The notes under the pieces: model-generated
Database searches by the model: none
Seen by the model: only the letters and a program-made list of their open reading frames with translations
Told to the model about the DNA's origin: nothing
In this document: positions 1 to 42,199 of the stretch, piece by piece
Position numbering within the stretch: the first letter of the stretch is position 1
How the letters are laid out: the number at the start of each line of letters is the position of its first letter
Source: Deltaproteobacteria bacterium
GTDB taxonomy: Bacteria > Myxococcota > Myxococcia > Myxococcales > 40CM-4-68-19
Reading direction: 5' to 3'
Length of the DNA: 42,199 bases
NCBI GenBank assembly: GCA_025358085.1
Contig: JANYKT010000168.1
Coordinates: 1 to 42,199, forward strand
Made by a program: the position numbers and the translations under genes

Positions 1-165
1 GCTGAGTATCCGGCCGACGAGAGGCTTGACGAGGTGACGGGAATCCGATCCATAGCGCTTGTGACCATTCTACCGCAGGTCTTCTCGGGCCGCGAGGCTC
101 GCTCCCCCGACCCACCCCAACGCCTAACACAGTAGTGCTAGCCCGCCAGACGCGCGTTCCCCTCG

Positions 166-3100
166 CTAATGACGCTGCGTCCGGATGAGCAGGTATCCCC
201 GGCCGTCGGCGCCAAAGCCGCTTGCGCCTTTGACGCTGACCACCAATTCACCGCTGGGCAGCTCCCAATACACGTCGGTGCGGCAGTCATCCACGGTGCT
301 CGCCTCCTGGACATCCAGCAGCTTGGCCCAGTGCACGCCGTCGCCGCTTCCCCAGAGCGAGCCGGTGGTCACGCTCGAAGGCGTGACGTCCGCGCCCTGC
401 TCGCGCGTGGCGCCCACCACATATCCGCCCGACGAGACCGCATGAGTCGAATAGCTGGCTGAAGGCAGCGTGACGTAATCGGTGACGGTCTTGTCGAGAC
501 CGATCCGCGCGACGTGCGGCAGGTCGGGCTTGTAGCTGATGTCCTGGCCGGCCAGCAGCGAGCCGTCGGGGAGGATGGTCCCGTCCACGATATCGCCGGG
601 CTGCGCGGTGGCCATGGCGGTCCAGGTCCTGCCGGCGTCGGTCGAGCGATAGGTCCCGGACTGCGGATCGGTGTCGCCGAAGACCGCCCAGAGCGCGTGG
701 CGCGCGGGGTCGGCGATGAGGCCGTGGCCATGCCGGTGGGTGGTGAAGGTCTGGACCACGCTCCAGGTCTGGCCGTCGTCCACCGACTTCCATAGGTGAA
801 TCGGCGTCGCCCCTTCGGTGAACACCTGATACTCCGTGAAATACACCGCGCCGTCGAGCTCAGCATAGCTGTGCGGTGAAAGCGCGGAATAAACGCCGGT
901 CTGCAGCACGTCGCTCCAGGTGGAGCCGTGATCGGTCGAGCGCTCGAGGACGTGCTGGCCGCTGTTCATCGTGTCGGCCAGCAGCGTTCCCGTCGAGAGC
1001 GCGGTGATGACGTGGAAGTCCCAGCCATTGCCGCTGGTGCCGTCGAAGGTCCAGGAGCGGCCGTCGGTCGAGGAATAGAGGTGCGAATTGCTGTCGCCGA
1101 TTTGATTGCCATAGGCCGTGCCGAAGCGATCCACCGCCATCAGGTCGTAATCGGTGCCGAGATAAGTGACCTGCATCGAGAGCGCGGTGCCCGCGTCGGT
1201 GCCGGCATCGGTGCCGCCGTCAGACCCGCCCCCGGTGCCGCCGTCCGTGCCGCCGCCGCTCCCGCCACCCATGCCGCCGGTGTCGCTGAGCGAGAAGTTG
1301 CGGAACCAGATCCCGCTGATCCAGGCTGAGATGCCGCCGCTGCCCGCGCCCAGCACGTTGCTGGTGTCGGTCACGCTGAGCTTGACGTTGCCGTTGACTT
1401 TTGCGACCAACGAAACCGGGCCGCTGCCCGTGGCGGTGAGCGTCAGCGTGCTCCAGTTGCCGGTGTCGGCGATTCCGCTCGCCGCGTCGCCCAGCACCGT
1501 GATGACGCCGCCGCGGTGCTTGCGAATCTGCACATGATCGGTGTTCTGCAGAATCAGATCATATCGATTGTCCGGCGTGGACGCCTCGACGCGCAGGTCG
1601 ATGGCAACCGGGTCGCCGAAGCCGTCCACTTCCGCCTGCACGGTGCAGTCGCCGCAGGAGAGGCCCGAGACCATCGCCTGGTCCGGAGCATCGTTGTCGG
1701 AGTTGGCCCGGGTATCGTCAATGAAAGCTCCGGTGACCACGACCCAAGGCTCGCCGAGCGTCGAGGTGTTGCGATTGAAGGAGTCAGAGAAGGACACCGG
1801 ACCGCCCGTGCCGGCGTCGGGGGTCCCGGCGTCGGGGGTGCCGGCGTCAGGCGTGCCGGCGTCAGGCGTGCCGCCATCGGGCGTGCCGGCGTCAGGCGTG
1901 CCGGCGTCGGGCGTGCCGCCGTCGGGCGTACCGCCGTCGGGCGTGCCGGCGTCGGTCCCGCCCCCGCTCGTGCCCCCGCTCGTCCCGGTGACGACGAAGT
2001 TGCGGAACCAGATCCCGGCGAACGCCGTGGAGAAGCCCGCGCTGCCCGCGCCCAGGACATTGGCCGTATCGTTCCCGCCGAGCTTCACCACCCCATTGAC
2101 CTTCGCGACCAGCGAGACGGGGCCCGCGCCGCTGGCGGTCAACGTCAGCGTGCTCCAGTTGCCGGTATCGGCGATGCCGCTCGCACTATCGCCCAGCACG
2201 GTGATGACGGCGCCCCGGTGCTTGCGAATCTGCACGTGCCCCGTACTCTGCAGTACGAGGTCATATCGATCGTCCGGCGCGGAGGCCTGGACACGCAGAT
2301 CGATGCCGACCGGGTCGCCGAAGCCGTCCACCTCCGCCTGGACCGTGCAGTCCGCGCAGGAGAAGCTCTTCACCATCGCCTGGTCGGGAGCGTTGCGATC
2401 GGCGTTGGCGCGCGTGTCCTGGATGAAGGCGCCGTTGACCACCGTCCAGGTGGCGGGCAGCGTTGATGCGGTGCGATTGAAGGTATCGGAGAACAGCGTC
2501 CCGCCGCCGCCGCCGGCCGCGCCGCCAGCGGGCGGGCCCGCGTCCGGCGTTCCGGCATCGGGAGTCCCCGCGTCGGGAGTCCCCGCGTCGGGAGCGACGC
2601 CGCCGCCGGGGGTCGCGCCGAAGACCAGGTTCGCCGTGCCGCTGCTGTTCGCGTCCGGCGTATTTCCATAGAGGCAGGGCACGCGGGGCACGCCCACCGG
2701 CAGAACTTCGGCCGCCGCCGGATAGCCCTTGAAGCCCGAGGTGTCGTCGAGCGTGTTCGACGCGCCGAGCACATGATTGTGAATCATCAGGTATCGATAT
2801 CGATAGTCGGTGTTGGTCGAGACCGGATGGTTCCAGAACACCAGCACGTCATTGCCGATGCGCGAGGTCGCGGGCTGCGTCGCCCAGTCCTGCACGTCCT
2901 CGATGTCGGTGCGCCCGCCCCAGCCCGAGCCATTGAAGAAGCGATAAGCCAGCCGCTCATTGACATCCTTGTAGACGAGGTGCACGCCGCCGTTGCCGTC
3001 GCCCACCGCGCTGAGCGCGGCGCCGTGATAGATGCCCTCGGGAAAGACCTGCTGCGCCGAGCTCCAGGTGCCGACCGGGTCGCTGTCATTGCGCAGGCGC

Positions 3101-3786
3101 ATAAAGGCCGGGTCCACGCCGTGCGTGCTGTAGAGGAACATCAGCCGTGTGCCCAGGCTGAGGATGCGGCCGCCGGGGCGGTTCGCGAACGAGCCCAGCG
3201 TGGGCTGCATCGCGAAGGTCGCGCCGCCGTTGATCGAGACGGACATGCAGACGGTGAAGCTGCCGCCAGGCTCGATGCGCATCGCCTGGACCCAGATGCG
3301 GCTCTTTGAATCGATCGCGAGCTCGCCGCGCAGGTAACCATTGCTGCTGTCGCTCGCGGCCTGCATCACGGTGACCTTTGCGGAGGGGTTGAAGCCGCCG
3401 CTGCCGTCGTAGCGCCACCACTGGAAATAGACGCTGTGCAGCGCCGAGCCGGAGATGGTGGGGCCTTCATAGGAATAGACCAGCGCGATGTCGTTGCCGA
3501 CCGCCAGCAGGTCCACGCGATCGGTCTCGGAGGGATCGTCCTGGATGGGGGCGTAGTAGCTCCAGGTCTGCGCCTCGTCGTTGCTGCGATAGAAGCCCAG
3601 CGCGTGGCCGTCGGCGCCGCCCTGCTGAATCGCGGCCAGCCAGACTACCGGCCGGCCGCCGCCCGGGTCGATGCGGACCATGTGACGGCCCGCAGGCAGC
3701 GTCATGGCGCTGCCGTCCTTGATATTCGCGACCTGGATCGGCGCGGCCAACACCGCGGCTACGAGTGCAACCAGCATGCCCCACAT
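166..3786 (-). CDS. Large secreted modular protein with BNR-type propellers and a duplicated beta-sandwich domain
   Basis: The protein has 1,206 residues. Residues 1-17 look like a signal peptide. Residues 20-395 form an N-terminal propeller-like region with Asp-box-like motifs (SNDEAQTW near 68, SINGGATF near 184). A Pro-Asp-Ala-Gly linker (398-429) leads to a beta-sandwich domain (430-600), a second PDAGT/PDGGT linker (601-663), a near-duplicate of that domain (664-834), a Gly/Asp linker (835-868) and a C-terminal propeller (869-1206). The C-terminal propeller has four clear Asp boxes (SSTDGRSW, STDHGSTW, SVDDGQTW, STDAGRTW). BNR folds occur in sialidases and in non-enzymatic sorting or binding proteins; no sialidase catalytic Arg triad was identified. 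The sandwich domains resemble concanavalin/LamG-like glycan-binding modules, with a CxDC motif in each copy. Such Asp-Ala-Gly linkers are common in secreted Myxococcota proteins. No MYXO-CTERM tail is visible. The likely role is exported glycan binding or degradation, but the substrate is unknown. Confidence 0.85.
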   Translation of the reverse strand: MWGMLVALVAAVLAAPIQVANIKDGSAMTLPAGRHMVRIDPGGGRPVVWLAAIQQGGADGHALGFYRSNDEAQTWSYYAPIQDDPSETDRVDLLAVGNDIALVYSYEGPTISGSALHSVYFQWWRYDGSGGFNPSAKVTVMQAASDSSNGYLRGELAIDSKSRIWVQAMRIEPGGSFTVCMSVSINGGATFAMQPTLGSFANRPGGRILSLGTRLMFLYSTHGVDPAFMRLRNDSDPVGTWSSAQQVFPEGIYHGAALSAVGDGNGGVHLVYKDVNERLAYRFFNGSGWGGRTDIEDVQDWATQPATSRIGNDVLVFWNHPVSTNTDYRYRYLMIHNHVLGASNTLDDTSGFKGYPAAAEVLPVGVPRVPCLYGNTPDANSSGTANLVFGATPGGGVAPDAGTPDAGTPDAGTPDAGPPAGGAAGGGGGTLFSDTFNRTASTLPATWTVVNGAFIQDTRANADRNAPDQAMVKSFSCADCTVQAEVDGFGDPVGIDLRVQASAPDDRYDLVLQSTGHVQIRKHRGAVITVLGDSASGIADTGNWSTLTLTASGAGPVSLVAKVNGVVKLGGNDTANVLGAGSAGFSTAFAGIWFRNFVVTGTSGGTSGGGTDAGTPDGGTPDGGTPDAGTPDAGTPDGGTPDAGTPDAGTPDAGTPDAGTGGPVSFSDSFNRNTSTLGEPWVVVTGAFIDDTRANSDNDAPDQAMVSGLSCGDCTVQAEVDGFGDPVAIDLRVEASTPDNRYDLILQNTDHVQIRKHRGGVITVLGDAASGIADTGNWSTLTLTATGSGPVSLVAKVNGNVKLSVTDTSNVLGAGSGGISAWISGIWFRNFSLSDTGGMGGGSGGGTDGGTGGGSDGGTDAGTDAGTALSMQVTYLGTDYDLMAVDRFGTAYGNQIGDSNSHLYSSTDGRSWTFDGTSGNGWDFHVITALSTGTLLADTMNSGQHVLERSTDHGSTWSDVLQTGVYSALSPHSYAELDGAVYFTEYQVFTEGATPIHLWKSVDDGQTWSVVQTFTTHRHGHGLIADPARHALWAVFGDTDPQSGTYRSTDAGRTWTAMATAQPGDIVDGTILPDGSLLAGQDISYKPDLPHVARIGLDKTVTDYVTLPSASYSTHAVSSGGYVVGATREQGADVTPSSVTTGSLWGSGDGVHWAKLLDVQEASTVDDCRTDVYWELPSGELVVSVKGASGFGADGRGYLLIRTQRH
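1284..2499 (-). repeat. Tandemly duplicated domain-coding units with short-unit linker repeats
   Basis: Two about 513-bp units (1986-2499 and 1284-1797) encode near-identical beta-sandwich domains within the 166-3786 gene. Between them, 1797-1985 is built from 15-bp units encoding Thr-Pro-Asp-Ala/Gly-Gly. A shorter array of the same unit lies near 2535-2600. These look like recombination-prone coding repeats rather than an independent element. Confidence 0.8.
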
Positions 3787-3885
3787 CCTTGGTTAACCCT
3801 CCGCAAATTAAGGATTGAAACGCTGGCGCGGCACCGTGTCGCCCTCCGAGCTGATTCACTGGGCGCCTGCTAGATTACTTCTCCA

Positions 3886-4200
3886 ATGGAATCTCCCTTT
3901 AAAGCTCCCCCGCGCTGAGACCCGCGACCGCCCTCGCCCGCCAGCTGGGGATGTACGCGCTGCTCGCGGTGGCTCTCTCGGCCGCGGCAGCCGCGTCGCG
4001 CGGCGCCCTCCCGGCCCTTCAATTCAGGCTCTCAGCCGCGGAGGCGGGAATCGGCCTCGCCGGTATCGTCATCTATGCGGCCTATAACGCGCTCTTTCCC
4101 GCGCTCTTGTGGCAGAGCGCGGCCGGCCGCTCGCTGCTTGGGCTCCTCGCCACGCTCTCGCGGGTGCGCGGGCTTCAGGGCCCTCAGACCGTCTCGCCAG
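3886..4200 (+). pseudogene. Broken small membrane-protein gene (5' frameshift, 3' truncation)
   Basis: An ATG at 3886 opens MESPFKAPPR and hits TGA at 3916-3918. The neighbouring frame then reads through TALARQLG into a hydrophobic stretch from 3951 (MYALLAVALSAAAAASRG) with a second hydrophobic segment near 4045-4110. This fits one membrane protein whose frame was shifted near 3911-3918. After about 4190 the frame runs antisense into the UspA gene without a natural end, so the 3' part appears lost. The family was not recognised. An alternative is a short intact ORF from the ATG at 3951 to 4316, but its tail lies wholly antisense to the UspA gene, which makes this unlikely. Confidence 0.4.
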
Positions 4201-4620
4201 CTAGCGAATCACCAAGACCGGCTTCGGCGAGATCTGCACCAGCCGATCGGCCACGCTGCCGACGAGGAGCCGCGAGGCCAGGTTTCGTCCGCGGTGGCCG
4301 ACCACGGCGAGGGTGACGTCCGCTGCCTCCGCTAGCTCAGCGAGCGTCTCGGCGGGTAAGCCGATCCTGAACACCGTACTCAACTCGACGCCGGTACCCT
4401 TGACGCGCTCGACCGCATCGCGGAGCAGCCCCTGTGCCAATTTCTCCTGAGCCTTGACCATGTCGGCGCCTGCCACCCAATCCCCGAGCGGAGATGCGAC
4501 GGGCACCGAGACGTGCGCGATCTGCAACCTTGCTTGGGTGGCGCGCGCGAGTTCCGCGGCCTTCGCCAGCGCTGACCAACTCTGTTCGGATCCATCGAGC
4601 CCGACGACGATTCGCTTCAC
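4201..4620 (-). CDS. Universal stress protein, UspA family
   Basis: The 139-residue protein is a single-domain UspA family member, a cytoplasmic ATP-binding stress protein. It starts KRIVVGLDGSEQS after the initiator, the usual first strand, and carries the ATP-binding signature G-2x-G-9x-G-S near the end (GHRG...GSVADRL), so it is probably the ATP-binding type. The start chosen is the GTG at 4620, preceded by a good Shine-Dalgarno (GGAGG, about 7 nt upstream). An upstream TTG would add seven residues with no benefit. It lies downstream of, and on the same strand as, the hemerythrin/kinase/APS-kinase operon, and a second Usp gene is at 7072. It is probably part of the same stress regulon; that is inference. 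Confidence 0.9.
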   Translation of the reverse strand: MKRIVVGLDGSEQSWSALAKAAELARATQARLQIAHVSVPVASPLGDWVAGADMVKAQEKLAQGLLRDAVERVKGTGVELSTVFRIGLPAETLAELAEAADVTLAVVGHRGRNLASRLLVGSVADRLVQISPKPVLVIR

Positions 4621-4647
4621 GATTTCCTCCGCCGCAATCAAACGTTT

Positions 4648-4869
4648 CTAAGCGGGACCTGGCCCGAACTGGTGCAAGTCGCGCGCCTGAACGCGGCGGC
4701 AGCGCTCTCGGTCCGCCCATCCACGCGGTGGCGCGATTCCTGCGCACCGAGGGGCTCGGGGTCCATGATATGCGCGAGAACGTCGGCATATGCGCGAGAG
4801 CGTCGGCGCGCTGGTCTTCGACGGTGCGCACGCAGCCACAGGCGGCAAGCGCATGCCGGTCGCGGGCAT
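4648..4869 (-). CDS. Possible 73-residue ORF or decayed gene downstream of the APS kinase
   Basis: An ATG at 4869 has a strong Shine-Dalgarno (AGGAGG, about 5 nt upstream) and opens a 73-codon frame (MPATGMRLPPVAACAPS...). The product is Arg/Pro-rich and matches no family I recognise. The good ribosome-binding site suggests a real gene once started here. The poor protein quality, together with a 20-bp direct duplication inside it (4768-4807), suggests that the frame has since been disrupted, possibly a former small stress or CBS-type protein. That assignment is speculative. Confidence 0.25.
   Translation of the reverse strand: MPATGMRLPPVAACAPSKTSAPTLSRICRRSRAYHGPRAPRCAGIAPPRGWADRERCRRVQARDLHQFGPGPA
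4768..4807. repeat. 20-bp tandem duplication
   Basis: Positions 4768-4787 and 4788-4807 are two adjacent copies of a 20-bp unit differing at one base. The length is not a multiple of three, so a recent duplication would shift any frame that crosses it. Confidence 0.8.
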
Positions 4870-4894
4870 CGGCACCTCCTGCTCCGCTGCAGCG

Positions 4895-5428
4895 CTACCG
4901 CGGACCCGCGGGCGCCAAGTCGAGGCGCGAGAGGATCTCGTCGAGCGCGCCGGCATCCTCGCCTCCGCGCGCTACCACCTCGGGCGCCTTTGGCGGCTCG
5001 AACTTCGCGCCCGCCCCCGGCAGGTTGGGGAGCGTTCCTCGCGCGGCCAGCGCATAGAGGCCTTTTCTGTCGCGCCTGCGGCACTCCTCAGCGGGCACGT
5101 CGAGGAACACCTCGAGGAAGCGCGGCGAAAGCGCGCGCGCCCCGTCGCGATAGGCCCGACGGTGTCCGGTGGCCGCCACCAGCACGACGAGATCCTGCCG
5201 CGCGAGCAACGCCGCGAGGCCCGCTATCGTCGCGTAGAAGGAGTCGCGCTCCTCGGGTGTGTAGCCCGGCCTCGGCACGAGCGCGCCGCGGACCTCGTCA
5301 CCGTCGAGCACCACCGCCGAGCGGCTCGCCGCGCGAAGCCGTGCGACAAGATGCCTGGCGAGCGTCGACTTGCCCGACGACGGCAGCCCCGTCAGCCACA
5401 CCACGGCCCCGCTCATTGCGCCGCTCAT
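4895..5428 (-). CDS. Adenylylsulfate (APS) kinase-like protein
   Basis: The 177-residue P-loop kinase has Walker A GLPSSGKST near residue 13, then the APS-kinase DGDEVRGAL motif, and further on RRDRKGLYALA, the RDxKGLY signature of CysC. Known APS kinases phosphorylate adenosine 5'-phosphosulfate to PAPS. The canonical motif after DGDxVR (R-E-N-x-R-R) is replaced by EERDSFYATIAGLA, so the substrate could differ. The ATG at 5428 overlaps the TGA of the upstream kinase gene (ATGA, 5425-5428), which implies translational coupling. No sulfate-assimilation gene (cysD, cysN, cysH) lies nearby. This argues for a role tied to the adjoining APH-fold protein rather than to sulfate assimilation, an inference. 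Confidence 0.8.
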   Translation of the reverse strand: MSGAMSGAVVWLTGLPSSGKSTLARHLVARLRAASRSAVVLDGDEVRGALVPRPGYTPEERDSFYATIAGLAALLARQDLVVLVAATGHRRAYRDGARALSPRFLEVFLDVPAEECRRRDRKGLYALAARGTLPNLPGAGAKFEPPKAPEVVARGGEDAGALDEILSRLDLAPAGPR

Positions 5429-6516
5429 CGGAACAGATCCTCCGCGCACGAGGGGTCGAAGCGCGGCGAAAGAAGGGCCCGCTCGGCGAGCCCGAGAATT
5501 GCGTCGCGCGCCTCGGCGGGAAGGTTGGGATAGAAGCGCGGGCTCGAGACCACGAGGCACCGCCACGCGAGCCACGGCGCCGCCACCTCGAGGAGCGCGG
5601 GGTCGCCGCTCTCGCCCAGGTACACCTCCCAGAAGCGCCGCCACAGCCGCCCCAGCCCGCCCTTCCACGAGCCGCGCCGGTCGATAGCGAAGAAGACGAA
5701 GTTCACCGCCATGCTGGTCACGTCGTCGGCGGGGTCTCCCCTGCAGCCGCGGCTCGCGTCGAGCATCGTGAAGCGGGTGCCTTCGCCGTGCTCGAAGACG
5801 ATGTTGAAGGGGTGGAAGTCACCGTGCGTTCGGGCGAGCCGCGCGTCTCGTCCACGCAGCCGCCAGCGGAAGTCGAGGCAGCGCTCCTCGATGGAGCGCA
5901 GCCGCGCGGGCGGCGCGGCGGGCACGTCCGGGCCGTACCCATCCACCATGCCGAAGATTCCCTCGCCGTGGCCGAGCAGATCGCGCACCGCGCGCAGGTA
6001 GCCGGCGGGCTCGTCGATGCGCCGCGCGTGCAGGCGCAGGAGCCAGCGCGCGAGCGCCTCGCAGCGCGCGAGGTCGCCGTCAGTAGCCACGCCCTCGGCG
6101 GCGATGCGGCGCAGATGGTCCGCGTATATCTGCCCGTCCGCGAAGGTGGTGAGCAGGTAGAACTCGCCGCCCTCGCGCAGCGACAGGAGCCGCCCCTCGG
6201 GCAGGATGGCGCCCACGTCCAGCGCTTGCACGTGGTCAGGCACGTCCTTGAAGGTGTCGAACGAAAGCAGGATGCCGCCGGCGCGGTCGCTGCGCCGGTC
6301 GTGGCCGAACATGTTCGCGGTGGCGGTGCGAAAGACCAGCACGCGGGGCGTCCCTTGCGGTCCGCGCACTGTCACGCGCAGCGGTCGGCCGTAGCCCGTC
6401 ACCTTGTGCGTGTCGTCGCCGCCCGTGTCGGGCACGAGCGGCTCGATCGCCTCGACCGCCGAGCCGGGAAACAGCCGCTCCACCAGCTCGCCGACGTGCT
6501 GCTGAATCCTAGCCAT
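5425..6516 (-). CDS. APH-fold (aminoglycoside phosphotransferase-like) kinase
   Basis: The protein has 363 residues. It carries the Brenner-type catalytic motif HGDFHPFNIVF followed by LDASRGCRGDPADDV, equivalent to the catalytic loop and metal-binding Asp of the APH/choline-kinase/MTR-kinase superfamily. Its N-terminal lobe (about 1-120) is consistent with a kinase lobe. Such proteins phosphorylate small molecules; nothing here indicates antibiotic resistance. The ATG at 6516 is chosen because it overlaps the stop of the hemerythrin gene by 8 nt and is followed by plausible protein; the open frame further upstream is antisense-like Arg-rich sequence. It is coupled downstream to the APS-kinase-like gene. 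In some bacteria APH and P-loop kinase domains occur fused in one chain, so the two may act as partners (inference). Confidence 0.8.
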   Translation of the reverse strand: MARIQQHVGELVERLFPGSAVEAIEPLVPDTGGDDTHKVTGYGRPLRVTVRGPQGTPRVLVFRTATANMFGHDRRSDRAGGILLSFDTFKDVPDHVQALDVGAILPEGRLLSLREGGEFYLLTTFADGQIYADHLRRIAAEGVATDGDLARCEALARWLLRLHARRIDEPAGYLRAVRDLLGHGEGIFGMVDGYGPDVPAAPPARLRSIEERCLDFRWRLRGRDARLARTHGDFHPFNIVFEHGEGTRFTMLDASRGCRGDPADDVTSMAVNFVFFAIDRRGSWKGGLGRLWRRFWEVYLGESGDPALLEVAAPWLAWRCLVVSSPRFYPNLPAEARDAILGLAERALLSPRFDPSCAEDLFR

Positions 6517-6826
6517 GGTCGCTGTACCCCGCCGGCGCGCACGCCTCGCCGAGCCCTGGCGGCGAGGGAAGAAGCCTCCGCGCGTGCAGCGCGGCCGTCT
6601 CGTTTGGATTGACCCGCTCGAACAGCGGCAGGATGGAGCGCTCCTCGGTGTCGAGGTGCACGAGGACGCTTCTGTCGAATTCGGTCCACGTCGAACGCAT
6701 CTCGCGCTGGTGCCCGTCCGCGAACTCGCCGAGCAGCTCCTCGAAGAGCGCCTCGAGGCACGCGTGATCGCTGCGCAGGAGCTCCTGCGGATTCGGCACC
6801 CCCATCCCCTGCTCGTCGCCCTGCAC
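6509..6826 (-). CDS. Hemerythrin HHE domain protein
   Basis: The 105-residue protein is a single four-helix hemerythrin/HHE cation-binding domain. Candidate iron ligands are His in SDHACLEALFEE (near 24), the HLDTEE motif (HxxxE, near 57-61) and a later His in TAALHARRLL. The family binds a di-iron centre and is used for oxygen, NO or redox sensing, or for iron handling; it is cytoplasmic here, with no signal peptide. It is the first gene of the operon with the APH-fold kinase (8-nt overlap) and the APS-kinase-like protein, which suggests an oxygen- or redox-linked function for the unit. The last residues (GLGEACAPAGYSDHG) are not part of the domain. Confidence 0.75.
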   Translation of the reverse strand: MQGDEQGMGVPNPQELLRSDHACLEALFEELLGEFADGHQREMRSTWTEFDRSVLVHLDTEERSILPLFERVNPNETAALHARRLLPSPPGLGEACAPAGYSDHG

Positions 6827-7071
6827 GAGGCATCTCCTCTCCAGCTCTGACGAGAGCCTAGCGCCGCGCGCTGCCTTCGGCCGCCTTCAATGGCTCTTGG
6901 CGAATGCGTGCGGAGTGACGCCCCCGACGCGCAGAATCTTCGCTCCGGCGCACGGCCTGCGTCTCGAGGGGCGTGCCGGCAGCGCGGATTGGAGCAACCG
7001 ACGGGAGCAAAGCAGAACCTTGGCACCTCGCATGCAACGGCGGTACCTCGCCAAGAGAAAGTGAGTCTGAG
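6827..7071. other. Divergent intergenic region between the hemerythrin operon and the second Usp gene
   Basis: These 245 bp separate two divergent stress transcription units and must hold both promoters. I see no confident -35/-10 pair, operator palindrome or RNA gene by eye. Confidence 0.4.
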
Positions 7072-7614
7072 ATGACCGCCTTCAAGCACATTCTGGTTCC
7101 CACCGACTTTGGCGAGTCGTCGCGGCGAGCCCTCGACGTTGCGGTCGAGCTCTCGCAGAAGCTTGATGCGTCACTGACCCTGCTCCACACCTACGAAATC
7201 CCCACCTATGATAATTCGGGCATGGTCTTCGCGACCGTTGACCTCCTGACGCAGGTCGAGGAGTCCGCGCAGCAACAACTCGAGGAGGCGCTCGTCACCT
7301 TGCGGAAACGGCTGCCGGACGCGAAGGGGATCTTGCGTAACGGAGTTCCGTGGCAGCAGATCCTGGCGGCCATCGATGAAACCCACGCAGACCTCGTGGT
7401 CATGGGCACGCACGGCCGTCGCGGTGTGGCGCACGCTTTGCTCGGCAGCGTAGCCGAGAAAACCGTGCGCATGTCGCCGGTCCCGGTCCTCACCATCCGC
7501 GCGGCTGCGCACGACGGCCGAGACCACGCAAACGTAGTGAAGGCGGCTGATTCGAGCGGAGAGACTGCAACACCTCAGGCACTGGCCCGCCTGCCACACG
7601 AGTCAGCAAAGTAA
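7072..7614 (+). CDS. Universal stress protein, UspA family, with C-terminal extension
   Basis: The 180-residue protein starts TAFKHILVPTDFGES after the initiator Met, typical of UspA, and carries the ATP-binding signature G-2x-G-9x-G-S (GTHGRRGVAHALLGS) followed by VRMSPVPVLTI. About 35 polar residues after the domain have no recognised motif. The ATG at 7072 is chosen because homologues begin there; upstream in-frame sequence is not protein-like. The upstream sequence AGAGAAAG is only a weak ribosome-binding site. It is divergent from the hemerythrin operon and convergent with the AI-2E-type gene at 7762. Confidence 0.9.
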   Translation: MTAFKHILVPTDFGESSRRALDVAVELSQKLDASLTLLHTYEIPTYDNSGMVFATVDLLTQVEESAQQQLEEALVTLRKRLPDAKGILRNGVPWQQILAAIDETHADLVVMGTHGRRGVAHALLGSVAEKTVRMSPVPVLTIRAAAHDGRDHANVVKAADSSGETATPQALARLPHESAK

Positions 7615-7761
7615 AGAAAAACGTGCTGCATCGCCCGGGCACCCGATACAGCGGCTGCCAGCGCGATGCGGCCCCCGCCCGAACCTGCTGTTCCGCTCCG
7701 ATGTCTCGCGACCCAGCGGAGCGCGGCAGCGTCTTCATCGCTGCGAGCGAGGGCACGCTCG

Positions 7762-8847
7762 TCACCGGCCTGACTCTGCCGGGGACGTCTCGCGTCCTGA
7801 TTCAGCGTCCTGCTCCCTGCGCAGCGCGAGGAGCTCGCGCACCAGGATCTGCGTGGTCGCCGCGACCGGGACAGCGATGATCGCGCCTGGCAGGCCCATG
7901 AACTCCGCCATGAAGAGGATGGCGAGCGTGGTGACGAGCGGGTTGAGGTGCACGGTGTAGCGGAAGACCAGCGGGCTGAGCAGGCTCCCTTCCAGCTGTC
8001 CGTAGAGGAGGAAGTAAACGCCCGTCGCGACCGCCTTGAGCGTGCCGCCGGTCATCAGGGCCAGCACGGTGATGGTAACCCCCGAGACCACCGGGCCGGC
8101 GTAGGGAACGGCGCTGGAGACGCCGCTGAGGATTCCCAACGGCAGGAAGTACGGCATGCCGGTGCTGGCCAGGAAGCTGGTCGTCAGCGTGGCATTGATC
8201 GAGCAGATCCCGATGAGCCCGCCAACGTAGCCGCTCACCGAGCCATAGATCTTCTGCACGACTCGCTGGTAGCGCGCCCGGTTTCGCGTGGAGGCCTCGG
8301 CCAGCAGGGCGGCGATGAGGTCGCCGCCGAAGAGCAGCATGAAGATCGCCAGCAGCAGCAGCGTCAAGAACCCGGCCGCCGCGCTTAGCACACCGCCGAT
8401 GGCGGTGAGCAAGGGTGCCACGGCGCCGGCGGCGACGGGAGTTGACTGCCGCAGCTGCGCGTTCACGTCGAAGCGCGCGTCCAGCGCGAGGAAGAGGCGG
8501 GTGTGCTGGAGCTTCTGCCAGAGAGTGGGAGCCTCGGCGATGAACGCCTTCGCCTGGGCGATCGCCGGCGGGATGAGCATGAAGCCCAACCCCGCGCCGA
8601 GCCCGAGCAGCGCGAAGACCACCACCGGCACCGCCCACTTGCGGCGCAGGCCCCTGCGGGTCAGCGCCTCGACCGCGTGATTCATGGCCACGGCGATCAA
8701 GCCGGCTCCCAGCGCGAGCGTCGCGGACACCTGGGTTCTCAGCACGAACACGACCAGGGCGGCCACCGCCAGCACCACGAAGCAGATGGTGAAGACCGTC
8801 TTGAACGTCACCTGCGAGGCGGGGCGAACCGGTCCAGACTCGGGCAT
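7762..8847 (-). CDS. AI-2E family (PerM/UPF0118) membrane protein
   Basis: The 361-residue polytopic protein has paired N-terminal hydrophobic segments (about 10-65), another near 72-95, a soluble stretch (about 95-155) and then a C-terminal membrane block with SGVSSAVPYAGPVVSG and the PLVTTLAILFMAEFMGLPGAIIAVP region typical of the family. Members include TqsA (AI-2 export) and PerM, and some are Na+/H+ antiporters, so the substrate cannot be read from sequence. It runs opposite to the P-type ATPase operon, which carries a second, divergent member of the same family. Confidence 0.9.
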   Translation of the reverse strand: MPESGPVRPASQVTFKTVFTICFVVLAVAALVVFVLRTQVSATLALGAGLIAVAMNHAVEALTRRGLRRKWAVPVVVFALLGLGAGLGFMLIPPAIAQAKAFIAEAPTLWQKLQHTRLFLALDARFDVNAQLRQSTPVAAGAVAPLLTAIGGVLSAAAGFLTLLLLAIFMLLFGGDLIAALLAEASTRNRARYQRVVQKIYGSVSGYVGGLIGICSINATLTTSFLASTGMPYFLPLGILSGVSSAVPYAGPVVSGVTITVLALMTGGTLKAVATGVYFLLYGQLEGSLLSPLVFRYTVHLNPLVTTLAILFMAEFMGLPGAIIAVPVAATTQILVRELLALRREQDAESGRETSPAESGR

Positions 8848-9257
8848 GGAGCCGTTGTACCGGAATCCCGTTCACGAGGGGCGCCGGAGCCGCCCGAACG
8901 CGCGAGGGATCCAGGAGCCGAGCGCCACGAGCATCCGCCCCAAGATCGCCCGCGCTTCAGGTCGGCAAGCCGCGGCTTTTGCGCAGGCGCACCTCCGGCG
9001 CAAGGGCGAGTCAGAAGTCGATCCAGAACTCGAGCTGCCGGGCTGCGCCGTCGATCACCACCGCCGTCCGGTTGACGGGTTGAAGCAGAGTTTGCGAAGG
9101 CGCGCTTCATCGGCGCAGAAAATGCGCCCGCTCCCGATTACCCGGGCCATTCATGACTGCACGGCTCGAAGGTGGCCGCAGTGAGATGCAATCCATTGAG
9201 CGCCCCTGATCCACGCTGGCAAGGTCATTGCAGCAGAGGGACCCGTGGGTGATTCAG
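8848..9257. other. Intergenic region with a possible 3' gene scrap
   Basis: The region lies between the divergent AI-2E-type gene and the P-type ATPase operon. On the minus strand, about 9011-9100 reads TAVVIDGAARQLEFWIDF followed by a stop, which looks like the C-terminal end of a lost protein-coding gene of unknown family. Nothing else is recognisable. Promoters for both flanking units should lie here. Confidence 0.3.
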
Positions 9258-11873
9258 ATGACTGAAACGGTGACATTCTCGGCGGTGGAGAGGGCCCGGT
9301 CTTTCGCCGAAGACGCGCAGCCGCTTCAAGGGCTCTCAACGGGCGACGCAATCGCCAGGCTCGCGGCCGACGGACCCAACGAGCTGCCGCAGGAGCGCCG
9401 GCGCGGAGTCCTGAAGATCGCGCTGGAAGTCGTGCGCCAGCCGATGTTCCTCATGCTGGTCGCTGCAGGGTCCTTGTACCTGATGATCGGCGAGCCCACC
9501 GACGCGATGATGCTGCTCGGATTCGTCGTGGTCGTCATGGGCATTACCGTCGTGCAGGAGCGGCGGACCGAACGCGCGCTGGAGGCGCTCCGCGATCTCT
9601 CGAGCTCGCGTGCGCTGGTGATCCGCGACGGCGTGCAGCAGCGCATTGCGGGCCGCGAGGTCGTGCGCGGCGACTTGATCCTGCTCTCGGAAGGCGACCG
9701 AGTCCCCGCGGACGCACTGCTGCGGACGGACGGCAACCTTGCGGCGGACGAATCACTCCTGACCGGTGAGTCGGTTCCCGTTCGCAAGAGCGCATCCGCG
9801 ATCGCGTCGGCACTGGATCCGCCCGGCGGCGACGAACTACCGTCGCTCTTCTCCGGCACACTGGTCACCGCCGGCCAGGGCATGGCCGAAGTCGTCGCCA
9901 CCGGACCTCGCACCGAGCTGGGGAAGATCGGCAAGGCTCTGCAGACGCTGGAGCGCGAACCCACCCCGCTTCAGCAAGCGGCGGGCAAGCTGGTGCGGCT
10001 GATGGCCGTGGTCGGTCTCGGGCTCTCCGCGTTGGTGATTGTCGCCTACGCGCTGACCCGCGGCGGCAGCGGCGGCGCCTGGCGCGAGGGCGCCCAGGCC
10101 GGCATCGCGATGGCCATGGCGGTGCTGCCCGAGGAGTTCCCGGTCATCCTCACCATTTTCCTCGCCCTGGGCGCGTGGCGTATTTCGCACCGCCACGTGC
10201 TCACGCGGCGGATGCCGGCGGTGGAGACTCTCGGCGCCGTCACCGTGCTCTGCGTGGATAAGACCGGCACGCTCACCCTCAACCAGATGACGCTCGCGGC
10301 CATCGATCACGAGGGCACGTCTTTCGACGTGCGCAGCAGCGCGCCGGTGCCTTCACGCTTTCATCGCGTGCTCGAGGCTGCGGTTCTCTCCAGCCGCTCC
10401 GATCCGTTCGATCCAATGGAGCGGGCGCTCGTCGATGCTGGACGTCGCTTGTTGACCGGGGCGCAGGAGGAACGCGAGCTGATCCGCGAATATCCTCTCA
10501 CCCCACAGCTTCTCGCGGTGTCGCAGGCCTGGCGGACCAGCGCCGACAAGGCGCTGCTGGTGGCGGCCAAAGGCGCGCCCGAAGCGATCGCGACGCTGTG
10601 CCGTCTGACGGCTCCCGCTCGAGAAGAACTGGGGCGTCGCTCCGCCCAGTTCGCGGCGGAAGGGTTGCGCGTCTTGGGGGTGGCGGCGGCGCGCATCGAC
10701 GAGGAGAAGCTGCCCCGCGAGCAGGGGGAGCTGCACCTCGCGTTTCTCGGCCTGGTCGCGCTGGAGGACCCGGTGCGGCCAGCCGTGCCCGCAGCAGTTG
10801 CCGAATGCCGCAGCGCCGGCATCCGCGTGGTGATGATTACCGGGGACTATCCCGCCACCGCCCGCAGCATCGCTGCCCAGGCCGGCATCGCCGATCCCGG
10901 CGCGTTGATGACCGGCCCCGAGCTGAACGCGCTGAGCGAGGACGAGTTCGCCGCGCGCGTGCGAAGCGTGAACGTCTTCGCGCGGGTGGTGCCGAAGCAG
11001 AAGCTGCGCATCGTCGAGGCGCTCAAGCGCAGCGGCGAGATCGTCGGCATGACGGGCGACGGAGTCAACGACGCCCCGGCCCTGAAGGCGGCGCACATCG
11101 GCGTGGCCATGGGTGGACGGGGCACGGACGTGGCACGCGAGTCAGCGGCGCTGGTGCTCCTCGACGACGAGTTCCCTTCCATCGTGGCGGCGATCCGTCT
11201 GGGCCGGCGCATCTTCGACAACATCAAGAAGGCGTTCACCTACACCTTCGCGGTGCACGTGCCGATCGCGGGGCTGTCGGTGGCACCGCTGTTCGTGCCT
11301 GGCTGGCCTCTGCTGCTCCTGCCGGTGCACATCGTTTTCATGGAGCTGATCATCGATCCCGCCTGCTCGCTGGTCTTCGAGGCCGAGGAGGCGGAGCCCG
11401 ACGTGATGCGGCGTGCCCCCCGCGACCCCCGTGAGCAACTGTTCTCTCGCGCGGCCATGGGTTGGGGACTTCTCCAAGGCACCGGGGTGCTGGCCCTGGC
11501 CCTGGCCGCGTTCGTCGCAGTCACGCGAATGGGCGAACCCACGCCCGCTGCGCGCGCCGTGGCGTTCACGGCGATCGTGCTCGGGAACCTGTTCCTGATT
11601 CTCGGCAACCGCTCGCGGACCCGCAGCACGCTCTCGATGCTGCGAGAGCCAAATGCGACGCTCTGGTGGGTGGTCGGCGGCGCCGCGGTCTTTCTGGCGC
11701 TGGCGCTGTTCGTTCCCCTCTTCCGCGGGATCTTCCACTTCGGCGCGCCCTCGGCGGCAGCGTTGACCTTGGGCATCGTTGCCGGGCTTGCGACGCTGCC
11801 TTGGGTCGAGGTGCTGAGGCTGTTGCGCAACCGGGCTCCACGCGCGGACAGAGCTTTGCCGGGAACCGCATGA
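9258..11873 (+). CDS. P-type cation-transporting ATPase (P2-like)
   Basis: The product has 871 residues from the ATG at 9258. An N-terminal cation-ATPase domain (LQGLSTGDAIARLAADGPNELP) is followed by membrane helices. The actuator motif is LTGES, the phosphorylation motif DKTGTLT (Asp334), the hinge motif TGDGVNDAPALK (about 599) and the end is a helical C-terminus. The fourth membrane helix has PEEFPVIL where Ca2+ pumps have PEGLP, placing it in a bacterial P2-like group of unassigned ion specificity. An upstream TTG (9228) would add ten residues and is less likely. The TGA overlaps the next ATG (11870-11873), so the AI-2E-type gene is translationally coupled. The setting with Usp and FtsH genes suggests ion homeostasis under stress. 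Confidence 0.92.
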   Translation: MTETVTFSAVERARSFAEDAQPLQGLSTGDAIARLAADGPNELPQERRRGVLKIALEVVRQPMFLMLVAAGSLYLMIGEPTDAMMLLGFVVVVMGITVVQERRTERALEALRDLSSSRALVIRDGVQQRIAGREVVRGDLILLSEGDRVPADALLRTDGNLAADESLLTGESVPVRKSASAIASALDPPGGDELPSLFSGTLVTAGQGMAEVVATGPRTELGKIGKALQTLEREPTPLQQAAGKLVRLMAVVGLGLSALVIVAYALTRGGSGGAWREGAQAGIAMAMAVLPEEFPVILTIFLALGAWRISHRHVLTRRMPAVETLGAVTVLCVDKTGTLTLNQMTLAAIDHEGTSFDVRSSAPVPSRFHRVLEAAVLSSRSDPFDPMERALVDAGRRLLTGAQEERELIREYPLTPQLLAVSQAWRTSADKALLVAAKGAPEAIATLCRLTAPAREELGRRSAQFAAEGLRVLGVAAARIDEEKLPREQGELHLAFLGLVALEDPVRPAVPAAVAECRSAGIRVVMITGDYPATARSIAAQAGIADPGALMTGPELNALSEDEFAARVRSVNVFARVVPKQKLRIVEALKRSGEIVGMTGDGVNDAPALKAAHIGVAMGGRGTDVARESAALVLLDDEFPSIVAAIRLGRRIFDNIKKAFTYTFAVHVPIAGLSVAPLFVPGWPLLLLPVHIVFMELIIDPACSLVFEAEEAEPDVMRRAPRDPREQLFSRAAMGWGLLQGTGVLALALAAFVAVTRMGEPTPAARAVAFTAIVLGNLFLILGNRSRTRSTLSMLREPNATLWWVVGGAAVFLALALFVPLFRGIFHFGAPSAAALTLGIVAGLATLPWVEVLRLLRNRAPRADRALPGTA

Positions 11874-12943
11874 AGGAGATGGCCATCCCCGCGGACCCGT
11901 CGCCCGTGCCCCTGGATCGGCGACCGATCAAGGTCGTAGCCCTGTTGCTGCTCCTCTCGCTGTTCTGGGTGCTGAGTCCCGTGCTGGTTGCCATGGTCGC
12001 GGGAGGGTTCGCCGTCCTCGTCGCGCAGCGTCCATTCGAGCGGTTCGTGCTGGCGCTGCGGGGCCGCCGCCTGCTTGCAGCCGCGCTCGCGACGGCGGGA
12101 GTGGCTCTGGTCGTCCTCCTTCCGCTCACGGCGGCGGCCTTGGCCGGATGGGCGCAGGCCGCCGATGCAGCGCGCTGGCTCGTCGGGAAGCTCGGGCCAT
12201 CGGGAGGATTGCGCGCGTCGCTGGAGAAGATGCCCGGGTTCATCCGCGACGCGCTGCCCGGATTGCTCGAGAGCGCCCGGGCCGCCTTGGTGGACTCCGC
12301 CGCGCGCGCCGCGGCTCTGGTTCCACGCGCCGCCGCGTCGGTGGGACGCATGCTGGTCGGAGTGTTGCTTTCGCTGGTGACTGTCTTCTACCTCTTCCTG
12401 CAGGGGCCGGCGCTGGTGGCGTTCCTGCTGCGCGTCAGCCCGCTGCAGCAGCCACAGACATCAGCCCTGCTGCGCGAGGTTCGCGCGGTTGCGCTGGGAC
12501 TGTTCCGGGGGGGAGTCCTCGCGGCGCTCTACCACGGGACGGGTGCTGCGATCGGATTCGCGATCTTCGGGTTGCCGCACGTGCTCTTGCTGGGGCTTCT
12601 CACGGCGGCGGCCTCCCTCGTCCCACTGGTGGGCACCGGCCTCGTCTGCGTTCCGCTGGTCGTGGGGCTCGCGCTGTCGGGAGCGGTGGGAAAGGCCATC
12701 GGTCTCGGAATCTATTCTGTCCTCGTCGTCGGCTTTGGCGATCAGCTGCTGCGCCCGATGTGGTCGAAAGGCGCGATGGCCCTGCCGCGCCTGCTGCTCT
12801 TCCTCACCATCTTCGGCGGTCTTCAGATCTTCGGGCCCATCGGGCTGCTGCTGGGTCCCCTCGCGGGGAGCCTCGCGGTGGTGGCACTTGAATTGGTGGC
12901 CGAGCCGCTTCCGGCTGTTAGCCTGCCGTCAAGATGGCCATGA
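11870..12943 (+). CDS. AI-2E family (PerM/UPF0118) membrane protein, second copy
   Basis: The 357-residue polytopic protein has an N-terminal hydrophobic pair (about 20-55), another helix near 65-90, a soluble segment (about 95-150) and a C-terminal membrane block with [18 protein letters not shown] and [19 protein letters not shown], a recognisable family ending. It differs clearly from the copy at 7762-8847, so the two are not a recent duplication. The ATG at 11870 overlaps the ATPase stop by 4 nt. Its own stop (12941-12943) overlaps the FtsH start region, which puts it in the middle of a three-gene coupled unit. The transported substrate is unknown. Confidence 0.88.
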
Positions 12944-14784
12944 ACAAAAAACAGACCGGTTTCAACCTTGGGTACGTGCTGCTGGCCGTAATGGGCGTGT
13001 TGCTCCTGCAGGACTTCTGGATGCGCCGGCAGGCGGTCGCGACCATCCCGTACAGCGAGTTCCAGAAGCTGGTCAGCGAGGACAAGATCGCGAACGTCGT
13101 CGTTGGCCAGGACCAGCTCTCCGGCGAGTTCAAGCAAGCGATCGGCGGCAAGAAGCGGTTCGTCGCCGTCCGCGTCGCCGCCGACATCGCGAAGGAGCTC
13201 GACCAGCACGCCGTCGAGTACCGTGGCCAGTTCGAATCCAATTTCGTCTCGCTTCTCCTCTCCTGGATCGTGCCGATCGCGATCTTCGGCGGCATCTGGA
13301 TGTTTCTCGGCCGCCGCATGGCGAAGCAGCTCGGTGGGCCGGGCGGCGGGCTGATGGCGATCGGCAAGTCCAAGGCGAAGGTGTACGTCGAGACCGACAC
13401 CAAGGTGACGTTCGCCGACGTGGCGGGCGTGGACGAGGCCAAGGCCGAGCTGCAGGAGGTGGTCGCTTTCCTCAAGGATCCGAAGCAGCACGGCCGGCTC
13501 GGTGCGCGCATGCCGAAGGGCGTCCTCCTGGTCGGCCCTCCCGGCACCGGCAAGACGCTGCTGGCCAAGGCGGTCGCGGGCGAAGCCGCGGTGCCGTTCT
13601 TCTCCATCTCCGGGTCGGAGTTCGTGGAAATGTTCGTCGGCGTCGGCGCCGCCCGGGTGCGCGACCTGTTCGAGCAGGCCCGCGCGAAGGCGCCCTGCAT
13701 CGTCTTCATCGACGAGCTGGACGCGCTTGGCCGCGCCCGGGGCACCATGCCCGGATTTGGCGGTCACGACGAGAAGGAGCAGACACTGAACCAGCTTCTG
13801 GTCGAGATGGACGGGTTTGATCCGGCCTCCGGGATCGTCCTCCTGGCCGCCACCAACCGGCCCGAGATCCTCGATCCGGCGCTGCTGCGGGCCGGCCGCT
13901 TCGACCGGCAGGTTCTGGTCGATCGCCCCGACCGCATCGGACGCGATCAGATCCTGAAAGTCCACACGCGCCTGGTGACGCTGGGAACGGACGTCAAGCT
14001 CGAGGACGTCGCCGCGCTCACGCCGGGCTTCACGGGCGCGGACCTCGCGAACCTCGTCAACGAGGCAGCGCTGGTCGCGACCCGACGCGACGGCGATCAG
14101 ATCGTCATGAACGACTTCAACCTGGCCATCGAGCGGATTGTCGCCGGGTTGGAGAAGAAGAACCGGCTCCTCAATCCACGCGAACGGGAGATCGTAGCGC
14201 ACCACGAGATGGGGCACGCCTTCGTCGCGGCCGCGCTTCCCGGCACCGACACGGTCCACAAGATCTCCATCATCCCGCGCGGCATCGGCGCGCTGGGGTA
14301 CACCATCCAGCGCCCGACCGAGGACCGCTACCTCATGACCCTCAACGAGTTGGAGAACAAGATGGCGGTCCTGCTCGGTGGGCGCGCCGCGGAGCACCTC
14401 GTCTTCGGCCACCTCTCCACCGGCGCCGCCGACGATCTCTCCAAGGCGACCGACATCGCGCGCAGCATGGTAACCCGCTTCGGCATGGACGACATGCTCG
14501 GTCCGGTGACGTACGAGACCGAGCCCAATGCTTTCATGGGCCAGGCGTACGGCTCGAACCGGCTTTACGCCGAGGAGACTGCGCGGGAGATCGACGTCGC
14601 GGTGCGCGGCATGGTCGAGGCGCAGTTTCAGCGCGCACGCGCGATCCTGGCGGCGAACCGCCCGCTTCTCGAGGGCGCCGCCGGGACGCTGCTCGCGAAC
14701 GAGACGCTCGCGGGAGCACAGCTCGAGGGCATCCTGAAAGGCGTCGGCCAAAAGCCAGCGGCGCGCATCGCAGGAAGTGCGTAG
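12934..14784 (+). CDS. ftsH: ATP-dependent zinc metalloprotease FtsH
   Basis: The 616-residue protein has a first membrane helix at about 11-28, a periplasmic region at 32-103, and a second helix at 104-126. The AAA domain has Walker A GPPGTGKT (201-208), pore loop MFVGVGAAR, Walker [12 protein letters not shown] and the second region of homology [21 protein letters not shown]. The M41 protease domain has HEMGH (424-428) and the third zinc-ligand region STGAADDL (near 500). FtsH degrades unassembled membrane proteins and regulators. Starts at 12934 or 12940 are both possible; the second forms an ATGA overlap with the preceding stop. Co-transcription with a P-type ATPase and an AI-2E-type protein suggests an accessory stress FtsH rather than the housekeeping copy. 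Confidence 0.95.
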
Positions 14785-14829
14785 CGCCGCATACCCGCTC
14801 TCAGCGCGCGCCCGGTTGTTCAGCCGCCC

Positions 14830-15798
14830 TTAGATGAACCGGCGCGACACCTCGTCCAGCCGGGACAGCTCCTGCGGGGTCAGCCTGAGCCCCATCGCGC
14901 CGACGTTCGCGTCGACATGGTTTGGCTTGGTGGCGCCTGGGATGGCGACGACGGTATCTCCGTGGACCTGCAGCAGCCACGCGAGCGCGACCTGCCCGGA
15001 CGTGGTGCCGTGCGCCTGCGCAATGGCGCGGACCTCGGTGACGACAGGGAGGCTCTTCTCGAGGCCTCTTTTCCGGAACGACGGCAGGAACTTCCGCGGC
15101 CCTGCGCTCCCCGCGATGAGCTTTGGATCGTCGTGGAACTTGCCGGTCAGGATCCCCTGCGCGAGCGGCGAGTACGCGATGATGGTGATGCCGAGCTCCT
15201 TCGCGGCGGCCATCACGCCGGAGCGCTCGATGTTGCGATCGAGCAGGCTGTACTGGACCTGGTTCGTCGCGAGCGTGAGCCCGTGGGCCTGCAGCGCCGC
15301 GTGGGCCGTGCGCATCGCGCGCGCGCTGAAGTTGCTCACGCCCACCGCGCGGATCTGCTTGCTCTTCACCAGCGCCGCCATCGCGTTCATCTCGGCAGTC
15401 GCGGTGGAAAACGAGAACGAGTGGTGCACCTGGTGCAGGTCGATGGGGTACGGCGAGAGCTTTGCCTGACGGACGCCGATGGTCGACTGGATGGAGGACG
15501 CCGTTCGCAGCGCGGGCCACCACTTCGTGGCGATGATGACCTCGCCTGGCTTCTTGCCCGCGGCGGCCAGCGCGCGCGCGAGGGCCTCCTCGGACTGGCC
15601 CTTGCCATAGATCTCCGCGGTGTCGAACCAGTCCACCCCGCCCTTCAGCGACGCGGCGACGATCTGGTTCACGGTGTCCTGCTGCACGGTGCCCCAGAAG
15701 TTCCCGACCGCTCCCGAGCCTCCGGAGAACTGCCAGCAGCCGAGCCCGATCGGCGTCACCTCGAGATCCGTCCGCCCCAGCCTCCTTCGGGTACTCAT
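14830..15798 (-). CDS. Aldo/keto reductase
   Basis: The 322-residue protein is a NADPH-dependent TIM-barrel oxidoreductase. From the ATG at 15798 the catalytic tetrad is visible as Asp59 (DWFDTAEIY), Tyr64, Lys92 (ATKWWP) and His125 in LHQVHHSF. The cofactor-binding end includes VAIPGATKPNHVDAN. It is the MSTRRRLGRTDLEV-type subfamily that reduces carbonyl compounds; the substrate is not deducible. The ATG at 15837 would add 13 residues not typical of the family. It converges with the FtsH operon and diverges from the transposase-relic/ABC-transporter region. Confidence 0.92.
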   Translation of the reverse strand: MSTRRRLGRTDLEVTPIGLGCWQFSGGSGAVGNFWGTVQQDTVNQIVAASLKGGVDWFDTAEIYGKGQSEEALARALAAAGKKPGEVIIATKWWPALRTASSIQSTIGVRQAKLSPYPIDLHQVHHSFSFSTATAEMNAMAALVKSKQIRAVGVSNFSARAMRTAHAALQAHGLTLATNQVQYSLLDRNIERSGVMAAAKELGITIIAYSPLAQGILTGKFHDDPKLIAGSAGPRKFLPSFRKRGLEKSLPVVTEVRAIAQAHGTTSGQVALAWLLQVHGDTVVAIPGATKPNHVDANVGAMGLRLTPQELSRLDEVSRRFI

Positions 15799-15829
15799 CG
15801 GCGCAACTTCGCAAACTCGCGCACCGTCG

Positions 15830-16270
15830 TCACGCAATGGTTCCGACCCGTCGGGCTATCGACCGCGCAACTCGCGTCGGCGCGCGCCGCCATCCGGTAG
15901 AGAGCAGCCAGGTGCGCGGCGGCGAGGCGCACTCCGGAATAGCCGCCGAGGTAAAGGGGTCGTCAACGGTCGGGCGCATCCCCCCGCACGCATCGTGGAT
16001 GGCTGCGTTCTCAAGCACATAACGACGCGCCCGGCCGACTTCGGTTGGCGTCTTGAGAATATGCGCGTGGAAGCGATCGGCGAAGACGCGCCCTTTCCTT
16101 TTCACCGAGTGGTTGAGCGCGCGCGCCATCCTGATTTGCAGCGATTGGAGGCCGCGCGACAAGGCGACGCGGTTTCCCGCCTCGACAACCAGGTGCAAGT
16201 GATTCGAGAGGATAGCGAAGTGGACGACGCGGAGGTGAGCAACGCCTTCCCACGGAGGGTGCAAACGCTT
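15830..16270 (-). pseudogene. Truncated REP-associated (Y1, IS200/IS605-like) tyrosine transposase
   Basis: The minus-strand frame reads RVVHFAILSNHLHLVVEAG, then RARRYVLENAAIH and PPRTWLLSTGWRR before its stop at 15830. The HxH metal motif (HLH), the Tyr-containing helix and the final PRTWLLxTGWRR are typical of REP-associated Y1 transposases found in many Myxococcota. The N-terminal part is missing: the recognisable frame fades near 16270, immediately before the ABC-transporter gene on the opposite strand. It is a remnant, not a working transposase. The exact left boundary is uncertain. Confidence 0.75.
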
Positions 16271-16294
16271 GCCACTCCGTGCTCTACCCATCCG

Positions 16295-17011
16295 GTGATC
16301 TTCGAAGTCATTCAGGCGGTGAAGCAGTACGGCGGCGCGGTTGCGCTCGGACCTGTTGATCTCTTTATCGACCAGGGCGCCACGATCGCCCTGCTCGGGA
16401 CCAGCGGGGCCGGCAAGTCCACGCTCCTGCGCATGCTCAATGGCCTGGTCCTCCCCGACGCGGGCGAGGTGCGCTTTCGCGGCGCCCCCATCGTCGACGC
16501 GCCGGCTGTGCGGCGGCAGATCGGCTATGTGGTCCAGGGCGGCGGGCTCTTTCCGCACCTCGACGCCGGAGCGAATGTCGCGCTGGTGGCGCGCTATTTG
16601 AATAGGCCCGAAGCGGATATCGCAAAACGCCTCGACGAGCTTTGCGAACTGGTGCGGCTGCCCCGAACAGCGCTGAATCGTTATCCCTCGCAAATGTCCG
16701 GCGGCCAGGCGCAGCGGGTGAGCCTGATGCGCGCGCTGATGCTCGACTGCGAAGTGCTGCTCTTTGACGAGCCGCTGGGCGCGCTCGATCCGGTTACGCG
16801 CTTCGACCTGCAGCAGGACCTGCGCGCGATCTTTACCCGGCTGCGCAAGACGGTGGTCATCGTTACGCACGACCTGCGGGAGGCGCAGGCGCTGACCGAC
16901 CGCGCGATCTTGATGCGCAATGGCCAGGTGCTGCAGGACGGCACGGTCGCCGAGCTCATCCGCGCGCCCAAGGATGAATGGGCCGCCCGCTTCGTGAAAG
17001 CACAATCGTGA
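16295..17011 (+). CDS. Osmoprotectant-type ABC importer, ATP-binding subunit (OpuCA/ProV-like)
   Basis: The 238-residue ATPase has Walker A GTSGAGKST, Q-loop QGGGLFPHL, signature MSGGQAQR, Walker B LLFDEPLGALD and switch His in VIVTHD. No C-terminal CBS pair is present, so it is shorter than classical OpuCA or ProV. The GTG at 16295 is chosen because IFEVIQAVKQYGG is a normal N-terminus; in-frame sequence further upstream overlaps the transposase relic antisense. The stop overlaps the next gene's GTG (17008-17011), indicating tight coupling. The transporter would import glycine betaine, choline or related quaternary amines, as inferred from the partner protein. Confidence 0.9.
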   Translation: MIFEVIQAVKQYGGAVALGPVDLFIDQGATIALLGTSGAGKSTLLRMLNGLVLPDAGEVRFRGAPIVDAPAVRRQIGYVVQGGGLFPHLDAGANVALVARYLNRPEADIAKRLDELCELVRLPRTALNRYPSQMSGGQAQRVSLMRALMLDCEVLLFDEPLGALDPVTRFDLQQDLRAIFTRLRKTVVIVTHDLREAQALTDRAILMRNGQVLQDGTVAELIRAPKDEWAARFVKAQS

Positions 17012-18414
17012 TTGCTCTCTTGCTCGTGGTCGTCGTCGGGTCCAAGCAATTCACCGAGTCAGTCATACTGGGAGAGCTGGCCACGCAGGCCCTGGCCGCC
17101 CAGGGACTGAAGGCCGAGCACAAGCGCGAGCTGGGCGGGACACGCCTGCTCTTCGAGGCGCTGCGCAGCGGTCAAATCGACGTTTACCCGGAATACACAG
17201 GCACTCTGCAACAAGAGCTGGTGCCGGGCGCGACGGACCTCAAGGCCGCGCTGGACAAGCTCGGCATCCACCTGGGCGGCCCGCTCGGCTTCGACGACAG
17301 CTATGCCATCGGTATGCAGCGCGAGGTCGCGGCGCGGCTCCGAATCGCGACCATTTCAGATCTGCGCGGACATCCCGAATTGCAGCTCGGGTTCAGCAAC
17401 GAGTTCATGCAGCGCAAGGATGGCTGGCCGCGCGTGCGTGAAGTGTACGGGCTGCCGCAGGCGGCGCGCGGTCTCGACCACTCACTCGCCTATGGCGCGC
17501 TGCGCTCGGGCGCCATCGCCGCGGTGGACCTCTATTCGACCGACGCGGAGATCCGCAAGAACGACCTGATCGTGCTGCGCGACGACCAGGCCGCGTTTCC
17601 ACGCTATGAGGCGGTGCTGCTCAGTCGCAAGGGACTGGCTCCCGAGGCTTCAAGAGCGCTCGAGCGGCTCGAGGGCCTCATCAATCAGCAAGAGATGATT
17701 GATCTCAATGCGCGCGTCCTGATTGACCACGTCCCCGAGCGCCAGGCCGCCTCTGAATTGCTGCAGCGCAAGCTCCAGCTGCAGCCTGCCAGCGCCTCGG
17801 ACGGCCTGGCCGCGCGTCTCTGGAAGCGCACGCGCGAGCACCTCTTCCTGGTGGCGCTCTCGCTGGGCGCGGCCATCCTGTTTGCGATTCCGCTCGGCGT
17901 GATTTCCTTCCGGCGGTGGCGGCTGGGCGCGTTCATCCTCGGCGCCACCGGACTCGTGCAGACCATTCCTTCGCTGGCGCTGCTGGTCTTCATGATTCCG
18001 TTGCTGGGCATCGGCGAAGGTCCTGCCATCGTGGCGCTGTTCCTCTATTCGCTCTTGCCCATCGCGCGCGGGACGCATTCGGGATTGACTGGCATCGCTC
18101 CGGAATTGATTGAATCGGCGCACGCGCTTGGATTGCCGCCGGGCGCGGTTTTGCGACGGGTGGAATTGCCACTTGCGTCGCGTTCGATCCTGGCGGGAAT
18201 CAAGACCGCCGCGGTCATCTGCGTCGGGACCGCCACGCTGGGCGCGCTCATTGGCGCGGGCGGATATGGCCAGACCATCCTGACCGGTATCCGCCTAGCT
18301 GATACTTCATTGATCCTCGAGGGCGCCATTCCCGCGGCGGTGCTGGCCCTGGTGGTCGAGGCGCTCTTCAATCTGCTCGAGCGCTTCGTGGTGCCGCGCG
18401 GCCTCAGGCTCTAG
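17008..18414 (+). CDS. Osmoprotectant-type substrate-binding protein/permease fusion
   Basis: The 468-residue protein begins with a short hydrophobic segment (IALLLVVVV), then a binding-protein domain of the OpuAC/OpuCC type (GSKQFTESVILGELATQ, GGTRLLFEALRSGQIDVYPEYTG) to about residue 260. After a linker comes a BPD-type permease domain (about 275-460) with the EAA-like loop APELIESAHALGLPPGAVLRRVELPLA. The binding protein therefore precedes the permease; the better-known fusions of this family (for example ProWX/OpuF types) place it after. The hydrophobic start may be an uncleaved tether. GTG at 17008 overlaps the ATPase stop by 4 nt; an in-frame ATG at 16978 is possible but would run further into the ATPase gene. 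Import of quaternary ammonium compounds is inferred. Confidence 0.88.
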   Translation: MIALLLVVVVGSKQFTESVILGELATQALAAQGLKAEHKRELGGTRLLFEALRSGQIDVYPEYTGTLQQELVPGATDLKAALDKLGIHLGGPLGFDDSYAIGMQREVAARLRIATISDLRGHPELQLGFSNEFMQRKDGWPRVREVYGLPQAARGLDHSLAYGALRSGAIAAVDLYSTDAEIRKNDLIVLRDDQAAFPRYEAVLLSRKGLAPEASRALERLEGLINQQEMIDLNARVLIDHVPERQAASELLQRKLQLQPASASDGLAARLWKRTREHLFLVALSLGAAILFAIPLGVISFRRWRLGAFILGATGLVQTIPSLALLVFMIPLLGIGEGPAIVALFLYSLLPIARGTHSGLTGIAPELIESAHALGLPPGAVLRRVELPLASRSILAGIKTAAVICVGTATLGALIGAGGYGQTILTGIRLADTSLILEGAIPAAVLALVVEALFNLLERFVVPRGLRL

Positions 18415-18422
18415 ACCTGGAC

Positions 18423-19631
18423 ATGCTCCCCGCCAGCGCCAATCGCGATGCGCGCCTGCTGCTGGCCACGCGCGCCCTGCGCGGCTTCGCCGACGGCCTG
18501 GTCAGCGTTCTGCTCGCGACCTGGCTCACCGCCCTTGGCTTCTCGCCGCTGCAGGTGGGCGCCATCATCACCGGGACCCTCTTCGGATCGGCCGCACTCA
18601 CGCTCGCCATCGGTCTCGTCAGCCATCGCCTGAGCCGCCGTCGCGTCCTCTTCGGTGCCGCGCTCCTGATGCTCGCCACCGGCGCCGGCTTCTTCAGCGT
18701 GACCCGCTTCTGGCCGCTCCTCATCATCGCCATTGCCGGGACTTTGAATCCCTCCTCGGGGGACGTCAGCCTCTTCCTGCCCACCGAGCAGGCCATGCTG
18801 TCGGAGGTCATTCCCGGCGCAGACCGCACCCTGCTCTTCGCCTGGTACAATGTTGCCGGCACCCTCGCGGGCGCGGTCGGCGCGCTCGCCAGCGGTGGCC
18901 CGGCCACCCTCTCGCGCCTCCTGCACATTTCTTTATTACAAGCGCAGCGGGGCGGCTTCCTCGTCTATGCACTGGTCGCCGTGCTCGCGGGCCTGCTCTA
19001 TCGACAGCTCTCTCCGGCGGTGGAGACACAGCATGCGCGGGCGAAGAAGACGCTCGAGAAATCGCGCGCGATCGTGCTGCGCCTCGCGGCGCTGTTTTGC
19101 CTCGACTCGGCGGGCGGCGGCTTCGTCGTGCAATCCCTGCTCGCGCTCTGGCTGCTCCATCGCTTTAACTTGAGCGTGCAGGCGACCGCGGCATTCTTCT
19201 TCGTCGCCGGGCTCTTCGCTGCGCTGTCGCAATTGCTCTCTTCGCGGCTCGCCGCGCGGTTCGGCCTGATCAATACGATGGTGTTCACCCACCTGCCGGC
19301 AAATCTATTGCTGATTGTTGCGGGAATCATACCCTCTGCGCCGTGGGCACTTTCTCTATTGCTGATTCGAATGATCCTCAGCTCAATGGATGTTCCAGCC
19401 CGCCAGTCCTTCGTCATGGCGGTGGTTCCGCCCGAGGAGCGCGCCGCCGCGGCCAGCGTGACCAACGTCCCGCGCAGCCTCGCTTCCGCCTTGCCGCCGC
19501 TGCTCGCCGGAGCGATGCTGTCGCACACCAGCTTCGGTTGGCCGCTCATCTGTGGCGGCATCTTGAAGGCGGTCTACGACCTGCTCTTGCTGCAACAGTT
19601 CCGGCACCTCAAGCCGGATACGAATCTATAG
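18423..19631 (+). CDS. MFS transporter
   Basis: The 402-residue protein has about twelve hydrophobic segments in two halves, with a polar loop near 195-215 (HARAKKTLEKSRA). The MFS-like loop 2-3 signature is only loosely visible (SHRLSRRRVLFG), and a conserved DVPARQSF in the second half fits drug/metabolite MFS proteins. It starts 8 nt after the ABC-importer permease gene on the same strand and may be co-transcribed. The substrate is unknown; it could be an exporter for a solute linked to the importer (inference). Confidence 0.88.
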   Translation: MLPASANRDARLLLATRALRGFADGLVSVLLATWLTALGFSPLQVGAIITGTLFGSAALTLAIGLVSHRLSRRRVLFGAALLMLATGAGFFSVTRFWPLLIIAIAGTLNPSSGDVSLFLPTEQAMLSEVIPGADRTLLFAWYNVAGTLAGAVGALASGGPATLSRLLHISLLQAQRGGFLVYALVAVLAGLLYRQLSPAVETQHARAKKTLEKSRAIVLRLAALFCLDSAGGGFVVQSLLALWLLHRFNLSVQATAAFFFVAGLFAALSQLLSSRLAARFGLINTMVFTHLPANLLLIVAGIIPSAPWALSLLLIRMILSSMDVPARQSFVMAVVPPEERAAAASVTNVPRSLASALPPLLAGAMLSHTSFGWPLICGGILKAVYDLLLLQQFRHLKPDTNL

Positions 19632-19725
19632 AATTAACCTCCGCGCAGCTCCCGGGTTCAGCTTGCCTCAAGAGGGAAGCTCGGCTGGCGCGGCCCGTGC
19701 ATTGCCTGGCCGGGGAGGCACACGA

Positions 19726-19926
19726 ATGACCGTCAAAGGGAAATGGGTCTGCGCCATCGTCGCGATCGCCGTCGCTCTCGGCTTTTTGGCACTGCGGGGC
19801 GCGCCAGTGGTGGTGCCGGTGCCTGCGCTCACGCCCGCGCAGGTGGCGGAGTTTGCACCCTGCCCGCTGCGCACCGCGGCCGACGATGAACTCGAGGCGA
19901 CCCTCCCTGAGCCGGGCGGATCGTAG
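19726..19926 (+). CDS. Small single-pass membrane or secreted protein
   Basis: The 66-residue ORF has a strong Shine-Dalgarno (GGGGAGG, about 8 nt upstream of the ATG at 19726). It starts TVKGKWVCAIVAIAVALGFL after Met, a basic N-terminus followed by one hydrophobic helix, and a short proline/alanine-rich exterior with a lone Cys (FAPCPLR). The family was not recognised. The ribosome-binding site and signal-like N-terminus argue that it is expressed and exported or membrane-anchored. It follows the MFS gene by 94 bp and converges with the cyclic-nucleotide-binding gene. Confidence 0.5.
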   Translation: MTVKGKWVCAIVAIAVALGFLALRGAPVVVPVPALTPAQVAEFAPCPLRTAADDELEATLPEPGGS

Positions 19927-19960
19927 CGGCATTCGTCGGCTTGGGCTCTACCTGAGTCTG

Positions 19961-20419
19961 CTACGGCTGCGCGGGCGTCTCGTGCAGCGCGATGCGGTCA
20001 CCCGCGCGGCGCAGCCGGCGGCTCAGCTCGCGATTGAGGTTTTGCAAGATGAGCACATAAGCCTTCACGTCCTGCTGGTACAATTTGTACAGGTCCATAT
20101 TCGTCAGCTCGTAAAGCACCGCGTCCTCGTCGACCAAGACGGAAAACGGCCGCGGTTGCATCTCAATCAGCGTCATTTCCCCGAAAAAATCGCCAGGCCC
20201 GAAGATCATCAGACGGCAGCGCTGGCCTTGGCGCGCGATCAGGCGGCCGCTTTTCACCACGTACATCGAGCAGCCAGGATCACCCTCCTGGAACACGCGC
20301 GCAGCCGCCGGGTATTTGCGCTCGACCAGCGTCTGGGCGACCCATTCAATGCCGGTATCCCAGAGGCCGGCAAAGAAAGGGGACCGGCCGAGGAACTCCC
20401 TGAGGGCATCCGCATCCAT
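19961..20419 (-). CDS. Stand-alone cyclic-nucleotide-binding domain protein
   Basis: The 152-residue protein is one CAP/CRP-type beta-roll without a DNA-binding domain. The phosphate-binding cassette reads GDFFGEMTLIEMQPRPFS, retaining the Gly-Glu pair and the Arg that contact the cyclic phosphate. The helical C-terminus (DLYKLYQQDVKAYVLILQNL) resembles the CRP dimerisation helix. Ligand could be cAMP or cGMP; binding is not proven. It lies 17 bp downstream of the radical SAM gene on the same strand, so the two form an operon. Without an output domain it may act on the radical SAM protein or on another partner. Confidence 0.88.
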   Translation of the reverse strand: MDADALREFLGRSPFFAGLWDTGIEWVAQTLVERKYPAAARVFQEGDPGCSMYVVKSGRLIARQGQRCRLMIFGPGDFFGEMTLIEMQPRPFSVLVDEDAVLYELTNMDLYKLYQQDVKAYVLILQNLNRELSRRLRRAGDRIALHETPAQP

Positions 20420-20436
20420 GGGTCTATCTTAATGCG

Positions 20437-22281
20437 CTAAAGATTTTCCGCCTGCCACTTTGCTTCCAGTGCGCGGTTGGTGAACGCGACGGCGTCGGGA
20501 TCGGCGTCGAGCCCAACTCCCACGGGGCCCGTAATCAGCGCACCCGGGTCTTCGGCGCCAAGCCGGGAGCCGCAAGTCGCGGCCGCCTCATACGATTGCT
20601 CGACAAAGACCTGCGTCTTCTCGCGGACCGCGTCGATCCAATCGCGGGGAAAGACAGGGCCCCCGGAGCGGAGCACCACCGCGATCCGGCGCTGCAGGTC
20701 TTCGCCGCGGTGGGCAATGGCGCGCGAGACATAAGAGGGGATCGCACGGTTCAATTGCGCGCGCACCGCGTCGAGCAGGTCGAGCGGAAACGGTTGGGAG
20801 GGCGCGAGCACGACATCAAGGGTCGCGTGTGGATCGATGGCCAGTCGCTGATCGATTGCCTGGCGCAGCTCTTCGCGGCGCGCGAACAGGTCGCCGCCGG
20901 AAAACCACAGCGCTACATGGCGCGCGCCCGGCGTTTGCGGCGCGCCAACCTGAAAGAGATCCGGCACCGAGCCGGACTCCGAGACGAGGTGCGGCCGCGG
21001 CCACTCGTCGAGGCGGCGGCCCAACTGCTGCTCGGACTTGAGCAGCGTCTCGAGGATCTGTTCTTCAGTAAAGCCGGCGGTGCGACGCACTCGATAGGGT
21101 GGCGCCGGATCGAACTCGACACCATCGGCCGCTGCCGTGGCGCGCATCGCGGTGCCCGGCAAGAGAAACAGCGGAAACACCTGCGCCTCGCGCGCAAGGC
21201 CATTGCGATCGAGGAACTCCATTCCGCGCGCAACGTCGTCCGGACCGTCGCCAGGCAGCCCGATAATCAAATCGACCAGCAACTCAATGCCTTCGTCGTG
21301 CAGCATCTTCGCTGCCTCGGCGACCTGACCGGGCGAGCCGCCCCGCTTGACCCGCTTGAGCGTCTCGCGATTCACCGATTGCAAACCGATCTCGAGCTTG
21401 TCGAAGCCGGCGCGGGCGAGCTTGCGCGCGTGCTCGGGAGTCAGCCCCTCGGCGCGAACCTCGGCGAAGAAGGTCAAAGCGCGGTCCGCATTGACGTCCG
21501 CGAGCGCGTCGAGCAGCGGGACCAATTCGGGGCGGTGATTGAAAGTCGGATCGAGAAAGACCACCTCGCGCGCACCACGATCTTTCAATCCCTTCACCAG
21601 CGCGGCGCTGCGCTCGACGTCGAGAACTCGCAGCACGCTGCTTGATCGCGGATAGAAACAGAAGGTGCAATGCGAGCGGCAGCCGCGGACGGTTTCGATA
21701 TAGGTCGAGCGCGCGGCTTCGACCGGCACCAGATCCTCGAGGTAGGGCGACGGATACGCAGTCAGCGGGAATCCCGCATTGGCCGCCGGGCCGAATGCAG
21801 AGAGACCGAGCGGCCGCCGCGTGGCCACGCCGGGCAAGCCAGCGACATCGCGGCCGTCGAGCAGCGCGCGCATCAAGCCGCCAAAGCTGTCCTCGGCTTC
21901 GCCGGTCACCGCGATATCGAATCCCTTCTGCGCCAGCACGAACGGATTGTCCGCGCTGACCTCGGGGCCTCCGATGATGACGCGCGTGCGCGGGGAACGC
22001 AGCTTGACCTCGCGCGCCAGGTGCAGGCTGCGCTCGACATTCCACAGATAGAGCGAGAAGCCCAGATAGTCTGGCTCGTCGCGCGCGAGATAATCAGCCA
22101 GCAGCGCATCGCCCAGCACGTCGGTGACCGCGGGTGCAACCACGTCCAGCGTCAGGTCGGCGGTGAGGCCGTGCACGCGCGCCGAGACGCCCAGGCAGCC
22201 GGCCGCGAGCGGGACATTGCCAGTCTGCGCCAGCGCTGCGGGCGGCGGCACAGGCAGCTGGACCAGTCGCAACTTCTTCAT
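20437..22281 (-). CDS. B12-binding-type radical SAM protein
   Basis: The 614-residue protein has an N-terminal Rossmann-like cobalamin-binding-type region (about 20-150, with IIGGPEVSADNP) and a radical SAM core starting with GCRSHCTFCFY (Cys201, Cys205, Cys208 for the 4Fe-4S cluster), followed by EIGLQSVNRETL and LIIGLPGDGPDD. A C-terminal region (about 430-614) is less conserved. The canonical DxHxxG cobalamin motif is not evident, as in several members of the BchE-like B12-radical SAM group, so real B12 use is uncertain. Such enzymes do methylations, cyclisations or rearrangements; the substrate is unknown. It is the first gene of an operon with the cyclic-nucleotide-binding protein. Confidence 0.88.
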   Translation of the reverse strand: MKKLRLVQLPVPPPAALAQTGNVPLAAGCLGVSARVHGLTADLTLDVVAPAVTDVLGDALLADYLARDEPDYLGFSLYLWNVERSLHLAREVKLRSPRTRVIIGGPEVSADNPFVLAQKGFDIAVTGEAEDSFGGLMRALLDGRDVAGLPGVATRRPLGLSAFGPAANAGFPLTAYPSPYLEDLVPVEAARSTYIETVRGCRSHCTFCFYPRSSSVLRVLDVERSAALVKGLKDRGAREVVFLDPTFNHRPELVPLLDALADVNADRALTFFAEVRAEGLTPEHARKLARAGFDKLEIGLQSVNRETLKRVKRGGSPGQVAEAAKMLHDEGIELLVDLIIGLPGDGPDDVARGMEFLDRNGLAREAQVFPLFLLPGTAMRATAAADGVEFDPAPPYRVRRTAGFTEEQILETLLKSEQQLGRRLDEWPRPHLVSESGSVPDLFQVGAPQTPGARHVALWFSGGDLFARREELRQAIDQRLAIDPHATLDVVLAPSQPFPLDLLDAVRAQLNRAIPSYVSRAIAHRGEDLQRRIAVVLRSGGPVFPRDWIDAVREKTQVFVEQSYEAAATCGSRLGAEDPGALITGPVGVGLDADPDAVAFTNRALEAKWQAENL

Positions 22282-22337
22282 GAGGCGGAGTGTAGTTCAG
22301 GCGCGGCGAAGCGGCTCGGGATATAGGCGGCCAACCA

Positions 22338-23236
<899 letters not shown>

Positions 23237-23240
<4 letters not shown>

Positions 23241-24397
23241 AGGAGCCGGCTCCGAGGACTTGTCCCGGAACAAGTTGAATCATCGTTGCCGGTCAATCGC
23301 GTTGTCACTGGTATCGAGGACCGCGCGCGCTGCATGAAGGTGCGTCCATAGAGTTGCTCCGCAGCATACTGGTTGTGCGGACGGCAGAGAAGACGGATCC
23401 GTTCAACGGAATGGACTTGGGTACGCGCGAAGCCGTCGAGATGATCGAACTCGAGCGTGCCAGTCTCGCTGCATCTGCGGCCTTCTTCGTCAGCGAAGGT
23501 GCAGCGCCCGGCATCGCGTTCGTAAACAGCGCGCTTGATAGCGTCTGGAATGTGCCGCGTGGGTCGACAGCTCTCGCCTTCCGGCGCGATTGGGCCTGTC
23601 GGGGGAGCTGTCCTCACCTTCCGGCCCACGGCGAATCTATCATTCTTCACTTTTTGAATCAGCAAATCGAGCGCGGCCTCGAGGATGGCTGCCAGATCGC
23701 CATCAGGTACGCGGTGCCGAAGCAGATCTTGTGACTGCTTGAGCTTTTCTCGGAAAGCCCGGCTGGCGGTGAATTGAATCTTGTAAGCATCTTCCGCAAG
23801 CGGCTGAATAGCTGGCCGGTGCTGAACCCGCCGCGGAAGCGAAGTCAGAGGCGGAAGCGCAGTGTGCGCGGCCGGCCTCGAGAGCTCGAGCTCCGGCAAA
23901 CAAAGCGCGACTTCCGTTGGCACAGAGAGCGCGGCTTCATGCGGCAAGGTGAGCGCCAGCGCGGCGCTGCTGGGAAGTTTCCGGATCGTCGCGGGAACTG
24001 GTGGCTTGGGGGAAAGCATCGCGATCATCTCTTCGATCTTCCGCTTTGACTTGCCAGCCGCTCTGGCCAGCAAGTCGCCATGATTTTCCTCGGTCAGGTG
24101 CGGGACCAGGAGGCGCACGCCCGCCAGATGGATTCTCCCTGAACGTACCACCTCAATCAGCGCAGGGAAGCGTCGCGCCCCGCGCGCCACCACGATGCGG
24201 TTATAAGTCGCGTCTTCGGAGAAACCGAGCTCATCAACGCAATATCTAAACATCGAAGAAAAAGAGCGGGAGAGGAACAGCTTGCGCTCATCGAGTTCGC
24301 CCAGATGAACGAGCAAGTCGGCCTCGATGCAGCCGGACTTCTTGACCAGAGCGCGAATGGCGGCGAGAAGATCTTCATTGCTAATCGATTCAATCAT
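23237..24397 (-). CDS. HNH endonuclease family protein (complete copy)
   Basis: The 386-residue protein has an N-terminal helical domain (SNEDLLAAIRALVKKSG) and a variable Pro-rich middle (about 140-210). The C-terminal HNH nuclease domain has YERDAGRCTF, LEFDHLDGFAR and RLLCRPHNQYAAEQLYG; the His-Asn-His-type residues and the two Cys of the zinc knuckle are present. The family is repetitive in many Myxococcota and resembles the DUF222/HNH proteins of 13E12-type repeats in general plan. The last about 35 residues (SSIPVTTRLTGNDD...) look like read-through into non-homologous DNA containing palindromes. A second copy starts at 41775 in the opposite orientation. Its cellular role is unknown. 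Confidence 0.85.
23242..23275. repeat. Two adjacent palindromes at the 3' end of the HNH gene
   Basis: GGAGCCGGCTCC at 23242-23253 is a perfect 12-bp palindrome. ACTTGTCCCGGAACAAGT at 23258-23275 is an 18-bp palindrome with one mismatched pair. They lie where the HNH protein loses its family-like sequence, so they could mark the end of a repeated element, a recombination site or a terminator. Confidence 0.6.
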
Positions 24398-24635
24398 GTA
24401 TCAATTCATAGCATTGCCTTTTTCGGCCCTCACCGCCGCCCGCAGAGAGTCGCAATCGCTTCGGGCGGGATCGCGAAGGCGCCAGGCATCAGGGCGCGGC
24501 AGCGTGCAGTACGGACTCAATAGCTGACCTTCCTGGCGGTATCTGAGCATTGAATTCAAGCAAGCCGGATATCATGTCAAGAGGAAGAATGAGAAAGATC
24601 TCTGAGCGGCACTGATGAAGGTCGGGGGTCATAAG
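23975..24635 (-). repeat. Long inverted-repeat arm A (HNH 5' half plus leader)
   Basis: This stretch is homologous, in inverted orientation, to 41549-42199. It covers the first 141 codons of the HNH gene and about 235 bp of upstream non-coding DNA. Conserved leader blocks include GGTCAGCTATTGAGTCCGTA and GCCGCGCCCTGATGCCTGG. By eye, the encoded N-termini differ at about 18 of 141 residues. Confidence 0.85.
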
Positions 24636-24979
24636 CCCTTCAGATGTGTCGCGATGCGCACCAACTGCCTGGTCGAGACGATATTCTTTGCAGGAGCCAT
24701 ACCCCGCGTCCGCAAGAGCCGTCCCCTTGAGACGCCGGCATTCACAGCGCGGTGGGAAGCTGCTCAGTGCGCGTCGCATTTGTCAGCTCACACAGACCTG
24801 GCAATGGGTCACCTTGCCCAATCCATATCGCGCGGACTCCTGTCGTATCTCTTCATCGTTACATTTCGAGTTGGCAAGAAAGTGCTGTAGTGGTTGGAGG
24901 TCTGCATAGGCCCGACTGGGCGAATCGCACGCTCGCGCAGCCAGCGCAAGGCGGCTCACGAACGGTATACAATCACTCG
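24398..24979. other. Intergenic region: HNH leader and unassigned DNA
   Basis: The left 237 bp are the leader shared with the second HNH copy. From about 24640 to 24979 I see no supported gene; short Arg-rich frames there have no family resemblance and no convincing ribosome-binding site. The promoter of the deacetylase gene should lie close to 24980. Confidence 0.5.
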
Positions 24980-25672
24980 ATGCCTCGCTTCGCGCTGACT
25001 TTCGATGATGGTCCCGGCCCTTCCACCGCGGCGCTGCTCGATGTGCTGCGCGATGCCGGCATTCAAGCGACCTTTTTCGTGCTCGGGCGCAATGCAATGG
25101 AGGCGCCGTGGTGCGGCGGCGACGTCGCGCGGGCGCGGGCGCTGGCGCTGCGGGTCGTGCGCGAAGGGCATTGCGCGGGCAATCACAGCTATTCGCATCT
25201 GAAGCCCGATCGGTGGCGGGAAGTCGCGGCCGATCTGCGGCGCGGCGATCAAGTGGTGAGGGACCTGCGCCGCGAGGCGGGGCTTCCCGATGGGCCAATA
25301 CCGGTGCGGCTTCCTTATGGCATTCGTTTGCTTGAACAAACCATTGCCGCGCCCACCGGTACGGTGAACGCGGTCACCCTCGATCCCCGCGTGGCTGTGC
25401 TGGCGTCGATGGGGCTTTCGCACCTGCACTGGACGAGCGACTTCGACGATTGGACGTTGCAGGCGGGCGATGGCGCGGCGCTGGCGACTCGTATGATTGA
25501 GCATATCGAAAGCAATGCTCGACTTGGCCTTGATGCAGTGTTGGATCTCCACGATTCCGGGACCGGTTCGAGCTTCGGCTATGAGCGGCCCGCGACCGTT
25601 GAAGGCGTGCGCCTGCTGCTCGCCGAGGCCACGCGCCGCGGCTGGACGACGTTCACTGCGGGGCACGGCTGA
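24980..25672 (+). CDS. Polysaccharide deacetylase family protein (NodB-like, CE4)
   Basis: The 230-residue protein starts PRFALTFDDGPGPSTAALLDVL after Met, containing the CE4 motif 1 (TFDDGP) with the catalytic base and metal Asp. Motif 2 appears as GNHSYSHLK (HxxxH-type metal ligands), motif 3 as RLPYG, and a late motif as LDLHDSG. CE4 enzymes remove N-acetyl groups from chitin, peptidoglycan or poly-GlcNAc using a divalent metal. No signal peptide is visible at the ATG chosen, so it may be cytoplasmic or have an unrecognised export route; an upstream in-frame extension is not protein-like. It converges with the Hsp70-like gene (13-bp gap). Confidence 0.88.
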   Translation: MPRFALTFDDGPGPSTAALLDVLRDAGIQATFFVLGRNAMEAPWCGGDVARARALALRVVREGHCAGNHSYSHLKPDRWREVAADLRRGDQVVRDLRREAGLPDGPIPVRLPYGIRLLEQTIAAPTGTVNAVTLDPRVAVLASMGLSHLHWTSDFDDWTLQAGDGAALATRMIEHIESNARLGLDAVLDLHDSGTGSSFGYERPATVEGVRLLLAEATRRGWTTFTAGHG

Positions 25673-25685
25673 GTGACGAATGACT

Positions 25686-27137
25686 TCAGCGGCGCGCGAG
25701 CCGCAACGTCTTGCTGTACCCGTCATCGAGGACGCGCAGCTGCACTTCGAGCACGCCCGTCTCGGTGACGCGGTATTGCTCCTCGACTTCCGGGCCGTCC
25801 ATGCGCCGCACCGGGATGTCAGCCAGATCGAGCCGGTCGCGCAGGGCAGGATCGAAGGGGAAGAGCACCTCGTCCCAGAGCGCGAGGTTGCCTTCCGGCC
25901 GGCCGCCCTCGATGCGGCCGCATTCGACGAAGCGATAGTGACCAAGATTGTGCGCGGCGCGATATCGCCGCGCGACCTCGAACGGCAGCGGCGAGTCTTT
26001 GGGGACCAGCACGTCGAACGAAATGGCCTCGCCGCCCTGCGTCTCGCGGAAGACGCCGAAGTGGCGTGTGAGCTTCTCGGTCAATCGATATCCCGCCGCC
26101 TCGTCGAGAAAGATGGCGAGTCCGATGGCGCACGACCCGAAGGGATGCGGCGAGCGGCGGACTCGATGGGTGCCAAAGCGCTCGCGCAGCTGCCGATAGA
26201 CCGGCGGGAATGCGCTCGCGCCGCCGACGACATAGATGCCGGCGAGCTCATTCCAGTCCACCGCATCCTCCGCGCCGCGCCGCGGATCGCGCATGGCGGG
26301 CTCCATGGCCGTGAGCGTCTGCTCGACCAGCGGAGCGCAGCGCGCAAAGACCTCCTCGACCGGCAGCACCAGATCGTCGATCACGAACTTGCGGGTATTG
26401 GCGTTGGTGGCTTCTTTCTGCGCGCGGCATTCATCCAGCAGCGTCGGCAAATCCCGGGAGCCGGCTGTTTTTTCCAGCACCAGCGAAAGAATGGCCTGGT
26501 CAAAGTCGTCGCCGCCCAGCCGCGAGACGCCGGCGCTGGTGACCACTTCATTGCGGCGGCCTTCCATATGAATCAATGAGGCATCGAAAGTGCCGCCGCC
26601 GAGGTCATAGACGAGCACGTATTCGCGGCGCGCGGTGACCGTCTCGCGAAATCGGTGCGCGTATTCGAAACCAGCGGCCGACGGCTCGTTGATGGCCGCT
26701 TTCACTTCGAACCCGGCGCGGCGGTAAGCATCCAGGGTCATCAGGCGCTGGGCGCTGGAGGCGTTGGCGGGGACGCTGATGGCGGCTTCAATCGGCTCGT
26801 CTACGCTCAAGCCCGCATTCGAGGCGCGCAGCTCGTCGCGCAGGTGCTCGAGAAAGCGGGCGACCAGATCCGCCAGAAGAAAGGTGCGGCCGGCGAGCGC
26901 CACTTCGGTGTGCGGCCCGGCGTCGTTGAGCAACCGCTTGAAGGAGCGCAGCAGATCCCAGCCGGGCTCGCGCGATAATTGCGCGGCGGCGTGGCCGAAG
27001 CGCAGCTCTCCCTCCGTGTTGACGGCAATGAGTGAAGGGATGACGTCGCCGTGCTCGAAGGCGACGATGGGATAGTTGCCACGATCGACCAGGGCGACGA
27101 CCGTGTGGGTGGTTCCGAGATCGATGCCGAAGCGCAT
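25686..27137 (-). CDS. Hsp70 (DnaK)-like ATPase lacking an obvious substrate-binding domain
   Basis: The 483-residue protein has the actin/Hsp70 nucleotide-binding motifs: phosphate-1 FGIDLGTTHTVVAL at the N-terminus, phosphate-2 YDLGGGTFDAS near residue 180 and the adenosine motif YVVGGASAFPPV near 310. After the ATPase domain (about 1-370), roughly 110 residues of beta-rich sequence remain (VPKDSPLPFEVARRYR), much shorter than the usual substrate-binding domain plus lid of about 230 residues. It is therefore an Hsp70-like protein of divergent, probably specialised, function. It shares a 36-bp divergent intergenic region with the M49-like peptidase gene. Confidence 0.9.
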   Translation of the reverse strand: MRFGIDLGTTHTVVALVDRGNYPIVAFEHGDVIPSLIAVNTEGELRFGHAAAQLSREPGWDLLRSFKRLLNDAGPHTEVALAGRTFLLADLVARFLEHLRDELRASNAGLSVDEPIEAAISVPANASSAQRLMTLDAYRRAGFEVKAAINEPSAAGFEYAHRFRETVTARREYVLVYDLGGGTFDASLIHMEGRRNEVVTSAGVSRLGGDDFDQAILSLVLEKTAGSRDLPTLLDECRAQKEATNANTRKFVIDDLVLPVEEVFARCAPLVEQTLTAMEPAMRDPRRGAEDAVDWNELAGIYVVGGASAFPPVYRQLRERFGTHRVRRSPHPFGSCAIGLAIFLDEAAGYRLTEKLTRHFGVFRETQGGEAISFDVLVPKDSPLPFEVARRYRAAHNLGHYRFVECGRIEGGRPEGNLALWDEVLFPFDPALRDRLDLADIPVRRMDGPEVEEQYRVTETGVLEVQLRVLDDGYSKTLRLARR

Positions 27138-27173
27138 GGCGCGAGACTATCGCGCGTGATAGAGGCGCGCGCC

Positions 27174-28766
27174 ATGATGCTCTTCGCCCTGCTGGTGGCC
27201 GTGCTCCCGAACGAGGCTGCGCTGCACAAAATGAGCGCGCGATTCGCGCCCACCGAAATCGGCGCGGAGCTGAAGACGCTCCCCGCTCCGGAACGCGAGG
27301 CCTTGACGAAGATCGTCGCGGCCGCGCGGCTGATGGACTCGCTCTTCCTCCGGCAGGTGTGGGCGGGCAACGAGCCGCTGCTCCTTTCACTCGCGCAGGA
27401 TCACTCGCCGCTGGGCCGCGAGCGGCTGCATGCGTTCGTCATCAACAAGGGACCCTGGTCTCTGCTCGACAGCGACGCGCCCTTCATCCCGGGCGTGCCT
27501 GCGACCAGGCCCGAGCAGGCCAACTTCTATCCCCTCGACGCCACCAAGCAGCAGGTCGAGGAGTGGCAGAAGACGGCGCCGGGCTCGACCGGCTTCTTCA
27601 CCACCGTGCGGCGGGCTCCCGACGGCAAGCTGGTCTCGGTCCCTTACAGCCTGGAATATGCCGGGGAGCTTTCGCAGATAGCGGCGTTGCTGCGCGAAGC
27701 CGCGGCGCTGACGCAGCAGAAGACCCTCAAGACTTTCCTGGAAAAGCGCGCGGCGGCCTTCCTGTCGAATGATTACTACGACAGCGACGTTGCCTGGATG
27801 GAACTCGACGCCACAATCGAGCCGACGCTGGGGCCTTATGAGGTCTATCAAGACGGCTGGTTCAATCAGAAGGCGGCCTTTGAAGCCTTCATCGCTTTGC
27901 GCGATGCGGCTGAGTCGGACAAGTTATCGAAATTGTCGAAAGAGCTGCAAGGCATCGAGGATTCATTACCGATCGACCCGAAGCTCCGGAACCCGAAGCT
28001 CGGAGCGCTCGCACCCATTCGCGTGGTCAACCTGGTCTTTGCCTCCGGGGACGGCAACCGCGGCGTGCAGACGGCGGCGTACAACCTGCCCAACGACGAG
28101 CGCATCGCCCAGGAGCGCGGGACCAAGCGGGTGCTGCTGAAGAACGTGCAGGAAGCGAAATTCCGCAAGACGCTGGTGCCCATCTCGCAGGTGGTGCTGG
28201 CGCCGCGCGACCGCAAGGACGTCGCCTTCGATGCCTTCTTCACGCACATCCTGATGCATGAATTGATGCACGGTCTCGGACCTCACAAGACGGCCAGCGG
28301 CACCACCGTGCGGCAAGCGATGCAGGAGGCGGGCAGCGCCCTGGAAGAAGCCAAGGCCGACATTGCCGGCCTCTTCGCCATGGGCAAGCTGGTCGACGAG
28401 GGCGCGCTCGACAAAGGTCTGGCGCGGACCATGTACACGACCTTTCTGGCATCCTCATTCCGCTCCATCCGCTTTGGCATCAACGAGGCGCACGGGAAGG
28501 GACAGGCCTTGCAGCTCAATCGCCTGCTCGACGACGGCGCGGTATTGGTGGCGAAGGACGGAACCTTCTCGGTGGACCCGAAGAAGTTCCACGCTTCAGT
28601 GACCCAGCTCACCGCGGACATCATGACGCTGCAGGCTGAGGGCGATGCGGCGAAGGCGCGCGCGTGGCTCGCGAAGGACGGCGTCATCCGGCCTTCCGTG
28701 CAGCACATCCTCGACCGGCTCAAGTCGGTCCCGTTCGATATCGAACCGATCTATACAATCAAGTAA
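27174..28766 (+). CDS. M49-like (dipeptidyl-peptidase III-type) zinc metallopeptidase
   Basis: The 530-residue protein has the zinc site HELMH (362-366) followed by GLGPH, and the downstream EEAKAD motif (391-396), equivalent to the EExxAD-type third-ligand motif of dipeptidyl-peptidase III. Classical M49 has a six-residue HExxGH motif, whereas here it is a normal HExxH, as in the bacterial relatives. The first about 15 residues are hydrophobic (MMLFALLVAVLP) and may be a weak signal peptide. The start at 27174 has an AGAGG ribosome-binding site 8 nt upstream. The end of this gene has a paralogous scrap at 41206-41280. Substrates are unknown. Confidence 0.85.
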   Translation: MMLFALLVAVLPNEAALHKMSARFAPTEIGAELKTLPAPEREALTKIVAAARLMDSLFLRQVWAGNEPLLLSLAQDHSPLGRERLHAFVINKGPWSLLDSDAPFIPGVPATRPEQANFYPLDATKQQVEEWQKTAPGSTGFFTTVRRAPDGKLVSVPYSLEYAGELSQIAALLREAAALTQQKTLKTFLEKRAAAFLSNDYYDSDVAWMELDATIEPTLGPYEVYQDGWFNQKAAFEAFIALRDAAESDKLSKLSKELQGIEDSLPIDPKLRNPKLGALAPIRVVNLVFASGDGNRGVQTAAYNLPNDERIAQERGTKRVLLKNVQEAKFRKTLVPISQVVLAPRDRKDVAFDAFFTHILMHELMHGLGPHKTASGTTVRQAMQEAGSALEEAKADIAGLFAMGKLVDEGALDKGLARTMYTTFLASSFRSIRFGINEAHGKGQALQLNRLLDDGAVLVAKDGTFSVDPKKFHASVTQLTADIMTLQAEGDAAKARAWLAKDGVIRPSVQHILDRLKSVPFDIEPIYTIK

Positions 28767-28776
28767 GTTTCAATCA

Positions 28777-28810
28777 AAGCGCGCGTCGCGCTGGACGGCG
28801 GCGCGCGCTT
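28777..28810. terminator. Possible hairpin terminator between convergent genes
   Basis: A perfect 9-bp inverted repeat (AAGCGCGCG at 28777-28785, CGCGCGCTT at 28802-28810) with a 16-nt loop sits between the convergent peptidase and efflux genes. The stem is very GC-rich, but a clear T-run is absent on either side, so intrinsic termination is only possible. Confidence 0.4.
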
Positions 28811-28872
28811 GGCGAGGCGAAATCGGGCCGGGCCTTTGCGTAGAGACCGGCATGTAGAGGCAAGCTTGAACG

Positions 28873-30670
28873 TCAGGTAGCGGGTCCCGGCTCCGCGGCA
28901 AGGTGGCCTGAAGCGGCGCCCTTCCGGAGCCGCCGCGCCTCCAGCCAGCGATACGCGAGCACTCGCAGGGGCGGCTGCAGCAGCCGCGTCAGGAACGCGA
29001 GCTGCAGAGACCCGCCGATGACCACGATGGCGAGCGGTCGCTGCGTGTCGGCGCCGATGCCATGCGCGAGCGCCGCGGGGAGCAGGCCCAGCGTCGCGAC
29101 CAGCGTGGTCATCAGCACCGGACGGAACCGCTTCTCGGAGGCCTCGCGCGCGGCCTGCTCGACCGGGAGTCCCTGCCCGAAATGCAGCCGCTGGAAGTAG
29201 GTCACCATCAAGAGCGCGTCCTGCACCGCGATTCCGAAGATCGAGACGAAGCCCATCGCCGCCGACACCGAGAAATGCTGGCCGGTGATCGAAGATGACG
29301 CCCGAGACCCCGGTCAGCGTGAAGAGCGGCAGGAACGCGACGCAAATGATCAGCGTCGACCAGGTCATTGGAACGGCGACTTCGCGCGCGGCAACCAGGA
29401 TGCGGTCGCGCATAGTTCCTTTGCCGCCCTTGCCGACGTGGCGGAAGATGTTCTCCATCATGATCACGGTCGAGTCGACGACGATGCCGAAGTCGACCGC
29501 GCCCAGCGAGATGAGGTTGGCCGAGGTCCTGGTCAGCACCAGGCCCGCGAAGGCGATCAGCAGCGCGATCGGAATGTTGATGGCCGCGACCACCGCTGCG
29601 CGCCAGTCGCTGAGAAACAGCACCAGAACGCCGGTGACCAGCAGGATACCGATGACCAGGTTGTGCAGCACCGTGCGGGTCGTCTCGTGCACCAGCTCGC
29701 CGCGCGCGTAGTACGGCTTGATCTCCATTCCGGGGGGCAGCAGCTTTTTCTCGCGAATGAAGGCCAGGCGGTCATAGACGCCCTGCAGCGTCGGCTCGGT
29801 CTCGGCGCCATAGCGCATCAACACGATGCCCTGGACCACGTCGCGCTTTTCGTTCTGGCCGATGACGCCCAGGCGCGGGGCGGCTCCCATACTTACGTGC
29901 GCGAGGTCGCCGATGCGCACCGGCGTGCCGCCGGTCGAGACCACCACGATATCCTCGATATCGTGCTCGTCCTTGATCAGCCCGACGCCGCGAATGTCAT
30001 AGGATTCGTCGCCCATCGATAAACGCTGACCGCCGACGTTCTGATTGGCGTTCGCCACCGCGGCGTTGATCTGCGCGATGGTCAGCTTGTGGGCGCGCAG
30101 CCGATTTGGATCGATCTCGATCTGGTATTGCCGCGTCTCGCCGCCGAAGCTGGTGACGTCGGTGACGCCCGGGACGCGCCGCCATTGGCGCTCGAGCACG
30201 AAGTCCTCGGCCGCCTTGAGCTGCGACAGCGAATACCCGTAGCCTTCGAGCGTATAGCGGAAGACCTCGCCGACTGCGTTCCATGGCGAGATGGACGGCT
30301 GCACTCCCGCGGGCAGCGCGATGCCGCCCAGCCGGTTCAAGACTTCCTGCCGCGCCTGCTCGTAGGAGATGTTCCAGTCGAAGTAGCACTTCACGTCGGA
30401 CAGACCGAACAGCGACTGCGAGCGGATATGCACCGTGTGCGGCATGCCCGAGAGCCCCACCTCGAGCGGGAGGGTCACGGTGCGCTCGACCTCCTCGCCC
30501 GAGAATCCGCTGGGCTGCGCGATGACCTCGATCATCGGCGGCACCGGGTTTGGATAAGCTTCGATATTCAATTCCTTGAATGCGAACAGCCCGCCCGCGA
30601 GCAGGAAGCACGCGAGCGCCAGGATAGTTCCCGGCGCTTTCAGGACGCGGCCGAGCAGGGCTTCGAGCAT
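28873..30670 (-). pseudogene. RND heavy-metal efflux pump (CzcA/CusA-like) with large internal deletion and frameshift
   Basis: The 5' part encodes about 460 normal residues of a CzcA/CusA-type pump: first membrane helix, porter domain, then membrane helices with LGAVDFGIVVDSTVIMMEN and VAFLPLFTLTGVSGVIF. At 29285-29291 the frame shifts, and the next recognisable sequence, in another frame, is TGQHFSVSAAMGFVSIFGIAV, which belongs near residue 900 of full-length pumps. About 440 codons (the second porter domain and following helices) are therefore missing and the remainder is out of frame. The C-terminal helices (28873-29285) survive. Full members have about 1,030 residues. The gene starts 7 nt after the adaptor stop. 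The pump cannot function as annotated. Confidence 0.85.
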
Positions 30671-30676
30671 GTCGGC

Positions 30677-31817
30677 CTACAGCATTCCCGCGAGCAACTG
30701 CGTGCCCGCGACGACGATTTGCTGGCCCTTCTCGAGCCCGTTCTTCACTTCCACGAGCCCGGTTGCTGCTCGAGTCGTCGATCGTCACCGGGAACCGCAC
30801 CACACGGATGAGCCCGGCCTCGGTCTTGCCGCGCTCCACGAAGACGACCGGCTGGTCGCCCAGGTGAATGACGGCGGCGCGAGGAATCGCGAGCCCGGGC
30901 TTGCCGTCCGATTCCACCGCCAGCGCCGCCCACATCTCCGGCTTGAGCAGGTGGTCCTGGTTCGCAAGCACGCAGCGGACCTTGGCGGCGCGCGTGGCCG
31001 GGTCGAGGGTGCTCGAGATCCAGTCGATGCGGCCGGCAAAGGTACGGTCGGGATAGGCCGCGACGCGCAGCTGTGCGGGGCCGCCCACCTTCAGCCGCGC
31101 GAGATTGTTCTCGTAGACGTCGGCGAGCACCCAGACCTGGTCGATGTTGCCGATGGTGAAGAGCTCCGCGGCGCCGCCGGTCGAGTACTGGCTCTGCACT
31201 TCCATGCCGGGATTGATTGTCCTTGCGACCACCTCGCCGTCGATGGGAGCGCGCAGGACGTAGCGCTGCGTGGTCGCGCTGCCGGTTCCGGCGTGCAGCA
31301 TCCGCAGGCGCTGCGTGGCGCGCTCGAGCTCGGCCCTGGATCGGCCATAGTTGTCTTCGGCCGTTTCGTAATCCATCTGCGAGGCGGCATGCTTGTCGTA
31401 AAGGCCCTTCTGCCTTTCGAGGTTGTGCTTGGCCGCGGTCAGGTCCGCCCGGGCCTTTCCCAGATCAGACGATGCGTTGCCGACGTCCGGCGATTCAATC
31501 GTCGCGAGCGCATCGCCCTTGCGAACGCGCGCGCCGACCGCCGCGTTCAGCTCCATGACCCGGCCCGCCACCGGCGAGAGCACGTGCGCCACGCGCTTGT
31601 CGTCGAAGGTCACGCGGCCATAGGCGGGAATCGAGCGATCCAGCACCGCCTCCTGCACAGCAGCGATCTCGATCTGCTTGCTCTGCAACTGGTCCTGGGT
31701 CAGCCAGAGTTCACCCGCGGGGGGCCCGGGGCGCGGGATCTCCGCGGCCTTCGAAGAGTTGCACGCGGTGCAGGCAAACGATGCAATCGAAACCATCAGG
31801 GCGGCGAGGGTCTTCAT
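30677..31817 (-). pseudogene. RND efflux periplasmic adaptor (CusB/CzcB-like), frameshifted
   Basis: The adaptor starts MKTLAALMVSIASFACTAC, a signal peptide with a Cys-containing lipobox-like end. It continues through a lipoyl/hairpin region (SPVAGRVMELNAAVGARVRKG, coiled-coil about 110-165) and beta-barrel (TIGNIDQVWVLADVYENNLA). Near 30760 the frame slips after PVTIDDSSS; the expected ending LVEVKNGLEKGQQIVV...LLAGML continues in another frame to a TAG at 30677. A single-nucleotide indel would restore about 380 residues. The adaptor links an inner-membrane RND pump to an outer-membrane channel; here it lies between a broken regulator and a broken pump. No outer-membrane channel gene is present. 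Confidence 0.85.
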
Positions 31818-31844
31818 GACGTGCTCCTTTGCTGCTGAATCAAA

Positions 31845-32806
31845 TCAAATCGAAAGGAAGGAGAAGCCGAGCGCGAAGAGCACCCGCGGGCGCTCTTCGC
31901 GGAACCGGCCCGCCTTGACCGCCGACTCGAGCGAGAGGTTCGTGGCCGCGATGATGCGGACATTGGCGGTGCGCTCCTTCGGCTCGCCCAGCCGCTCGAA
32001 CGAACGGTCATTCAGAACCCGCAGCAGCCGCGCCTGCGCGTCGTGGCTCAGGTCGCCGACCTCGTCAAGGAACAGCGTCCCTCCTTCCGCCTCCTGAACC
32101 TTCCCAAGCGTATCGACGACCGCGCCGGTGAACGCGCCCTTCTTGTGGCCGAAGAGGACCGAGCTCATCAGGTCGTTCGACAGCGCCGGACAGTTCACGC
32201 TGACGAACGGCGCGGAGGGACGGTTGGAGTGCGCCCGCAGCCAGCGCGCCAGCACGTTCTTGCCGGTGCCGCTCTCGCCGCGCAGGAGGATGACGGCTTC
32301 GGATGCCGCGGCGCGCCCGGCCTGCTTGGGAAAGCCGCGATAGGCCGCCGACTCGGAATCGAAGAAGCCGTCGACGTCGGTCTCCTCGAGGCGCTCCTGC
32401 TACTCGGAGAGCTTGCTCTGCAGCAGCTTCGACTCGATCACGCGCCGCGCGGTGTGGCGAACCTGGTCGGGCGTGAATGGCTTGGCAGGTAATCGACCGC
32501 GCCCAGCTTCATCGCCTGCACGGCGGTCTCGAAGCTCGCGAACGCGGTGATGACGATGACGCCGGTGTTGGGCTGGCGGCGCAAGATCTCGGGCAACACG
32601 TCGAGCCCGGACTCGCGGCCGAGCCAGAGGTCGAGGAAGACCGCGTCGAAGCTCGAGCGTTCGAGCGCCTCGAACGCTCCGCTCGGCGTGGCCGCGCCCA
32701 GCACCCGGGCGCCGTCGCTCTCCAGGCAGAGCCGCAGCGAGCTGCGCACTCCGGCGTCGTCGTCGATGACGAGGGCGCTCCAACTCGGGTCTTTCGCATT
32801 CACCAT
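31845..32806 (-). pseudogene. NtrC-type sigma-54 response regulator (frameshift, nonsense and 3' truncation)
   Basis: From the ATG at 32806 a receiver domain is clear (ALVIDDDAGVRSS, phospho-acceptor Asp in VFLDLW). Near 32485 the frame slips at the DYLP(A)KPF motif. The shifted frame carries RHTARRVIESKLLQSKLSE and meets an in-frame TAG at 32400-32402. It then continues with the sigma-54 AAA domain: Walker A GESGTGKN, the GAFTGA loop that contacts sigma-54, and Walker B GGTLFLDE. It ends abnormally at GRFREERPRVLFA, missing the end of the AAA domain and the HTH. It precedes the adaptor by 27 bp on the same strand and was probably its regulator. Confidence 0.85.
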
Positions 32807-32852
32807 GGGTTTCGAGGCAGCTGCGGGCGCGCGGGCCCGCCACGGCAGGGTT

Positions 32853-33320
32853 CTACCCGGCCCGCGTCTGCGATGCACGGAGTTGCCGGCGCTCGCGAAG
32901 CTGAACCGGCATCGCCGAAGCCTCGGGGCTGGCCGCGCCTTCCACCTGCGAAAGGATCTGCAATGCAGCGCGATCGAGACCGCCCGTGCTGACGCGGCCG
33001 TTCAACGCGCCGAGTTGGACCTCAAACTCGATTTGCTCGTCGCGCGCGAAGCGGGCGAGCTGCGCCACGAGCCAGAGCACGTCGCCGTAGCTTTGGGAGG
33101 CGCGCCGGTCGAGGAAGAGCTCGCCGGAGAGGAAGCGGGGACGCAGAGGGCCGCCAGCACTCAGCTCTCGCGGAGGTGGCGCCGCCCAGTCCCGGCGCTC
33201 CGGCGGGCGCAGAATGGCGTCGCCCAGCCGCGCCGCCCTGCGGCCATCGACCGGAGCGCTGCTGCGATAAGCAAGAACCGCTCGGTCGCAGAACAACGGC
33301 GGAATCATCGGCTCTTTCAT
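32853..33320 (-). CDS. Hypothetical protein
   Basis: The 155-residue product (KEPMIPPLFCDRAVLAYRS after Met) has no recognised domain, signal peptide or membrane segment. The ATG at 33320 has a strong GGAGGT Shine-Dalgarno about 6 nt upstream, which supports expression. It contains Arg-rich, Pro-rich stretches and a helical region (SYGDVLWLVAQLARFARD). It is upstream of the broken response regulator on the same strand (46-bp gap) and might have belonged to the same unit. Confidence 0.55.
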   Translation of the reverse strand: MKEPMIPPLFCDRAVLAYRSSAPVDGRRAARLGDAILRPPERRDWAAPPPRELSAGGPLRPRFLSGELFLDRRASQSYGDVLWLVAQLARFARDEQIEFEVQLGALNGRVSTGGLDRAALQILSQVEGAASPEASAMPVQLRERRQLRASQTRAG

Positions 33321-33850
33321 CGAAGCACCTCCGGTTCACGCTATGCCTCTGCATTCCCCGTTCCAACCGTGTCTGGACCGATGTTCGCAGAGGCCAACCC
33401 GGGCTCGTCCTCATCTCCTGGTGCCCCAGACGCGTTGCCTCGCGGCGACCGTTCTCGCTCACGCAGCCGGTGGGTCCGCGACAGGCCCGGAAAGAATCTT
33501 TCCTTCCACGAGACGGGCCGGCGGTCCACTCAGGCGAGCGCGCGACGTGCTGAAGCCAACCCAAGCATCACAAAGAACAGAGCGCTCATCGCCAGCTCCA
33601 CGGAGCCCCCGGTCGGCACCAGGGAACGGCTCGAGAGAAAGAGCCGCGCTCACTTCGCCGCGCTGAAGGCACCCCCGAGATCGAGGCAGCGCTACACAGC
33701 ACGAGCAGCCCCATCAACTGTTCCGCCGGCTCGCGACGAAGGTCTCTCTTCAACGCTGTACGGATGCATCCTTCGTTAAGCTCAAGACCACGTTGGTGCG
33801 CGGGTTCAAAGCCCGATCTCCAGAACGCAGTCGTCGAACTGGAAGCGCTG
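33321..33850. other. Intergenic region with a membrane-protein scrap
   Basis: On the minus strand, about 33530-33620 reads GGSVELAMSALFFVMLGLAS followed by Arg-rich residues and a stop at 33530, which resembles the last hydrophobic helix of a lost membrane protein. The rest of the 530 bp shows no supported gene. Confidence 0.3.
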
Positions 33851-34756
33851 CTACATCGTGATCAGCACCTTGCCGCCCGCGCCACGCTCGGCAAGCTCCT
33901 GCGCCTGCGCGGTCTGAGCGAGTAGAAACCGCTTTGCAATTGGTATCCGCAGCTCCTTGCGCGCCACGCACGCCGCCAACTCACCTAGCCGCTTCGAGTC
34001 TGGATGAGCCATGAACGCGCGCACGTTGATTGGCTTTCCCTTCGCTGCCGGCGGTTCGCCGACGGCGCTGCCCAGGGTCCCGCCCTTCTTTAAATGTGGA
34101 ATCAACTTGCCGATGGTCTCGTGTCCAACCGTGTCCGCAATCGCGTCCAGCTCCGGCAGCGCGGCCAGCTCGGCCTCGTCGTCGAGCGCGACTACCGAGT
34201 CCGCGCCCAGCTCGGCTGCCTGGGCTTTCTGGGTCTTGCGCACTCCAGCGATCACGCGCGCGCCGAGCTGCTTCGCGAGAAACACCGCTACGCGCCCCAC
34301 GCTGCCGACAGCGCCAGTGACCAAGACGGTCTGGCCCTTCTGCAGCTTCATCGCCTCTTCGATCAGCTGCGCCCCGGTCAGGAGAACGAGCGGCAGCGCT
34401 GCCGCCTCGTGCAGATCAAGCCTGTCCGGCAGGCGTGCAAGCGCGTCTACTTTGGCCGCGACCTGCTGCGCCCAGCTGCGCATCACCAGCCCAAGCACCT
34501 TGTCGCCCGGCTTGAACGCGGTGACGCCCGCGCCTACCTCGAGCACTTCGCCAGAGACATCGCGGCCCAAAATCTCTGGCAGCGTCAGCGGCATTATCTC
34601 CTTCGCCTCGCCCGAGCGCAGCTTCCAATCGATCGGGTTCACACTGGCGGCGGCCACCTTGATCAGCACTTCGCCCGGACCCTCTCTGGGCGCGGGAACT
34701 TCGCGCTCTTCGAGTTGATCGACGCCGCCATATGCCTTCAGAACGATGGCCTTCAT
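33851..34756 (-). CDS. NADP-dependent oxidoreductase, quinone oxidoreductase-like (MDR superfamily)
   Basis: The 301-residue protein starts KAIVLKAYGGVDQLEEREVP after Met, typical of zinc-independent quinone-oxidoreductase-like MDR enzymes. The nucleotide-binding Rossmann motif is TGAVGSVGRVAVFLAKQLGA. Zinc-binding Cys residues of true alcohol dehydrogenases are absent. It would reduce a quinone or an activated alkene with NADPH; the substrate is unknown. The ATG at 34756 has GGGAGAA about 5 nt upstream. It stands alone between a scrap region and an unrelated small gene. Confidence 0.92.
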   Translation of the reverse strand: MKAIVLKAYGGVDQLEEREVPAPREGPGEVLIKVAAASVNPIDWKLRSGEAKEIMPLTLPEILGRDVSGEVLEVGAGVTAFKPGDKVLGLVMRSWAQQVAAKVDALARLPDRLDLHEAAALPLVLLTGAQLIEEAMKLQKGQTVLVTGAVGSVGRVAVFLAKQLGARVIAGVRKTQKAQAAELGADSVVALDDEAELAALPELDAIADTVGHETIGKLIPHLKKGGTLGSAVGEPPAAKGKPINVRAFMAHPDSKRLGELAACVARKELRIPIAKRFLLAQTAQAQELAERGAGGKVLITM

Positions 34757-34855
34757 GAGTTCTCCCTTCGAAAGCGCAAGGTGAAGTAAGCACGAGGAGC
34801 GCGGTTGACATCCGGTTCAAGCTCGCCATTCGCTGCCTCAATTCCCGGCCGCCGG

Positions 34856-35266
34856 TTAAGCCAGCCGCTCGATGAACCGCGGGTCGCCGCGTTCCTCGAT
34901 CTTCATTGAGATCCCGGTCAGGACCAGCCGGCCCTCGGCGCCTTCGAGCTCGACGCGGACCGCGCCGCGCACCTCGAGCGGCAGCGCGAGCTCGTGATGA
35001 GCGCTGCCTTCGATCAAGACCGCTCCCGCCGTGATCCAAAGAAGTCCGTCGGGAGGCGATTCAATCAGCGCAGCGCCGCCCACCACCAGGTCGAGGTCCT
35101 GCTCCCAGCCGGTGCCCGCCTCGCCGTTCGAGACGCGCAGATAAGCAGACAGCCGCACCCGCGCCTGGCCGCCCGCGACCTGCACGGACTTGACCTTCGA
35201 GTCGTGCAGCTCAATCTCGCGCCGCTGCGTGCGCGGGAACGCTCCGCAGCCCTTGGGCTCTCTCAT
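34856..35266 (-). CDS. Conserved-looking small protein of unknown function
   Basis: The 136-residue protein begins REPKGCGAFPRTQ after the ATG at 35266. From IELHDSKVKSVQVAGGQARVRLSAY it has an alternating beta-strand pattern (about 20-136) with a final GISMKIEERGDPRFIERL. I recognise it only as an uncharacterised beta-rich family often seen as isolated genes. No signal peptide or catalytic motif was seen. In-frame codons further upstream (to 35407) lack protein-like composition, so the 35266 start is preferred. Confidence 0.6.
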   Translation of the reverse strand: MREPKGCGAFPRTQRREIELHDSKVKSVQVAGGQARVRLSAYLRVSNGEAGTGWEQDLDLVVGGAALIESPPDGLLWITAGAVLIEGSAHHELALPLEVRGAVRVELEGAEGRLVLTGISMKIEERGDPRFIERLA

Positions 35267-35478
35267 CGCACCGAAGCTTGCGCGCCGGGCGGCGCTCGCG
35301 CAATGGCGCGGCGCTGCGTAGCACGCCGCGCCTGGGTTCTGCTTCCCTTGGTCGAGTGCAGCCGAGCCAGGAGCGAGTCGACGAAACGTGGAGTTATCGC
35401 TGGTCATCAGCGCGGACGGCGGTGGAAGTAACGGCTATCGCCTACGCTCGTGGAAACTCGAACTGCAGCGGCTCGCCC

Positions 35479-35572
35479 TCGAGTCTCAGACACGCAACTC
35501 GCGCTCGTCAACCTTGAGCCGCATCACTTTCATGGTGGTTGGAACTACACCATTCACCCCACGCCGACCTGA
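35479..35572 (+). pseudogene. C-terminal scrap of an ISAzo13-like transposase
   Basis: The frame ending at TGA 35570-35572 reads VSDTQLALVNLEPHHFHGGW then NYTIHP. The ending LxxHxFHxxWNYTI is characteristic of the C-terminus of ISAzo13-type transposases. Only about 30 codons remain, with no terminal repeat recognised. It sits in the gap between the small gene at 34856 and the asparaginase gene. Confidence 0.55.
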
Positions 35573-35600
35573 AAGCGATCGGGTCATTTTGCGGCGGCCC

Positions 35601-36704
35601 CTAACGGTCAAATAGCTTCTGCAGCTCCTGCGCGTTGCTCGTCGATTGCAATGCGAGCATCAGTAAAATCCGCGCCTTCTGCGCCGAGAGGTTGTCGCCG
35701 AAGATGGCACCCGCCTCCTGCAGCGTCTTGCCGCCGCCCTGAAAGCCATAGTTGGGCAATACCCTGCCGTTATAGACGCGAGTCGTAATCACCACCGGAA
35801 TGCCCTTGCCGATGGCTTCTTTGACTGCTTCGAACAGCGCCGGGTTCATGTTGCCCCAGCCCAGCGCCTGGACGACGATGCCCTTCGCACCCGCCTGAAG
35901 TGCGGCCCGGACGAAGGTGCCGTCGGCGCCGCCATACATGGGCACGATATCGACGCGCGGCAGGTGCGGCGCGTCCTTGAGCGCGACGTGCTGGCGGCGC
36001 AGCGGCGCGCGATAGAACACCACGCGGTCATAATCGGCTACGCCCAGGAAGCCGTAGTCACCCGACTTGAAGGTCTCGACGTCGGAGGTGTGCGTCTTGA
36101 CCGCCTCGCGCGCGGCGTTGATTTGATTGTTGAGCACGATCATCGCGCCCATCTTCTTCGCCTGCGGAGAGACGCAGATGCGCGCGGCATTGAGCAGGTT
36201 GCGCGGACCATCGAAGTCTTTCTCGCTGGCATTTCGCTGGGCGCAGATGAGCACCACCGGCTTGTCGCTGTCGAGGGTCAGGTCGATAAACCACGCCGTC
36301 TCCTCGAGCGTGTCGGTGCCATGCGAGACGATCACGCCCGCCACCTCGGGCCGCGCCAGCGTTTCGTTCACCGCCTTCGCGAGCTGCGTCCAGCGGTCGG
36401 GGTCCATGTAATCGGAAGGAACGTTGCTGAGGTTCTGGACCTCGATGCGGGCCACCTTCGAGATCTCGGGCACGGTGGAGATCAGGTCCTCGCCCGAGAT
36501 GGCAGGGACCGGCGCGTGCTTCACCGGATCGATCTTCATCGCGATGGTGCCGCCGGTGGCGATGAGCCGCACGACGGGGAGCGCGGGCTGCTCCGTCGCG
36601 GCGGCGGCAGGCTTCGGTTGCTGGGCCTGCGCGGAGGCGCAGGCGAGGAGCAGCGTGGCGGCGGCGAGGGATGCGCGAATGAGGCTTCGGGGGACAAGCG
36701 GCAT
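35601..36704 (-). CDS. ansB: Type II (periplasmic) L-asparaginase
   Basis: The 367-residue protein has a signal peptide (RSLIRASLAAATLLLACASAQA), then LIATGGTIAMK with the nucleophile Thr53 and SHGTDTLEETAWF with Thr130-Asp131, the two signatures of the asparaginase/glutaminase family. A late conserved segment reads VVQALGWGNMNPALFEAVKEA, and PNYGFQGGGKTLQEAGAIF follows. It hydrolyses periplasmic L-asparagine (and perhaps glutamine) to acid and ammonia. The ATG at 36704 is chosen because the signal peptide starts there; the longer open frame upstream is Arg-rich and not protein-like. It is a single gene with no obvious partner, divergent from the glycosyltransferase. Confidence 0.93.
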   Translation of the reverse strand: MPLVPRSLIRASLAAATLLLACASAQAQQPKPAAAATEQPALPVVRLIATGGTIAMKIDPVKHAPVPAISGEDLISTVPEISKVARIEVQNLSNVPSDYMDPDRWTQLAKAVNETLARPEVAGVIVSHGTDTLEETAWFIDLTLDSDKPVVLICAQRNASEKDFDGPRNLLNAARICVSPQAKKMGAMIVLNNQINAAREAVKTHTSDVETFKSGDYGFLGVADYDRVVFYRAPLRRQHVALKDAPHLPRVDIVPMYGGADGTFVRAALQAGAKGIVVQALGWGNMNPALFEAVKEAIGKGIPVVITTRVYNGRVLPNYGFQGGGKTLQEAGAIFGDNLSAQKARILLMLALQSTSNAQELQKLFDR

Positions 36705-36975
36705 GAGGCGATTGCACTCTCCCTGCGCGCATTTGTCCAGTCCGAGGTGGCGGCTTCGAGGCGGAAGGCGACCTTCGCGCGTCTCCGGAGAACCCTCGAC
36801 GGCGACGGAGACCCCGAGCTTCGCGTCCGCACGCGCGGGGCGGCGCCGCATCCATTCAAGCTGGGCGCGGCCGGCGCCTTCGAACCCCGGGCCACCCCTC
36901 CGCATCGTGGCGCGATGCAGGTCAGCCGCTAAATCAGCGCGTCCAGCGCGCCTACGTGTTTATAGTCCCGCGCTC

Positions 36976-38368
36976 TTGAGCGAACACGACCAGAGTGCCC
37001 TGCGGCGCGACCCGTTCTCCAGCCTGTTGCTGGCGGCGGTGGCGCTGCTGCTGGCGTCGCTCTTCGCGGCGGCCAGTCTCACCGGACCGCTCTCCTGGGC
37101 AGTGGGCCTGATCTACATCTGCTACGACACCTGGCTGCTGGCGACGATGGTGCGCTTAAGCCGCCGCGCCATCCTGCTGCAGCTCTCGGCCAGCCCCGCG
37201 CCGCCCAGCGAGCGAAGGCCCTCGCTGGCGGTGCTGATCGCCGCGCGCAACGAAGCGGCCGCGCTGCCGCTCGCGCTCGACGCGGTGCTTTCCCAGGACG
37301 ACCCTCCCGACCAGCTGATCGTCATCGACGACGGCTCCACCGACGGCACGCTGAAGCTCCTGCGCGAGCGGTACCAGGCGAACCTCCCCGATGGCGGCCG
37401 CGGCGTGGGACGGGGGCCGCGGCTGACGGTGCTGGCGAAGGCGGGCTCGGGCAAGGCGCGCTCGCTCAACGAAGCGCTCACGCTTTGCCATACCGAACTG
37501 GTGGTGACGCTCGACGCCGATACCGTCCTCGACGCGGGCGCGCTCGCCGCCGTGCGCGCGGACTTCGCGCTCGACCCGGAGCTGGCCGCGGGCTGCGGCG
37601 TCCTGCGGCCGGTGGCCCAGCCCGGCCGCGCCGCAAAGGTCTTCGAACTCTACCAGACCTTCGAATACCTCCGCTCGTTCCTGTGGCGCATGGCTTGGTC
37701 GCGCGACGACACGCTGGTATTGGTCTCCGGCGCATTTGCAATCTTCCGCCGCGAGACGCTGCTGGCGGTGGGCGGCTTCGATCCGGCGTCGAACGTCGAG
37801 GATTACGAATTGCTCTTCCGCATGCACCGCCGGAGCTGGGAGGAGCGAGGCCAGCCGCTGCGCGTGCGCGTGGTGGGCGCCGCCCGCGCCACCACCGACG
37901 TTCCCTCGCGCGCCGGCACCTTCCTGCGGCAGCGCACGCGGTGGTTCGCCGGCTTCATCGAGACCATGTTCAAGAACCAGGACATGGGTGGGGCGGCCGA
38001 GATATGGCCGCCTCGGCAGCTTTCACCTGCTGGTCAAGACCATTGATACCCTGTTGCCCGTCTATGGGTTATCGGCGTTCCTGGCGTTGCTGCTGTTGAT
38101 CCTGCGCGGAGCGGGCATCCCCGCGCTGGTGGTCGCCGCGCTGCTGGCCAAGTTCGTCTTCGATTTCTGCTGCCACGTCTATTGCCTTTCATTGCACCAG
38201 CGCTGGCAGCGGCAGCCGCTGACCGGGCGGCTGTTCGGCCACGCGGCGCTGGCCAGCCTCACCGAGCCGTATTTCTTTCAGCTCTTCCGGCAGACAGGCG
38301 CGCTGCTGGGCTGGATCGCGTTCCTGCGCGGCCGGGCCGAATGGGCGCCGCGGAGACCAGCCCAATGA
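36976..38368 (+). pseudogene. Processive family 2 glycosyltransferase with a 1-nt frameshift
   Basis: The gene encodes N-terminal membrane helices (LLLAAVALLLASLFAA), then a GT2 domain with LIAARNEAAALP, IDDGSTDGT, TLDADT (DxD-type), the VEDYEL motif and QRTRW, the Q-x-x-R-W motif of processive polysaccharide synthases. After FKNQDM near 37985 an extra G shifts the frame; the other frame continues YGRLGSFHLLVKTIDTLLPV and C-terminal helices to 38368. Removal of one nucleotide restores about 463 residues. A TTG at 36976 is the likely start; there is no better ATG. The corrected stop overlaps the start of the next gene (ATGA), so they are an operon. A sequencing error in the G-run is possible, so it may be intact in the organism. 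Confidence 0.85.
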
Positions 38369-39546
38369 TCCTCTATCTATTGATCGCAGCGGTCACGTTC
38401 GAGCAGGGCCTGCAGCTCAAGCGGGAGCAGAAGCTGCCGGAGGCCGCGCAGGTCTTCGCCGAGCTGGTGCGCGCGCAGCCGCGCGATGCGGCGGCCGCGG
38501 AGCAGTGGGCCACGGTGTTGGGATGGCTTGGGCGGTTCGATGAATCGATCGCCGCCTGGCGCCACGCGCTGGAGCTCAAGCCCGGTGAGCCCGACTACGC
38601 GGTTGGGCTGGCGCGGGTGCAATACTGGAAGGGCGAATTGCAACCAGCGAGGGAAGGTCTGGAGAAGGCGGTGCAGGCGGCGCCGCGCGACCTCGACGCG
38701 CTCTCGCTGCTGGGCGATGTCTGCACCGCCGCGCACGACCCCGATTGCGCGCATTCGGCATATGAGCGCGCGCATGCCCTCGATCCCGCCAATGCCGATC
38801 TCGCGCGCAAGCTGGCCCGCGCAGGGCCCAGGCAGCTGCACCGCCTCGACGCCGGCGGTACGCTCGATCAATACAATACCGCGCGCGACTTCGAGGGGTC
38901 CTTCTTCGCGCAGGTCAGCGCGCAGCTGGCGGCGGGCTTCGTTCTCTCCGCAGGCTATGAGCAGCTCCGGCAGTTCGGGCAGGTCGATCACCGCGTCAAC
39001 CTCACCGCCTATCTCAATGCGACCGATACCTTGCAATTGAGCGCGCGGGTGGCGGTCAGCCCCGGCGCCAACACCATCGCCAACTGGGACGCGGGCGTGT
39101 CCGCCGAGCAGCGGGTGGCGTCTTTCGCCAGCGCGCTGCTGCTGCTGCGTCACCTGGACTTCAGCGACAACGGCGTCACCATCCTGGGGCCGGGCGTGCG
39201 CTTTCTCTATGGCTCGTTCTCGCTGCTCTTGTCGGGAGGGCCGGTGTTCAGCAGCGTCTTCGACACCCAGGCCTTCGGCCAGGGCCGGCTGGAATGGAAT
39301 GCCACCGACGAGCTATCTTTCTATGGCGGCTATTCGCGCGGCGGCGAGGCCCAGCACGTCGCCGGCGCGGCGCTGCTGCCCCCGGGCGCGCCCACTACCG
39401 AGATCCGCACCACCAGCGACGCCATCTTTGGCGCGCAGTGGCAGTTCGCGCCGTCCTTTGGCGTGCGCCTCGATTACACGCACGAGGTCCGGCAGGCCAC
39501 CTATACGCGCAATAGGCTCGGCAGCGCGTTCAATTACCGATTCTGA
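38365..39546 (+). CDS. YaiO-like outer-membrane beta-barrel with N-terminal TPRs
   Basis: The 393-residue protein starts ILYLLIAAVTFEQGLQLKRE after Met; the first residues are a short signal. TPR-like helical repeats occupy about 15-150 (FAELVRAQPRDAAAAEQWA, ALELKPGEPDYAVGLARVQY). From about 160 alternating amphipathic strands end in an aromatic residue (SAFNYRF), typical of an outer-membrane barrel. YaiO proteins and PgaA-like TPR-barrels export or anchor polysaccharides. The ATG at 38365 overlaps the glycosyltransferase stop by 4 nt. The pair suggests synthesis and export of a surface polysaccharide, with no co-polymerase or modifying enzyme adjacent (inference). Confidence 0.85.
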   Translation: MILYLLIAAVTFEQGLQLKREQKLPEAAQVFAELVRAQPRDAAAAEQWATVLGWLGRFDESIAAWRHALELKPGEPDYAVGLARVQYWKGELQPAREGLEKAVQAAPRDLDALSLLGDVCTAAHDPDCAHSAYERAHALDPANADLARKLARAGPRQLHRLDAGGTLDQYNTARDFEGSFFAQVSAQLAAGFVLSAGYEQLRQFGQVDHRVNLTAYLNATDTLQLSARVAVSPGANTIANWDAGVSAEQRVASFASALLLLRHLDFSDNGVTILGPGVRFLYGSFSLLLSGGPVFSSVFDTQAFGQGRLEWNATDELSFYGGYSRGGEAQHVAGAALLPPGAPTTEIRTTSDAIFGAQWQFAPSFGVRLDYTHEVRQATYTRNRLGSAFNYRF

Positions 39547-40077
39547 CGATGACACTCTGCCGTTAGCGCAACTCAGGAAAGCATCACGGGTTCGTTGGAA
39601 CTCCGCCGGACCGTACACGGGCTGCACAACTAATCTCGGGTTGATTGGTCGTCCTTCACATTGGTCGCCCCGATACCAAGGGAAGAAGTGCATGTGGAGG
39701 TGCGGTAGGGAGTTTCCGTGAATTTCGTAGTTCATCTTCACAGTCTTAAGTAGCGGATGCCACGGCCAGTGAGATCTTCCGCGCGTCACGCATGAATGCC
39801 GAGGCGGAAGCCTCAAGCTTCGCTATTTCGTGGACCTCATCGGACCCACTTGCGGCTTGACCGTCCTATCGCCTCGAGCCCGTGAAATCTGCATTGCAGC
39901 AACCGCATTCCGTAACGTGCCAGAAGCAGCTCGACCGCCTCGACGAGGTTGAAGCGCTCAGTGCTTCTCGCCCAGCTCTCTCCGGCGGCGCGGGCCAAGG
40001 CGCTCCAGAGGCTGGCGTTACTCGCGCTCGCGGCGCATAAGAGTGATCCACGCGCGGTGAGCGGGCGAGGTGGAGCG
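39547..40077. other. Intergenic region with a HIT-protein fragment and unassigned DNA
   Basis: The left half holds the HIT fragment described separately. From about 39800 to 40077 I see no supported gene. One plus-strand frame (AQLSPAARAKALQRLALLAL) is open into the SRPBCC gene but has no good start site upstream of 40078. Confidence 0.4.
39565..39760 (-). pseudogene. Fragment of a HIT-domain hydrolase/transferase gene
   Basis: The minus-strand frame reads KMNYEIHGNSLPHLHMHFFP and then GRPINPRLVVQPVYGPAEFQ. The HxHxH-type motif (HLHMH) of the histidine-triad superfamily is present; the N-terminal half of the about 130-residue domain is missing, and the 3' end runs into sequence antisense to the YaiO-like gene. 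It is a remnant; HIT proteins normally hydrolyse nucleotide conjugates. Confidence 0.55.
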
Positions 40078-40569
40078 ATGAAGTGGTTGTTGATCGGCCT
40101 CGCGGTGCTGGCGGCGCTGATTCTGGTGCTGGTGATCGGCGGGTTGCTCCTGCCGCAGAGCCACGTCGCGTCTCGGACCGCGACGTTCAAGCAGCCGCGC
40201 GCGGTGGTGTGGGCGGCGCTCACCAACTTCACCGCGTTTCCATCGTGGCGGGCAGACGTGACGTCGGTCGAGGTGCTCGGCCCGAAACAGTTCCGCGAGG
40301 TCGGCTCGAACGGTGCGATTCTGATGGACGTCGTCGAGACGACCGAACTGTCGCGCCTGGTGACGCGCATCGCCGATCCGAAGCTGCCCTACGGAGGAAC
40401 ATGGACGTACGAGCTGGCCGACGCCCCGGGAGGCTCGACGCTCACCATCACCGAGCGGGGAGAGGTCTACAACCCGATCTTCCGCTTCCTGTCGAAGTTC
40501 GTCTTCGGCCACACCGCCACGCTGGAGAAGTACCTCGGCGCGCTGAGCAAGAAATTCGGAGAGAGCTGA
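40078..40569 (+). CDS. SRPBCC (START/polyketide cyclase-like) family protein with N-terminal membrane anchor
   Basis: The 163-residue protein has an N-terminal hydrophobic helix (KWLLIGLAVLAALILVLVIG after Met) followed by an SRPBCC helix-grip domain (about 30-160) starting at QSHVASRTATFKQPRAVVWA and ending ATLEKYLGALSKKF. Such domains bind hydrophobic ligands; the ligand is unknown. The ATG at 40078 has GAGGTGGAG upstream. Its TGA overlaps the ATG of the next gene (40567-40571), so the two are translationally coupled. Confidence 0.88.
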   Translation: MKWLLIGLAVLAALILVLVIGGLLLPQSHVASRTATFKQPRAVVWAALTNFTAFPSWRADVTSVEVLGPKQFREVGSNGAILMDVVETTELSRLVTRIADPKLPYGGTWTYELADAPGGSTLTITERGEVYNPIFRFLSKFVFGHTATLEKYLGALSKKFGES

Positions 40570-41177
40570 TGGGCAATGAAGCAGAGTGCTCGGCGCGGTA
40601 CGGCGCGCAGCGCGGCAAGGGTCGAGCGCTGCTGGAGACGAAGGAGCTGATTTTTCGCGGCGACTTCCGCGCGGTGTTTCCCTTCGCCGAGATGAAGGGG
40701 CTGCGCGTCGACGACGGTCGCCTGGCGTTCGAGCACCGGGGCCAACCGGCCGTGCTCGAGCTGGGGCCGCTGGCGGCGAAGTGGGCCGAGAAGATCAAGA
40801 ACCCACGCTCGCGAATCGAGAAGCTGGGCATCAAGCCCGGCCAGCGCGTCGCGGTGGTCGGGGTCGACGATTACGGCCTCCTTTCCGAGCTGGCCGCCCG
40901 CGGCGCTGAGGTCGCCAGCGGCAAGGAGAAAGACTGCGACGCGATCTTTCTCGGCGTCTCCAGCAAGGCGGACCTGAGAAAGATCGCCGCCCTGAAATCG
41001 TCGCTGAAGAAAGACGGAGCGCTCTGGCTGATTCGGCCCAAAGGCGCCAACGCGCCGGTCGGCGAGCTCGAGACGATGGCCGCCGGCAAGAAAGCCGGCC
41101 TCGTCGACATCAAGGTGGTCGCCTTTTCGCAAACCCACTCGGCCGAGAAGTTCGTCATCCTCCTCGCCAATCGGTGA
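40569..41177 (+). CDS. DUF3052-like protein with N-terminal extension
   Basis: The 202-residue protein has an N-terminal part (about 1-85; KGRALLETKELIFRGDFRAV) and a C-terminal DUF3052-type domain with KLGIKPGQRVAVVGVDDYG, a Rossmann-like loop, KDGALWLIRPKG and the ending VVAFSQTHSAEKFVILLANR. The biochemical role of DUF3052 is not established. The start overlaps the SRPBCC stop, so they form an operon whose products may act together. No regulatory site was seen. Confidence 0.8.
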   Translation: MGNEAECSARYGAQRGKGRALLETKELIFRGDFRAVFPFAEMKGLRVDDGRLAFEHRGQPAVLELGPLAAKWAEKIKNPRSRIEKLGIKPGQRVAVVGVDDYGLLSELAARGAEVASGKEKDCDAIFLGVSSKADLRKIAALKSSLKKDGALWLIRPKGANAPVGELETMAAGKKAGLVDIKVVAFSQTHSAEKFVILLANR

Positions 41178-41205
41178 CCGCGGCGCTGAGGCCAGGCGGG
41201 ACAAA

Positions 41206-41280
41206 GGTGTCATCCGGCCGTCGGTGCAGCACATCCTCGACCGGCTCAACTCGAACCCTGTCGATATCGACCTGTTCTAG
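41206..41280 (+). pseudogene. 3' scrap of an M49-like peptidase gene
   Basis: The frame reads GVIRPSVQHILDRLNSNPVD then IDLF and TAG at 41278-41280. It is almost the same as the C-terminal end of the peptidase at 27174-28766 (GVIRPSVQHILDRLKS...). Homology begins abruptly just upstream, about 29 bp after the DUF3052 stop. It is the tail of a second, lost peptidase copy. Confidence 0.75.
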
Positions 41281-41308
41281 CTAGTTTAGTTAAATGGCTC
41301 TACGCGGA

Positions 41309-41461
41309 TCATAGTAAGCCTCCAGAGTCGCTTTTCGGGAGCAGGAGGGCTGCGACGATCTTGAGGCCCAGGTACTGCTCGTCGCGATGGCCGTAGGCGC
41401 GGCGCTGGAGCTCGCGGATCTTGTTGTGCAGGCTCTCGACCATTCCGAGGCTCACCTTTCT
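41309..41461 (-). pseudogene. C-terminal scrap of an ISL3-family transposase
   Basis: The minus-strand frame reads KVSLGMVESLHNKIRELQRR then AYGHRDEQYLGLKI and stops at 41309. The motif with (N/H)NKI...(Q/K)RRAYG(F/H)R...(Y)LxLKI is the hallmark C-terminus of ISL3 transposases. About 50 codons remain. It abuts the leader of the second HNH gene, so IS activity or deletion shaped this junction. Confidence 0.7.
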
Positions 41462-41548
41462 CGCTGGAGAGCAATGGGAGCGATGCCGTCCCGGTCGCGC
41501 TCAATAAGCTGCTCCTTTTCTCGTAGGGCGTACTTAAAGTGCTTATGA

Positions 41549-42199
41549 CCCCGGACATTTATCGTGCTCGTGACATTCTTCTGTTTCTTCTTGACAGGAT
41601 ATCGGGGTCGGTTGAGTTCCATCCACAGATACCGCAAGGAAGGTCAGCTATTGAGTCCGTACCGCCACGCTGCCGCGCCCTGATGCCTGGCCCCTTCGCG
41701 AGCCCGCCTGAAGCGATTGCGACCCTCTGCGGGCGGCTGTGAGAGCCGAAAACGTCAATGCTATGGATTGATACATGATTGACCCACTAAGCAATGAAGA
41801 GCTTCTCGCGGCCATCCGCGCGCTGGTCAAGAGGTCCGGCTGCATCGAGGCCGACTTGCTCGTTCATCTGGGAGAGTTCGACGAGCGCAAGCTGTTTCTC
41901 GCCCAATCCGTTTCTTCGATGTTTTCTTATTGCGTTGACGAGCTCGGTTTCTCCGAAGACGCGACTTATAACCGCATCGTCGTGGCGCGCGCGGGGCGAC
42001 GCTTCCCTGCGCTGATTGAGGCGGTACGCTCAGGGACAATGCATCTGGCGGGCGCACGCCTCCTGGTCCCGCACCTGACCGAGGAAAATCATGGCGACTT
42101 GCTGGCCAGAGCGGCTGGCAAGTCGAAGCGGAAGATCGAAGAGATGATCGCGATGCTTTTTCCCAAGCCTCCAGTTGCCGCGACGATTCGGAAACTTCC
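41549..42199 (+). repeat. Long inverted-repeat arm B (HNH leader plus 5' half)
   Basis: This stretch is homologous, in inverted orientation, to 23975-24635, and continues past the right edge of the window. The leader (about 226 bp) and the coding part are both conserved; left of 41549 the two loci diverge. Confidence 0.85.
41775..42199 (+). CDS. HNH endonuclease family protein, N-terminal part (cut by window edge)
   Basis: The reading frame from the ATG at 41775 is open for 141 codons to the window end. It encodes IDPLSNEELLAAIRALVKRS after Met and continues very close to the complete copy at 23237-24397 (about 18 differences by eye). The HNH nuclease part would lie outside the window. Both copies share an identical TACATGATTGA start region, so the same start is used. 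The function is as for the other copy: a repeated HNH-type protein of unknown role. Confidence 0.85.
   Translation, partial: MIDPLSNEELLAAIRALVKRSGCIEADLLVHLGEFDERKLFLAQSVSSMFSYCVDELGFSEDATYNRIVVARAGRRFPALIEAVRSGTMHLAGARLLVPHLTEENHGDLLARAAGKSKRKIEEMIAMLFPKPPVAATIRKL

Follow-up and report, generated by a model that had tools for sequence, protein, structure and literature searches.

A conserved gene pair of an APH-fold kinase and an APS-kinase-like protein, and its possible place in bacterial stress islands

The closest described systems share either the domain pairing or the gene company of the locus analyzed here. We take the COG2187 part of Rv2004c, a protein of the Mycobacterium tuberculosis DosR regulon, to be an APH-type domain. 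Rv2004c has been described as similar to COG2187 and weakly similar to gluconate kinase (PMC1950094). Judged by description, an APH-type domain is tied to a P-loop kinase both there and in our loci (neighboring genes or one fused protein in 79 of 82). In addition, the hypoxia regulon to which Rv2004c belongs contains many universal stress protein (Usp) genes, and Usp genes also flank the pair reported below. The P-loop part of Rv2004c is gluconate-kinase-like, whereas here this kinase belongs to the APS kinase family and the two genes are usually separate. By this comparison of descriptions, Rv2004c is the nearest analogue in print and the pair may work like it.

Relatives of APS kinase that serve other pathways also offer a parallel. 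Cj1415 of Campylobacter jejuni is a cytidine diphosphoramidate kinase, a relative of APS kinase whose nucleotide-like acceptor is not APS; it functions in a capsule pathway and is not known to have an APH partner. We liken it to the APS-kinase-like protein of the pair by description, not by sequence. With regard to gene company, the OsdR regulon of Streptomyces includes Usp, pyruvate phosphate dikinase (PPDK), zinc alcohol dehydrogenase and hemerythrin, as given in Table 1 of the source (PMC5069765), and kinase-pair loci appear to keep similar company. The likeness to OsdR/DosR-type islands is one of gene content only: Usp and hemerythrin genes are present in our locus, and its relative G010 also has a PPDK-like gene (assigned by eye).

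The window, i.e., the whole stretch of 42,199 nt that was analyzed (contig JANYKT010000168.1 of a 5.42 Mb Myxococcales genome), contains a three-gene operon on the reverse strand. It encodes a truncated hemerythrin-like protein P0003 (6509-6826, GTG start, 105 aa), an APH-fold kinase P0002 (5425-6516, ATG start, 363 aa) and an APS-kinase-like P-loop kinase P0001 (4895-5428, ATG start, 177 aa), with overlaps of 8 nt between the hemerythrin-like and APH genes (6509-6516) and 4 nt between the two kinase genes (5425-5428). An earlier note on this DNA had given these gene types, coordinates and overlaps correctly, as judged by ORF calls and, for the two kinases, by Pfam. One Usp gene lies on each side of the operon: 3′ of it on the same strand (4201-4641, -) and divergent from it (7072-7614, +). 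A P-type cation ATPase (9228-11873, +) and an FtsH-like AAA protease (12934-14784, +; assigned by eye from the ORF sequence) complete the context. Elsewhere in the window (166-3786, -), an ORF encodes a protein of 1206 aa whose linker repeats are of the DAGTPDAGTPDGG type. A site at 7021-7035 (+), 5′ of the divergent Usp gene, resembles what we take to be the sigma-54 consensus; it was set aside as evidence. One-mismatch sites of this kind number 7 in the window versus 2.85 expected, and 3 of 100 shuffles were as high.

Conservation of the unit extends to the two kinase genes only, and hemerythrin lies outside it. An APH alignment was scanned against 84,980 species genomes and yielded 146 relatives; the best 80 of these, mainly from Myxococcota with some from Nitrospirota and other groups, were used. 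These loci (L035-L114), the window and L030 form a set of 82, gathered via the APH partner only; this route and the choice of the best 80 of 146 favor close relatives. In this set, the second kinase was adjacent or fused to APH in 79 loci. It was a called gene downstream of APH in 68 loci, within 30 nt in 63 of these and with a 4-nt overlap in 49. It lay 5′ of APH in four loci, in reversed order, was fused with APH into one protein in three (L082, L083 and L096), and was recovered by six-frame search in four more, one of them cut by a contig end. Neither gene calls nor six-frame searches of the 82 loci detected a second kinase in L098, L099 or L107. This recurrence is not due to chance: APH and the second kinase travel together between bacteria. 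Among 60 relatives, 15 had APH, all with the second kinase beside it; in Myxococcota, APH was patchily distributed, occurring in 35 of 195 genomes. Values of dN/dS between the window and G010 were below 1 for the second kinase (0.36), APH (0.16-0.22) and hemerythrin (0.41).

The earlier note had read the operon as a coupled set of an oxygen/NO-type di-iron protein and two kinases acting on small molecules. Its interpretation stands in part, for the coupling of the kinases and not for hemerythrin as a constant member. The pairing in 79 of 82 loci supports two coupled kinases of small-molecule type, and fused APH/P-loop homologues, which it had proposed to look for, occur in three loci; random variation of neighbors, which it had named as a sign against the idea, was seen for hemerythrin and not for the kinase pair. 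No published description of the APH and APS-kinase-like pair was found in the open-licence PMC literature. A fused protein of the COG2187-COG0645 type was also sought in the window's genome and none was found (PF13671; 7 of 12 matches inspected by eye). A PADLOC search gave weak matches for the second kinase only (mad8, 17.2 bits; Csx3, 13.6) and none for APH or the hemerythrin-like protein.

Hemerythrin is a rare passenger. P0003 scored 22.4 bits against Pfam Hemerythrin, below the cut-off of 25.3, whereas the hemerythrin of G010, the nearest relative (L032:434-931, 165 aa), scored 63.4 bits. The first half and the tail of the two proteins align, and about 60 aa containing helices 3-4 are absent from P0003 with the frame kept, leaving an incomplete four-helix bundle; either a deletion or an assembly artefact could explain the missing segment. 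A hemerythrin gene immediately 5′ of the two kinase genes was observed only in the window and G010, with an 8-nt overlap in both, and among the 15 APH-holding relatives (of 60), hemerythrin was found by sequence only in G010. Elsewhere, it directly follows the pair in L038 and is found among the flanking genes of L062, L066 and L074. In searches of the best 80 of 146 loci, P0003 as seed matched none, the full-length G010 hemerythrin matched one (and one of 40 controls), and the L038 hemerythrin matched three. Hemerythrin was therefore rejected as a core partner: almost no locus has it beside the pair, and the window's protein has lost helices 3-4.

P0001 is a member of the APS kinase family, with 125.5 bits against Pfam APS_kinase PF01583 (cut-off 21.1). 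Against NCBIfam TIGR00455, the adenylyl-sulfate kinase equivalog, it scored 121.8 bits, below the cut-off of 138.7. Its predicted model (mean pLDDT 94.8) matched APS kinase 5cb8 with Z 25.0 (rmsd 1.8, 170 residues aligned) and was far closer to APS kinases than to seryl-tRNA kinase (Z 15.5) or gluconate kinase (Z 15.2). The APS-kinase-like proteins of Myxococcota genomes fall into at least three kinds: class I is the canonical APS kinase, class III is the APH-linked form, and class II is described at the end of this report. Class III is one clade, set apart by a branch with support 100/99 (66 rows). Of the 71 second-kinase rows, 66 entered the structure alignment, and the class counts exclude two odd APS kinases (L128 and L150).

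Functional residues of M. tuberculosis CysC, including the adenine sandwich of F492 and F576, were taken as a reference from PMC4373884 and mapped to class III by a constant offset. Along with the fold, class III retains the P-loop, the catalytic Asp, the two phosphosulfate Arg and the catalytic Lys of CysC: K20 (P-loop), D44, R47, R61 and the ATP-stacking R119 are present in all 66 sequences and K122 in 64. P0001 itself has the P-loop GLPSSGKS, catalytic D44, anion-binding R47 and R61, and K122. Class III differs from CysC in that the second sandwich Phe and the NIRR and ISPY motifs are replaced. At the second position of the adenine sandwich, 23 of 23 class I proteins have Phe and 63 of 66 class III proteins have Leu or Val (51 Leu, 12 Val, 2 Phe, 1 Ala); P0001 has Y56 and L136 in place of the two Phe. 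The Asn that follows the second Arg in class I is Phe in 60 of 66, followed by Tyr in 66 of 66, and the I-S-P-Y of class I becomes T-A-x-R/K (T in 66, A in 62 and R/K in 59 of 66). The corresponding acceptor-pocket changes in P0001 are F64-Y65, T87, R90-R91 and L136-P137. The departure from the usual motif after DGDxVR, noticed earlier in this one protein, is thus real and family-wide, and comparison of its pocket with that of CysC reveals an altered adenine pocket with the phosphosulfate arginines kept.

A further difference from CysC lies in the host genome. The window's genome (98.11% complete) gave no match to ATP sulfurylase PF01747 or to the CysD/CysH family PF01507, and the PF01507 search had matches in all 14 control genomes; it follows that the genome has no ordinary source of APS. 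The earlier statement that sulfate-assimilation genes are lacking holds nearby and, genome-wide, for these two families, leaving CysN, sulfite reductase and sulfate transporters aside. The altered adenine pocket and the absence of both families make APS an unlikely substrate of class III and an anionic, diphosphate-like acceptor plausible. That the class III protein is a CysC is very improbable; the earlier suggestion that it does not use APS gains support, at the level of sequence, from the clade, the pocket residues and the missing PF01747 and PF01507 matches. Class III proteins are likely annotated as "adenylyl-sulfate kinase", and this label is probably wrong.

For P0002, Pfam APH PF01636 gave 33.2 bits (cut-off 23.2), and no NCBIfam match was found. 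The predicted model (confidence 92.7) is a full-length APH-fold kinase that matched APH-fold enzymes with Z 17-24. The best match, methylthioribose kinase, shares the fold over nearly the whole protein (Z up to 23.7, 10% identity), followed by PsiK, Rv3168, steroid kinases and glucosamine kinases; corramycin phosphotransferase and aminoglycoside kinases were also among the matches. Judging from the model, the APH fold is silent on the substrate of P0002. In the structure alignment of the family (71 of 75 rows used), the catalytic HxDxxxxN and metal Asp are conserved, with H231, G232, D233, H235, P236, D264, D265 and K38 in 71 of 71 and N238 and D253 in 70; P0002 has HGDFHPFN, D253 and D264-D265. 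Unlike APH-fold metabolic kinases, the family lacks the beta-3 lysine. This position, read from the predicted beta-3 strand of the P0002 model, is R63 in P0002, and His (37), Arg (27) or Glu (7) in the 71 proteins, Lys in none; the APH protein could therefore be a poor or non-catalytic kinase. The family instead has an invariant K38-xx-GYG and a conserved RxxRD-G-GEG motif. K38 lies in a loop before beta-2, beside GYG, where model confidence is low, and on the model it is possibly a relocated ATP lysine. A relocated lysine is known in WNK kinases.

Gene neighborhoods of the best 80 of 146 loci were compared with control windows, 40 from eight same-order genomes and 20 from six genomes behind the loci, at positions picked by hand at roughly even steps rather than at random. 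In six-frame searches, Usp was found in 24 of 80 loci versus 0 of 40 and 0 of 20 controls, and CBS in 24 of 80 versus 2 of 40 and 3 of 20. After deduplication, which dropped five loci (L046, L048, L050, L052 and L054), the counts were 23 of 75 versus 0 of 60 for Usp (p 2.5e-7) and 20 of 75 versus 5 of 60 for CBS (p 0.007), both p values being optimistic because the loci are related by descent. Flanking genes of 80-900 aa were also scanned with Pfam, omitting L035, eight loci judged to be near copies (L042, L046, L048, L050, L052, L054, L066 and L112) and L107, which had no called gene. Among nearest called neighbors, Usp accounted for 9 of 134 and CBS for 8 of 134; at the next position, Usp accounted for 8, response regulators for 7 and CBS for 6 of 114. 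In the control gene scan (130 of 150 listed genes used), Usp and CBS were outside the 25 families listed, so that each occurs in at most 2 of 130 genes.

Sensor kinases with protoglobin, HisKA and HATPase domains were detected in 6 of the best 80 of 146 loci versus 0 of 60 controls. In three Sorangium loci (L039, L040 and L042), a protoglobin-PAS-HisKA-HATPase gene directly follows the pair on the same strand, and in L040 it overlaps the second kinase by 4 nt. Ribosome-hibernation-type proteins occurred in 4 of these 80 loci. Overall, at least one scanned stress marker was present in 40 of the 80 loci versus 3 of 40 and 3 of 20 controls; since the other 40 had none, the island link is not general. 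Oxygen-binding proteins alone were not significantly enriched (9 of 75 versus 1 of 40, p = 0.16). The link to oxygen or redox state made in the earlier note is thus retained for the genomic islands, where Usp and CBS are enriched and protoglobin kinases and a few hemerythrins occur, and not for oxygen binders alone. A relative of the P-type ATPase was found in 7 of the best 80 loci versus 0 of 60 controls, FtsH in 2 of 80 versus 1 of 40, AI-2E in none of 80 and PPDK in 1 of 80; on these low counts, all four were rejected as constant neighbors. In Nitrospirota loci L105, L108, L112 and L113, the gene before the pair is ThiI/NFACT-R-like (by Pfam for L108, by clustering for the others). In L116, on contig C167 of the window's genome, an XRE-type regulator appears by eye to be fused to a shikimate-kinase-like domain.

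We propose, with a probability of roughly 0.55, that the two kinases of the pair act as a relay on an anionic metabolite, in islands of oxygen/energy-stress genes. Overlapping genes, or one fused protein in some species, would ensure that the APH-fold kinase and the repurposed APS-kinase-fold kinase are made together. The APH enzyme would phosphorylate a small metabolite, and the APS-kinase-like enzyme would add a second phosphate to the already anionic, diphosphate-like product, a role suggested by the retained R47/R61 clamp and by R90/R91 gained on the acceptor side. That both reactions occur on one molecule, and in this order, is a guess. Production or removal of the phosphorylated metabolite may accompany a shortage of oxygen or energy, as the pair is found among stress genes and sometimes beside a globin-coupled histidine kinase. 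A wider reading is possible, though doubtful as a whole: this clade would have left sulfate metabolism and, together with an APH carrying the relocated K38, would make an undescribed, multiply phosphorylated stress metabolite, perhaps a 3′-phosphorylated nucleoside-diphosphate-like compound, in the oxygen/energy-stress response of Myxococcota and Nitrospirota and likewise, via Rv2004c-like proteins, in the DosR response. A conserved two-kinase unit linked to Usp and sometimes to oxygen sensors would be a tractable environmental model for Rv2004c and points to such a metabolite.

Other readings of the same genes were weighed against the relay. If the second gene were an ordinary CysC making PAPS, its pairing with APH would be incidental. 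The Pfam score, the APS kinases as best structural matches and the retained catalytic residues and phosphosulfate-binding arginines agree with this, but the TIGR00455 score, the adenine-sandwich Phe replaced in most members and the presence of a strong canonical APS kinase in addition to the class III protein in G033, G035 and G043 do not. A true CysC was rejected on the separate clade, the pocket residues and the absent ATP sulfurylase and CysD/CysH matches, and we regard this reading as very unlikely. An operon in which the di-iron protein senses O2 or NO and controls the kinases would fit the 8-nt overlap in the window and G010, and the hemerythrin genes directly downstream of the pair in L038 and a few genes away in L062 and L066. 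However, the rarity of hemerythrin beside the pair, the truncated P0003 with its score below the Pfam cut-off and the lack of significant enrichment of oxygen binders as a class make such gating highly improbable.

The APH protein itself invites two further interpretations. The fold, the corramycin and aminoglycoside kinases among its structural matches and the patchy distribution in Myxococcota are what might be expected if, in the manner of classical APH enzymes, the pair detoxified an antibiotic or another foreign compound. We consider this quite unlikely: conservation is high across several phyla, the neighbors of the pair are often stress genes, metabolic kinases such as methylthioribose kinase match equally high, and no match was found among 72,556 plasmid records, on which drug resistance carried by mobile elements was rejected. 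Alternatively, APH could be a nucleotide-sensing pseudokinase or regulatory scaffold by which the P-loop kinase is controlled, as the replaced beta-3 lysine in 71 of 71 proteins would allow; the full catalytic set (D233, N238, D253 and others, in 70-71 of 71) and the alternative invariant lysine K38 argue for catalysis, and make a scaffold unlikely. The two-kinase relay remains the reading we prefer.

Class II is represented in the window's genome by a protein encoded on contig C121 (L034:8050-9054, +), in which LDGP replaces LDGD and the phosphosulfate arginine is absent. By eye, its neighbors in L034 are ThiF, a ThiS/MoaD-type sulfur carrier, cysteine synthase, a JAMM protease and an ATP pyrophosphatase. 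A class similar to class II was found again in other Myxococcota.
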